49,464 bases of DNA from positions 1 to 49,464 of the IMG/VR virus record IMGVR_UViG_3300001683_001646; one strand, written 5' to 3'. Positions 1 to 49,464 of the stretch are shown here, piece by piece. Made by a program: the position numbers and the translations under genes. Source of the stretch: a virus. The notes under the pieces are model-generated. The model worked only from the letters and a program-made list of their open reading frames with translations. It was not told where the DNA came from and did no database searches. Position 1 is the first letter of the stretch. Every line of letters begins with the position of its first letter.

Positions 1-1
1 C

Positions 2-106
2 GGAGGCCGGCCCACCCCCGCAGGCGTCGACGCTAGCCTGAGCATGGATGGGGACGCTGCGTACAGCCCTGTAGCGGGTGGAGATGACTTGGAGCGGCCG
101 CAGTGA
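2..106 (+). CDS. C-terminal end of an unknown protein (partial)
   Basis: The window opens inside an open frame of 34 codons that ends in TGA at 104-106. It has no start in the window. The residues are Gly/Ala/Asp/Pro-rich (it ends DDLERPQ) and the DNA is more GC-rich than the genes that follow. No family is recognisable from so short a piece. The frame is plausible because it is open to the window edge and the polymerase gene starts 50 nt later on the same strand, but it could also be chance. Confidence 0.4.
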   Translation, partial: GGRPTPAGVDASLSMDGDAAYSPVAGGDDLERPQ

Positions 107-155
107 ATTTCGAAATTATCATGTACATTGACCTCGTGAAGACTTATAAGTTAGC

Positions 156-1379
156 ATGCAAGTTTGCATCTCAAAGTACATTCTTGGTACCGACAAGCAT
201 CTGATCTTTAGTAAAGCTGAGGACCTGTATAGCTGGTCTCCCGAGATCCCAGAAAACGCTTGGTTCTACGGTAACGCACCTGACTATGACAGATCGCTAA
301 ACGATCTATGTCTTCTTTTTAATGTGACGCCCAGAGTGACGCCACCAGAGAAATATGTCAGATCATTTACAGAAGTCGGCATGCCCGGCGGTCTCTCTGT
401 ACCTTGGCATCTTGTACTACCACACGATGAGTTCAGAAAGTATATTTCTAGCCTTCTGGGTGACCTCCAGAGATCCCTTAATGAGCTCAATGATACAACA
501 TACTGCGAAAAGTTTCTAAGCAACAGAAGGGCTCTGACATCATTGTACGATAGTCACATAGATATAGACCTTCTTAATCATTATACCACAAGTGAGGTCA
601 ATCCTACACTTCTCTCTACGTTAAAAAGCTTCACACCTGATGACACCGGCCGATTAAAGAAACCGGTTTATCAACAGGGCTCAACTGGAAGGACAACTGT
701 GAAACGTGGGCCCAAGATCTTAACACTAAAGAGGGCCCACCGAGAGATTATTAAGTCCAGGTACAAGGGCGGCAAGATAGTTCAATTAGACTACTCTTCT
801 CTCGAGCCTCGAATCATGCTAGCGATAGCAGAAAAGAAGGTCCAGGGAGATATCTATAATGACATAGCTTCAAAAGTCAAGTTGAACCTAGACAGGACCA
901 AGCTCAAGATGGCCGTTATGGGAGCACTATATGGAATTTCATCACCGAAACTCCAGGGACTACTACCCAATTCTATTGATGCTTCAGAAGTACTTGATCA
1001 AATCAGGCAGGTGTTTGGAATCAATTCTTTAGCCAACAAGCTAAAAAAAGAATGTGTTGCTAATGGAAGGATTGTCAATCATTTCGGCCGCCCATTATAC
1101 TTTTCAAGATGCGATGACCACTTGCTTGTAAGCCACTATGTTCAGTCTACAGGCGTAGATGTATGTCTATCTGGGTTTAGTCGTATCATTGACTTCATCA
1201 AGCAAGCCAAGATGAAAACAGTTCCAATCTTTCTAATTCATGATGCACTTCTGCTTGATGTCCCACCTGACGAGATAGATAAGCTTGACCTGCTTAAAGA
1301 CACTGGGTCTTTAATTGATGGATTTGATGTGTCATTTCCTCTTAACGCTAGTGATGTTTTGGGCGAAAGTTTTACTTAA
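156..1379 (+). CDS. Family A DNA polymerase, polymerase domain only
   Basis: Template-directed DNA synthesis enzyme of the Pol I/T7 type. All palm and fingers motifs are visible: the TGR motif near residues 177-181, motif A DYSSLEPRI at 212-220 with catalytic D212, motif B RTKLKMAVMGALYG at 247-260 with R247, K251 and Y259, and motif C LIHDALL with H362 and D363. At 407 residues it is about the size of the thumb-palm-fingers region alone. The 3'-5' exonuclease domain is absent and is not seen upstream in the window. Two oddities: motif C is HDA instead of HDE, and the residue equivalent to E. coli Phe762 is Met255. An in-frame TAA at 147-149 limits the start to ATG 156, which has no clear ribosome binding site. 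It may be the replicative or a repair/gap-filling enzyme, since a DnaE-type polymerase is also encoded at 35.3 kb. Confidence 0.9.
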   Translation: MQVCISKYILGTDKHLIFSKAEDLYSWSPEIPENAWFYGNAPDYDRSLNDLCLLFNVTPRVTPPEKYVRSFTEVGMPGGLSVPWHLVLPHDEFRKYISSLLGDLQRSLNELNDTTYCEKFLSNRRALTSLYDSHIDIDLLNHYTTSEVNPTLLSTLKSFTPDDTGRLKKPVYQQGSTGRTTVKRGPKILTLKRAHREIIKSRYKGGKIVQLDYSSLEPRIMLAIAEKKVQGDIYNDIASKVKLNLDRTKLKMAVMGALYGISSPKLQGLLPNSIDASEVLDQIRQVFGINSLANKLKKECVANGRIVNHFGRPLYFSRCDDHLLVSHYVQSTGVDVCLSGFSRIIDFIKQAKMKTVPIFLIHDALLLDVPPDEIDKLDLLKDTGSLIDGFDVSFPLNASDVLGESFT

Positions 1380-1447
1380 TTGATTGAAACATTGCTCTGT
1401 GTTGTGATAATTACATCTAGATAATCTCTATGATTAGGAGAAATAAA

Positions 1448-1678
1448 ATGAAGATCAACAGACGACAGCTGAGAAATCTTATTGCTGAAGAGATGAAGAA
1501 AACCACAGACTTAGCAATTGCTCATGATGATACAGCAGATGTAAAAGCACAGGAAGACACTTGGGCCGGAGGACAGAATATCCACTGGGACAAGAATCAT
1601 ACCGATGATCTAATAGAAGCCATGACGTCAGAAGAGCTTAGAAATTTTGTTCTTTCTGAGCTTAAAAGCCTCGTTTAA
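1448..1678 (+). CDS. Small protein with the amphipathic tag at both ends
   Basis: A 76-residue protein with no recognised fold. ATG 1448 is preferred over ATG 1430 because AGGAG at 1436-1440 lies 7 nt upstream of it. The N-terminus (INRRQLRNLIAEEM) and the C-terminus (SEELRNFVLSELKSL) both carry the short amphipathic helix seen in ten other proteins of this window. The middle is polar, with several His, Trp, Asp and Asn residues. Function is unknown. By analogy with T4 internal head proteins it could be a small capsid core or packaged protein, but that is inference. Confidence 0.7.
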   Translation: MKINRRQLRNLIAEEMKKTTDLAIAHDDTADVKAQEDTWAGGQNIHWDKNHTDDLIEAMTSEELRNFVLSELKSLV

Positions 1679-1724
1679 TTTGTAAATCTTCCTATGACAC
1701 ATTACCTTTTAAAAGGAGGTAATT

Positions 1725-2312
1725 TTGAGTCAAGTAAATGCGGAAAAGATCCAAAGTAATTTTGATCTCTTCTATAAACTAAGTCAGAAGGATGAAGCAC
1801 GATCAGAGCTTTACTCTTTCTTTATTGAAACATTGGGTGATCGTTTGGCTTTGTGCCCGTACAGCGGCCGCGAGGAGTATGGCTGGGCCCAGCCCGGTGG
1901 TCTTATTGAGTATTCTCTAAGTGTACTTAATGGATTACGAAGGGAAAATGATGCCCATGGTTTGGGACTGTCTGTAAGCTCCATGATCACGGCATCGCTT
2001 TTCCATGCAATTGGAAAAGCGGGTGATTTAGAAGATGATCTATTTGTGCCCGAAGATTCTCAGTGGCATCAAGAAAAGTTAGGTCAATTTTATAAGTACA
2101 ATGAAAAGATTGGAAAGATGACTGTTGAACATAGATCAGTCTGGCTGCTTAATCAAATAGGTGCACGACTTTCGAGAGAGGAGTATCTAGCAATTCTTTT
2201 GAGTGCAGGAGCACTTTCTGAAGAAAGCAAGTTCTATTTAAATTCTCAACCAGTACTTTCTATCGCGCTAAATAATGCCATAAGAATGACGTTAGCGCTA
2301 AAAGACCGATAA
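1725..2312 (+). CDS. HD-domain-like protein with degenerate metal site
   Basis: A 195-residue helical protein. It starts at TTG 1725, behind a perfect AAGGAGG at 1713-1719. The order GGLIEYSL (58-65), SLFHAIGKAGD (91-101), DSQWHQEKLGQFYKYNE (111-127) and HRSVWLL (136-142) matches the layout of phage HD-domain hydrolases, which act on nucleotides or phosphoesters through a metal bound by His and His-Asp. Here the first His position is Tyr63 and the signature HD is His94-Ala95. Two expected metal ligands are therefore missing, and the protein may be a non-catalytic relative with a binding or regulatory role. The family call rests on motif spacing only. Confidence 0.6.
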   Translation: MSQVNAEKIQSNFDLFYKLSQKDEARSELYSFFIETLGDRLALCPYSGREEYGWAQPGGLIEYSLSVLNGLRRENDAHGLGLSVSSMITASLFHAIGKAGDLEDDLFVPEDSQWHQEKLGQFYKYNEKIGKMTVEHRSVWLLNQIGARLSREEYLAILLSAGALSEESKFYLNSQPVLSIALNNAIRMTLALKDR

Positions 2313-2331
2313 CTAAAGGATATTTATCTTC

Positions 2332-2859
2332 ATGCCACGTTCAGCAGAATTTCATATAAGTCCTGGAACCTACGCCGGCGGACGCCGACCAATCTATGTA
2401 GGCACTGGGGGTGATCCTTCTGCACCAGCTTCGTCGACTGCTACGATACCCAGGTCCCTCAAGGGAGCATTAGACCCAGACTGCGATGACGAGTTATTCG
2501 ACTGCCCAGGCAAAGAAATGGAAGAGGAAGAAGAAATGGCTGAAGCATTGATAAGAGAATTCGTTAGAAGCATTCTTCTCATGGAGAAAAAAGAAGAGAT
2601 AATAGACGAAGATGAGCTACCTGAGGATGAAGAGTCCGAGGTAGACGAGATCAATGCGATAGGAATGGGCGGGGGAGCAGGCGTTTCAAGAGGCACTATC
2701 AGAGGTGTTAATCTTCCTTTGGGAATGTCTCCTCCATCACACGGTAGAAAAAGAAGATCACCTGCCGAAGCAGCAGGGAGTGGGTTTGGTGGAGCCAAGC
2801 CTTACATGCCCGGGAAGAAGAAATCAAAGGGCAAAAAGAAAAGACGTAAGTCTAAATAA
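2332..2859 (+). CDS. Low-complexity protein with internal amphipathic tag
   Basis: A 175-residue protein of unknown function. An N-terminal Gly/Pro/Ser-rich region is followed by an acidic stretch (about 61-69), the shared amphipathic helix at 73-85 (LIREFVRSILLME), another acidic block (about 86-105), a Gly-rich region, and a strongly basic Lys/Arg C-terminus from about 150 to the end. The composition suggests a disordered, nucleic-acid-contacting protein, perhaps a head-core or packaged component. It lies between the HD-like gene and the SSB gene. Confidence 0.65.
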   Translation: MPRSAEFHISPGTYAGGRRPIYVGTGGDPSAPASSTATIPRSLKGALDPDCDDELFDCPGKEMEEEEEMAEALIREFVRSILLMEKKEEIIDEDELPEDEESEVDEINAIGMGGGAGVSRGTIRGVNLPLGMSPPSHGRKRRSPAEAAGSGFGGAKPYMPGKKKSKGKKKRRKSK

Positions 2860-2930
2860 AAATTTGTACAACTAAGCACAACAAGATATACTGTATAGCA
2901 ATTAAACATTTGCACATTAAGGAGTTAAAA

Positions 2931-3725
2931 ATGGCAATTGATCTCGACGCAATTAGGAAGAAGCTGAGTCAGCTTTCTGGTAACAGTTCAAAGCGCAACA
3001 CTATGTGGCGCCCACAGGAAGGTGAGGAGCACACTGTTCGTTTGCTTTCTTTCCAAGATAATGACGGGCAACCTTTTAAGGAACGTTATTTCTATTATAA
3101 TATTGGAAACAACCCGGGTCTTCTCGCACCCTATCAGTTTGGTAGTCCTGATCCAATTCAGGAGCTGATTACTAAGCTCCGTGATGATGGTTCTAAGGAG
3201 TCTTATGAACTGGCAAAGAAGCTCTATCCTAAGATGCGTAGCTACGCCCCTGTAGTCGTCCGCGGAGAGGAAGATAGAGGCGTACGTCTCTGGGCTTTTG
3301 GTAAGACTGTTTATCAGTCGCTACTTAACATCATGCTTGATGAAGACTACGGAGATATTACTGACCCCACTGAGGGTCGAGATATCAAGGTTGTTTGCAA
3401 TAAGCCCCCTGGTCGCATGTGGGCAATGACCGAAGTTCGCCCAAGAGGTAAGGATTCAATGCTGTCATCTGATAAGGCACAATCCACCGGATGGATTCAA
3501 AGTATTCCAGATCTAGATGATATGTTCACTTGCAAGACTTACGAAGAACTTGAGAAAATTGTTAACGATTGGCTCAACGGTGACGATGAAGCTGATGATT
3601 CTGAAGGAACCGAGTACAATACTACTACTGCTTCTGCTCCAACTACGACTACTACGTCTGATAGTTCTACAGATGCCAGCTATAAGTCTCTTGATGATGC
3701 CTTTGCTGATCTAGAAACAATGTGA
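2931..3725 (+). CDS. Single-stranded DNA-binding protein, T4 gp32-like
   Basis: A 264-residue protein that coats single-stranded DNA during replication and recombination. The start at ATG 2931 is fixed by AAGGAG at 2918-2923; an in-frame ATG 21 nt upstream is less likely. The N-terminus begins with a short helical segment and then MWRPQEGEEHTVRLL. A core of aromatic and basic residues (RYFYYN, RLWAFGKTVYQ, YGDITDP) follows, as in gp32-like proteins of T4-like and marine phages. A Thr/Ser-rich linker leads to an acidic tail (LDDAFADLETM), the typical protein-recruiting end of phage SSBs. The gene is followed by a strong intrinsic terminator and by uvsX, the partner expected for such an SSB. 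Confidence 0.78.
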   Translation: MAIDLDAIRKKLSQLSGNSSKRNTMWRPQEGEEHTVRLLSFQDNDGQPFKERYFYYNIGNNPGLLAPYQFGSPDPIQELITKLRDDGSKESYELAKKLYPKMRSYAPVVVRGEEDRGVRLWAFGKTVYQSLLNIMLDEDYGDITDPTEGRDIKVVCNKPPGRMWAMTEVRPRGKDSMLSSDKAQSTGWIQSIPDLDDMFTCKTYEELEKIVNDWLNGDDEADDSEGTEYNTTTASAPTTTTTSDSSTDASYKSLDDAFADLETM

Positions 3726-3750
3726 CTTACTAATCTCTTGATTAGCTAAA

Positions 3751-3773
3751 GGACGGCTTCGGCCGTCCTTTTT
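3751..3773 (+). terminator. Intrinsic terminator after the SSB gene
   Basis: A perfect 7-bp stem GGACGGC/GCCGTCC with a TTCG tetraloop is followed directly by TTTTT (3769-3773). It starts 25 nt after the SSB stop codon and separates this highly expressed gene from uvsX. UUCG loops are especially stable, so this is a convincing Rho-independent terminator. Confidence 0.9.
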
Positions 3774-3823
3774 ATTATGAACACTTTGATAAACGCACAT
3801 TAGTATTCAGAAGAGGACTATGA

Positions 3824-5005
3824 ATGGCAAAACGAAAGACGATAACAAGTGAAGAAAAACGAACAGATGATTTTACAGCTGATCTAATAAGCTCTCTTAA
3901 TAAAGAGTTGGGTGAAAGAGTTGCATATAATCTTGCTTATGATGAATCACCAACACATGTCAATAGGTGGATTAGCACAGGATCACAATTGCTTGATTAT
4001 ATTTGTGCAAATCGTCGAAACGGAGGATTACCTGAAGGCAGAATTATAGAGATATTTGGTCCACCCTCAATTGGTAAGTCCCATATTGCAACACAGATTG
4101 CTAGAAGTACACAGCATATGGGGGGTATTGTTGTTTATATTGACACAGAGAACGCAACCTCTGTTGATAATTTAAAAATGCTTGGTATCAATGTCTCTAA
4201 TAGATTTGTATACGTAGATACTCACTGCACAGAAGAAGTATTATCAATCGCAGAAGCTACTATCATGAAAGCCAAGGCCATGGACAAAAATATCCCGGTG
4301 ACAATTGTTTGGGACTCCGTCGCGGCGTCCTCTCCAAAGGCAGAGTTACTAGGAGACTACGATAAGGAGTCTATAGGCCTCCAAGCTAGGGCAATTTCTA
4401 AGGGTATGCGAAAGATTACAGGTGTTATAGCAAATCAAAACGTGCTATTCGTAATTCTTAATCAGATCAGAACCAAGATTGGTGTTATGTATGGAGATCC
4501 TGATACAACTCCGGGCGGAAAGGCAATACCCTTTCATGCCTCAACACGTATTAAGCTAGGTGCAGGGCAACAAATCAAAGACGGAGACGATGTAATTGGT
4601 ATTCACGTGTCTGCTAAAACGATCAAGAATAAGGTTGCGCCACCTTTTAGAAAGATTAACTTTGAGATTCACTTTGGTGTAGGTATCAAAGAGCACGAGC
4701 AAGTCTTTGATGTACTTAGAAAACATGGCCCTGAAATCATTGACGGAAAAGAACTTACTATTGCCGGTACCGGCGCATGGAAGACGTTTACTGTCGTAGA
4801 TGCTAAGACCGGGGAAATAGTAATAGAGAAAAAGTTTCATAAACAGTCTTTCGATGAAGTGATGTCAAATCCCGAGTACGCAAGTTATATAAATGATTTA
4901 CTTGAAGTAGTAATGGTTAAAAAGATGGCAGGCCAGGAATATGATATAGACCCAGAATCATATGAAGAAATAAGGGCTATTGCAATGGACGGGGCTATCA
5001 AATAA
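3824..5005 (+). CDS. uvsX: UvsX/RecA-like recombinase
   Basis: A 393-residue strand-exchange ATPase that forms filaments on single-stranded DNA. The Walker A motif GPPSIGKS lies at 79-86, the strand after it ends in YIDTENAT, and a Walker B-like strand reads TIVWDSVAA. LNQIRTKIGVMYGDPDTTPGG matches the RecA L2/MAW-type region. The first 60 residues are an N-terminal extension before the ATPase core. Its position between the SSB and the 5' nuclease/helicase is that of a T4-like recombination-dependent replication module. The next gene starts directly after its stop codon, which points to translational coupling. Confidence 0.9.
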   Translation: MAKRKTITSEEKRTDDFTADLISSLNKELGERVAYNLAYDESPTHVNRWISTGSQLLDYICANRRNGGLPEGRIIEIFGPPSIGKSHIATQIARSTQHMGGIVVYIDTENATSVDNLKMLGINVSNRFVYVDTHCTEEVLSIAEATIMKAKAMDKNIPVTIVWDSVAASSPKAELLGDYDKESIGLQARAISKGMRKITGVIANQNVLFVILNQIRTKIGVMYGDPDTTPGGKAIPFHASTRIKLGAGQQIKDGDDVIGIHVSAKTIKNKVAPPFRKINFEIHFGVGIKEHEQVFDVLRKHGPEIIDGKELTIAGTGAWKTFTVVDAKTGEIVIEKKFHKQSFDEVMSNPEYASYINDLLEVVMVKKMAGQEYDIDPESYEEIRAIAMDGAIK

Positions 5006-5959
5006 ATGGCAGATCGTCCCATTCTTTTAATTGATGCATACAATGTTTTCACTAGACATTTTTGTGCAAATCCAACGCTTAATAGACATGGGGAGCCTAT
5101 AGGCGGAGCAGTAGGCTTCTTAAATGGATTAAAAAATATTGTATCTGAAGTGTTTCCCAAGTCTGTGTATGTGATTTGGGAAGGTGGAGGATCTTCAAAA
5201 AGAAGAAAGATATTTCCAGACTATAAAAAGAATAAACGACCACAGCGTCTCAATAGATTTTATTCAGAAATTCCCAACACGGTTAATAATAGAAATGGTC
5301 AGGTGACATTTCTCATTGATCTACTTAAAAACACTCCGATCTGTCAGGTTTATGTATCTGATTGTGAAGCAGATGATGTGATCGGTTACTTAGCAAAATA
5401 TACGTTTTCTGATGACAAGTGTGTAATTTATTCTTCTGATAAAGATTTCTATCAACTTGTTTCTGACAGGGTTATGATTTTTTCTCCAACAAGCAAGAAG
5501 TACATTCAGACGGCAGACGTAATTGAAAGATTTGCTATTCATCCACAAAATTTTTGTCAAGCAAGAACATTTTGTGGAGATGCTTCAGACGGAGTCCCAG
5601 GAATAAAAGGTATAGGCTTTAAGGTCCTGGCCAAGCGTTTTCCCGAACTATCATTAGAAGAATTTGTAAGCGTTGAAGATATAATTAAATTAAGTAAGCA
5701 GAGAACACCAAATTCAAAAGTTCAAGCTTATAAAAAAATAGTAGAGTCAGCCAGCGTTGCTCGAAGGAATTGGAAGTTAATGTACCTAGACACAATGAAT
5801 TTAACCGCAACTCAAATTCAAAAGATTAATGGCGTGGTTAATACTTTTGTACCTTCTCGTAATAAAATAGCGATGATGAGAACTTTATCTGTAGAAGGCT
5901 TGCATACTTTTGATATCGATTCTTTGTTTTTATCTTTAAATTTTGCTCTAAGAGGTTAG
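5006..5959 (+). CDS. 5'-3' exonuclease / RNase H (flap nuclease family)
   Basis: A 317-residue metal-dependent 5' nuclease that removes RNA primers and 5' flaps. The visible FEN/T4 RNase H features are an N-terminal ILLIDAYN, a basic KRRKIFPDYKKNKR helical arch, CEADDVIGYL near residue 120, SSDKDFYQL, and the helix-hairpin-helix region GDASDGVPGIKGIG. The acidic metal ligands of both sites are present. The length is close to that of T4 RNase H (305). It starts at the base after the uvsX stop, and the helicase follows with a 1-nt gap, so the three are translated together. Confidence 0.9.
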   Translation: MADRPILLIDAYNVFTRHFCANPTLNRHGEPIGGAVGFLNGLKNIVSEVFPKSVYVIWEGGGSSKRRKIFPDYKKNKRPQRLNRFYSEIPNTVNNRNGQVTFLIDLLKNTPICQVYVSDCEADDVIGYLAKYTFSDDKCVIYSSDKDFYQLVSDRVMIFSPTSKKYIQTADVIERFAIHPQNFCQARTFCGDASDGVPGIKGIGFKVLAKRFPELSLEEFVSVEDIIKLSKQRTPNSKVQAYKKIVESASVARRNWKLMYLDTMNLTATQIQKINGVVNTFVPSRNKIAMMRTLSVEGLHTFDIDSLFLSLNFALRG

Positions 5960-5960
5960 A

Positions 5961-7364
5961 ATGTCCCAAGAGGTCGCAAAGATTCAGTCTTTGCAAAATA
6001 GTAATAGTCAATTTAAACAGTACGGAAAACAATTCCAGGAAAAGATCTTCCAGAGCCTTCTACATGATCATACTTGGGCTGCTCAAATGATTGAAGTAAT
6101 GAGCCCGGAATTCTTTGAATTGAAATATTTGCATTATCTAACTGAGAAATATTTCAAATATCATGAGCGTTATAAGTGTTTTCCAACGCTGGGATTGCTT
6201 GTCAGTATCATACGTGAAGATCTGAGCCAAGGAAATGACGTTGTTTTGAGAGAGCAGATAGTTGAATATCTATATAGAATTAAGTCAAATCCGGACCATG
6301 GTGATCTGCAATATGTAAAGGACAAATCTCTTGATTTTTGTAAGCGCCAGGCGTTCAAAGCAGCACTTCAAGAATCTGTGAATTTAATTCACGATGGTCA
6401 ATTTGAAAATGTGCTTACTATTATGAAAAACGCAGTATCAGTCGGCATGCCGTCTTCAACGGGGCATGATTTCTTTGAAGACATTGAAGCTAGATTTATC
6501 AAGGTTAATCGAAGAGTTTGTCCTACTGGAATGCCAGAGCTGGATAGAAAAGATATACTTAACGGCGGCCTCGGCCGCGGCGAGATTGGCGTTGTCACGG
6601 CCAACACAGGCGTCGGAAAATCTCACTGGCTCGTTGCAATGGGCGCAAATGCTCTTCGTCATGGAAAAAATGTTGTGCACTATACGTTCGAGCTCACAGA
6701 AACAGCTGTAGGTTTAAGGTATGACTCAAATCTTTGCAATATTCCAAGCAATGAAGTGCAAGATAATAAGAATCATGTATTGTCTAAGTATGAAGACAGA
6801 GAGCTGGGTAGACTCATCATCAAAGAGTATCCGACTGGAACAGCAACCGTGCAGACAATTAGAAACCATATTGAAAAATTAAAATTTAAAGAATTTATGC
6901 CCAATTTAATTATAATCGATTACGCAGATATTATGAGATCATCTCGTCAATACGACTCTCTCAGACATGAGCTTAAATTGATTTATGAAGAATTAAGAAA
7001 TTTAGCGATGGAGATGAGTATTCCCGTTTGGACTGCAAGTCAAGCAAACAGAGACTCAGCAAAATCGGACATAGTTGGACTTGAGAATATGGCAGAAGCA
7101 TACGGAAAGGCAATGGTTGCAGATGTAGTTATTTCTCTTTCACGAAAACCAATGGAAAAGTCCTCTGGCGTCGGTCGTCTTTTTGTTGCTAAAAATCGTG
7201 CAGGTCGAGACGGTCTTGTATTTCCAATCAAGATGGACACAGCAAGATCGATAATTGAATTTTTAGATGAAGAAGATCTAGATCTCAGAGAAGTTACAGA
7301 AAATGATGCGAGAACGATGAAAAACTTATTAAAAGCTAAGTGGAAAGAAGTTCAGCAAGATTAG
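5961..7364 (+). CDS. Replicative DNA helicase, DnaB/T4 gp41 type
   Basis: A 467-residue hexameric ring helicase that unwinds the fork 5' to 3'. The N-terminal ~190 residues are helical, as in DnaB/gp41. The RecA-like motor follows: Walker A TANTGVGKS at 213-221, then HYTFELTE (the motif 1a region of gp41), Walker B LIIIDYADIM, the sensor segment VWTASQANRDS, and a late RNRAGRDG arginine region. The length matches gp41 (475). The sequence around Walker A (NGGLGRGEIG) is coded by an unusually GC-rich island containing CGGCCGCGG. Confidence 0.9.
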   Translation: MSQEVAKIQSLQNSNSQFKQYGKQFQEKIFQSLLHDHTWAAQMIEVMSPEFFELKYLHYLTEKYFKYHERYKCFPTLGLLVSIIREDLSQGNDVVLREQIVEYLYRIKSNPDHGDLQYVKDKSLDFCKRQAFKAALQESVNLIHDGQFENVLTIMKNAVSVGMPSSTGHDFFEDIEARFIKVNRRVCPTGMPELDRKDILNGGLGRGEIGVVTANTGVGKSHWLVAMGANALRHGKNVVHYTFELTETAVGLRYDSNLCNIPSNEVQDNKNHVLSKYEDRELGRLIIKEYPTGTATVQTIRNHIEKLKFKEFMPNLIIIDYADIMRSSRQYDSLRHELKLIYEELRNLAMEMSIPVWTASQANRDSAKSDIVGLENMAEAYGKAMVADVVISLSRKPMEKSSGVGRLFVAKNRAGRDGLVFPIKMDTARSIIEFLDEEDLDLREVTENDARTMKNLLKAKWKEVQQD

Positions 7365-7375
7365 TTGGAGTACTC

Positions 7376-9898
7376 ATGAATGACAAAATCACGTATGAAC
7401 AAGCCTTTACAAAGTCATTAGAGTATTTTGATAATGACGAATTAGCTGCAAATGTTTTTGTAACAAAGTATGCACTAACAAATAAAGATGGTGATTTTCT
7501 CGAAGCAACACCCGATGATATGCATGAAAGAATAGCATCAGAGTTTTCCAGAGTAGAAGCAAAGTATCCCAATGCTATGACAAAAGATGAGATATTTGAC
7601 CTCTTAAGAGATTTCAAATATATAGTACCTCAGGGTTCACCCATGTCAGGAATAGGTAATACCCATCAGGTTCAATCAATATCGAACTGTTTTGTTATAG
7701 AATCGCCGTATGATTCTTACGGAGGGATTCTCAAGACCGATCAAGAGCTCGTTCAGATCGCCAAGCGCCGTGGAGGAGTAGGCTTTGACATATCAAATAT
7801 ACGACCAAAAGGGCAAACAACTGGCAATGCAGCTCGAACAACTGATGGAATTGAAGTTTTTATGGACAGATTCTCTAATTCATGTAGAGAGGTAGCTCAG
7901 GGCGGCCGCCGCGGCGCCCTTATGTTAACAATGTCTGTTCACCATCCGCAGATTAGAGATTTCATAAAGATTAAACGAGAGTTAACTAGAGTGACAGGCG
8001 CTAATATTTCAATTCGTGTAACAGATGAATTTATGCATGCAGTCAAGACAAATAATACCGTTCAGCTGCGCTGGCCAGTAGAATCAGATAACCCAGAAAT
8101 AGTTAACGAAGTAGAAGCTTGTAAGATCTGGGATGAGATTATTGAATCAGCTCATGCATCTGCCGAACCGGGTGTCTTGTTTTGGGACACAGCTACAAAC
8201 ATGACACCCTCTGATATATACGCGAAAGATGGGTTTGGATCAACATCTACAAATCCGTGTGGTGAGATTATTTTATCTCCATATGATAGTTGTCGATTAA
8301 TGTTGATTAATTTGACTTCATTTGTAACAAATTCGAGGACAAGTACTTCGACTTTTGATTACGGTAAGTTTTCAACAGTGGTTCAGCAAGCTCAGCGCTT
8401 GATGGATGATATGGTTGATTTAGAAATAGAGCAAGTCGATAAGATCCTAACAAAGATTAAAAATGATCCCGAGCCAGAGTCAGTTAAAAGAATTGAGATT
8501 GACTTGTGGACAAATGTAAAAAATCAAGCAATCGCCGGCCGGCGAACAGGTCTGGGGATTACAGGCTTGGGCGACACGCTAGCAATGTTAGGCACCAGAT
8601 ACGGATCTGACAGGTCAATCGAAATCACCGAAGAGATTTATAAGTGGCTCGCGCTTAATTCATATGAATCTTCAATCCAGCTAGCCAAAGAACGAGGCTC
8701 GTTTGATGCGTGGAACCTTGAAAAAGAAAAAAATCATCCGTTCATTAACAAAATAATATCAAAGCTATTGCCAAGTAAAGTTTCTGATTATCAAAAGTAT
8801 GGAAGAAGAAATATTGCAAATACAACAACAGCCCCCGCGGGATCTGTATCTGTATTAACTCAAACAACGTCTGGAATCGAACCAGCATTTATGCTTCATT
8901 ATACACGAAGAAAGAAACTAACTGGCCAAGATGAAAATGCGAGAGTCGACTTTATTGATGACAGCGGTGATAAGTGGCAAGAATACGCTGTATATCATCA
9001 TGGATTCAAGCGTTGGATGAACTGCATGGAAAAATTAGATCCAGGCCTCTTCAACGACCTTACAACTGCTGAGATGATTACAATGAGCCCTTACGTTGGT
9101 TCAACTGCTGGCGAAATTGATTGGGTCGCAAAGGTCCAAATGCAAGCTGCTGCGCAGAAGTGGGTATGTCATGCGATTTCTAATACCACAAACTTACCTG
9201 CCGAAGCCGATGTCGAGACTGTCAAGCAAGTCTACATGACCGGTTGGGAGCTTGGTTGTAAAGGTGTCACAGTATATAGGGATGGTTCACGCGCAGGAGT
9301 ATTAGTTCAAACTAATAATAATGAAATCGCCACGCAAGACATGCTATTCAAAACCAATTCGGCTCCAAAGCGCTTAAAGGAACTTGATTGTGATATTCAT
9401 CAAGCTTCTATCTCCGGGGAACCATGGACAATCATCATAGGATTGCTTGAGTCTCGACCTTATGAAATTTTTGGAGGTAAATCTGAATACGTTGAGATTC
9501 CTCGAAAGTATAAAAGTGGTTCCCTAATTAAGCGACCAAGAAAAACAATGAACTCTATATACGATTTAAAATTTGGAGAAGACGGTAATGAAGTCATTGT
9601 GAAAGATATTGTGAAGATATTTGACAATCCCAATCACTCTGCATTTACAAGGACATTATCGTTAGCATTGAGACACGGTGCGCCCGTTCATTATATTTGT
9701 GAACAATTGCAAAAAGATAGAGACGCAGATCTATTTTCTTTTTCAAAAGTTATTTCTCGATGTTTAAAGAAGTATATCACTGATGGAACAAAAGCAAGTA
9801 ATGGAGTTTTTGATACAGCATGTTGTGACAATCCAAATATAATCTATCAAGAAGGCTGTGCTACATGTGCAAACTGTGGTATGGCTAAGTGCGGATGA
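7376..9898 (+). CDS. nrdJ: Class II (B12-dependent) ribonucleotide reductase
   Basis: An 840-residue enzyme that makes deoxyribonucleotides with adenosylcobalamin, so it needs no separate radical subunit. ATG 7376 is used behind TTGGAG (7365-7370); an in-frame GTG 36 nt upstream lies inside the helicase gene. The substrate site is visible as NCFVIES, RRGGVGFDIS and the radical site N293-P-C295-G-E297. The C-terminus ends in CATCANCGMAKCG, a Cys-rich tail typical of NrdJ proteins. It heads a run with IscU, IscA and a ClpP-like protease. Class II enzymes work with or without oxygen, which suits phages of varied marine hosts. Confidence 0.92.
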   Translation: MNDKITYEQAFTKSLEYFDNDELAANVFVTKYALTNKDGDFLEATPDDMHERIASEFSRVEAKYPNAMTKDEIFDLLRDFKYIVPQGSPMSGIGNTHQVQSISNCFVIESPYDSYGGILKTDQELVQIAKRRGGVGFDISNIRPKGQTTGNAARTTDGIEVFMDRFSNSCREVAQGGRRGALMLTMSVHHPQIRDFIKIKRELTRVTGANISIRVTDEFMHAVKTNNTVQLRWPVESDNPEIVNEVEACKIWDEIIESAHASAEPGVLFWDTATNMTPSDIYAKDGFGSTSTNPCGEIILSPYDSCRLMLINLTSFVTNSRTSTSTFDYGKFSTVVQQAQRLMDDMVDLEIEQVDKILTKIKNDPEPESVKRIEIDLWTNVKNQAIAGRRTGLGITGLGDTLAMLGTRYGSDRSIEITEEIYKWLALNSYESSIQLAKERGSFDAWNLEKEKNHPFINKIISKLLPSKVSDYQKYGRRNIANTTTAPAGSVSVLTQTTSGIEPAFMLHYTRRKKLTGQDENARVDFIDDSGDKWQEYAVYHHGFKRWMNCMEKLDPGLFNDLTTAEMITMSPYVGSTAGEIDWVAKVQMQAAAQKWVCHAISNTTNLPAEADVETVKQVYMTGWELGCKGVTVYRDGSRAGVLVQTNNNEIATQDMLFKTNSAPKRLKELDCDIHQASISGEPWTIIIGLLESRPYEIFGGKSEYVEIPRKYKSGSLIKRPRKTMNSIYDLKFGEDGNEVIVKDIVKIFDNPNHSAFTRTLSLALRHGAPVHYICEQLQKDRDADLFSFSKVISRCLKKYITDGTKASNGVFDTACCDNPNIIYQEGCATCANCGMAKCG

Positions 9899-9922
9899 AT
9901 AGTTAAATAAGGAAGGGAGCTG

Positions 9923-10447
9923 ATGTCATATTCAGCAAAAGTTATTGATCACTTTGACAACCCAAGAAATATGGGAAGCTTAGATAAGAATGACACTCAA
10001 GTTGGAACCGGTATCGTCGGAGCCCCCGCCTGTGGAGATGTAATGAAGCTACAACTTAAGATTAATGAAAAGGGTATAATTGAAGAAGCTAAGTGGAAAA
10101 CTTTTGGATGTGGGTCTGCTATAGCTTCTAGCTCATTAATTACAACTTGGGTTAAGGGAAAGACGTTAGAAGAAGCAGAAGTTATTAAAAATTCTGAAAT
10201 AGCACAAGAGCTTTCCCTCCCACCTGTTAAGATTCATTGTTCCGTTCTTGCAGAGGATGCGATCAAGGCTGCTATTAAGGATTATAGGAATAAAAATTTG
10301 GCAAAAAACAAAACTTTTGAAGATGACTGGAGTTGTACTAGTCAAGGAGAATTAATCGAATCAGGATATCTAGATCAATCAATCAAGGATTGTGAAGAAG
10401 AATACGAAGCAGAAATTGATCTTTACACGACATATGGCGGCGATTAA
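9923..10447 (+). CDS. iscU: IscU/NifU-like iron-sulfur cluster scaffold
   Basis: A 174-residue scaffold on which iron-sulfur clusters are built before transfer to target proteins. The three cluster Cys and the assisting Asp are present at the same numbering as in E. coli IscU: C37 and D39 (GAPACGDV), C63 (FGCGSAIASSS) and H105-C106 (KIHCSVLAEDAIK). It extends about 45 residues beyond the usual IscU end, with a Cys-containing, acidic tail of unknown role (WSCTSQGEL, then KDCEEEYEAEIDLYTTYGGD). The next gene encodes IscA. No cysteine desulfurase is seen, so sulfur would have to come from the host IscS. Confidence 0.92.
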   Translation: MSYSAKVIDHFDNPRNMGSLDKNDTQVGTGIVGAPACGDVMKLQLKINEKGIIEEAKWKTFGCGSAIASSSLITTWVKGKTLEEAEVIKNSEIAQELSLPPVKIHCSVLAEDAIKAAIKDYRNKNLAKNKTFEDDWSCTSQGELIESGYLDQSIKDCEEEYEAEIDLYTTYGGD

Positions 10448-10459
10448 AAGGAGAGTCCA

Positions 10460-10786
10460 ATGGCAATAACAATGACAGAAAACGCAAAAATCAAAATTAA
10501 ATCTTTACTTCTCCAGCGCCAAACGCCTGACAACTATCTTCGAATAGGTCTTCAAGGTGGTGGCTGCTCTGGTTTTAAGTATAAGTATGAGTTTATTACT
10601 GTCCCCAATGAAAAAGATAAAGTTTTTGAATTTGATGATATCAAGATTTGTATAGATATAAAATCTTATTTATTTCTCAATGGTGTAGAAATAGATTATG
10701 AAGAAGACCTTTTTAAATCTGGTCTAGTGTTTAAAACGCCCAACGCAAAAAGAACTTGTGGTTGCGGTGAATCAGTAGCTTTTTAG
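10460..10786 (+). CDS. iscA: IscA/ErpA/HesB-like iron-sulfur carrier
   Basis: A 108-residue A-type iron-sulfur carrier. The conserved Cys triad is intact: C36 in GGGCSGFKY, and C100 and C102 in the terminal TCGCGESVAF. The length is the family norm. It starts 12 nt after iscU behind AAAGGAGAG, so the two are co-translated. The pair could support cluster insertion into host or phage proteins during infection. Which protein receives the cluster cannot be told from the sequence. Confidence 0.93.
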   Translation: MAITMTENAKIKIKSLLLQRQTPDNYLRIGLQGGGCSGFKYKYEFITVPNEKDKVFEFDDIKICIDIKSYLFLNGVEIDYEEDLFKSGLVFKTPNAKRTCGCGESVAF

Positions 10787-10797
10787 GAGTAGAAAAG

Positions 10798-11400
10798 ATG
10801 AATTGGACAAGTAGAGTCTCGCCCCTTTTAAAGGAAGTAGAGCTTCGAAAGAATCCCGTAATGGTTAGAGTAAATAAATTTGATGAAAAGTCTGCTAAAG
10901 AATTTCAAGAGCAAGTAGCTTTAGCACATAATACAGGACAAAAAGTCATCCCTGTTATCATTGATTCGTATGGTGGCCAGGTTTATAGTTTAATGGCTAT
11001 GATAAGCGCCATAAAACATTCAGAATTACCGATAGCCACCATCGTTGAAGGCAAAGCTATGTCTTGTGGTGCCATACTTTTTTCTTTTGGAGAAGAAGGG
11101 CTCAGATTTATGGACCCGGATGCAACATTAATGATCCATGATGTTTCATCGATGAACTGGGGAAAGAACGAAGAGGTTCAAGCATCCGCAGAGGAAACCG
11201 CGAGACTTAATAGTAAAATCTACACAATGATGGCACGAAATTGTGGAAAGAAAGATGACTATTTTCTTAAAGTTGTGCACAAGAAGGGCCATGCCGATTG
11301 GTTCCTAGATGCTGAAGAAGCAAAGAAGCACAAAATAGCAAATCAGCTAAGAGTTCCTAAACTTTCCATTTCAGTTGATGTTAATATAGATCTGGAGTAA
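10798..11400 (+). CDS. ClpP-like serine protease
   Basis: A 200-residue peptidase of the ClpP/crotonase fold. The catalytic triad can be placed: Ser89 in GKAMSCGA, His114 in LMIHDVSS, and Asp167 in HADWFLDAEEAKKHKI. IDSYGGQVY at 56-63 is the oxyanion Gly-Gly loop. Family members are host ClpP-type degradative proteases or, in many phages, head maturation proteases. No ClpX is seen. Given the many proteins here with a possible cleavable head-targeting tag, a role as prohead protease is an option, although its location beside metabolic genes fits a regulatory protease equally well. Confidence 0.85.
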   Translation: MNWTSRVSPLLKEVELRKNPVMVRVNKFDEKSAKEFQEQVALAHNTGQKVIPVIIDSYGGQVYSLMAMISAIKHSELPIATIVEGKAMSCGAILFSFGEEGLRFMDPDATLMIHDVSSMNWGKNEEVQASAEETARLNSKIYTMMARNCGKKDDYFLKVVHKKGHADWFLDAEEAKKHKIANQLRVPKLSISVDVNIDLE

Positions 11401-11404
11401 AAGG

Positions 11405-12352
11405 ATGGATAAAGATTTTTATAATAAATCAAGCGCAGATAGCTTAGGCTGGACCCCTTCGTGGTTTGGCTGCGATGAGTTTGATTATAGTTTAGTGAAA
11501 GCGGTTCAAAAGTGGCAAAAAGCCCACGGTCTAACTGGCGACGGCCTTGTTGGTCCAACGACATATCGAAGAGTGTGGACTGAAAGAGAAGCAAGTATTT
11601 CTAATTATGAACCCACCAGACCCAGAAATTCATACAGCGATGGCGACAAACATATTGTTCATAACGGGAATTTTATTCCAATTGAATGGGATAAAGTAAT
11701 TCTCTGGGACGAAACTGATGGATTAAAGTCTAATAAGGGGTGTTATACAGACTATTCTGGAAAAGAAGATCGAAAACCAACAATGTTTGTCAACCACTGG
11801 GATGTCTGCCTTTCTTCAGAATCCTGTGCAAAAGTTCTTAATAGACGCGGAATTTCAGTTCACTTTTGTATCGACAACGATGGCACTATATACCAACTAC
11901 TTGATACACAGCACAAAGCCTGGCACGCTGGCATTCCTCGATATGAAGGAGGAAATTCAAAAGGTATTGGTGTAGAGATTTCAAATGCATACTATCTCAA
12001 ATATCAGGAGTGGTATGTTAAACACGGATTCGGGGAACGACCAGTCCAGGAGAATGGCTGGGTTCACGGAAGAAAGAAAGATCCATTTTTAGATTTTTAT
12101 ACAGTTCAGCTTCAAGCACTAAAGGCTTTGTGGAAAGCGATTCATATTGGAATCGGTATCCCGCTTGAGTATCCAAAAAACTCATCGGGATATATTGAGA
12201 CTAGTGTTCACAAAGATTGTGAAAGGGGAAAGTTCAATGGATTCTGCAATCACTACAATTTTACAAAGGGCAAAATAGACTGTGCAGGCCTGGATCTTCC
12301 ATCGCTTATAGATGAAGTTAAGCAGACACCGATGTATTGTTTAGATGAGTAG
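11405..12352 (+). CDS. N-acetylmuramoyl-L-alanine amidase endolysin
   Basis: A 315-residue lysis enzyme with two domains. An N-terminal peptidoglycan-binding domain (about 10-60; SLVKAVQKWQKAHGLTGDG then VGPTTYRRVW) is followed by an Amidase_2 zinc domain (about 95-305). FVNHWDVC near residue 130 gives the first zinc His, ISVHFCIDNDGTIYQL and WHAGIPRYEGGNSKGIGVEI give the core strands, and NHYNFTKGKIDCAG gives the later His and Asp/Cys ligands. There is no signal peptide, so a holin or other export route must exist elsewhere. It starts 4 nt after the protease gene stop. Confidence 0.88.
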   Translation: MDKDFYNKSSADSLGWTPSWFGCDEFDYSLVKAVQKWQKAHGLTGDGLVGPTTYRRVWTEREASISNYEPTRPRNSYSDGDKHIVHNGNFIPIEWDKVILWDETDGLKSNKGCYTDYSGKEDRKPTMFVNHWDVCLSSESCAKVLNRRGISVHFCIDNDGTIYQLLDTQHKAWHAGIPRYEGGNSKGIGVEISNAYYLKYQEWYVKHGFGERPVQENGWVHGRKKDPFLDFYTVQLQALKALWKAIHIGIGIPLEYPKNSSGYIETSVHKDCERGKFNGFCNHYNFTKGKIDCAGLDLPSLIDEVKQTPMYCLDE

Positions 12353-12370
12353 TGCCTATTCATTTAATTA

Positions 12371-12398
12371 AGAAGGGATATTTATATACCTCTCTTCT
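12371..12398 (+). other. Hairpin between endolysin and fibre genes
   Basis: AGAAGGGA at 12371-12378 can pair with TCTCTTCT at 12391-12398 (8 bp including one G-T) around a 12-nt AT loop. No T-run follows, so it is not a standard terminator. It could attenuate transcription or mark an RNA processing site between the metabolic and structural blocks. The rest of the 93-nt gap (12353-12445) shows no clear -35/-10 pair. Confidence 0.35.
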
Positions 12399-12445
12399 TG
12401 TATTGAATAGAATAATTAAGTTTAAGAGCATTACAAAGTGGTTAA

Positions 12446-15400
12446 ATGACAGCTATTCGTGTTGTAAGCCCATCTGGATCTGATGGATCGTTACAGTTTA
12501 AAGACAGCAATGAGTTTGCTGGTGATGCCAAGCTTACGTTTAAAGACACAACGTTATTTGTAACAGGCACGTCTGTTATAAGCGGCACTATAAAATCCAT
12601 GGGCCCATCAGGAGGAGCCCTTTCTGGATCCATAACTAGAACAAAAAATGATAAGTCGTATCTAGTTGCGGGATCAGGCGTAACAATAACATCAGCTTCT
12701 AACGGTCAGGTAACCGTTGCAATGGATCCGTTTGATTCGGACCTGGGCAACACACTTGATCAGTCATATGATGAAGGCAGTACTGGAGCAGGTGCAATCA
12801 TCACAGTTGACAATCAACCAGTCCAGGTAAGGGTTGCAGGGGCATCTTCGGTCGCATTGGTTGTAACAGGCACAGCAATCTTTGGAAGCGCTTCAGTAGC
12901 AACGTCGAATCATCTACCGCCGCTTCCAGGTACTAACGTAACGTTTTTCGTTTCAGGCGCAAAAGGTTTAGGAGTGACACCTCCGAGTACAGGTGTTGCT
13001 GTTTTCAGCGGTGATATAGTACTTAGCGGAACACTTTTTGGTGGTTCACCGCTCAAAGTAGGTAATGACTTTGAGTTTAATACAACTGATGGAACCACAC
13101 CCTCTCTTAAAAATCCATCAGGCAGTATAAAACTCTTTGCTCGAGATGAAGTAAAATTAGGTTCAGATGCTGGGACGATACGATTAATAGATTTAGGAAG
13201 CTCTGCTGCAGGCAACATATATGTAACAGGATCAGCTACTTCCACCGAACGTAAGGTTCGGATTGCGACAAAGGGCGAACTTCACCTAACGGGAGGTGTA
13301 TCATTAAGGGTAAAAGCCAATGAGTCGATATTCTCAGGAGGCGTTTCTCTTAGTGGTACTCTTGCTGCGAAAGGCCCGTTTGGCGGGGTAATTTCTGGAT
13401 CAATTAATAATACCAAAGAAGGTGTATCATATCTTGTTGCAGGATCAAATGTTACAATTACCTCTGCTTCAAATGGCCAGGTAACAATAGCTTCTTCGGG
13501 CGCCGGCGGCGGATCGATATCTGTAAGCTCTGGATCTACAACTATTTCAAGTATATCGAGAATAGACCTGACAGACGGTTTTGTTGTTAATGACTCTCAA
13601 GGTGGTATTGCTTCAATAACATCTTCAATTGGAAAGCCAGAAGATGGACTGTACACAGATGGATTATTTACGGATTTCTTATCAACAACACCGATTGGAA
13701 CAGCAATTGATAGATTTAATGAGGTTCTCAAAGCATTAGCGCCCGCTCCTGCACCAGATCTAGATAATATAAACGCCCTTCACTCAGGCTCAGGTGTATA
13801 TCTTTCGTTTGGATCGTCGAATGACTTGTCGTCAGCAACACCCGCATATTCAAATGTAGCTGCATCTGCCGGAATTAGTACCGCGGTCAATGTGAATGGA
13901 TTCTATACGATTGTTACTTCTAGTAACAATATACGAATGGGCGCGTTTGATGGCGATACACATATCACGGGCATTCTTAATAGTGATGTAGCATATAACA
14001 GTCAAGGGAATAGCATTCAGAATTATCCTGCATTCTCTTTTGGTGATGGATCTGCGGGTGTTGTACGTCTAACTGTTAATGGCTCGACTATAAAAACTGT
14101 TGATTTATCAACTGATCCGATTGGAAGCGGAACCTCAGGTCTGGGTTCAGGCTCTCATATTGATGCAAATGGATCAGGATTTAAATTCTTTTCAGCAGCG
14201 TCCACGGGCACGCTGTCAAATGGAAATGCGTTCACATCATTTAAACATAGAACAGGAAAGTTCTTTGTAGCTTCTGGGTCGCAAAGACGCGGATGGAATT
14301 ATGCAAGAATTCAGCATATCAAGACCGGATCGACTACAACTACAAATTATATAGAGTGGGTTAATGATGATGATCCAAACACTCTTGTATCGCAAGGCGC
14401 ATCATTAAGTTTTGAAGGATCGGGAAGTATACATCTCTCTGGTATCGAATACTTTAGAAGCGGTACCGGAACGTATAAAGCAAGAGTTCTAAATGCATAT
14501 AGGAATGTTTATGATACTACTAATATAACATTTACAACTTCAAATTCTGCGGCAGCAAAGTCAGGTGCTTCTTTTTCAATATCTGCTCAATCAAAACCCA
14601 CAATAGACACGGGCGCTAGTGAGACTAATGCCAAAATTCTTCACCTGACGGGATCAGCGTCTGTAGCAGCGGATTATTTTTTAAGTGGTACTATTATAGC
14701 AGGGGTATCTGTAACACATCCGCTAAAAGATAATCTATCTAATTCGGGTCAAGCGTCAACGACTGGAATATGGATGTATAATCTTTCTAATTCGTCGACA
14801 GCGTTGGTTGAGTCTTTTAGAAGAGAAGATTACAGAATAATAAGCGGTGCATATGACACTCAGGCTTCACTGTATGACGCATCAAACCAATGGGACTCTA
14901 AGAAGCATATGACGGCTTCAAATGGCGGTCATAGTAACGGTTTGTTATTTTATAGAGAACGCCTATACTCTCTAACTGCACCAAATTCGGGTGATTTTAG
15001 AGATGATAGTGATGGTGGAACATTAAATAATGCACCGCTTGAAAACCCAAATTATTCTGGAGAGACAGGTCAAAGAACTTTTTATCGATGGTTCAAAAAT
15101 GAGACAGGATCTACAAAATATGACCTATCAATCGCGATCAATGGATCCGGAGCTACGATAGTTGCAGCTGCTACTGCACTAAATTCAGGTAGGATACGCG
15201 TTTTTGTGAAATTCCCATCCGACGGATCTCGCGAGACAGGCTGGCTTGATCTTGCTACTGAATTTACGCTAGACTCATATGACGATAATGATGGCGCTCA
15301 TACTGCAAACGGATCATTAAGCTTTGATAGCACGTTAAACGCCACCAACTATGTGACACTAGGAACTGTTGGAATTGGGAACAATGAGTATATTGGTCTA

Positions 15401-17248
15401 CGGATCGAAGCTGATGAAGCTTGGACGGGTTATATAAGCAGTATTACAGTATCGTTTGGTGGTGGCACTGGATCAATAACAGGTATTCCAGATTTAGATG
15501 ATATCGACTGCAATGATGATGGAACAGACTGTAAGCTTTCATTTGGATCTTCTAAGTCAATAACGGGTTATACTAATGTAGGGACAACTGCGGGATTCTC
15601 TGCAACAGATATAAACGGGTCATATGCGACAGACGCGTCATCTAATAATTTGAGAAGATCAGTATTTGCACTTGACACGATTATCGAGGGAGACTTAAAC
15701 GAAGATGTTTCAGCTGATAGCAATGGCTCACACACTAATCATGTAGCAAATTCATTTTCTGATGCGAACAGTGGTTCCTTAAAGTTAGAAGTAAACGGTT
15801 CAGTTGTTCATACAGTTGAGATTACAGGCTCTTACAACTTAGTAGGTTCAGGTGCACCAGGGTCTGGTGGGGGAACAACTGTAAATGGAAACGGGTCAGG
15901 GTTCTTTAGCTTAAGTACTTGGGAAGCAGCTGAGTATAATAACGGCGTTCCCGACTATACAGAGATCTATCGAACAGGAAAGTGGCGAGTTGTAGTAAGT
16001 GATCAAAGAAATGGGTGGAATTATGCAAGAGTTACTCACTCTGTTGCAGGCTCTGATAGAACGACAAACTATGTAGAGTGGGTAAATGATAATGACTCAT
16101 CTACAATGTCCGCGGACAATGTATCAATTTCCAACTTCTCAGGCTCAAACAATCTTTTTCACTTGAGTGGAATCAGGTACTACACACACTGTACAGCTAG
16201 CCTTTATGCAAGGTTTGTAAATTCGTACAGAGACATATACTCTTCTGACGCAGCTGCAATATCAGTCGTAAGTACGACAAATGTAAGCGTCCAGAATGTA
16301 ATAGCATCAGGGACACTTTTAACAGATAAGAAAGCTACAGCATCAAGTACGACAATGCCTTCACTTTCAACAACTGTAGGTTCAGAATTAACAAACCTTA
16401 ATTTAACAGCATCGTTAGTATTTTCTTCAGCTGATTCACTTCCAGAAAACGCCGCTTCAGCTGGCGGTGCACTGAAGGTGAAACACCCATTAAAGAGTAA
16501 TGTAACAACAGCCACTCAGACAAAATCAAACTTTATGGTCTTTAGTTCTAGTGATAACTCAAACCTGTATACAGAAGAGTATTTTAGCGGAGAAAAGTAT
16601 CGTATTATTTCTGGATCTTACACTACTCAAGGCCAGGTTTCTGCCGGCACTGGGTCTTGGGACTCCACTAAATCTGTAAACAGTGCAGGTAATACGAACT
16701 ATTACAGTGGTTTAATAATCTATGATGGTCATCTTGTGACGCCTCTAACGGGTGGAAATTCAGGTGACTACCGAAGTGCAGCAGACGGCGGCTCTCTCCA
16801 GGGTCCTGATGGAAATGTGAACTATAGTTCTCCGACTGTTGGCAGAAGAGAATATTTTAGAGGCTTTGAGAATAACACGACTAATGATGTAGCACAAGTA
16901 ACAATTACAATTCGAGGAAATGCAACAATAAAAGCACTGGGTGGTCCGAGCTCAGGCAGCTTAGGAGCAAATGATAGTATGCACGTTGAGTGCAAGGTAC
17001 CGGGAAAGACAGGCTGGTTAGATACAGCTAGATCATCTGCAGGAGCCGGAAATATTTCTGATGGTAATGGAGCTCTGAGCGGAGACCTAACCGATGCAGT
17101 TGTTGCATCCGGTACTGAGAATATCTGTACATTCAATGGCCAAACAGTAAATGGGACAGGCTCTTCTGAGGAGTATATTACAATTAGAATCACAACACAT
17201 AAGAACTGGACTGGGTACTTAGACAGAATAACAGTGGCGTACGAGTAG
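12446..17248 (+). CDS. Large virion surface/tail fibre protein with two tandem modules
   Basis: A 1600-residue secreted-looking beta-rich protein made mostly of Ser, Thr, Gly, Asn and Ala, with almost no Cys. Two near-identical short modules containing YLVAGS and VTITSASNGQVT occur near residues 61-93 and 317-350. The C-terminal two thirds are two copies of a ~575-residue unit starting at YLSFGSS (451) and KLSFGSS (1029). They share RTGK, GWNYAR, TNYxEWVND, HLSGI, YRIISGxY and a final WTGY-x3-ITV. Such architecture is typical of phage tail fibre or baseplate-attached receptor-binding proteins. No enzymatic motif is seen. It is followed 7 nt later by another fibre-type gene. Confidence 0.75.
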   Translation: MTAIRVVSPSGSDGSLQFKDSNEFAGDAKLTFKDTTLFVTGTSVISGTIKSMGPSGGALSGSITRTKNDKSYLVAGSGVTITSASNGQVTVAMDPFDSDLGNTLDQSYDEGSTGAGAIITVDNQPVQVRVAGASSVALVVTGTAIFGSASVATSNHLPPLPGTNVTFFVSGAKGLGVTPPSTGVAVFSGDIVLSGTLFGGSPLKVGNDFEFNTTDGTTPSLKNPSGSIKLFARDEVKLGSDAGTIRLIDLGSSAAGNIYVTGSATSTERKVRIATKGELHLTGGVSLRVKANESIFSGGVSLSGTLAAKGPFGGVISGSINNTKEGVSYLVAGSNVTITSASNGQVTIASSGAGGGSISVSSGSTTISSISRIDLTDGFVVNDSQGGIASITSSIGKPEDGLYTDGLFTDFLSTTPIGTAIDRFNEVLKALAPAPAPDLDNINALHSGSGVYLSFGSSNDLSSATPAYSNVAASAGISTAVNVNGFYTIVTSSNNIRMGAFDGDTHITGILNSDVAYNSQGNSIQNYPAFSFGDGSAGVVRLTVNGSTIKTVDLSTDPIGSGTSGLGSGSHIDANGSGFKFFSAASTGTLSNGNAFTSFKHRTGKFFVASGSQRRGWNYARIQHIKTGSTTTTNYIEWVNDDDPNTLVSQGASLSFEGSGSIHLSGIEYFRSGTGTYKARVLNAYRNVYDTTNITFTTSNSAAAKSGASFSISAQSKPTIDTGASETNAKILHLTGSASVAADYFLSGTIIAGVSVTHPLKDNLSNSGQASTTGIWMYNLSNSSTALVESFRREDYRIISGAYDTQASLYDASNQWDSKKHMTASNGGHSNGLLFYRERLYSLTAPNSGDFRDDSDGGTLNNAPLENPNYSGETGQRTFYRWFKNETGSTKYDLSIAINGSGATIVAAATALNSGRIRVFVKFPSDGSRETGWLDLATEFTLDSYDDNDGAHTANGSLSFDSTLNATNYVTLGTVGIGNNEYIGLRIEADEAWTGYISSITVSFGGGTGSITGIPDLDDIDCNDDGTDCKLSFGSSKSITGYTNVGTTAGFSATDINGSYATDASSNNLRRSVFALDTIIEGDLNEDVSADSNGSHTNHVANSFSDANSGSLKLEVNGSVVHTVEITGSYNLVGSGAPGSGGGTTVNGNGSGFFSLSTWEAAEYNNGVPDYTEIYRTGKWRVVVSDQRNGWNYARVTHSVAGSDRTTNYVEWVNDNDSSTMSADNVSISNFSGSNNLFHLSGIRYYTHCTASLYARFVNSYRDIYSSDAAAISVVSTTNVSVQNVIASGTLLTDKKATASSTTMPSLSTTVGSELTNLNLTASLVFSSADSLPENAASAGGALKVKHPLKSNVTTATQTKSNFMVFSSSDNSNLYTEEYFSGEKYRIISGSYTTQGQVSAGTGSWDSTKSVNSAGNTNYYSGLIIYDGHLVTPLTGGNSGDYRSAADGGSLQGPDGNVNYSSPTVGRREYFRGFENNTTNDVAQVTITIRGNATIKALGGPSSGSLGANDSMHVECKVPGKTGWLDTARSSAGAGNISDGNGALSGDLTDAVVASGTENICTFNGQTVNGTGSSEEYITIRITTHKNWTGYLDRITVAYE
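13798..15465 (+). repeat. Module copy 1 inside the 1600-residue protein
   Basis: The first copy of a large in-frame duplication, about residues 451-1007. Landmarks shared with copy 2 in the same order are YLSFGSS, SSNNIR, LxVNG, RTGKFFV, RGWNYARIQH, TNYIEWVNDDD, HLSGIEY, HPLKDN, YRIISGAY, LTAPNSGDFR and WTGYISSITV. Sequence identity is moderate at protein level and low at DNA level, so the duplication is old. Boundaries are approximate. Confidence 0.75.
15532..17245 (+). repeat. Module copy 2 inside the 1600-residue protein
   Basis: The second copy, about residues 1029-1600, offset about 578 residues from copy 1. Shared landmarks are KLSFGSS, SSNNLR, LEVNG, RTGKWRV, NGWNYARVTH, TNYVEWVNDND, HLSGIRY, HPLKSN, YRIISGSY, LTGGNSGDYR and WTGYLDRITV. 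It runs to the end of the protein. Boundaries are approximate. Confidence 0.75.
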
Positions 17249-17255
17249 GTAGATA

Positions 17256-18518
17256 ATGGCAGGAAAAACTAATCAAATAGCGACCTTATTTGCTCAGAAA
17301 AAACTTCTGGGGAAAGCCAATACATCTGCATTGAAGGCTGACTCTCAAGAGACGATTGGTTCAAATATTCAGGTAGCGTCTCAAACTATCTTCGGGCAAA
17401 CAATTCCTACAAGTCCCGCACGAACGCTTTATCTATTACAGTCAGCCTCAGCCGGCGCAGATGCGACAGTAGAGTATATTCAGTTTGATTTAGCAGCCAT
17501 TGCCGGCACAACTTATGATGCGAATGTAGGCACTTTCGGGTCCACTGGATTCGGCGGTGGTGATGAAGCTCAGTCCTCAGGCCCCCATTCATATAAGCTA
17601 GCTTTGTCTGCAAGCTATCAAGCATCATCTTCCAATGGTAAAGCTGGCGCTGGTACGTATGACAATAGTAAAGTTCTGTATACAACAATCGGCGCCCTCC
17701 AAATAGTCCCGCCCAACTTTTCTAATGACTCACCCAATCCTTATATAATGAAGTTGTATTCAGGTGATCCGTCAGACGAAGCTAATGAAATTCCTCTACT
17801 AGATGAAGTTGATTGGAGCATAGACTATTATAACGGGATCGTGTTTTTGCAAGATTACAGCTCGTCAAAGGTGCCATTATATGCTCGAGCGTTCTTATAT
17901 GTAGGAAAAATGCTTGATGAGGTAGTAACTTCGGGCTCATCCAGCTCCAGCTCCAGTTCCAGCACCAGCTCTGGAACAGATGATACACGTGAGAAGAAAG
18001 TTTATACTGTTACAGGTTCCCATACTGCTGGTTCTGCATTTAGGGTTGCTAATACTAGTTTTAACAAAGCTGGCTATCGACCCAATATGATCGACGTATT
18101 TTTAAATGGTCAGCTACTTCATTCGGGAACAAGCGCACAGGTATCATCAGATGATGCTGACTATACAATTACATCTGATAATCAAATAAAATTAAATGGC
18201 GACCTTGTAACAAATGATCTGGTCAATGCGATAACATACCTGACGGCTTCGTCTGTAACGGGATGGTCAGCAGGTCTTCCGTCTAAAGTCGTATATGCTG
18301 TGACTGGAACACATACACAAGGTATTCCCATGAAGATCACTGGTGTTGATTTTTCAAAAGCGTCATACTCACCAAACAAAATTCATCTATTTCTCAATGG
18401 CCAAATGATGACTTCAGGATCTAGCTATGACTATACTTTAGAAGGTTCCACAACAGGTGCAACTTTTTCGTTTGATTTAGAAAAAAATGATATAATCACA
18501 ATGCTTCTCATCGGTTAA
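17256..18518 (+). CDS. Fibre/structural protein with Ser linker and two VTGxH modules
   Basis: A 420-residue structural protein. The N-terminal ~220 residues include YLLQSASAGADATVEYIQFDL and a folded region ending YARAFLYVGKMLDEV. A Ser-rich linker (nine Ser in a row, about residues 230-238) leads to two tandem ~85-residue modules with the pattern VTGSH/VTGTH ... DVFLNGQLL/HLFLNGQMM ... SG. The same module closes the 1040-residue fibre at 22.1 kb, so it is probably an exchangeable adhesin or trimerising tip domain. It lies 7 nt after the previous gene. Confidence 0.7.
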   Translation: MAGKTNQIATLFAQKKLLGKANTSALKADSQETIGSNIQVASQTIFGQTIPTSPARTLYLLQSASAGADATVEYIQFDLAAIAGTTYDANVGTFGSTGFGGGDEAQSSGPHSYKLALSASYQASSSNGKAGAGTYDNSKVLYTTIGALQIVPPNFSNDSPNPYIMKLYSGDPSDEANEIPLLDEVDWSIDYYNGIVFLQDYSSSKVPLYARAFLYVGKMLDEVVTSGSSSSSSSSSTSSGTDDTREKKVYTVTGSHTAGSAFRVANTSFNKAGYRPNMIDVFLNGQLLHSGTSAQVSSDDADYTITSDNQIKLNGDLVTNDLVNAITYLTASSVTGWSAGLPSKVVYAVTGTHTQGIPMKITGVDFSKASYSPNKIHLFLNGQMMTSGSSYDYTLEGSTTGATFSFDLEKNDIITMLLIG

Positions 18519-18639
18519 TTTGTACTTCAGATGATCAGCGTATTTAAAAACGCATGTATCAACTATGAATTAAATCTGATTAGATATCATACTTATCAAT
18601 GCAGTATTAGTGCAAAAAAAGATCAGTGAGAAGAATATA

Positions 18640-18861
18640 ATGAACACATTTGATACATCAGATTTGGCTTTAGCTGCCTATCTTCATATGATGGGTGTTC
18701 CGCTTGTGAAGGCTTCTTCAGCGCACTCTGGAAAATTTCAATTTATTTTTGATGATGCTGATAGTCAGTGTGAAACACTATCCTATGCGTTCATAAATAG
18801 CGAATGTGCAAAATTTGATAATCATGTAAGAATGCTCAAGAAGATGATATATAAGACATGA
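18640..18861 (+). CDS. Small DUF5659-like protein
   Basis: A 73-residue protein with the pattern TSDLALAAYLHMMGVPL ... GKFQFIFDDAD ... AFINSECAKFDNHVRMLKKMIY. This resembles the small phage/bacterial family I recall as DUF5659, whose function is unknown. ATG 18640 is preferred because the GTG ten codons upstream (18610) has no ribosome binding site. It sits alone between two fibre genes, with an unusually long untranslated stretch after it. Confidence 0.6.
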   Translation: MNTFDTSDLALAAYLHMMGVPLVKASSAHSGKFQFIFDDADSQCETLSYAFINSECAKFDNHVRMLKKMIYKT

Positions 18862-19000
18862 GGCGCAAGCCCCGTTAAGTCAAGTAAAATTTAAGTTAGT
18901 TAAAGTTATCAGTTCGAAACCGTTAAAGTTTATGATACGTTTAGTTTCACGATAAGTTAAGTCTTTAACAAACATGTATTACATAAAGGAAAACTAACAC
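18862..19000 (+). promoter_or_regulatory. Structured leader of the 1040-residue fibre gene
   Basis: A 139-nt gap, long for this genome. GTTAAAG occurs twice (18899-18905 and 18922-18928) and its complement CTTTAAC once (18963-18969), so two alternative long-range stems are possible. A local hairpin GTTAA-GTCT-TTAAC (18956-18969) uses the same 3' strand. AAAGGA at 18985-18990 is the ribosome binding site, 10 nt before ATG 19001. No good -35/-10 pair was seen. The role is unknown; it may be an mRNA stability or translation-control leader. Confidence 0.4.
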
Positions 19001-22000
19001 ATGGCTAATAAAACTCTAATTAGATTGGCCCAGCTTACTGGATCTCTCGACGCTAGCGGAGGAGCTGTACACCCAAGTGCTATCACAGATAAGTCACTTC
19101 AGGGTGTTCTCGATGCTCTCGCTGCTTCTGTCAAGAGAATTCACGGCGGGTCAACATACAGTGGGCAGGCTGCAGCTACATTCTCGCAGGCCCTTCTCCC
19201 ATCTGCTGATGACACCTACGACCTTGGTTCAGCCGCCGCAGCGTGGCAGGATCTTCACCTCGAAGGTGATGTCTTGATGACGGATGCTGGAAAAGTCTCT
19301 TCTGTGGGTACATTAACTCTCACAGGTTCTGCGCTTACTCTCACCTCTGCTACAGCTGCTACATGGTCAACATCTGCTGGTGCTCTTGTAATCGATGGAG
19401 CGGGTGGTCTGACACTTGACTCTGACGGTACTGATGCAGTCAATCTTGGTACTGAAGCTGCTGCAAAGACAATTACTATCGGTAATGCTGCCTCGGCTGA
19501 GGTTCAAATTGATGCCATTCGCGTTGATATTAACGCAGTTGCTAATGGATGGCAGATCGATGGTGCGGGTAACTCAAATCTCTCAACATCTGGAACTGGT
19601 ACACTGACAATTGATTCTGCTGGTGCACTGGTTATAGACACTGACGGTACTGATAATATCAGTCTTGGTACTGAAGCTGCTGCAAAGACAATTACTATCG
19701 GTAATGATGCATCAACGAAGGTTGATGTTAATGCCCTCGCAATTGAACTGGATTCAGCTGGAATAATTGTAGCAAATTCAGTGGGTTCGACGACCATCAC
19801 AGCTGGCGCGGCTTCGACCTGGTCAACTTCTGCTGGCGCTTTGACACTCAATGGAACCGGCGGCCTCGTCCTTCAAGAAGGCGGTGCTGCAATTCTCGGA
19901 ATTTCAGATGCTAGAGCTGTAACATTGGAAAATGCAGCTTCAATTGATATTGATGCTTCTGGAGCAGTCGCAATTGACTCTTCAGCCGGTTCAATGACAA
20001 TGGGCGCTATCCTTGCAGATGGTCAAACACTCACGCTTGGTAAAGCTGGCGCTGTTGAGATGTCACTCGCACCTCACGGTACTGCTTCAAATGAGAAGTT
20101 CACTCTCGCCAATACAGCTGGTTCAGCTACTAACGCTGTTAAGGTCGAAGCACTCGCCGGCGGTATCGACATCGATGCTAAGCTGGTGCTTGCTCTTGAT
20201 GGAGAGGGCGGTGTTAATCTTGGAATAGCAACTTCAGGAGCCGCGGTCTCAATTGGTCACGCAACATCAGAAACTACAGTCAACGATAACCTGACGGTTA
20301 CCGGTGATCTTACTGTTAACGGTGCTACAGTTACAATTGATACCACGAACCTGTCAGTTCAAGATCCAGTCATCACCCTCAATGAAGGTGGTCAGGCTCT
20401 CAATGCTAACGGTGGACTTCTCTTCACCTCCGGTTCTTCACTGGCTGCTAAGCCAGGAGTTGCATTCGGTCGTGTTGCTAATGACACTTGGGGCCTTGGT
20501 CAGATAGCTGTTCCATCTAGTGGTACGATGACTACAGTTGCTGGTATGACTACATCTGGAATGGCTCTCCGTGCTGGTAAGTTTCAGCTTGACAGTGCTG
20601 CTGACTACATGGAACTTGACACTAATATCAAGATTGTTGCTGCTGCTGATATCATTCTCGATCCGGGTGGCAATAATGTCCTTCCTGGTTCTGATGCTGC
20701 TGATGACTTAGGTGCTGCTGGAACACAGTGGAAGGATCTCTACGTCCACGGTATCGGTTACATCGATCAAATTGGTACAGATGCAGATCCAGTTGCTGGT
20801 TACTTCAACGCTGGTGAACTCGATGGCGTCATCATCGGTAGTGAATCTGCGGCTGCTGCAACATTCACAACGTGCGATGCTACTACTGACTTCACTATTG
20901 ATGGTCTGGTATTAACTGCAGACACTATCACCAATGATGCTGCTCTAACAGTTGTGTCAACTGGATTTACGGTCAATGCATCTTTAGATATCGCATTATC
21001 TGCTGATGGCGGAAACGTTACGATGGATGATGGTACAACCACAGTCTTCGATTTTAATGTCGACGATTCAAAGATGAAGATCCAGGATCCTGCTCAAGTG
21101 GCAAATTACTTGGAGGTGGCTGTTGCTGCCAATGGTGCTACAACGATGACAACTGTAGACGCTGATGCTGCCGCTGCTAATTTAATTATTACTGCAGACG
21201 GAACTTTTGAAGCAGTTGGTACGACAATCACGTTGGATTCTGGTGGAGCAATTAACTTAGAGCCCGCAGGAGGTTCTGCTATCTTGCTTGACGGTACGAT
21301 TAGCATTGATGGTGGTGTTGTGACAGGTGCTACATCTATTACTTCGACTAACTTCGACGGTATTATCGGCGCTGACAATGCTCGTGCAGGTACTTTCGCT
21401 CTCGTTACAGGAACAAGTCTAGACGTGAATGGTGCTGCTGATATTAGCGGTGTAACTGATCTTGCTGCTGCTGGTGTCGCAACTAATGTTCGTGGTACCC
21501 TGGCTGTTATTCAACAGGCTGACTTCACAGCGAATCTTGATGCAACTGGTGGTGTGGATATTGATGCTGATAACATCAAGCTGACTGTAGGCGCTGGTGC
21601 TGATCTGGAGATGGTGCACAATGGCTCAGCCACGAGCATCAAGAACATGACTGGCATGCTTAGGATTGAGAGTAATGGAGGAAACTTGGTACTATCATCT
21701 TCAGCTACTAACTCTGAGATTCAGTTTGGTGATGCTTATAACGGTAACATTCTGACCAACGGTCTGTTTCAGCTTTCTGATAGTGCCGCTGAGTGGAACA
21801 CTTATGTGTCTAACTTCGCTGCTAATAAGTCGCTTGTTGGTGCATTGAACTCCTTAGCATCTGGTGGAACTCGTAGTAAGTTCCAGTATGCTGTTACAGG
21901 TTCACATTCTGCAAATATTCCACTGTGGATTAATGCATCGCTTGATCATGATCAGGGCACAGGCGGCCCAGCTGCTCTTGACGTATTCGTCAACGGTCAG

Positions 22001-22123
22001 CTTCTAACTTCCGGAACTACTGTTGCAAATGGAGACTATAAGATTGGTATTGCAGATGCTGATCGAGTCCAGTTCTTCTTCGCTCTTGAGTCCGGAGATC
22101 AGGTGACAATTAATAAGCCGTAA
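19001..22123 (+). CDS. Repetitive tail fibre-like protein, 1040 residues
   Basis: A beta-rich Ala/Gly/Thr/Asp protein typical of long phage fibres. The N-terminus (MANKTLIRLAQLTG) is followed by DDTYDLGSAAAAWQDLHL, a motif common in marine phage fibres and repeated later as SDAADDLGAAGTQWKDLYV. Many beta-helix-like repeats follow, including LGTEAAAKTITIGN twice, 73 residues apart. The C-terminal ~75 residues (YAVTGSHSANIPLW ... DVFVNGQLLTSG) are the same module as in the 420-residue protein. Codon choice here is richer in C/G-ending, ribosome-friendly codons than in its neighbours, which suggests high expression. A strong terminator follows. Confidence 0.78.
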   Translation: MANKTLIRLAQLTGSLDASGGAVHPSAITDKSLQGVLDALAASVKRIHGGSTYSGQAAATFSQALLPSADDTYDLGSAAAAWQDLHLEGDVLMTDAGKVSSVGTLTLTGSALTLTSATAATWSTSAGALVIDGAGGLTLDSDGTDAVNLGTEAAAKTITIGNAASAEVQIDAIRVDINAVANGWQIDGAGNSNLSTSGTGTLTIDSAGALVIDTDGTDNISLGTEAAAKTITIGNDASTKVDVNALAIELDSAGIIVANSVGSTTITAGAASTWSTSAGALTLNGTGGLVLQEGGAAILGISDARAVTLENAASIDIDASGAVAIDSSAGSMTMGAILADGQTLTLGKAGAVEMSLAPHGTASNEKFTLANTAGSATNAVKVEALAGGIDIDAKLVLALDGEGGVNLGIATSGAAVSIGHATSETTVNDNLTVTGDLTVNGATVTIDTTNLSVQDPVITLNEGGQALNANGGLLFTSGSSLAAKPGVAFGRVANDTWGLGQIAVPSSGTMTTVAGMTTSGMALRAGKFQLDSAADYMELDTNIKIVAAADIILDPGGNNVLPGSDAADDLGAAGTQWKDLYVHGIGYIDQIGTDADPVAGYFNAGELDGVIIGSESAAAATFTTCDATTDFTIDGLVLTADTITNDAALTVVSTGFTVNASLDIALSADGGNVTMDDGTTTVFDFNVDDSKMKIQDPAQVANYLEVAVAANGATTMTTVDADAAAANLIITADGTFEAVGTTITLDSGGAINLEPAGGSAILLDGTISIDGGVVTGATSITSTNFDGIIGADNARAGTFALVTGTSLDVNGAADISGVTDLAAAGVATNVRGTLAVIQQADFTANLDATGGVDIDADNIKLTVGAGADLEMVHNGSATSIKNMTGMLRIESNGGNLVLSSSATNSEIQFGDAYNGNILTNGLFQLSDSAAEWNTYVSNFAANKSLVGALNSLASGGTRSKFQYAVTGSHSANIPLWINASLDHDQGTGGPAALDVFVNGQLLTSGTTVANGDYKIGIADADRVQFFFALESGDQVTINKP
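19444..19487 (+). repeat. 44-nt direct repeat, copy 1
   Basis: The stretch coding LGTEAAAKTITIGN is identical at DNA level to 19663-19706, 219 nt (73 codons) downstream. Conservation of silent positions points to recent duplication or gene conversion within the fibre. Confidence 0.85.
19663..19706 (+). repeat. 44-nt direct repeat, copy 2
   Basis: The second copy of the repeat at 19444-19487. It is identical over 44 nt and in the same reading frame, and diverges immediately on either side. Confidence 0.85.
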
Positions 22124-22145
22124 TCTTTTTTAGATTATTATCTCT

Positions 22146-22175
22146 GGGGTGCCCTGAAAGGGGCACCCCTTTTTT
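22146..22175 (+). terminator. Intrinsic terminator after the 1040-residue fibre gene
   Basis: A perfect 9-bp stem GGGGTGCCC/GGGCACCCC (22146-22154 with 22161-22169) and a 6-nt loop are followed by six T (22170-22175). It starts 23 nt after the fibre stop codon. Confidence 0.92.
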
Positions 22176-22197
22176 ATTAATGCATCCAGCGTGTTAT

Positions 22198-22203
22198 TAT
22201 AAT
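22198..22203 (+). promoter_or_regulatory. Possible -10 element after the terminator
   Basis: A consensus TATAAT lies 23 nt after the terminator T-run and 31 nt before the next start codon. No recognisable -35 hexamer is found 16-18 nt upstream. Its place between a terminator and a new gene run makes it a reasonable host-polymerase or phage-factor promoter. AT-richness alone could also produce it. Confidence 0.4.
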
Positions 22204-22234
22204 GCTGTGTATCTGATTATCAATGGAGGCTTAA

Positions 22235-22771
22235 ATGTCCAGTCAAGAAGTTAAAATTAGAGATTTTATCACTGTAAGTGAAGGTGAAATTCAAGGAATA
22301 GAAGATGTATTTAATCATCTTGAAGAAAGAACCAATGATTTCAATAACAATATATCACGAGTCCAAGTGACATCAGCTGCAACACTAGTATCACTAGAAC
22401 GAATTAGCACAATGCTGGATACATCGATGCTAAGGGTAGACATAAACAATGCAAAAACCCTTACTCAACAATTACTTAATGTCTTAACTGAAGTCCGTCA
22501 AGCAATTAGGACAGAAGAGTTGGGTATTATGCGAGAGTTCGGGTTTGTGCACGGCGCAACAAATACATCAAATGATTTATCAAAGACACTTAATGAAAAG
22601 ATTCAAAGTAAAAAGGCTTCGATATTAAACCAAAGATTATTGTTAGAAAAAGCACAAAGTGGAGACTCAATAGACAGACGTGAGCTAGGCGAAAGACCCG
22701 TCTCCCTAAAAGATAGAAGAGAATTTGATAAGATAGTTAATGATAGTGATTCAGCTTTAGAGAGTGAATAG
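22235..22771 (+). CDS. Unknown helical structural protein
   Basis: A 178-residue protein, mostly alpha-helical with heptad-like hydrophobic spacing (about 20-105: VFNHLEERTNDF, LVSLERISTMLDTSM, LTQQLLNVLTEVRQAI). It ends in a charged tail. No family is recognised. ATGGAGG at 22223-22229 is its ribosome binding site. It starts a run of short genes with 0-5 nt spacing up to 24.3 kb, which are probably head-tail connector, neck or tail components. Confidence 0.6.
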   Translation: MSSQEVKIRDFITVSEGEIQGIEDVFNHLEERTNDFNNNISRVQVTSAATLVSLERISTMLDTSMLRVDINNAKTLTQQLLNVLTEVRQAIRTEELGIMREFGFVHGATNTSNDLSKTLNEKIQSKKASILNQRLLLEKAQSGDSIDRRELGERPVSLKDRREFDKIVNDSDSALESE

Positions 22772-23202
22772 TGCCAATAAAATTAGTAAAAAATGTTAAC
22801 TTCGGTCCTGGGCAAACAGGTGTAACAACGGTTGCTTATAGATTACTTGATTCTGTGGGAACACTCAGCGGCTCACGGACTACATCAGGTGTGGGAGAGT
22901 TGCTAGCAGGAACAGGTATTTATAGTGCAAGCATCTATTTTTCGGCAAATTTTAGTGGATCAATTCTTTGGGACACAGGTGGTTCTTCTCCAGCCTATGC
23001 AACAGAAGAGTATAATCCCCAAGCCGAACAAATAGAGTTTATTAAGAGTATCGAAGGCGGCCGCTGGAAGTTAAACAATACAGACAAGACAATGACTTTT
23101 TACAAGGATGACAATACAACAGTTGTTGCTAAATTTGGCATGTCAGGGAGCAGTGGATCACCTAGCGTATCTGATGTCTTTGAAAGACGTCGATTGGACT
23201 AG
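22771..23202 (+). CDS. Small virion structural protein
   Basis: A 143-residue protein starting at GTG 22771, which overlaps the last base of the previous stop codon. It is beta-rich with Gly/Ser/Thr. The segment GRWKLNNTDKTMTFYKDD with the end SVSDVFERRRLD is a pattern I associate with small phage virion proteins, though I cannot name the family. It is translationally coupled to its neighbours. Confidence 0.6.
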   Translation: MPIKLVKNVNFGPGQTGVTTVAYRLLDSVGTLSGSRTTSGVGELLAGTGIYSASIYFSANFSGSILWDTGGSSPAYATEEYNPQAEQIEFIKSIEGGRWKLNNTDKTMTFYKDDNTTVVAKFGMSGSSGSPSVSDVFERRRLD

Positions 23203-23205
23203 GCA

Positions 23206-23556
23206 ATGATTGTCACGAGAGGCTTCGGCGAAGACGGAGAAATAATTACTCGTGGCTTTAATGTTAGTATAGTAGCTGTAGCTATAGCAGCCGCCGCGGC
23301 CGCAGCCAAAGCATTAGCCCACGGAGGCGCTAGAGCAAAGAAAAAGATCGAAGAAATCTATGACGAGTTTATTGTAAGGGCAGCTTTGATCGCAGTAAAC
23401 GGGGAAGAAATAATAAACCCGGTGTGGAAAACTGTAACAAAAGCTATTAATGAAAGTTCCGATACCGCTGTAAAGGTCACAGACTTTGCAGAAATTACGG
23501 TAACGAAGCCGACCGTGCAGATATTTATAGATAAGATTCGTATTCTTAAGGACTGA
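23206..23556 (+). CDS. Small phage protein with TRGF repeat
   Basis: A 116-residue protein. The N-terminus has two copies of TRG-F (VTRGFGEDGE and ITRGFNVS), then an Ala-rich hydrophobic helix (about 27-45, IVAVAIAAAAAAAKALA) that could cross a membrane or pack in a bundle, a basic helix, and a mixed C-terminus. The Ala run is coded by a GC-rich island with a NotI-type GCGGCCGC at 23296-23303. The function is unknown. The context suggests a minor virion protein. Confidence 0.55.
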   Translation: MIVTRGFGEDGEIITRGFNVSIVAVAIAAAAAAAKALAHGGARAKKKIEEIYDEFIVRAALIAVNGEEIINPVWKTVTKAINESSDTAVKVTDFAEITVTKPTVQIFIDKIRILKD

Positions 23557-23560
23557 TGGA

Positions 23561-24067
23561 ATGGATAATATTGATTTAGTTTTAGATTCAGACAATGAAT
23601 TACTTTTTAAAGTTACAGTTGAAGGTACAAGAGATGCTGATACAAAATGCCGATTAATGATAGAAAGAGAAGATTTCTCGTATGTTTTTAATGGATCAGT
23701 TGATACTGAAGGGACAGTTCGTGTTCTAATCCCTGCACTAAAGAAGAGAATTTCTGAAGGGACATATGCTGCACATTTAGAAGTACTAGTTGATGATAGA
23801 ATCTTTGTACCTTTGACGTTCAATGCAAAATTTGCACAATCATTAAAAGTAACTGCAGAGTCTGTTTCCAGAATAGTCAAACCAAAAGTAGGCGCGACGG
23901 CATCTATAATCTCGCAGCCTACATCTAAATCATCTAAAAAGAAATTATTTAGTGAAACGTCTAAAGGAAAGTCTGTAAAATTAAATAAGAAGATTGATTT
24001 ATCCGGCCTTTCTAGGAAAGAAATGCAGCAACTTCTTGAGAAGCTAGATCGAATGACCGGGAGGTAA
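23561..24067 (+). CDS. Unknown structural protein with beta domain and basic tail
   Basis: A 168-residue protein. Residues 1-90 look like a beta-sandwich (LLFKVTVEG, KCRLMIEREDFSYVFNG, TVRVLIPALKKRI, YAAHLEVLVDDRIFVPL). A Lys/Ser-rich linker (about 108-145) and a C-terminal helix (SRKEMQQLLEKLDRM) follow. No family is recognised. The layout of a small beta domain with a flexible basic tail would suit a decoration or assembly protein. Confidence 0.55.
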   Translation: MDNIDLVLDSDNELLFKVTVEGTRDADTKCRLMIEREDFSYVFNGSVDTEGTVRVLIPALKKRISEGTYAAHLEVLVDDRIFVPLTFNAKFAQSLKVTAESVSRIVKPKVGATASIISQPTSKSSKKKLFSETSKGKSVKLNKKIDLSGLSRKEMQQLLEKLDRMTGR

Positions 24068-24068
24068 G

Positions 24069-24290
24069 ATGTTTCTTAAACTTTATTTATGTGGTGTGTG
24101 TGTACACGCTGCCAATTCTTTGTTTCATATCAAGTCATTGAGCATTAGAAACTCTGTGACGAGAGATAGATCTGGAAGGGCTACTACCAGTAAAGAGATA
24201 GAGTATTATGTTAATGCTATTCCATGGTCGATTCTCTGGCCGGTTGTCTTAGTAAAAAGAGGCTGGGAGTTCTTCAAGACGGAGTTTTAG
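24069..24290 (+). CDS. Small protein with possible membrane-associated segment
   Basis: A 73-residue protein beginning MFLKLYLCGVCVHAAN. A C-terminal hydrophobic stretch AIPWSILWPVVLVKRGWEFF could be one short membrane-embedded helix with Trp at the interface. There are three nearby Cys/His residues at the N-terminus. It starts 1 nt after the previous stop codon, and the J-domain gene follows 1 nt after its own stop. The function is unknown. Confidence 0.5.
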   Translation: MFLKLYLCGVCVHAANSLFHIKSLSIRNSVTRDRSGRATTSKEIEYYVNAIPWSILWPVVLVKRGWEFFKTEF

Positions 24291-24291
24291 T

Positions 24292-25014
24292 ATGTCCCGC
24301 CGAAGAACAAAAAAAATTGTTCACAAAACAGAATTCCTGCGGGAAGAATTTTTTGAAACAAAAGAAATTCACGATGCAGCAAAATTAGCTGTACTGTCTC
24401 AAATCAAAACAATTCAGTCAGAATTGAATGTGTATGATGCTGATCTAGACGCAGGTTTTGACAATACAAAGTCAAAAGAAAAAATTGAAGCGCCAGGCGC
24501 CAGAAGTCCTGAGTACTCTCCGGAAGAGGGGGAGATCGATACAGAATCTGCATGTATTTTGAAACACCCGCTATGGGTAAAAAAGTTATACAGAAAGATC
24601 TCAGTTAAAGTGCATCCTGACAAGTTGTTAACAGAAGAATTTGATGAGAAAGAAAGAAAGGGAAAGCTCTACAATGAGGCAACTTTAGCTTACGCTGAGG
24701 GTGATTATGCAGGACTCATTATGATAGCTATTGACCTTAAACTTGCGATTCCAGATATCGATGCAATTATTGATATTTTAAATAAAAAGTGCATTCAGTA
24801 TGTCAAAGACACACAACACTTAAAATCAACTTTATTCTGGTCGTGGCATTGTTCTAATTCGCAACAAAAGCAGGAAATTTTAAGAGAATTTGTCAAAGTA
24901 AAAGGCTGGACCGTCCCAGGAGCTGCAATGAAGAAATCCCGGCCGAGTCACCACCCGGGCAAGTCTGTTGCGTGGTTCAGAAAAAAGCTAACTGAATCTT
25001 CAGAAGATGTGTAG
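24292..25014 (+). CDS. J-domain (DnaJ-like) protein
   Basis: A 240-residue co-chaperone-like protein. The J-domain lies in the middle (about 94-150): LYRKISVKVHPDK with the essential HPD at 108-110, then a helix ending KLYNEATLAYAEGDY. J-domains stimulate Hsp70 (DnaK) ATPase. Here the partner would be the host DnaK. The first 90 residues are charged and partly disordered. The C-terminal part (YVKDTQHLKSTLFWSWHC...) may bind the client. It lies after small structural genes, so it may help assembly. Its end overlaps the lipoprotein start by 8 nt. Confidence 0.82.
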   Translation: MSRRRTKKIVHKTEFLREEFFETKEIHDAAKLAVLSQIKTIQSELNVYDADLDAGFDNTKSKEKIEAPGARSPEYSPEEGEIDTESACILKHPLWVKKLYRKISVKVHPDKLLTEEFDEKERKGKLYNEATLAYAEGDYAGLIMIAIDLKLAIPDIDAIIDILNKKCIQYVKDTQHLKSTLFWSWHCSNSQQKQEILREFVKVKGWTVPGAAMKKSRPSHHPGKSVAWFRKKLTESSEDV

Positions 25015-25345
25015 ATTTATTTTATTAGCGATGCTGTTAGTATCGTGCAATAGAGATTTGGTCTGTATAACAAATGAAGATATTACAGAAAGATGGTTTG
25101 AATTGTCGTCATCTATTCTATCATCTGATAGCTGTTATCTTTTAACAAAAGATGACAGGGTTCTAAAAAAAACTCAGGAATCCTTACAGCAGTCAGGGGT
25201 ATGGTTTGTCATTGATCATTGTAATAATTGCATATTTCAGATAGGCTCTGAGGATACGATCATTGAGCTCCTAGAAGAAGAGGGTAAATGTATTACAGTA
25301 ATCTACGATGGTATTGAAGCTGAAATTTGTGACTGTTCATATTAA
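25007..25345 (+). CDS. Small lipoprotein
   Basis: A 112-residue protein with a very short signal peptide and lipobox: MCRFILLAMLLVSC, cleavage predicted before Cys14. The mature ~99 residues contain seven further Cys, which suggests disulfides in the periplasm. It is not Pro-rich, which argues against an Rz1 spanin. Phage lipoproteins of this size can block superinfection at the outer membrane; that role is only a guess here. Its end overlaps the converging minus-strand gene by 4 nt. Confidence 0.6.
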   Translation: MCRFILLAMLLVSCNRDLVCITNEDITERWFELSSSILSSDSCYLLTKDDRVLKKTQESLQQSGVWFVIDHCNNCIFQIGSEDTIIELLEEEGKCITVIYDGIEAEICDCSY

Positions 25346-26001
25346 CTCTCAAACTTTCTTAATCTAGCAACACCGTCAATCACAGTAACATAGGTCTGGT
25401 GTGTAACCCAATCTCCAGCATTGATATATGTTTTGATGTGTTGATCTTCATTAACCCAGATTATCGCTTCTGGAATATGTGTGTGGCCCATGATAAATAC
25501 ATCTATCTTTGGGTGATGCCGAAGGATATGAATGATTGATCTCAACTGATGTTTCTTAATCTGAATCTCTGTCCACCACGTTGTGAAGTCAAAGTTGAAC
25601 GTGAACTCAAGTATATTTTGAATAACTGATAGAAATTTAATAAATACTCTATTATGAATCATGCCTTTATCATATTGATCACCGTGTTCTATTCTAAATT
25701 TTCTTCCGTTTTCTTCAAAGTCATATCTTTTTACAAATTCTACTCCGAGAACTTTTTTACCGATAACACCCAATAGACTTTCATCATGATTACCGACGAC
25801 ATATATGATTTTTTTAAATTTTCCAACCTGACTAATAATTTCGAGACACCGTTCTGTAAAAACAGGAATCTTGATAAAGTCGATGATGTCACCAGCAAGA
25901 ACAATCTCATCACAGTCTTCATCTTTTAAAAATGTTAAAAGCGCATCAGCCTTATAGAATTTTGTTCCGATATGTGTGTCTGAGATAATGATTCTTTTCA
26001 T
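25342..26001 (-). CDS. Calcineurin-like metallophosphoesterase (LpxH-like)
   Basis: A 219-residue two-metal phosphoesterase and the only clear minus-strand gene. All five blocks are present: SDTHIG near the N-terminus, GDIIDF, GNHDE, HGDQYD, and GHTHIP near 170. The spacing and the HGDQYD block resemble UDP-2,3-diacylglucosamine hydrolases (LpxH) and related phosphodiesterases. The substrate cannot be fixed by eye. It faces away from the Fpg gene across a 50-nt AT-rich gap and runs into the lipoprotein gene. Its separate orientation implies separate, perhaps early, expression. Confidence 0.85.
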   Translation of the reverse strand: MKRIIISDTHIGTKFYKADALLTFLKDEDCDEIVLAGDIIDFIKIPVFTERCLEIISQVGKFKKIIYVVGNHDESLLGVIGKKVLGVEFVKRYDFEENGRKFRIEHGDQYDKGMIHNRVFIKFLSVIQNILEFTFNFDFTTWWTEIQIKKHQLRSIIHILRHHPKIDVFIMGHTHIPEAIIWVNEDQHIKTYINAGDWVTHQTYVTVIDGVARLRKFES

Positions 26002-26051
26002 TGAACATCCGGTTATAATAAGTATACTATTTGGTATGGACGAGGTGTACT
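26002..26051. promoter_or_regulatory. Divergent promoter gap between phosphoesterase and glycosylase genes
   Basis: This 50-nt gap lies between divergently transcribed genes. It contains TATAAT (26014-26019) and the near-palindrome AGTATACT (26021-26028), which gives a TATACT on both strands. GAGGTG at 26042-26047 is the ribosome binding site of the glycosylase. No clear -35 is seen, and with so little space both promoters would overlap the genes. Confidence 0.35.
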
Positions 26052-26855
26052 ATTCCTGAAGGACCAGAAGTAAGAAGATATGCTATTGATCTTGCAAAAA
26101 GGCTCACCGGAAGAGATTTACTAGAAGTATCAATCAAGTCTGGGCGCTATCTTAAAAAAGTGCCAGTAGAATTTGAAAGATTCTCTAATGACTTACCTAT
26201 GCATATTTTAGGCGCAGGCTCTCATGGAAAGTTTCTATACATTCTCTTAGAATATCAAAATTCAATTTGGTCAACACTGGGAATGACCGGGCAGTGGTCA
26301 AATCAAAAAGGACAACATTCAAGAGTTGAATTTATTTTAAATGATGGTTCTGTATTTTATAATGATATTAGAAATTTTGGAACATTAAAATTTGTCAAAG
26401 GAAAGGAAACTTTAATTAAAAAATTGCAATCTCTCGGGCCCGACTTGTTAAGCGAAGTGTGCTCAAATGATACATTTATTGCTAGACTACGTACCCAAAA
26501 TAAGAAAACGATAGTACAGGCACTTATGGATCAATCAGTTGTAGCAGGAGTGGGCAACTATATCAAAGCAGATGCCTTGTGGTTATCTAAGCTTTCTCCA
26601 CATAGAATTGTTTCAGGTGTCTCTGATAAAGATTTAATAATTTTAAATGGTAATATTAGAAAAATAATGGTTGAAAGCTTTCAGTCTGGTGGCACCACAA
26701 TTCAATCTTACTCTGATTTTAATGGAGCCCCTGGTGAATACGGATCTAAGTTTATTGTGTATAATAAAAAAGTTGACCCAGATGGAAATCCCATATTATC
26801 TGAACAAACTAAAGATGGACGCACCACATGGTGGTCGCCTAAAAGACAATCGTAG
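26052..26855 (+). CDS. Fpg/Nei DNA glycosylase with zincless finger, probable ATT start
   Basis: A 267-residue base-excision repair enzyme that removes oxidised bases and nicks the site. The family needs Pro as its first residue after Met removal, followed by Glu. The only frame gives PEGPEVRR right after an ATT codon at 26052, which is 4 nt behind GAGGTG (26042-26047). No ATG or GTG is available; an in-frame TTG at 26031 would bury the catalytic Pro under seven extra residues. The Lys of GSHGKFLYI (K60), the H2TH segment (DQSVVAGVGNYIKADALW) and a finger ending GRTTWWSPKRQ are present. The four zinc Cys are absent, as in NEIL1/plant-type zincless fingers. Confidence 0.85.
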   Translation: MPEGPEVRRYAIDLAKRLTGRDLLEVSIKSGRYLKKVPVEFERFSNDLPMHILGAGSHGKFLYILLEYQNSIWSTLGMTGQWSNQKGQHSRVEFILNDGSVFYNDIRNFGTLKFVKGKETLIKKLQSLGPDLLSEVCSNDTFIARLRTQNKKTIVQALMDQSVVAGVGNYIKADALWLSKLSPHRIVSGVSDKDLIILNGNIRKIMVESFQSGGTTIQSYSDFNGAPGEYGSKFIVYNKKVDPDGNPILSEQTKDGRTTWWSPKRQS

Positions 26856-26864
26856 GAGGAAAAA

Positions 26865-27227
26865 ATGTCTGATATAAAGTTTTTTAAATTAAGTGATGCT
26901 TCAATAGGATTAATTGCAAAAACATTACAAGTAGCAATGTTAACTGGAACTGATGTTGTTGATAATTTGAGAATGATCTGTTTTGAAGTAAATGATGCAG
27001 ATGCGCTAGATCCAACTCTAGAGTATTTAGAAAATTTTGATAAGAATCTAGACACACTAATGGACCAGGCTGTAGAAACAATGCCCACATATGAGCAGAT
27101 ATTCACTGAAGAGATGGAAAAGATCGAGCTTAAGGAAGTAATGACTGACGATGCCGATGATGCTGACGAAGCAGATATTTGGAATGATCCCATTACTAGG
27201 GGCGAAGTGGACGTAGAGGACTGGTAG
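26865..27227 (+). CDS. Unknown acidic protein
   Basis: A 120-residue acidic protein behind TAGGAGG. The N-terminal half (FFKLSDASIGLIAKTLQVAMLTGTDVVDNLRMI) looks like a small helical domain. The C-terminal third is rich in Asp/Glu (DDADDADEADIW). No family is recognised. It lies between the glycosylase and the MazG-like gene, both with gaps under 10 nt. Confidence 0.55.
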   Translation: MSDIKFFKLSDASIGLIAKTLQVAMLTGTDVVDNLRMICFEVNDADALDPTLEYLENFDKNLDTLMDQAVETMPTYEQIFTEEMEKIELKEVMTDDADDADEADIWNDPITRGEVDVEDW

Positions 27228-27231
27228 GATT

Positions 27232-27606
27232 ATGGATGATCGTCTGACACAAATTTTTGAACTAAGAGAACGATTCATGATCGAGCTACAGAATTCTAAT
27301 AAGGCTGCAAATCCCTCGTGGCCCTTAGACTTAACAAGCAAAAAAGATCAGCAGTATGTTCGTGATATTGCGCTGAGAGGAGTAGAGGAAATGTTCGAAG
27401 CTCTCCAGCATTTAAAGAATTGGAAGCCGCATAGAAAGACTGAGGTCTCTGAGTTTAATAGCGAAGAGTTTCTTGAAGAAGTAGTTGATGCATTCAATTA
27501 CTTCTTTTCACTATTAATCCTCGTAGGGTTCGATGCAGATGATCTTTATCAAGCTTACTGTAAGAAAGATAAAATCATTCATGAAAGAATTCAGTCAGAC
27601 TACTAA
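27232..27606 (+). CDS. MazG-like / dimeric dUTPase-type nucleotide pyrophosphatase
   Basis: A 124-residue all-alpha NTP pyrophosphatase. The magnesium motifs are visible: ALRGVEEMFEAL (E52, E53, E56) and FLEEVVDAFNYF (E82, E83, D86). The C-terminus reads GFDADDLYQAYCKKDKIIHERIQSDY, in which the YxxK and R-x-x-Y end resembles dimeric dUTPases. It would convert dUTP (or another dNTP) to the monophosphate and feed the ThyX-like enzyme coded next. Substrate choice between dUTP and other nucleotides is inferred from the end motif and the context. Confidence 0.75.
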   Translation: MDDRLTQIFELRERFMIELQNSNKAANPSWPLDLTSKKDQQYVRDIALRGVEEMFEALQHLKNWKPHRKTEVSEFNSEEFLEEVVDAFNYFFSLLILVGFDADDLYQAYCKKDKIIHERIQSDY

Positions 27607-27670
27607 GTTTTGTACATTGATACTTTGCACCATAAAATCTAATATCTTACCATCAGCTTAAGGAGATAAA

Positions 27671-28663
27671 TTGCCTCAAAATACTAATCTAATACCTGTT
27701 AATCTTCCAATGGCGCTTCGATTCGATGAAGAGCCTACTACTGAATTTCTCAATGATCTTGATGCACTCAAGATTGAGCTAGTAGATCATCCCACAGCGC
27801 AACAAATGAGAGAAGTGGCTTGGCGTTATGTAAAGGCCACATGGGCCGATACTCCTGAACATACCGACCCTACGGGTGTACTTCAGTCAGATCTAAGTGA
27901 AAACTTGGAAGATGTTCTGTGCTTTCGAGCACTGCCGACACCAATGGAAATCTTTAGCTTTACGTTTAAGTTTGCAGGAATTGATCTTCAAACTGTTACT
28001 CATCTTATTCGACATAGGGCCGGATCGTTTGCTGCACAGTGCACCGGAGATAGATTTCTTCATCACGAACCCTGTTTAGTACCAAGCTCAGTAGAAAATA
28101 GTCCAGAGCTATATCGAAGATGGCAACGACATGTCGAGGATGCAAAGAAACTTTATGCTGACATGGTTGATACGCGACAAATCTCAATGATGGATGCACG
28201 AACAGTTCTTCCAAAGTGTCTTTCGACTTTTTACTTCGGTAGATTCAATCTCAAGGATATCATCGGATTTATAAAGCAACGTTCAGATAAACAAATCCAG
28301 CCATCAATTGATAATCTTATTGCAGCTAAGATGGCACTTGAAATCATCAAAGTCTTACCCGAAGCTACTGCTGTCATTGGGTCAAAGACTCTTGCAAGTC
28401 CAGCTTGGCACTTTATTAAGAATGTAAGAGCCGGAACAGGTACAAATCTATACTGGCCAGATTCAGATAGCGATGAGCACATAGAATATCATCCCAATGA
28501 TACAATTTATCAAGCGCATCGTTACGACCTGAATGGAACGGATCCGCCTGAGGATGAAGTGGGCGGCAATACCAAGTTCAGGAAAGAGTGGAATCGTTTG
28601 ATTTCAGAAATTAAGTTTATTGAAGGTCACTATAGTGATCAAAAGGAGTCGTGGAATGTTTAA
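27671..28663 (+). CDS. thyX: ThyX-like flavin-dependent thymidylate synthase with altered motifs
   Basis: A 330-residue protein starting at TTG 27671 behind AGGAGA (27661-27666). The ThyX signature region is HLIRHRAGSFAAQCTGDRF (111-129). RHR (114-116) is present, but the Ser that follows RHR-x7 in the family is Cys124. The second region (ARTVLP, then IKQRSDKQIQPSIDN) aligns with the family R-x-D-x-x-A-Q-x-E-I-R, but the E and the last R are Ser212 and Asp214. It is longer than usual (about 220-250). It could be a divergent thymidylate synthase or a pyrimidine-modifying relative. dUTPase lies upstream and a deoxyribosyltransferase-like gene overlaps its end by 8 nt. Confidence 0.75.
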   Translation: MPQNTNLIPVNLPMALRFDEEPTTEFLNDLDALKIELVDHPTAQQMREVAWRYVKATWADTPEHTDPTGVLQSDLSENLEDVLCFRALPTPMEIFSFTFKFAGIDLQTVTHLIRHRAGSFAAQCTGDRFLHHEPCLVPSSVENSPELYRRWQRHVEDAKKLYADMVDTRQISMMDARTVLPKCLSTFYFGRFNLKDIIGFIKQRSDKQIQPSIDNLIAAKMALEIIKVLPEATAVIGSKTLASPAWHFIKNVRAGTGTNLYWPDSDSDEHIEYHPNDTIYQAHRYDLNGTDPPEDEVGGNTKFRKEWNRLISEIKFIEGHYSDQKESWNV

Positions 28664-29108
28664 CAAAAAAGTTTATCTAGCAGCCGGCTGGTTCAATCCA
28701 GTTCAGGCTGAAGAGCTTACAATGCTTGAAGAAATTTGTGACAGCAAAGAGTGGATTGAGCTTGCTTCCCCGCGTAGAATTTTTGTTTGTCCGCCTAGTG
28801 CATCCAAGGAAACTCAAGATGCAACATTTGATGGAAATCTTCACCATATTAAGACAGCAGACTTTCTGATTGTGAATACTCGAGACAAAGATATTGGAAC
28901 GATTTGGGAAGCAGGCTATGCATTTGCAAATGATGTGCCAATTGTATATTTTTGCAATGGCTTGCCCGAGGGTGCAAAGTTTAATCTCATGCTTGCAAGA
29001 AGTGGAGTTAAGGTATGTACATCATTTAAAATGCTAGAAGACTATCTGAACAAATGTTTTGCAGACGGCAATTTGCTTTATGAGCCCTACGATCTGGAGA
29101 TCGAGTAG
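28656..29108 (+). CDS. Nucleoside 2-deoxyribosyltransferase-like protein
   Basis: A 150-residue protein of the NDT/Rossmann-like family. The start at ATG 28656 is set by AAGGAG (28643-28648) and overlaps the thyX end. Features are VYLAAGWF at 6-13, FDGNLHHIKTADFLIVNTRD (58-77), and GTIWEAGYAFA with E85 at the place of the nucleophilic Glu. IVYFCNGLPEGAKFNLMLA follows. Family enzymes swap bases on deoxynucleosides or cleave (deoxy)nucleotide N-glycosidic bonds. With thyX and dUTPase it forms a nucleotide-salvage or base-editing unit. Confidence 0.75.
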   Translation: MFNKKVYLAAGWFNPVQAEELTMLEEICDSKEWIELASPRRIFVCPPSASKETQDATFDGNLHHIKTADFLIVNTRDKDIGTIWEAGYAFANDVPIVYFCNGLPEGAKFNLMLARSGVKVCTSFKMLEDYLNKCFADGNLLYEPYDLEIE

Positions 29109-29155
29109 ATAGGCTCCTGGAGGAATACTTATCTTTACGGTAAGTAAATTCACTG

Positions 29156-29728
29156 ATGAGCAATTCACTATACATATTTGATTTTGATGATACTTTAGTT
29201 GATTCTGGTGCAAATGTCAAAGTAATCAGAGCTGACGGTACAGAAGAGCTTTATTCTTCTAGAGAGTATCGTGACTATGATCGAAAGCATAAGCAGCCAG
29301 GAGATATATTAAATTTTGATGAGTTTGATGTTGATCCTCCAGACGCCTCTGTTATTCAAGCCCCATGGAGTGCATTTATAACAGCACTTAATACAGCTGG
29401 TCCACAGAATGTCATGATTTTAACTGCGCGCGCAAATCCAGACCCTGTTAAAGAATTTCTAATTAAAGCAGGCGTTAATCCACTTCCTATCATAGAAGCT
29501 GTAGGAGATTCTGATCCTAATGCTAAAAAAAGAAAAGTGGCAGAATATATTGAAAGATTACAAATAATAGACATTTATCTTTGGGAAGACAGTCCAAATA
29601 ATATTCGAGCGATTGAATCACTTGCTAATGAAATACCTGGATTAACTTTTTTTACAAAACTTGTAACAGAGACAGTTCTTCGAAGATTTATTCGAGAAAT
29701 TTTGAGCGAAGTTCTATGGAAAAAATAA
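29156..29728 (+). CDS. HAD-family phosphatase with C-terminal amphipathic tag
   Basis: A 190-residue HAD hydrolase. Motif I FDFDDTLVDSG (8-18) has the Asp nucleophile and acid/base, motif II is MILTARAN, and the acidic motif is YLWEDSPNNIRAIE. It may dephosphorylate a nucleotide, sugar or DNA 3' end. The last 17 residues (LRRFIREILSEVLWKK) are the shared tag, here at the C-terminus with Leu-Ser-Glu. The start ATG 29156 has no adjacent ribosome binding site; GGAGGAA lies at 29119-29125, and ACTTA/TAAGT (29127-29131 with 29141-29145) could fold the distance out. Confidence 0.8.
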   Translation: MSNSLYIFDFDDTLVDSGANVKVIRADGTEELYSSREYRDYDRKHKQPGDILNFDEFDVDPPDASVIQAPWSAFITALNTAGPQNVMILTARANPDPVKEFLIKAGVNPLPIIEAVGDSDPNAKKRKVAEYIERLQIIDIYLWEDSPNNIRAIESLANEIPGLTFFTKLVTETVLRRFIREILSEVLWKK

Positions 29729-29742
29729 AGCTAGGAGATATC

Positions 29743-29937
29743 ATGCGACCAGAAGGCCTCCAATATTTAATGTCATCTGATCAGACAACAACGTATCTCT
29801 GCAAAACCAATGATTGGGGTCTTGTAATCTCTATATGCCCAGAGTCTGATTTGATTGAGTTGCTTATTAGTGGCGAGTCAATGTATGCTTATAGTCGACA
29901 GATAAAAAAAATTATCAATTCTTATTCTGATGAGTAA
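29743..29937 (+). CDS. Small unknown protein
   Basis: A 64-residue protein. ATG 29743 behind AGGAG (29733-29737) is preferred; an in-frame ATG at 29716 overlaps the HAD gene and is possible. It reads MRPEGLQYLMSS, then a short beta-rich region (TTTYLCKTNDWGLVISIC) and a terminal helix. No family is recognised. Confidence 0.55.
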   Translation: MRPEGLQYLMSSDQTTTYLCKTNDWGLVISICPESDLIELLISGESMYAYSRQIKKIINSYSDE

Positions 29938-29959
29938 TAATAAATAGAGGATTTAAGTA

Positions 29960-30265
29960 ATGGATGAAGTTTTTGTCGTAACTAAGCAAGTATCAATTGA
30001 CACGTCTATCATTGGAGTGGCGCGATCTGAACTTGAAGCAAAAGAGATGTGTCATACTGATTATGAAAATGATGACAAAGAGATGACTGTCAGCTTCTAT
30101 ACATTTTCAAATTTTGAAATATCACAGCTCTATACACGAACTACTTACATATCATACGATTATATTCCCAATGAACAAGGTGAGTGGTCAGAAATCAAAG
30201 TACAAAGATTTTATAATTATGAAGAGTTCTACGAGGCAGAAGATGAGATTAGCGATAACGGGTGA
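29960..30265 (+). CDS. Unknown small acidic protein
   Basis: A 101-residue protein beginning MDEVFVVTKQVSIDTSIIGVA, with an alternating beta-strand pattern, many aromatic residues in the middle (FYTFSNFEISQLYTR) and a Glu-rich end. It could be a small alpha-beta fold. It overlaps the epimerase start by 23 nt. No function can be given. Confidence 0.55.
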   Translation: MDEVFVVTKQVSIDTSIIGVARSELEAKEMCHTDYENDDKEMTVSFYTFSNFEISQLYTRTTYISYDYIPNEQGEWSEIKVQRFYNYEEFYEAEDEISDNG

Positions 30266-31214
30266 AAAGGGATTCATTGGTTCCAACTTATCTAAAGTAA
30301 TTAAATTAACCGGGCATGAATTTATTTCATTACTAGATGCACCCGAGCTGACCCAAAGGCTCGATACGGGAGAACCGTGTGTTTTTAGCAATACAGAAGA
30401 TGAATGGTCACACGCGCTTGTTAATAGATCAGTAGACGTTTTAATTCATAATGCTGCTGTAGTAGGCACAGATGTTGTCGCTCTCAATTCTACTTTTTCT
30501 ACTCTAAGTAACGTCACGGGTACACACACAATTGCCCGGGCCTGTAACAAATCTAGAATTCCCGTGTGTTATATGGGAACTACAGTAATTTATGACACTC
30601 AAAAGTACCAGGATTCTGTGATAACTGAGACGTCTGATTTAAACCCAAAAACATTTTATGGAATACAGAAGCTTTCTGCTGAGCAGATTATTAAACACAA
30701 CTGTGACGACTGGATGATTATTCGTCCTCTTTTTGCCTTCGGTGGAATTGGAGATATGAATTCATTGATTGCAAAGACACTTTATGCAGCTCACAATGAT
30801 GTATCCTCACTTGATATGTTTTTAAATCCAAATAAAATTAAAGATTACATGCATGTGACAGATTTTTGTATCGCTGTTTTAACTGCATGTGAGCTCGGTC
30901 TATGGAATGATGACTATAATGTAGCAGCGGAAACGCCGTATACTGCATATGAAGTCGTTGAAATGATTTCAAGAGCAACTGATAAGGATGTCGCTAAGCT
31001 ATTGAAGTGGAATCCTCAAACTGATTACCTGGGCAACCATGTATTGTCTAGTAGAAAGTTTAGAAGTCACTCCGGCTGGAAACCCTCTCTTGATCTATAC
31101 ACGGGAATTGTTGAAAGTTTTAAGACGATTTATTTTAGCGACAGCGCCTATAATCCCTTAAAGCACCTTGAAGAAGCCAAAGAACGGGGCATAGATTTGA
31201 CAGAATATTACTAG
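30243..31214 (+). CDS. NAD-dependent sugar epimerase/dehydratase (SDR family)
   Basis: A 323-residue extended short-chain dehydrogenase. The start at ATG 30243 is behind GAGG (30233-30236) and gives the proper N-terminus MRLAITGEKGFIGSN (GxxGxxG). HNAAVVGTD is the NAG-type strand, and the active-site pair is Y-x-x-x-K in FYGIQKLSAEQ. The Thr of GTTVIYD sits where the catalytic Ser/Thr is expected. It likely changes a nucleotide-activated sugar. A second SDR epimerase lies at 39.7 kb, and a GT8 transferase between them could use the product. Confidence 0.85.
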   Translation: MRLAITGEKGFIGSNLSKVIKLTGHEFISLLDAPELTQRLDTGEPCVFSNTEDEWSHALVNRSVDVLIHNAAVVGTDVVALNSTFSTLSNVTGTHTIARACNKSRIPVCYMGTTVIYDTQKYQDSVITETSDLNPKTFYGIQKLSAEQIIKHNCDDWMIIRPLFAFGGIGDMNSLIAKTLYAAHNDVSSLDMFLNPNKIKDYMHVTDFCIAVLTACELGLWNDDYNVAAETPYTAYEVVEMISRATDKDVAKLLKWNPQTDYLGNHVLSSRKFRSHSGWKPSLDLYTGIVESFKTIYFSDSAYNPLKHLEEAKERGIDLTEYY

Positions 31215-31249
31215 TGACGTAATATTTACTACTATAGGCGGCTGTAGTT

Positions 31250-32860
31250 ATGGAAAAATCCACTTTACGACTTGATCAAGAAGACTTTTTTTATCAAGAA
31301 GCTGCGGTACCTGTCATTAAAGATATCATGAGATTTCTGGGCGGCGTATCAAAGCCTGCTTTTAAATCATTAAGCTATGTTTGGGATTATCCGATTGATC
31401 CCGACGTATGGTTCGATCTATGGGAAGACCCGGGTCATGCCTTGTATACCGTAAATATACGAGTATCATCTGTTGACTTCGAGTCTGATCACCCTGGATG
31501 GAACATCGATGGAATTTCCGGGTTTGGGGAAAGTGCCGAAGCAGTGATTGATATTCATGTGCAGTTATCCCCCAGGGCATTCAGGGACAAAGAAATAATC
31601 TTGAGCCTTGAGACAGAGCTTTACAATGTTGTACCTCACGAGATGCATCATTTAACTCAGAATGACCAACCCTTTCAAAGAGTAAGCTGTCCTCTAACAT
31701 CTTCTGCTAGGAGTATGGGTGACGTTAGATATTTTATCTCTTCGTGCGAAGTTCCTGCTTTTGTTATTGGATTTCGAGGTGAAGCACATTCTTCCGGTCG
31801 TCCAATTGAAGAACTAATAAATGTTTATCTCAATAATCAAATGAAGGCTGGGAAGATAAATAGTAATGATGTAAAGCAAATTAAAAGTCGGTGGCTTAGT
31901 CATATTGTGTGGAACAAAGAAAAAAATGAGTCTTCCCTCCGTGTGGTGCCCGGGACGACGCCCAGGCTGGACAAGAAAGATAGAGTGCTATTAGCATTAC
32001 TGAGGAAACACATGAATGAATCAATCTTAAGAACATACGTTAGAGAACTACTCACAGAGAGCAGATTGTCGGGTAGGACAATTCAAGGAGTACTAGCTCT
32101 TCTTAAGGGTCATGCCAATAACACTTGGATCTTCTTTGATACAGAAACGACAGGCATGCATCCAAATTCAGCACAGCTGACTGAGATAGGCGCTATTGCT
32201 GTGAATCCCAACAATTGGGAAAATGACTCAACAGTTCTGGGTCAATTCAATGAGAAAATCAAGCTGGGTAAAGATGCCCTAGAAGCTATTGCACAGCAGA
32301 ATGCTAATCCCGAGGATGTAAGGGGAAAGAGCATTCAGGATCTTCTTTCAATGACACGATACGGTGAGCAAGGCAGGGAGTACGGTGATGAGCAAGCAGT
32401 CCTAGATCGATTCTTTGAGTTTGTTGCATCTTTTCCCAACCCAATGCTGGTCGCACAAAATGCATCATTTGACTTGAGATTCGTCAATGTGCGTTCCGGC
32501 GGCAATCTACCTAGCAGTTATCCTGTGTTAGATACGATGCAGTTAATGAAACTCTATTTGATTCCTTTACTAAAGACACAGTCGAAAGCAGAGGAAGGCG
32601 ACCCAGAAGCCCAGGCACTTTTAAATAAGCTGTACGTGAGAAAGAGAAACTGGGGATATCACTCAACTTCAATGGGTGTTGTCTCGAAAGCGTACGGGAT
32701 CAGCATTGAAGCCTGGCACAATGCCCTAGCCGACGTTCAGATGATGATGGAGATGTATAAGAATGTTGTAGCAACGATTCGTCGAGGAATGAACGTAGAT
32801 ATAAGGGATGTTCAGGGAAGAGATCTAGCATACCAGCGAAAGAGAAAGAAAAGACGATGA
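31250..32860 (+). CDS. HExxH metalloprotease-like domain, tag, and DEDDh exonuclease fusion
   Basis: A 536-residue two-domain protein. Residues about 1-240 hold HEMHH (130-134, zinc His and Glu) and a later CEVPAFVIGF ... SGRPIEELI segment that matches the neighbour gene at 33.4 kb. Residues 256-271 (SILRTYVRELLTES) are the shared amphipathic tag, here between domains. Residues about 290-525 are a DEDDh 3'-5' exonuclease: DTETTG with D297 and E299, NASFDLRF, and HNALADVQMM. The C-terminus is basic. If the tag is cut after LTE, the gene would yield two separate proteins. Start behind a weak GGCGG; an alternative start is not excluded. Confidence 0.82.
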   Translation: MEKSTLRLDQEDFFYQEAAVPVIKDIMRFLGGVSKPAFKSLSYVWDYPIDPDVWFDLWEDPGHALYTVNIRVSSVDFESDHPGWNIDGISGFGESAEAVIDIHVQLSPRAFRDKEIILSLETELYNVVPHEMHHLTQNDQPFQRVSCPLTSSARSMGDVRYFISSCEVPAFVIGFRGEAHSSGRPIEELINVYLNNQMKAGKINSNDVKQIKSRWLSHIVWNKEKNESSLRVVPGTTPRLDKKDRVLLALLRKHMNESILRTYVRELLTESRLSGRTIQGVLALLKGHANNTWIFFDTETTGMHPNSAQLTEIGAIAVNPNNWENDSTVLGQFNEKIKLGKDALEAIAQQNANPEDVRGKSIQDLLSMTRYGEQGREYGDEQAVLDRFFEFVASFPNPMLVAQNASFDLRFVNVRSGGNLPSSYPVLDTMQLMKLYLIPLLKTQSKAEEGDPEAQALLNKLYVRKRNWGYHSTSMGVVSKAYGISIEAWHNALADVQMMMEMYKNVVATIRRGMNVDIRDVQGRDLAYQRKRKKRR

Positions 32861-32925
32861 AATCCATAACAAAAAATAATAGCGCTTCCTCTCTCGTAAC
32901 AAAAAATAAAGAAGGGTAATAAAAA

Positions 32926-33408
32926 ATGAACCTACTTCGTGAGTACATAAGAGCATTAATATTAGAAGCTCCCAACCAGTTTCGATGCAACTCGCATTCT
33001 CTTGGCTACATCGATGCCCAGGGAATTTTTGTTTCGCTTCAAGCTGCAGGCTTTGATCGACATGACGACTATGTATCTCATCATTTTCCCGAAGAAGCAG
33101 GAGAATATTGGTACAAACACAAGGCCGTCATGCATGCCCCTTCCGGATGGTTAAAGGTTTCTAATGCCAATGAAATTTCTATGGAAGATGTTTCAAATAT
33201 CTCATCTGCGCAAATCAAGGGTCTTGTTGATATGTGGCTTCAATGTGCAGAGTTTTCTAGATGGATCAACAGCCCCGAAACAGGATATGTAAATCTTTAT
33301 AACTTCGACGGCAATCAATATGATGAATTAACCATACCTGATTTGATTCAAAAACATGACACCTCTGGCCGGCTTATGGATTATTTCTACGAGGAGATAA
33401 TGGAATGA
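32926..33408 (+). CDS. Unknown protein with N-terminal amphipathic tag
   Basis: A 160-residue protein starting MNLLREYIRALILEAP. This is nearly the same N-terminus as the next gene (MNLLREFIRALLVES), though the bodies differ. The sequence ILE-A fits a T4-type (L/I)-x-E cleavage point. The rest is rich in His, Tyr and Trp (HHFPEEAGEYWYKHKAVMHAP). No family is recognised. Its end overlaps the next start by 4 nt. Confidence 0.65.
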   Translation: MNLLREYIRALILEAPNQFRCNSHSLGYIDAQGIFVSLQAAGFDRHDDYVSHHFPEEAGEYWYKHKAVMHAPSGWLKVSNANEISMEDVSNISSAQIKGLVDMWLQCAEFSRWINSPETGYVNLYNFDGNQYDELTIPDLIQKHDTSGRLMDYFYEEIME

Positions 33409-34109
33409 ACCTGCTCCGTGAGTTTATAAGAGCACTACTGGTTGAGTCTATTGAAGATGAACCTGACATGACTCAATATGTTGATGATCTTGAGCACCTT
33501 ATTTTTACTTTTCTTTTCACGCAAAGCACTTTCAATGAACTTCAAACATTAGAGCCTGGAATAGAATTACCGGCTGTTTTACCAACAGATATATTTGATG
33601 ACTTTGAAAACGTGAATGAAGTTCATGTTGGAATTTTGGTTACTGATGATGATACTGGTAACATTGAAGCGGCATATGTCTGTGTTCCAGAAAATCGATC
33701 TACGTCAAATCTTGTGTTGGCGTTAGAAATACCTCGTGACTATCCTGCTCGAGATGATTTTCAAGGTTGGCTTTCTGAAGAATTAGCCGATGCACTTTCT
33801 CACGAAATTCAGCATAGCTGCGATCCGACAGAAATGTTGACAAGCGATGATTGCGGAGATGAATCTAAAAAATGGGAAAGTCTAGAAAATATTGAAAAAT
33901 ATTATGGGTGTGAGGCCGAAGTCCGAGGTCATGCTGCAGGAATTTCGGGCAGGGCAAGAAGGTCAGGTAAAGATCCGAGAGAATTATTACAAATAGATAT
34001 GGATACAATTAAAGACAAGGCCTTACACAGAGGGTATAATAAAAAAGAAGTCGAAGCCATTCTCGCCCGCGTTAAGTCACAGTGGAGCAAGCGGCTGGGC
34101 TTTGAATAG
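33405..34109 (+). CDS. Tagged HExxH metalloprotease-like protein
   Basis: A 234-residue protein with the shared tag MNLLREFIRALLVES at its N-terminus, ending LVE-S. ADALSHEIQHSCDP carries the zinc-binding HExxH. About 60 residues later CEAEVRGHAAGISGRARRSGKDPRELL supplies a likely third ligand Glu. That segment aligns with the N-terminal domain of the gene at 31.25 kb (C-E, G, R, SG-x-P-x-E-L). The two are therefore paralogous domains with the tag on opposite sides. They may be peptidases or structural zinc proteins. The HExxH plus Glu layout is that of gluzincin-like peptidases. Confidence 0.75.
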   Translation: MNLLREFIRALLVESIEDEPDMTQYVDDLEHLIFTFLFTQSTFNELQTLEPGIELPAVLPTDIFDDFENVNEVHVGILVTDDDTGNIEAAYVCVPENRSTSNLVLALEIPRDYPARDDFQGWLSEELADALSHEIQHSCDPTEMLTSDDCGDESKKWESLENIEKYYGCEAEVRGHAAGISGRARRSGKDPRELLQIDMDTIKDKALHRGYNKKEVEAILARVKSQWSKRLGFE

Positions 34110-34117
34110 AGGCAAGC

Positions 34118-34405
34118 ATGGATATTTACAGATACATTGCTGAGAATGAAAACACTAGACTAACATTTTATTTCACATACGAGGTTCATCGTGATGAGTT
34201 ACTCCAACGATTGACCCACGCACACGGAAATGCTGTACATGTCTACGATATTTTTCCTCAGCCCCACACAGAGACTGTTGTTCTAGAAGAGCCTTTGTCA
34301 ATTATAACTGAATCTGGGAAAGAAATGTTCCTACCACCCGGATTTGAAGTTAACTTTTTTGATAGAGTATTTGTATTATTTGGCGATACTGAAGATGATG
34401 AGTAA
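34118..34405 (+). CDS. Unknown small protein
   Basis: A 95-residue alpha-beta protein beginning MDIYRYIAENENTRLTFYFTYEVHRDELL and ending in acidic residues. No family is recognised. It starts 8 nt after the metalloprotease-like gene, and the glycosyltransferase begins at the base after its stop codon. Confidence 0.55.
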   Translation: MDIYRYIAENENTRLTFYFTYEVHRDELLQRLTHAHGNAVHVYDIFPQPHTETVVLEEPLSIITESGKEMFLPPGFEVNFFDRVFVLFGDTEDDE

Positions 34406-35188
34406 ATGGATACTTGGTGCAAGCTGGCGTTACACTACGACTATGCTCCGTCCTTCTATACTAGAAATGTAATAACTGTAATCTTAGCGCTGAATAGGCG
34501 TCATTTTCCAGGTATAATTCCGTTAATCAAATCTCTTGATGCCAACACTTTACCAAGCTTGGAGTTTAAAATTTTCCAGCTAGACCTTCTGCCTGAGGAA
34601 AAGCAAGCGATCATTCGAGCGCACAAAAATGTAACATTTTATGACATTGTTAATAAAAAAAGTACTTGCCCATATGCGTGGTGGTTTGAGGCATTTGATT
34701 ACAATTTTATTAGAATGTCGAAGTACACACTATATATCGACGTCGACATTATCGTTAATCGACCTCTGCACAGTTGGTTAGAAAAATTTGATGAGTCTGC
34801 CACGATGGTCTCTGGCGTAGCACAAAAAACTGCCCATGCAGATTATCGAGAACGCAGCGCCAACCACCTCATCAATACGGGTGTAGTTTTATTCAAGCAT
34901 TCTTTTTTTGATACGAAATATTTTGAGAATCTTCAGTCAGCTATTCATAAAGTCGGCATTGCCAATATCAAGAATGATCAGCTCTTTTTGCGTAAATTTT
35001 TTAATAATGAAATGATAGAAGTGTTGTATGCACCCTATTCTTTTAATGCAAATGCATACCTCTTAAAGCACTTCAACGATAAGCCACATATTTATCATTT
35101 TGTAGGCACACCCAAACCTTGGCATCATCTGAGTTTCAAAAGATCTCACTTGTGGACCCGATTAGTCAAAGAAGTCTGCGAGAATTAA
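34406..35188 (+). CDS. Family 8 glycosyltransferase
   Basis: A 260-residue retaining glycosyltransferase that moves a sugar from a UDP-sugar to an acceptor. Visible landmarks are a metal-binding D-x-D in LYIDVDIIV (D112, D114), NTGVVLFKHS, NDQLFLRKFF, and the family hallmark HFVGTPKPW near 231-239. The acceptor is unknown: it could be host surface glycans, a virion protein, or modified DNA bases. Two sugar epimerases in the window could supply the donor. Confidence 0.85.
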   Translation: MDTWCKLALHYDYAPSFYTRNVITVILALNRRHFPGIIPLIKSLDANTLPSLEFKIFQLDLLPEEKQAIIRAHKNVTFYDIVNKKSTCPYAWWFEAFDYNFIRMSKYTLYIDVDIIVNRPLHSWLEKFDESATMVSGVAQKTAHADYRERSANHLINTGVVLFKHSFFDTKYFENLQSAIHKVGIANIKNDQLFLRKFFNNEMIEVLYAPYSFNANAYLLKHFNDKPHIYHFVGTPKPWHHLSFKRSHLWTRLVKEVCEN

Positions 35189-35229
35189 ATGTCGATGTGG
35201 GATAATTTTATGTAAATCTAACTGTCTTA

Positions 35230-35238
35230 TGGTATAAT
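35230..35238 (+). promoter_or_regulatory. Extended -10 promoter before the DnaE gene
   Basis: TGGTATAAT is a full extended -10 element (TG-n-TATAAT). It lies 23 nt before the start codon, with GGGAG (35252-35256) between. The -35 region is weak, which is usual for extended -10 promoters. It follows a 41-nt AT-rich gap after the glycosyltransferase. The gap 35189-35261 holds nothing else. Confidence 0.6.
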
Positions 35239-35261
35239 AGACCTAAGATTAGGGAGATTAA

Positions 35262-38200
35262 ATGTTGATAAAGCCCAAGCGGTTCGTCGGTCTACACGCA
35301 CACACAGGATTTTCAGTTTTTGATGGCTTGGGATACCCAGCTGATCACATTGATTTCGTGCTAGAAAACGGTATGGATGCCTGGGCGCTGACTGATCACG
35401 GTAACGGCTCCGGCCTGGCTCATGCTCGAAAGCACGCTGTGAAGATGCAGCAAGACGGCCGGAAGTTTCGACAACTATATGGATGTGAATTCTATTTTGT
35501 CCCGTCTCTTTCTGGCTGGCGCAATGACTATGAAGCTCATCGGCAAGCCGTGAGAGATGCCAAGACTGAAAAGAAATCTCTTGAGAGGACAGACATCGAT
35601 GCAGATGAGGACGTAGTTGCCTCGGGCCACACAATTGAAGATGAGGATGAGACGAAGACCATTGACGTCATGAAGGACGAGTGGAAGCGTCGATATCACT
35701 TGGTGATTGTTGCAAAGAATAGAACCGGTTTGAGTAATCTTTTTACTCTCATCAAGAAGGGATACAAGCACGGATTTTATCGATTCCCACGAATTGACTT
35801 CGAGATGCTAGCTCAGCACGGCGAGGGGCTAGTAGTTTCTACAGCATGCCTCGGTGGGATCTACTCTAACCGAATTCTTCGTGGAGAAGCACTGAATAAG
35901 CCACACGATGAGATTCAACGTGAACTTCAAAATTTGACTGATAGGTTCACACACTGTGTAGGCAATGACAACTTCTTTCTTGAGCTCCAGTTTAATCGTT
36001 TGGATGCGCAGCACAAGGTGAATAAGCACCTTCTTTCTTTGCATAGTTCCACTGGCATCCCGCTTATCGCAACAGCTGACTCTCACTATTACGGCCCAGA
36101 TAAATGGGAAGCTAGAGAGCTATATAAGCGCCTTGGTTGGATGGGCAAGAATCCCTCTCCGCTGCCCGAATTTGACGAACTCAAGTGTGAGCTTTATCCT
36201 AAGAATGCATCTCAGATGTGGGATGAGTACATGCTTCACAGGGATAAGCATGAATTCTACGAAGGCACTGATCAGTTAGTTTGCGATGCAATTGAACGAA
36301 CTCATGACATTGCCTGGGAGATGTGTGAGGATACCTGGATTGACCAGTCGGTTAAGTTACCAAATTTTAACACGCCTGAACTCACAGCGTTTGATCAACT
36401 TCTTAAGCTTGTCAAGAAAGGCCTGATGGAAACAGGTCTTTATGAAAATCCCGTATACGTTGAACGTGCCAAAACTGAGATGGCAGACATCAAGTTTCTG
36501 GGCTTTGAGAATTATTTCCTGACAATGTATCAGGTCTTCCACAAGGCGTCTGACAGGACGCTCTTCGGTCCAGCTCGAGGATCTGGTGGAGGAAGCTTGG
36601 TGAACTATTTACTAGGGATTACCCAGCTTGATCCGCTACCTTACGGTCTCCTCTGGGATAGATTCCTTGGTCGTCACAGGACCTCTTGGCCCGACATCGA
36701 TTCCGACGCCGGCGATCGCGATGCGTTGATTGACGCAGCCCGCGAGCTCTACGGTGATGATGCTGTCATTCCTGTCTCTAACTTCAATACACTCAAGCTA
36801 AAATCTCTCGTCAAGGATATTTCTAAATTCTACGATGTGCCCTTCAATGAAGTAAATGCAGTAACCGGGCCCCTTCAAGACGATGTTATGCCCTGTGTTC
36901 GAGATGACAATACTGAAAAGTCTGTGTTCGTCCTTAAGCATGAGGATTGCATGAAGTATTCTAGGAAGTATAGCGCTTTCATGGAACAATATCCAAAGGT
37001 CAAGAATCACATTGAAGCACTCTTCATGCAGAATCGAAGCATCGGTCGGCACGCTGGAGGAGTAATTATCGCACCTGCTGAAGAACTTGAGAAATCCATG
37101 CCGCTCGTCGCAGTCCGCGGAGAGCTACAGACACCGTGGACTGAGGGTATGAACTTTAGAAATCTAGAAGATAATGGGTTCATCAAGTTTGATTTTTTAG
37201 GCCTTACTTTGCTCAAAGATGTCGAGAACTGCATTTGTAGAATTCTTAAGCAGCAGGGTAATGAAAATCCAACCTTCGATGAGATTAAAACATACTTTGA
37301 TGATCATCTAAACTGTCGGTTTAATGAACTCGACGACATCAAGGTCTGGAAGCATGTGTACCACAGGCGACGGAAGACCGGAGTGTTTCAATTCACTGCT
37401 GAAGGATCTCGTAAATTCTGTGAGAATGCTAAGCCCACAACGATTGAGGAGCTAGCTGCAATCACAGCTATCTATCGTCCCGGGCCTCTACGGGCAAATG
37501 TTCACAAGAAGTACGTTCGCGATAAGAAACGAGCCGCTGACATCGAGTATGATCATCCCATCATTAAAGAAATTCTTAGTTCCACCTTTGGGCACATCAC
37601 ATTTCAGGAACAGTTTATGCTTCTTGCTCAAAAACTTGCTGGGTTCACACCAGGTGAGTCAGATAAGATGAGAAAGACACTAGTGAAAAAGTCTCTTGAC
37701 ACAATTGGGAAAAAAGGAGCAGAGCGAGATGCATTGCGAAAGCAGTTCGTTAACGGCGCTGCAAATCTGACAGGACTACCAGAAGACAAGCTACACAAAC
37801 TCTTTGATAGGATTGAATACTTCAGTGTGTATGGTTTCAACAAGTCTCACGCAGTCGCTTACGCTATTGATTCTTACTACTCCGCGTGGCTGCATACGCA
37901 TCATGAAAAGACTTGGTTGGCAACAGTTCTTCAGTCTGAAAATAGCAGTCCAAAAGGACTCCAGAAGACAATTTCTGAAATTAAGCAGATGGGTTACAAG
38001 TTTGTACCCGCTGATATCAATTACTCTGGAGACGAGTGGACTTACTCTGAAGACCGAGCATCATTCGTTCCGCCTCTCACTTCTGTGAAAGGTGTAGGAG
38101 TAAATGCTGTTCAGGAGATTATGCTCCGTCGACCGTACAATAGTCTACACAACTTGCTGTACGACGAAGATGATATGTGGAAGCACTCGAAGATGAATAA

Positions 38201-38792
38201 GACATGCTTTTCTGCGCTATGTAAAATCGAAGCATTCAGTTCTCTTGAAGAATTAACTACCGGTGCAATTAGAAATCATAAACAAATGCATGATATCATC
38301 ATTGATAATTATGAAATACTCAGAAAGAGTGCATATGGTATGACAATGAGAAAAGCTCAAAAGTCTGGAGCACTACCAATTCTACCTAGTCTTATCAGAG
38401 ATACATCTGACATTGAAGACTGGTCTCGATCTGAGAAGCTCATGATGTATTATGACTTGACGGCAACAGTCCCAAGAGATCTCTTGTACCCCGACGGTGT
38501 TTTGGATAAAATCAAGAAGTCTGATATTCCACCGATGACAGGACTTTCAGGAAAGACGAGAGTTGTTGCTTGGCTGTGTATACAAGAAATTATTAAGAAG
38601 AAAACAAAAAAAGGCAAAACATTTTATAGGTTAAAAGTTTGTGACGATCATAATAATATGAGTTGGTTGCGAGTTTGGGGTTTCTTGCCATACGAAGCTG
38701 TACCATTTTCGATTTGGCTTGCTGATGTTCAAAATGATCCGGACTGGGGTGCCTCAACATCTGGATCGAAAATGAAGCCTCTGGTTCTATAA
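35262..38792 (+). CDS. dnaE: DNA polymerase III alpha subunit (DnaE type) with PHP domain
   Basis: A 1176-residue C-family replicative polymerase of full bacterial size. The N-terminal PHP domain keeps its metal ligands by eye: LHAHTGFS, LTDHGN, GCEFYF, YHLVIVAKN, STACLGG, ATADSHY. The polymerase core has ARGSGGGSL (about 438-446), PDIDSD with D478 and D480, KFDFLGL with D644, and YGFNKSHAVAYA near 856. Helix-hairpin-helix (LTSVKGVGVNAVQEI) and OB-type (TRVVAWL ... GKTFYRLKV) parts follow near the C-terminus. It is rare for a phage to carry this as well as a family A polymerase. The start overlaps nothing and has a good ribosome site. Confidence 0.93.
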   Translation: MLIKPKRFVGLHAHTGFSVFDGLGYPADHIDFVLENGMDAWALTDHGNGSGLAHARKHAVKMQQDGRKFRQLYGCEFYFVPSLSGWRNDYEAHRQAVRDAKTEKKSLERTDIDADEDVVASGHTIEDEDETKTIDVMKDEWKRRYHLVIVAKNRTGLSNLFTLIKKGYKHGFYRFPRIDFEMLAQHGEGLVVSTACLGGIYSNRILRGEALNKPHDEIQRELQNLTDRFTHCVGNDNFFLELQFNRLDAQHKVNKHLLSLHSSTGIPLIATADSHYYGPDKWEARELYKRLGWMGKNPSPLPEFDELKCELYPKNASQMWDEYMLHRDKHEFYEGTDQLVCDAIERTHDIAWEMCEDTWIDQSVKLPNFNTPELTAFDQLLKLVKKGLMETGLYENPVYVERAKTEMADIKFLGFENYFLTMYQVFHKASDRTLFGPARGSGGGSLVNYLLGITQLDPLPYGLLWDRFLGRHRTSWPDIDSDAGDRDALIDAARELYGDDAVIPVSNFNTLKLKSLVKDISKFYDVPFNEVNAVTGPLQDDVMPCVRDDNTEKSVFVLKHEDCMKYSRKYSAFMEQYPKVKNHIEALFMQNRSIGRHAGGVIIAPAEELEKSMPLVAVRGELQTPWTEGMNFRNLEDNGFIKFDFLGLTLLKDVENCICRILKQQGNENPTFDEIKTYFDDHLNCRFNELDDIKVWKHVYHRRRKTGVFQFTAEGSRKFCENAKPTTIEELAAITAIYRPGPLRANVHKKYVRDKKRAADIEYDHPIIKEILSSTFGHITFQEQFMLLAQKLAGFTPGESDKMRKTLVKKSLDTIGKKGAERDALRKQFVNGAANLTGLPEDKLHKLFDRIEYFSVYGFNKSHAVAYAIDSYYSAWLHTHHEKTWLATVLQSENSSPKGLQKTISEIKQMGYKFVPADINYSGDEWTYSEDRASFVPPLTSVKGVGVNAVQEIMLRRPYNSLHNLLYDEDDMWKHSKMNKTCFSALCKIEAFSSLEELTTGAIRNHKQMHDIIIDNYEILRKSAYGMTMRKAQKSGALPILPSLIRDTSDIEDWSRSEKLMMYYDLTATVPRDLLYPDGVLDKIKKSDIPPMTGLSGKTRVVAWLCIQEIIKKKTKKGKTFYRLKVCDDHNNMSWLRVWGFLPYEAVPFSIWLADVQNDPDWGASTSGSKMKPLVL

Positions 38793-39703
38793 TGGTACGC
38801 TTTCCAACAAACTACTTGATTCTTGAAGGTCCTGACTTATCTGGAAAGACAACATTTTATAATGAGCTTCATAAAGCTTCTAGCTATAGATGGAACATAC
38901 AAGATAGATCTTGTCTGTCTATGCTTGTTCATGCTAGACAATATAATAGAGACAGTACAATTCATAGTGATAACTTTAAACTTGAACTTTTGAATTTAAA
39001 CAATCGTTTTGTAATAATGCTGCCTGAATTTAATGATATTGTTATTCGTTATAGTATACGCGGAGACGAGATTCAATCGCTCGATGATATTAGCTCGCTA
39101 TATCAAAGTTTTGAACAGCGAGCAAAGCAAATTCAGAACCTTCCCAATGTATCTGTCTTAAACACCTCTGATTTAATTTCTAATATTAAACTAATCAATG
39201 AACAATTAAGCTTTATTGAAACAGCAAATTTGCCCACGATCGCAAGGTATGTAAAAGAGTATGTTTCTAATTCAAATAATTTAGAAGCAACACCTTTGAG
39301 TTTCACAATTTATGATGACGGCTCTTTCGAAGACGCGAAACCAGAAGTAATGAGTTACAAGAAAGAGCGCAATTATTATAATGAGATATTAACGGGCGTA
39401 TTAAAGAAAATAAGGAATGAGTTTTTGGGCTTAAATGCGTATGAAAGACCTCAGTCTAAAGAGTCGCGACGATTTGTTTATTGCAACGACGCATGCATAA
39501 CATTGATACACGCCACTTATCGTGAGGCAATTTTAGATATGCACTTTGTATTGAGATCAACTGAAGTCAAGACGACTTTTGAGTATGATTTAGAATTTTT
39601 ATATTATCTTACAAGCATGGTTTATGAAGAACTTAAACTTAAACCAAAAAAAGATACTGTAAGAATGAGATTCAACTTAAACTCTGCTCATATTTTAGTG
39701 TAA
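38792..39703 (+). CDS. P-loop nucleotide kinase fused to a thymidylate-synthase-like domain
   Basis: A 303-residue protein. Residues 1-140 are a dNMP-kinase-like P-loop domain with LEGPDLSGKTT (11-21) and a lid-like IRYSIRGDE. Residues about 190-303 resemble the catalytic half of thymidylate synthase. RR (226-227) precedes C235, and 19 residues separate C235 from R255-S256, the same spacing as in E. coli TS between Cys146 and its Arg-Ser. The residue matching the dUMP-selecting Asn177 is D266, as in dCMP hydroxymethylases. A terminal SAHIL matches the later His segment. Its likely role is making a modified deoxypyrimidine monophosphate and phosphorylating it. The C-terminal assignment is inference; the kinase part is firm. 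Confidence 0.65.
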   Translation: MVRFPTNYLILEGPDLSGKTTFYNELHKASSYRWNIQDRSCLSMLVHARQYNRDSTIHSDNFKLELLNLNNRFVIMLPEFNDIVIRYSIRGDEIQSLDDISSLYQSFEQRAKQIQNLPNVSVLNTSDLISNIKLINEQLSFIETANLPTIARYVKEYVSNSNNLEATPLSFTIYDDGSFEDAKPEVMSYKKERNYYNEILTGVLKKIRNEFLGLNAYERPQSKESRRFVYCNDACITLIHATYREAILDMHFVLRSTEVKTTFEYDLEFLYYLTSMVYEELKLKPKKDTVRMRFNLNSAHILV

Positions 39704-39722
39704 AATTTTTATGGAGAATGAG

Positions 39723-40742
39723 ATGATTAATCGAGCTTTAGTAACAGGTGGTTGTGGTTTTATTGGAAGCAATTTAGTTCACAAACTTGTCGAAGAAGGG
39801 TGGAAGGTCACTATTGTTGACGATATGTCAAATGGCCATCTAGAATTACTGGAAGGTCTGCCAGTAAGAGTAATTCCGAATGCAGGCTTTTGGGAAGCGT
39901 TTAGAGAGAGCAACACCCAGACTGTAGATGATAATACAGTTTTAGTAGTACAAGATGACTTTGCACACAGTCAAGTTTTGATGAGTGTGAAGCGAAAAGA
40001 ATATGATGTAATTTTTCACCAGGCTGCTGTACCACGTGTCTCATATTCAGTAGAACATCCAAGTGATACAACTGATGTTAATATTGCAAGCACGATTGCA
40101 CTTTTTGAGTCCGCAATTGATTCTGTGAATCGAATAGTTTGGGCATCATCATCTTCCATATACGGAGGTGCAGATGCATTGCCAACGCATGAAAGTACAC
40201 GAAAAAATCCAAAGTCACCGTACGCATGGCAAAAGAGCGCTGTTGAAGACGCCGCTGCCATGTTTGGAGATCTATACAATTTAGACATTGTTTGCTTGAG
40301 ATACTTTAATGTTTTCGGACCCGGTCAATATGGAGATTCTCCTTACTCAACAGCTGTATCTGCTTGGTGCAATAATACAAAGGCCAACAAGCCCTTAAGA
40401 TCGGATGGCGATGGAACACAATCACGAGATATGTGTTACGTCGACAATGTTGTCGATGCCAACATTCTTTCCGCAACCGCAGACATCAAGGGCGGCTTCA
40501 TGGGCAGGTGCTATAATATTGCATGCGGTGATAGGACAACTAATAATGAAATATTAGATTATTTTAAAAATAAGTTTTCTCATGTTATCATTGAAGATGC
40601 TCCATGGCGCCCAGGTGATGTTATGCATACGCAAGCAGACATTCGTAGAGCATGTGAAGATTTTGGGTACGAGCCAAAAATTAGATTCTGGGAAGGTCTA
40701 GATCATACAGTTGCCTGGTGGGGGCTTAATAAAGATGACTAA
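39723..40742 (+). CDS. NAD-dependent UDP-sugar 4-epimerase-like protein
   Basis: A 339-residue extended SDR enzyme. ATG 39723 is preferred (GGAG at 39713-39716); an upstream ATG at 39711 adds four residues. It has LVTGGCGFIGSN, a later FHQAAVPRVSYS, the Ser of SSSSIYGG, Y-x-x-x-K in SPYAWQKSA, and LRYFNVFGPGQY, all typical of GalE-type epimerases and dehydratases. One insertion near residues 55-85 is longer than in short GalE proteins. It would make an activated sugar for the GT8 enzyme or for host surface change. Its end overlaps the next gene by 8 nt. Confidence 0.88.
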   Translation: MINRALVTGGCGFIGSNLVHKLVEEGWKVTIVDDMSNGHLELLEGLPVRVIPNAGFWEAFRESNTQTVDDNTVLVVQDDFAHSQVLMSVKRKEYDVIFHQAAVPRVSYSVEHPSDTTDVNIASTIALFESAIDSVNRIVWASSSSIYGGADALPTHESTRKNPKSPYAWQKSAVEDAAAMFGDLYNLDIVCLRYFNVFGPGQYGDSPYSTAVSAWCNNTKANKPLRSDGDGTQSRDMCYVDNVVDANILSATADIKGGFMGRCYNIACGDRTTNNEILDYFKNKFSHVIIEDAPWRPGDVMHTQADIRRACEDFGYEPKIRFWEGLDHTVAWWGLNKDD

Positions 40743-41781
40743 TAAGATTGAAACATACTATACTTTTAGCGATATATTTCTAATACCTCAAATGACAAAT
40801 TGCAGTACTCGTTCCAGTCTAGACACTGCCACAACGATAGGGGACATTGACTTAACACTGCCAATTATTTCTGCTAATATGGATACAATTACTGGTCCCA
40901 AGATGGCCATCGCAATGCAAAACTTTGGTGCCGTTGGAGCACTTCACAGGTTTAACTCTGTAACGCAATCTGTTCTAGATTATAAATCAGTTGCTGATAG
41001 AAAAAAAGATTGTTTTGTTTCGATTGGAGTCAATGGTGATTCAATTGATCGAGCCCGTGCACTTTACAATGCCGGGGCCAGAAACTTTATTATTGATGTA
41101 GCACACGGTCACTGTACAATGATGCGTTATACTTTAAGCGTCATAAGAAAAACATTTGGGTTAGCTGTGTATATTGTAGCAGGAAATGTGGCAACGCCTG
41201 AAGCTGTTAGAGATTTAGTAAGCTGGGGTGCAAACTGTGTCAAGGTTGGAATAGGCGGGGGCTCGTGCTGTTCGACTAGAGTAATCACGGGGCACGGCGT
41301 CCCAATGTTCTCTTGCTTACTAAAATGTTGTGAAGCTGCTGATAAGTTAGATAATGTAAAGATAATTGCCGATGGCGGAATACGATCATCAGGTGATATC
41401 ATTAAAGCACTTGTTACAGGGGCCGATTACGTAATGATCGGAAGCTTACTAGCTGGAACTCACGAGGCTCCCGGTGATGAAATATACATAAACGGTGAAA
41501 GGTTTAAGTCCTTCCGCGGAATGGCATCTACAGCTGCGATGATTGATAGAAACAATCGCGACAAAGTCAGCATGCCCGTAGGCGAAGGGGTAAATACAAC
41601 AGTACCAGTAAAGGGAACCACGGCCGACATACTACGTGATCTACAATCTGGCATCAAAAGTGGAATGTCTTATATGAATGCACACAGCATCAAAGAGATA
41701 CCGATAGTTGCCCACTGGGGTGTACAAACAGCAGCTGGAAGTTATGAGGGAACACCACACATTCTTTTGGGAGGAAAATAA
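40735..41781 (+). CDS. IMP dehydrogenase / GMP reductase family enzyme
   Basis: A 348-residue TIM-barrel oxidoreductase of purine nucleotides. ATG 40735 inside the end of the epimerase gene is the likely start. Landmarks are ISANMDTITGP, VAGNVATPEAV, the active-site loop GIGGGSCCSTRVITGHGVP, IIADGGIRSSGDIIKAL and RGMASTAAM. The size and the lack of CBS domains fit GMP reductase, while VPVKGTTADILRDLQSGIKSGMSYMNA resembles IMP dehydrogenase. The direction is not settled. Either way it tunes guanine nucleotide supply in the infected cell. Confidence 0.85.
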   Translation: MTNKIETYYTFSDIFLIPQMTNCSTRSSLDTATTIGDIDLTLPIISANMDTITGPKMAIAMQNFGAVGALHRFNSVTQSVLDYKSVADRKKDCFVSIGVNGDSIDRARALYNAGARNFIIDVAHGHCTMMRYTLSVIRKTFGLAVYIVAGNVATPEAVRDLVSWGANCVKVGIGGGSCCSTRVITGHGVPMFSCLLKCCEAADKLDNVKIIADGGIRSSGDIIKALVTGADYVMIGSLLAGTHEAPGDEIYINGERFKSFRGMASTAAMIDRNNRDKVSMPVGEGVNTTVPVKGTTADILRDLQSGIKSGMSYMNAHSIKEIPIVAHWGVQTAAGSYEGTPHILLGGK

Positions 41782-41782
41782 G

Positions 41783-42226
41783 ATGTTTATGTCGAAGAAG
41801 CACAAGAAGACTGCCTGGGTCTCTAGCACAAGAAAAGTGGAGAAACCCTGGGGCGAAGAAAGCGTGTGGTCGGGATTTACGGGAGTTCACGGAAAGTCAC
41901 TGTTTATAATGTCCGGTCATAAAACTAGCTTTAAATACAATACAACTAAAAATGAGACGCTCTTTTTAAGAAAGGGGCGTGCTCTTGCAATATTCGGAAA
42001 TGAATATTCCCTAAGAGAGCCAGGACTTGAAAATCCAATCGAAGAAAAAATAATGTCAGAGGGTGACGTTTTGCATATTCAGAGTTGTTGTCCATATCGA
42101 TTAGTTGCAATTGATGATTGTGAGTTTATTGAAGTAGGCGATAATTTAAGCTCCACAGCTGTTAGAATCGAAGATGATTATGGTAGATGTAATTCAGATA
42201 AACTGGAAAAATTGGAGAAAGAATGA
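41783..42226 (+). CDS. Cupin protein, mannose-6-phosphate isomerase-like
   Basis: A 147-residue single cupin domain. ATG 41783 behind GGGAGG is used. EKPWGEESVW is the N-terminal signature of type II phosphomannose isomerase/ManC C-terminal domains. KNETLFLRKGRALAIFG, the glycine turn MSEGDVLHIQ and CCPYRLVAIDDCEFIEV form the beta barrel. The usual metal His residues are only partly present, so catalysis is uncertain. Its neighbours handle sugars and nucleotides. It overlaps the thymidine kinase gene by 4 nt (ATGA). Confidence 0.7.
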   Translation: MFMSKKHKKTAWVSSTRKVEKPWGEESVWSGFTGVHGKSLFIMSGHKTSFKYNTTKNETLFLRKGRALAIFGNEYSLREPGLENPIEEKIMSEGDVLHIQSCCPYRLVAIDDCEFIEVGDNLSSTAVRIEDDYGRCNSDKLEKLEKE

Positions 42227-42813
42227 TAATCGATCCTGAGTTTATTGTTTTCACAGGCCCAATGTTTGGTTCTAAAACAACGAGAATGCTTGGAGCAATA
42301 GACAGATATCGTTACCAGAACAGATCAGTAATAGCTTTCAAACCTGCAATGGACGATAGATATTCGTCCTCAGACATATCAACGCATTCGGGAGGCAGGC
42401 TTTCAGCGATCTGTGTGAAGTCAGGTGAAGAAATAAAGAAAGTTGTAGAGGCTTTGACAAAAAAAATTGATGTAATCGCTGTTGACGAAGCATTCATGAT
42501 TGAAGGTGCTGCCGAGATTCTGATCGAACTTTTTCAGACAGGATACACAGTAGTTATTTCATCATTGCAACTTTCTGCTTCTGGCAATGTTTTTACAGAA
42601 ATCAGAGATATGCTACCATGGGCAACAAAGATTGAAGTTTGTCCAGCAGTATGCCCTGTTACAGGCCGCGATGCATACTATACACAACGAAAAGTTGAAG
42701 GTTTGGAAGAAATTGCAGTAGGCGGTTCAGACATGTATGAGCCTAGATGCTGGGAAATGTATACATATGTTAATAGACGAGCAAATCAAAATTTCAAATC
42801 GGGATTAGGATAA
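42223..42813 (+). CDS. tdk: Thymidine kinase (TK1 type)
   Basis: A 196-residue deoxynucleoside kinase that phosphorylates thymidine. The P-loop is TGPMFGSKTT (11-20), the Walker B segment VIAVDEAFMIEG contains the catalytic Glu, and a zinc site is suggested by CPAVCPVTGRDAYYT and a later EPRCWEMY. The lasso-type end GGSDMYEPRCW matches the family. The length is standard. It starts in the ATGA overlap with the cupin gene and shares one base with the next start. Confidence 0.9.
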   Translation: MIIDPEFIVFTGPMFGSKTTRMLGAIDRYRYQNRSVIAFKPAMDDRYSSSDISTHSGGRLSAICVKSGEEIKKVVEALTKKIDVIAVDEAFMIEGAAEILIELFQTGYTVVISSLQLSASGNVFTEIRDMLPWATKIEVCPAVCPVTGRDAYYTQRKVEGLEEIAVGGSDMYEPRCWEMYTYVNRRANQNFKSGLG

Positions 42814-43730
42814 TGGCTGTTGTTGAACCGAATCAAGTTAATTGTGTTATTTATCATGCAGATTGTACTGATGGATTTGGAGCTGCTTATGCTGCGTGGA
42901 AACAACTCGGTAATAGAGCAGATTATCATGCGTGCAAGCATGGCACCGAGCCGCCTGATGTAAAGGGAAAAAATGTTGTAATCCTTGATTTTTCCTTTGA
43001 TAATGCTACAACTAAAAAAATGATTGAAGATGCTGATGGGTTATTAGTCATTGATCATCATAAGTCTGCAATGGTTGAGCTTCATGATATTTCTAATACT
43101 CATTTTGATATGACTAAAAGTGGAGCTATATTAGCCTGGGAGTTTTTTCATCCGGGCAAAGAACCCCCCAAGTTTATCAGATATATTCAAGACCGCGATT
43201 TGTGGACTTGGGGGCTTGAGTATTCGAAAGAGTTCAGTGCGGCTTTTGATATGGTCCCTTTTGAATTTGAAGAATTTGAAAAATTTGAAGATGATTCTGT
43301 GTTTGATGATGCTCGAAAGCGTGGTTCATTCATTCTTGCCTACTCCAAGACAGTAGTTAAAAAAGTCTGTGAACAAGCGCAAAAAAGAAAGTTTGAAGAG
43401 ATGGACATACTAGTCGTAAATTCATCGCACTGGATGTCTGAAATCGGTTCTAGACTTGCTCCCGATTGCGACTTTGCTATGATCTGGTATTGGGATCATG
43501 AAGTTGAACATACCAAAGTTAGTCTTCGGGCATTTCATGATGCCGTTGATGTGTCTGAAATTGCAAAGAAGTTTGGAGGAGGCGGTCATAAGAAGGCAGC
43601 CGGCTTTCAACTTCCCCAAAACAAACATGTAGAAGATCTATTTGATAAACCACCAAAGTCTAAGCCGCCTCGCAAAAGACGACCAAAGGCAAAGAAAGAA
43701 GAAGTAACAGCAAAGGATAAAGATGAGTAA
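42813..43730 (+). CDS. DHH/DHHA1 family phosphoesterase
   Basis: A 305-residue hydrolase of the RecJ/NrnA superfamily, which cleaves short oligonucleotides, pAp or related phosphodiesters. Visible motifs are IYHADCTDGFGAAYAAW (motif I), ILDFSF, VIDHHKS (the DHH), FIRYIQDRDLWTW, and the DHHA1 end KKFGGGGHKKAAGF. The last 30 residues are a basic Lys/Arg/Pro tail. It could recycle fragments of degraded host DNA or RNA into nucleotides for the other enzymes here. Confidence 0.87.
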   Translation: MAVVEPNQVNCVIYHADCTDGFGAAYAAWKQLGNRADYHACKHGTEPPDVKGKNVVILDFSFDNATTKKMIEDADGLLVIDHHKSAMVELHDISNTHFDMTKSGAILAWEFFHPGKEPPKFIRYIQDRDLWTWGLEYSKEFSAAFDMVPFEFEEFEKFEDDSVFDDARKRGSFILAYSKTVVKKVCEQAQKRKFEEMDILVVNSSHWMSEIGSRLAPDCDFAMIWYWDHEVEHTKVSLRAFHDAVDVSEIAKKFGGGGHKKAAGFQLPQNKHVEDLFDKPPKSKPPRKRRPKAKKEEVTAKDKDE

Positions 43731-43965
43731 ATCACGTATCAACAGAGGCATCAATCGTCGAGCAGAACTACGGGAGCAAGCTAAAGCTCTTCAGGAGGAA
43801 CGGGCCTCGCGAAGTCCACAAAATCAGTTGAAGATATTAGATAGTCGTCTCGGCGTGAATATTGGCGCTACCAAAGAAAGAGAGAAACTTCAAGTATTAA
43901 TTAACATACCCAAAGTGAAGAAGAAGGCTGATAAAGTTAAGCCGAAGAAGCAGGTCAAGAAGTGA
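43723..43965 (+). CDS. Small basic protein
   Basis: An 80-residue, very basic protein: RINRGINRRAELREQAKALQEER, then a short middle, and a Lys-rich end (KVKKKADKVKPKKQVKK). It is probably helical and nucleic-acid or protein binding. No family is recognised. It overlaps both neighbours (8 nt and 4 nt), which supports it being a real gene in a coupled run. Confidence 0.6.
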   Translation: MSKSRINRGINRRAELREQAKALQEERASRSPQNQLKILDSRLGVNIGATKEREKLQVLINIPKVKKKADKVKPKKQVKK

Positions 43966-44390
43966 ACCGACCCAGTTGGGACGAGACCTGGATGGAATTT
44001 GCCCATTCTATAGCTAGAAGATCTTACGACCCGCGCTACCAAGTAGGGGCAATAGTTGTAACGTCAGATAATACGCAAGTGTTATCCGTAGGTTATAACG
44101 GCAATTACTCAGGCGGCCCCAATAAGGTGGAATCTGAGACTCCCGGAGAGTCAGGAATGCTTCATGCTGAGATTAATGCTTTACTCAAGTCAGATTATAA
44201 CAATCCAAAAAAGAAAATAATGTATGTGACACTTAGTCCGTGCAGGATGTGCGCCAAGGCAATTGTCAATGCTGGAATTGATAAAGTTGTATATGATGAA
44301 CAATATCGCGATACCTCTGGAATAGAACTTTTAAAAGAAGCGGGTATTTATGTTGAGAGATATGTATTAAACAGTAAAGAGAATCATTAG
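43962..44390 (+). CDS. dcd: dCMP deaminase
   Basis: A 142-residue zinc deaminase turning dCMP to dUMP, the substrate of thymidylate synthase. It starts at GTG 43962, overlapping the previous stop. The zinc and catalytic residues are H68-A-E70 and C94-x-x-C97 (SPCRMCAKAI). VGYNGNYSGGPN is the substrate loop. The length is slightly under T4 Cd (193), like bacterial single-domain forms. The gap after it (44391-44445) holds TTGACT at 44392 and TATAAT at 44406, too close together for one promoter, and GGAG at 44433. Confidence 0.92.
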   Translation: MNRPSWDETWMEFAHSIARRSYDPRYQVGAIVVTSDNTQVLSVGYNGNYSGGPNKVESETPGESGMLHAEINALLKSDYNNPKKKIMYVTLSPCRMCAKAIVNAGIDKVVYDEQYRDTSGIELLKEAGIYVERYVLNSKENH

Positions 44391-44445
44391 TTTGACTTCT
44401 TACGTTATAATTATGATGTAGGTATTCATTACGGAGATAATTAGC

Positions 44446-47400
44446 ATGGCAACCAGCGCTCACCAGTTAAAAGATTTACTTTTTGAAGCGGATGAAGAAA
44501 CGTTAGCATCGCTAACAGAAGATGATTGGTCTAGAATTAATGCAGGTCTTTTGACTGAGGCTGAGCTAAATGAGTTGCTAGGATTCTCTAGAAAAAAGAC
44601 AATAATTAAAAAGATTTTAGAGTTGGACCCGCAGGAAGACAAAGATGAGCTCGCGGCTCTAAACAAATCTTCTCTTAAAAAAATGCTCAAAGCAAAACGC
44701 GAAGATGCCGGAGAGGATACTCGCGGTTTTTTTGCAAAGACTGTTGATAGAATTAAGGGTATTGGAGATATCGGAATGTTCTCTAATAAAGCGGGAACGC
44801 TTTTAGGCGGAACAGAGACATTTGATATTAAAAAGAGAAAAGCACTAAAGAGTAATGCTAAAGCCCAGGCAGAAAAATGGCTAAAGGCAATAGAATACCA
44901 GCCGCTCTCAGATCTTTATAGTGAGTTAGCAAAAGCAGAGTTTCCCAACAAGGCCAATAAGTCTGGTTTTAAGGCCGAAGCCCAGAAGTTTCAAAAGATC
45001 TATGACGATGTTGTATCTGCACACGAAGCAAAACAACTCGATACAAAGACAGCAAACACCATCATTGCAGTTCTCCGCGGAGTCGTAATTTACTTCCAAG
45101 ATTTTGCAATGAACGACAAGTATTACTATAAAGAGAATAAAGAGCAGTCTCTTGCCGACCTACTCTTTGAGGAAGTTGAAGAAGAGAAGGAAGAGAAGAT
45201 AGGCGCTGCTGAGGGTGATGTAGCTGCAAACTTTGAAGCAGCCTACGGAATGAAACTGCCGCTAGTTCTTATTAGCACCGGCGCCGGACTAATGGTTGCG
45301 GGATTTCTCGCTGATTCAGATCTTGTTTTGGGCATTATGGAGGGCATGAAGGATGTTACGGAAGTAAAAACGGCAGGTAAAGTTATAAAGTCTTCTCTAG
45401 AGACGTCCGTCCCTCTTGGGGATGTCAAACCAGGCGAAGGTATCATAAGAATCGTTCGACGTATGGTCCCTGGCGCAGAGTCATTCGGTCGCGCTGGCGG
45501 CCCATCGATGGGTGCTATTTTCGGTGGCGGAAAAAATGCTACAGTGTTGAAATTGGTCAAGGCATCAATGATGAATTCAGGCGGCCCTGCCGGTCTCGAC
45601 GGTCTCATTTCTAGTAATGCTGACCCCCTGTCAACATTTGTACAAGGTACAATGTCTGGGACAGGAAAATTGGTACCAGTGGATACAACCTTATACGGAG
45701 TGCACCCGGGAGAATTTCATGACTCAGTTGTGACAGAGATCACAGACAATATGCCAGACACGACGCAAATAATAGAAGATGATACTCTCCGCAACAAGGT
45801 TCTAAACGGCCTTGCAAAGTGGGGCGGCGCAAGCTTGAAAGGTCTCGGCCTCGGTTTCATCGGCGGCGGATTAGCATCTGCTTTCATGCGTTGGAAGGGT
45901 AAGGGCGGCGAGAAAGGTTCCGGAAAGATTCGAGGCTCTCGTATGTCGATCCTCAAGGTCATGGTTGACAAATTCAAGGATGTAGGCAAAAAGGACGAGA
46001 AAGAGGATCCGCCCGTTCCTCCCGTTCCTCCCGTCACCCCGGGTGAAAGTGACTTTGAAGTAAATGTCGAACTAGAGACGGGTGGCTTTAGGATTTCTGT
46101 GAAAAATAAGACAGCAGAAAAAGAAGAAGAAGAAGGCCCCGGCCTTGACGTTGAGAGTTTTGTACCCGACCTACCTCGTTTGGTAGAGTTGGGACTAACG
46201 ACTCCTAGTGCAGTCCAGCGACTTCTTTCAGAAGTGAGCGATTTTAACGGAGAATTTACCTTCAAGGGCGGCGGCCCATATCCAAAGGGCGAGGGTACAT
46301 ACGGCTCAACAGTAAAAGATCTCGAGATCTATACAACCATGGGCAAGCTTTTAAAAATACTGATCGATCGAGGACATACAGAACTTTCAGATCTGACGCA
46401 AGAAGAACTTGATGCTGCTATCCCAGCTGGCAACTTTACATTGAAAGACCTGAGAAAAGAAAAAGAAGAGCCGCCTCCAGGAGAAGAAAAGATTAGTTAC
46501 GACGTCGACCTCGAAGATGATGAGACAAGATTTGTGGCGAAGACTAAGGACGGTGAAGAGGACGCGTTTACAAAGACCCCGGGCTACACCTATGACGAGG
46601 TACCAAAGGATCCGTCCACAGCATCATCTCAGCCAACGTTAGCTGATATTTTTAGAGCTGAACTTGATAATCTTCCCACACCACCTGATGCAGACGCATT
46701 TATGATTTCTGCTGAGGACGAGGAAAATCCTGATACTGAATATAGTGTTGATGACAATAGAAAAGAGGAGGAGGAGCCTGTTGCACAGCGACCTCGCCTC
46801 GGCCTGGTTCGCATGGACGACGACGGCCTCAAGGTTTCTAGAACATCAGATCGTTACGGTGATAAGAGATATGCTGCTGCAAAGACCGCATTTCAAGCTG
46901 CACAGGATCAAGGTATTACAGGCCGAGACACCAGCCCATCAACAGATGATATTGGTGATGACTATGGGATAAAAGCCCGCGGCAGATCAGAACCGCATCA
47001 ACTAACATACAAGCAGATGGTGGGTAAGGGACGAGCAGGCTTAGCAAAGAACTTGAAGCCGGGGGTGGAAGTCGAACCCTATTTTACTCTTGATAAGTCG
47101 GCGCACAGCGATCTATACTTAAAGAAGCGTAAGACAATGAATGTTAAGGGTATGGGCAAGATTGAAAAGCCCATGCTAGGTACGAGCCAAAAAGCACGAT
47201 CTGAAAAGGTGCTGAAGTTGATCATGAAGAAGTTCGTGGCAGGCAAGAAAAAGTTAACTCAGGTGCAGGCAAATAAAATCGTTAGCAACTATTGGGGTGA
47301 TAAGCGCAAGAAGCATGCAGTTGACAAGACCCAGCGGGATAAGATCGTACAGGTTCTTGTTGCGTATGGTCTTGTAAGCGAGTCAGTTGATCAAGGTGAC

Positions 47401-47484
47401 AATCTACTCACTGAATCTGTAACTCGTGCAGAACAAACGTTTGACCGCTGGTCAGCGCTTGCTGGCATAGGAGATAATAAGTGA
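44446..47484 (+). CDS. Large probable internal virion protein with N-terminal tag
   Basis: A 1012-residue protein. The N-terminus (SAHQLKDLLFEADEE) is the shared amphipathic tag with LFE-A. Further (L/I)-x-E-(A/S) sites occur at GLLTEAEL (about 35) and near the C-terminus (NLLTESVT). Two Gly-rich hydrophobic segments lie at about 270-297 (LPLVLISTGAGLMVAGFLA) and 466-480 (GLGLGFIGGGLASAF). A Pro-rich linker (VPPVPPVTPGE) near 525 and long acidic regions follow, then a basic helical C-terminal domain (about 860-985). It looks like an ejected or core head protein that could interact with membrane. No enzyme motif is seen. Confidence 0.65.
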   Translation: MATSAHQLKDLLFEADEETLASLTEDDWSRINAGLLTEAELNELLGFSRKKTIIKKILELDPQEDKDELAALNKSSLKKMLKAKREDAGEDTRGFFAKTVDRIKGIGDIGMFSNKAGTLLGGTETFDIKKRKALKSNAKAQAEKWLKAIEYQPLSDLYSELAKAEFPNKANKSGFKAEAQKFQKIYDDVVSAHEAKQLDTKTANTIIAVLRGVVIYFQDFAMNDKYYYKENKEQSLADLLFEEVEEEKEEKIGAAEGDVAANFEAAYGMKLPLVLISTGAGLMVAGFLADSDLVLGIMEGMKDVTEVKTAGKVIKSSLETSVPLGDVKPGEGIIRIVRRMVPGAESFGRAGGPSMGAIFGGGKNATVLKLVKASMMNSGGPAGLDGLISSNADPLSTFVQGTMSGTGKLVPVDTTLYGVHPGEFHDSVVTEITDNMPDTTQIIEDDTLRNKVLNGLAKWGGASLKGLGLGFIGGGLASAFMRWKGKGGEKGSGKIRGSRMSILKVMVDKFKDVGKKDEKEDPPVPPVPPVTPGESDFEVNVELETGGFRISVKNKTAEKEEEEGPGLDVESFVPDLPRLVELGLTTPSAVQRLLSEVSDFNGEFTFKGGGPYPKGEGTYGSTVKDLEIYTTMGKLLKILIDRGHTELSDLTQEELDAAIPAGNFTLKDLRKEKEEPPPGEEKISYDVDLEDDETRFVAKTKDGEEDAFTKTPGYTYDEVPKDPSTASSQPTLADIFRAELDNLPTPPDADAFMISAEDEENPDTEYSVDDNRKEEEEPVAQRPRLGLVRMDDDGLKVSRTSDRYGDKRYAAAKTAFQAAQDQGITGRDTSPSTDDIGDDYGIKARGRSEPHQLTYKQMVGKGRAGLAKNLKPGVEVEPYFTLDKSAHSDLYLKKRKTMNVKGMGKIEKPMLGTSQKARSEKVLKLIMKKFVAGKKKLTQVQANKIVSNYWGDKRKKHAVDKTQRDKIVQVLVAYGLVSESVDQGDNLLTESVTRAEQTFDRWSALAGIGDNK

Positions 47485-47837
47485 GAGTATCAGAAAAACA
47501 ACTTATTCGGATGATGCGCGAAGAGTATAAAGCACATCTTGAAAGTGTAATCAAAGAGCTTTCTGAAAAGCCAGCTGACGAAATGCAGCCGAGCCAGGAT
47601 GTCGAAGATCCTGGTGACACCAAGAAAGATGAAAAGCCTAAGGACAAAGAGCCTCGCGTAAAATACGACAAGCTTTCAATTGATACGAGGGTGACTCACA
47701 TGCCTTCTGGCGGCCCCCGCGGGTTTGAGTATACCGTAGTATCTATCGGTCCTGACACTGCGTCTCTTGTTGCAGGAGACGGTGAAAGGTTAGAAGTTGA
47801 CAAACAAGAACTTGAAAAAGATTATGTGGTGGACTAA
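47481..47837 (+). CDS. Small protein with N-terminal amphipathic tag
   Basis: A 118-residue protein starting at GTG 47481, which overlaps the previous stop codon. The tag is RVSEKQLIRMMREEY, followed by a second helix (HLESVIKELSEK). A charged Pro/Lys/Asp linker (40-65) precedes a small beta-rich domain (FEYTVVSIGPDTASLVAGDGERLEV) that looks like an SH3-like fold. Function is unknown. It is one of four consecutive small tagged genes. Confidence 0.65.
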   Translation: MRVSEKQLIRMMREEYKAHLESVIKELSEKPADEMQPSQDVEDPGDTKKDEKPKDKEPRVKYDKLSIDTRVTHMPSGGPRGFEYTVVSIGPDTASLVAGDGERLEVDKQELEKDYVVD

Positions 47838-48521
47838 ATGATTACAAAGAAAGAAGTAAAGGGCGTGATAAGAGATGCACTCGGTTTCGAAGAAGAGACA
47901 GTTTCTGAGTCGTTAGTTCTCCAAAAGAAGAAGTTCGATATACCTACGGAATTATTAACGCCCAAGAATAAGAAAGCACACGAAGGTCTATACGAGAAGT
48001 ATGTACAGACATTTAATCGTGTAAGTGCAGAATTAGACGCTGCGAGTAGAGAAGATGCAGATCTTAATTACTCGAACTTTAGATGTCTCAAGCTCGATGA
48101 AACGTATAACATGAATGCTGTTTATCTACATGAGCTTTATTTTAATAATATAGGTGACACCCAGAGCGAGATCTCAATGAACACGCTTTCTTTCATGCGC
48201 CTCGAGAGGGACTTCGGGACATTTGACTCATGGCAGGAAGACTTTATTGCCTGCGCAAAATCAGCTAGGAATGGCTGGGTAGTGACAGGTTATAATACAT
48301 ACACACAACGATACATGAACGCAGTTATTGATTTACACAGCGGCAATGTTCCCATGGGATTTTATCCAGTCATCGTTTTAGATGTGTGGGAACATGCTTA
48401 TTATCGCGACTATCTTTCTAAGCGCAAGTCTTATGTCTTCGCAATGATGAAGGAGCTTAATTGGGGTGTGATAGATGATAGATTTAAACGAGCCGAGCAG
48501 ATTGCTAAGGCACTTAAGTAA
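47838..48521 (+). CDS. Fe/Mn superoxide dismutase-like protein with N-terminal tag
   Basis: A 227-residue protein. Residues 1-25 are the tag (TKKEVKGVIRDAL). The rest follows the Fe/Mn-SOD layout. The first metal His is H48 in KAHEGLYEKYVQTFN (compare H-x8-YV-x3-N), the second is H98 in YLHELYFNN (compare NHTFYWN), and the third and fourth ligands are D182 and H186 in LDVWEHAYYRDYLSKR, the most diagnostic stretch of the family. NGWVVTGY matches the G-W segment before it. All four ligands are present, so it may dismutate superoxide. The loop between them is altered, so activity is not certain. It ends in a short basic helix. Confidence 0.82.
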   Translation: MITKKEVKGVIRDALGFEEETVSESLVLQKKKFDIPTELLTPKNKKAHEGLYEKYVQTFNRVSAELDAASREDADLNYSNFRCLKLDETYNMNAVYLHELYFNNIGDTQSEISMNTLSFMRLERDFGTFDSWQEDFIACAKSARNGWVVTGYNTYTQRYMNAVIDLHSGNVPMGFYPVIVLDVWEHAYYRDYLSKRKSYVFAMMKELNWGVIDDRFKRAEQIAKALK

Positions 48522-48533
48522 GGAACCAATACA

Positions 48534-48881
48534 ATGGCAAAGAAAATTTCAGAGTCTAAGATCAGGTCGATTGTTAGAAGACAACTCCAACTCAAGAAGT
48601 TGAATGAGCTACACAGTACTGTTGTAAATGAAGATGAGAAAAGAATGAACGTGTCTCAAGCAGCTGCCAAGGCAGAACTTAAAGTAGGCGGATCTATTCA
48701 AACAAAGATGGCTAAGCTTAAAGGTCTTCCTCGAGCATGGCTTATGAATGCTTTACCTCACATAATCGATGGTCTGGCCAACAAAGACATTAATAAACAA
48801 AGATTTGAGATGGCACTTGCCAAAATGAACATTGACAAGTCAGTGATCGTAACCCAGGCAGCTGAGGAAGAAGTCGAATAA
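48534..48881 (+). CDS. Small basic helical protein with N-terminal tag
   Basis: A 115-residue protein beginning KKISESKIRSIVRRQLQL, a more basic version of the shared tag. The remainder is helical (AAAKAELKVGGSIQTKMAKL, RAWLMNALPHIIDGLA) and ends acidic. No family is recognised. It lies 12 nt after the SOD-like gene, and its stop overlaps the next start by one base (TAATG). Confidence 0.62.
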   Translation: MAKKISESKIRSIVRRQLQLKKLNELHSTVVNEDEKRMNVSQAAAKAELKVGGSIQTKMAKLKGLPRAWLMNALPHIIDGLANKDINKQRFEMALAKMNIDKSVIVTQAAEEEVE

Positions 48882-49464
48882 TGAAAAAATTATCATCAGA
48901 TGAGATTAGAAGGATCATTAATGAAGAGGTATCCTTACTGAGAGAAGCAGTGTCTGGTGACATAGACTCTGTAGATCGTCAGATAGATGCACTACTTTTA
49001 GAGTATGAGGAAGATTCTCAAGAGACAAGGAACGAAGGAAAGACACTCAGATTAGCGCTCAAATACTTATTTGAAGCGTCTGAAGACGAAGAAGTTCCTG
49101 CTGAAGAAGAAGCCGAGCCCACCCCCGAAGAGGACCCGGATGCTGCAAGTGAAGAAGAAGTTCAAGACATGATAAAGAAGCTCAAAGTAGCCGGCTATGA
49201 TATAAGACTAACTGTCGACAATTCGTCAGTCGCTGTTGACGAGCCAGGTGAAGAAGTTCAACCGCCGTTGAATACAGATAGTTTTTCAGACAGAGTGGCG
49301 AGATTAATCAAGAACTATAAAAATCTTCTCAATGTCGAGACTGTTATCAGGTCCAGGGTGCGACAGTTTATGTTAGATAGATATGATAAAGCGTCAGCTG
49401 ATGATGTAGATGATAAGCTAGATGTACTCACACGAAAAGAAGGCACTTTTCTTGAAGATCCTGA
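48881..49464 (+). CDS. Tagged acidic protein, 3' end outside the window
   Basis: An open frame from ATG 48881 to the window edge, 194 codons without a stop. The N-terminus KKLSSDEIRRIINEEVSLL-REA is a clear copy of the shared tag, with LRE-A. A second (L/I)-x-E-A site is at YLFEAS (about 63-68). A Glu/Pro-rich acidic region (68-92) is followed by a small folded region (about 94-117) and a helical part (RLIKNYKNLLNVETVIRSRVRQFM). No family is recognised. The composition (acidic, helical, several cleavage-like sites) recalls phage head scaffold or core proteins. Confidence 0.7.
   Translation, partial: MKKLSSDEIRRIINEEVSLLREAVSGDIDSVDRQIDALLLEYEEDSQETRNEGKTLRLALKYLFEASEDEEVPAEEEAEPTPEEDPDAASEEEVQDMIKKLKVAGYDIRLTVDNSSVAVDEPGEEVQPPLNTDSFSDRVARLIKNYKNLLNVETVIRSRVRQFMLDRYDKASADDVDDKLDVLTRKEGTFLEDP

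Follow-up and report, generated by a model that had tools for sequence, protein, structure and literature searches.

What does a phage do with a superoxide dismutase (SOD) that carries extra residues in front of its enzyme domain? The gene that raises this question lies near the end of an IMG/VR viral record (IMGVR_UViG_3300001683_001646; G000), a 49-kb fragment of 49,464 nucleotides that is referred to as the window. A sequence-only reading of the window had described the product as an SOD-like protein with a tagged N-terminal extension, and had suggested that, if packaged, the particle would deliver it as an antioxidant or keep it for protection of the packaged DNA. Is the protein an enzyme of the infected cell, a component of the phage head, or both? 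The features of the locus are collected in Table 1.

Table 1. Features of the SOD locus and its neighbours, with positions in the window unless another contig is named
Feature	Position	Strand	Basis
Tagged Fe/Mn-SOD gene	47838..48521	+	ORF, 227 aa plus stop; Pfam and PDB matches
Tag: N-terminal helix, residues 1-15 (MITKKEVKGVIRDAL), capsid-targeting-like	47838..47882	+	AlphaFold2 helix 4-15; similar helix in relatives; like N-termini on about 20 proteins of G001, the nearest relative
Predicted prohead-protease site V22-S-E24/S25 (VSE|S)	47901..47912	+	Glu in 111/111 listed relatives; gp21-type protease and gp23 LRE in relatives
Predicted mature SOD-fold protein, residues 25-227	47910..48518	+	AlphaFold2 and Foldseek; begins about where cellular SODs begin
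Metal ligand H48	47979..47981	+	Alignment, codon verified; missing in 15/111 listed relatives
Metal ligand H98	48129..48131	+	Alignment, codon verified
C-terminal His H167, water-coordinating, SodFM3/4 type	48336..48338	+	Conservation and PMC10172142
D182-V-W-E185-H186: two metal ligands and dimer-bridge Glu	48381..48395	+	Alignment, codons verified
Upstream small gene F26, N-terminal helix resembling the tag; slot taken by F7 or F29 elsewhere	47481..47837	+	Synteny
Downstream small tagged gene, 115 aa	48534..48881	+	Similar tagged gene at the same place in G001
Downstream tagged gene F1, truncated by the contig end	48881..49462	+	F1 in at least 37 loci, beside or near SOD
Large protein, 1012 aa; C-terminal RWxxLAG[LI] as in gp22-like scaffold	44446..47484	+	C-terminal comparison
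RWxxLAG[LI]-type ending	C-terminus of 44446-47484; G001 203317-204873, 26345-26911; L021, L025, L027, L029, L031, L032, L034-L037, L039, L041, L048		

The window gene encodes a SodFM4-like SOD

The SOD-like protein proved to be a real product of 227 residues. It matches Pfam Sod_Fe_C at 5.2e-19, with Sod_Fe_N below its cut-off, and its top PDB match by sequence is the FeSOD of Aquifex pyrophilus (1coj, 2.3e-31). The AlphaFold2 model, computed from an alignment of 41 relatives, has a pLDDT of 90 and is composed of a helix (residues 4-15), a linker of low confidence, and a complete SOD fold from residue 42. The best PDB match of the model in Foldseek is again 1coj (TM 0.80/0.86), and all of the top 50 matches are SODs. 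Structure prediction was the check that the sequence-only reading had proposed, with a model devoid of the SOD metal pocket as grounds against it; the metal pocket was assessed by alignment and fold, and at the fold level the model is that of an SOD.

The alignment places the four Fe/Mn-SOD ligands named earlier, H48, H98, D182, and H186, at the ligand positions of known SODs, and each codon was verified in the window. The position of H167 is His in 27 of 27 cellular rows of the alignment and in 79 of 81 ligand-intact relatives. A C-terminal water-coordinating His is typical of SodFM3/4 enzymes, a Val two residues ahead of the Asp ligand is usual in Fe-preferring SODs, and the SodFM4 subfamily misses the final His of the HXXXHH motif (PMC10172142). 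The window protein has V180 two residues ahead of its Asp ligand, and of the SodFM4 marks it has H167 and the sequence HEGLYEKY where HXXXHH is expected. Compared with the Aquifex SOD, helix 1 is shorter by one residue, and a misplaced register of H48 was considered for this reason. It was ruled out by the HxxLYxxYV spacing, which occurs equally in tagless cellular SODs of CPR and other bacteria; the register is acceptable because these SODs share the spacing and SodFM4 enzymes lack the last His of HXXXHH. As the metal site is intact, the window phage would most likely make a working Fe-preferring SOD.

Compared with SodFM4/SodFM3 enzymes (the Aquifex FeSOD 1coj, and SODs of CPR and deltaproteobacteria), the phage protein shares the fold, the four ligands, the C-terminal His, the Val before the Asp ligand, and the missing last His of HXXXHH. 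It differs from them by the N-terminal propeptide and by a Trp in place of the Tyr/Phe before the bridge Glu, and its clade differs further in containing 38 relatives with Gln for the bridge Glu as well as members that have lost ligands.

Relatives are found on uncultured viral contigs

The viral collection was scanned in two follow-up rounds with peptide patterns from the middle and the end of the SOD. As the queries contained neither the tag nor the ligands, conservation of the tag and of either site among the matches was not selected for. The relatives number at least 111 distinct sequences, taken as the best loci by similarity to the query (up to 80 per scan), and all counts given here are minimum counts. 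Nearly all of them originate from uncultured viral contigs; the start of each ORF was set by simple rules. Judged from gene content and sample types, the phages with a tagged SOD appear to be mostly marine. Among isolate phages, the search gave a single weak SOD match, on a 4-kb faecal contig.

The window is a metagenomic fragment, and this is all that can be said for a spurious ORF, a misassembly, or a cellular contig. One scan alone matched 196 relatives on independent viral contigs, synteny is conserved among them, the larger contigs carry gp23 and gp21, and the family is under purifying selection, all of which makes an artefact extremely improbable.

The tag is absent from the cellular SODs compared (0 of 26 loci). 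Two tagged SODs come from genomes designated as cellular. The first (L079; NHDW01000006.1), assigned to Methylococcaceae bacterium TMED69, is 58% identical to the SOD of the window. We rejected it as a cellular tagged SOD; it probably lies on a phage contig that was binned with the MAG, because the contigs of the same MAG include a gp23 gene. The second is L080, and no gp23 was seen in its genome.

The N-terminal extension ends at an invariant Glu

The extension that had been described as tagged is real. It comprises 24 residues before the SOD domain, is predicted to form a helix and a linker, and ends with VSE|S, a member of the conserved LxE|A/S type. The consensus of the T4 prohead protease (gp21) is LxE|A/S/G. 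An aligned Glu terminates the extension in 111 of the 111 listed distinct viral relatives, including all 17 that have lost metal ligands, and the pattern [LIV]xE[ASGN] occurs near the N-terminus of 110. In the 90 listed relatives used for these measurements, the propeptide is 21 to 61 residues long, and no other position within the first 30 residues is invariant. The cut-site Glu is hence better conserved than any of the metal ligands.

The number of LxE motifs was set aside as a proof of processing in its own right, because the motif occurs at about 50% in certain families that are unrelated; in the epimerase family F10, for example, which is untagged, 13 of 25 members have it within the first 60 residues. 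Some members of the tagged neighbour families F1 and F7 have no cut site. In the adjacent metabolic families F2 and F3, the cut site was found in 0 of 33 and 0 of 32 members, respectively. From the extension as a whole we infer a propeptide that targets the head.

The gene might instead be an ordinary auxiliary metabolic gene, with an SOD that acts in the infected cell and an extension unrelated to the head. Fe/Mn-SOD is listed, together with nifU, among the auxiliary metabolic genes of Microcystis viruses (PMC12542629); all four ligands are intact in 94 of the 111 listed relatives, and nucleotide-metabolism genes lie near the SOD gene. This reading is weakened by a cut-site Glu that is better conserved than the catalytic residues, and also by the persistence of members without a full metal site. 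It would leave unexplained why the cut site is missing from the metabolic families F2 and F3 next to the SOD, and why other proteins of these phages have tag-like N-termini, one of them encoded beside the protease and capsid genes. We regard it as unlikely.

Relatives have the protease and capsid of T4-type phages

Neither gp21 nor gp23 was identified within the 49-kb window fragment. A gp21-type prohead protease (PF03420) is encoded by 11 of 16 contigs of relatives and a gp23-type major capsid protein (PF07068) likewise by 11 of 16, with the nearest relative G001 included in both cases. The nearest relatives of this gp23 are from an uncultured phage, Microcystis phage Mel-JY01, and Flavobacterium phage immuto, with identities of 35-46%. 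The gp23 propeptide is closed by an invariant LRE in 13 of 13 sequences, close to where T4 gp23 is known to be cut. At the sequence level, this LRE provides a control, from within these phages, for the cleavage rule proposed for the SOD.

In G001, 20 of 255 coding-strand ORFs start with a tag-like N-terminus, versus 16 of 1495 internal windows that resemble the tag (ca. 1%; Fisher p = 8e-9), and LxE[ASGN] follows the tag-like N-terminus in 11 of these 20 versus 54 of the 235 other proteins (p = 0.005), both p-values being optimistic because the tag pattern was drawn up after example tags had been seen. One tagged protein of G001 is encoded next to the genes for protease, scaffold, and capsid. 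At 76755-80845 of G001 (L070), small genes in a run encode proteins with near-identical N-terminal tags (MKIKKSQLRRIIQEE and variants), and two of them (76755-77540 and 77557-78627) contain a second, internal copy of the tag. Six proteins of this run were searched for enzyme domains, and no convincing Pfam match was found.

The idea of packaging is strongly, if indirectly, supported by the invariant protease-type site, by the gp21-type protease and gp23 of the relatives, and by an SOD domain that starts right after the site. The protein is thus probably one of the internal proteins in the head of a T4-superfamily phage, composed of a capsid-targeting propeptide and a SodFM4-like SOD and processed by a gp21-type protease. 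A bacterial SodFM4-like SOD would have gained the propeptide in front of it. During prohead assembly, the N-terminal helix would dock the protein into the core, and the protease would cut after Glu24. The mature residues 25-227 would be retained in the head and, if T4 IP and Alt are a guide, probably enter the cell together with the DNA.

Several lineages have lost the metal site

All four ligands are kept in 94 of the 111 listed relatives, and one to four are lost in the other 17, in which HHDH is replaced by RRDG, LREG, QRDG, NSSR, NTSR, NTCS, QFSE, HNDN, or HHDT. In a tree composed of the viral relatives and nearby cellular SODs, the viral SODs form one branch with respect to the sampled cellular SODs (99-100% SH-aLRT), and the ligand-loss members are nested inside it. 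Parsimony on a tree built without the ligand columns gives four changes, two of which are forced by strongly supported branches. The ligand-loss loci examined have the same neighbour genes, and the model of L037, which has no ligand left, still matches 1coj best. L041 and L048, the sole pair with measurable dS, give a dN/dS of 0.018, and the other ligand-loss pairs have low dN with saturated dS. Open frames, the same synteny, and these values rule out that the dead forms are decaying pseudogenes. No spare active SOD was found in phages with a dead form, each of the contigs checked having a single SOD. Six residues, E24, T37, D107, S110, R124, and M203, are fixed in the viral clade and not in cellular SODs, and are retained in the dead forms.

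The dead relatives show that dismutation is not the only predicted role that the family conserves. A second, non-catalytic role would also have to be under selection, since the metal site disappeared from several lineages in which everything else was retained; this role could be structural, DNA-associated, or binding. Poxvirus SOD-like proteins and mitoribosomal SOD-fold proteins are catalytically dead as well, having kept the SOD fold after loss of the metal site. The phage clade is unlike them in that live and dead forms occur at one locus.

Would the SOD fold then be a purely structural head or core protein in the whole family, with catalysis irrelevant even in the window phage? The 17 relatives without full ligands keep the tag and, where examined, the fold and synteny. 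They also keep D107, S110, R124, and M203, clade-specific residues that lie outside the ligands, and the dimer-bridge Glu, present in 27 of 27 cellular rows, is Gln in 38 of the 94 ligand-intact members. However, most lineages retain the whole metal site across a deep divergence, the ligand-intact relatives being down to about 45-50% identical, and the outer-sphere His is likewise kept in 79 of the 81 checked. Neutral drift would not maintain either of them, so a purely structural role is the weaker reading, and we consider it improbable.

The preferred reading is therefore a processed head protein with an SOD domain, and probably one that is not only an antioxidant, because the cut site is present in every relative while several lineages lost metal residues. 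Delivery of an antioxidant or protection of DNA, as suggested in the sequence-only reading, is plausible for the window phage with its intact ligands. It cannot account for the entire family, since the 17 listed relatives with lost ligands keep the tag, the cut site and, where examined, the fold and synteny. In a wider and more tentative version, which may or may not hold, a widespread group of T4-superfamily phages would package and eject a protease-processed SOD-fold protein that began as a delivered enzyme and repeatedly became a metal-free head or host-binding protein, with live and dead forms at the same locus.

Comparison with known packaged proteins

According to two reports (PMC9958956, PMC7411985), the propeptides of T4 IP and Alt proteins bring them into the prohead, gp21 cuts, and the proteins are ejected with the DNA. 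T4 IPI-III and Alt resemble the phage SOD in the short N-terminal propeptide, the LxE-type cut site, and in belonging to phages whose prohead protease is of the gp21 type and whose capsid is of the gp23 type, as seen for the SOD in relatives of the window phage. The phage SOD is unlike them in that its cargo is an SOD fold of cellular origin, its tag sequence differs from the T4 CTS, and its packaging is predicted. The jumbo phages SPN3US and phiKZ have several head proteins that are cut after an xXE motif, and their ejection proteins resemble the phage SOD in carrying propeptides removed by the prohead protease after this motif; SPN3US differs in its AXE site and mostly long propeptides, and no SOD is described for it in the parts available (PMC5694885, PMC7411985).

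Chlorovirus PBCV-1 packages a Cu/Zn-SOD in its virion, and this enzyme is associated with a decrease in superoxide in the course of infection (PMC7019647). Both cases concern a virus-encoded SOD in the particle, packaged there and predicted to be so here. The PBCV-1 enzyme belongs to an unrelated enzyme family and an unrelated virus, and no targeting tag removed by a protease is described in the parts available. Within the open-licence literature, we found no earlier report of a phage SOD that is packaged or that has a capsid-targeting propeptide, and no virion proteomics, metal, or activity results for these uncultured phages.

Were the protein packaged in the head, these phages would supply the cell with a ready-made antioxidant enzyme as soon as infection starts. 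Such delivery by the particle is described for the algal virus, and none was found for phages in the open-licence literature. If true, it would call for a reinterpretation of phage "SOD auxiliary metabolic genes". The tag and the cut site would provide a simple sequence rule to predict which proteins are packaged in a large, uncultured group of phages, and the repeated loss of the metal site would be a natural experiment that splits the enzyme role from the second role.

Gene neighbourhood and other genes of the window

The gene order around the SOD is conserved across the loci of relatives. Three small tagged neighbours had been claimed, and all three have similar N-termini. Those starting at 47481 and 48881 have counterparts in most of the relatives' loci; for the one at 48534, a comparable tagged gene was observed in the nearest relative only. 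The family F1 gave no match in the isolate-phage collection.

The RWxxLAG[LI] C-terminus, or a close variant of it, is common to the gp22-like scaffold of G001, the 1012-residue protein of the window, and large proteins upstream of the SOD elsewhere, and it often follows an LxES-type site. LAG[LIM] lies within the last 16 residues of three G001 proteins versus about 0.5 expected. Such an ending may act as another signal for the core or head, located at the C-terminus.

Further genes of the window include a NifU-like Fe-S scaffold protein at 9923-10444 (phrog_8429, 8.8e-39) and a ClpP-like protein at 10798-11400, which matches PHROG head maturation proteases and ATP-dependent proteases; the relatives use a gp21-type S77 prohead protease that is separate from the ClpP-like protein. 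A phage DNA polymerase match (phrog_17) is located at 156-1379, in addition to a large polymerase-like ORF at 35262-38792 that has an N-terminal HAHT motif and by eye resembles a bacterial DnaE-type polymerase with a PHP domain.
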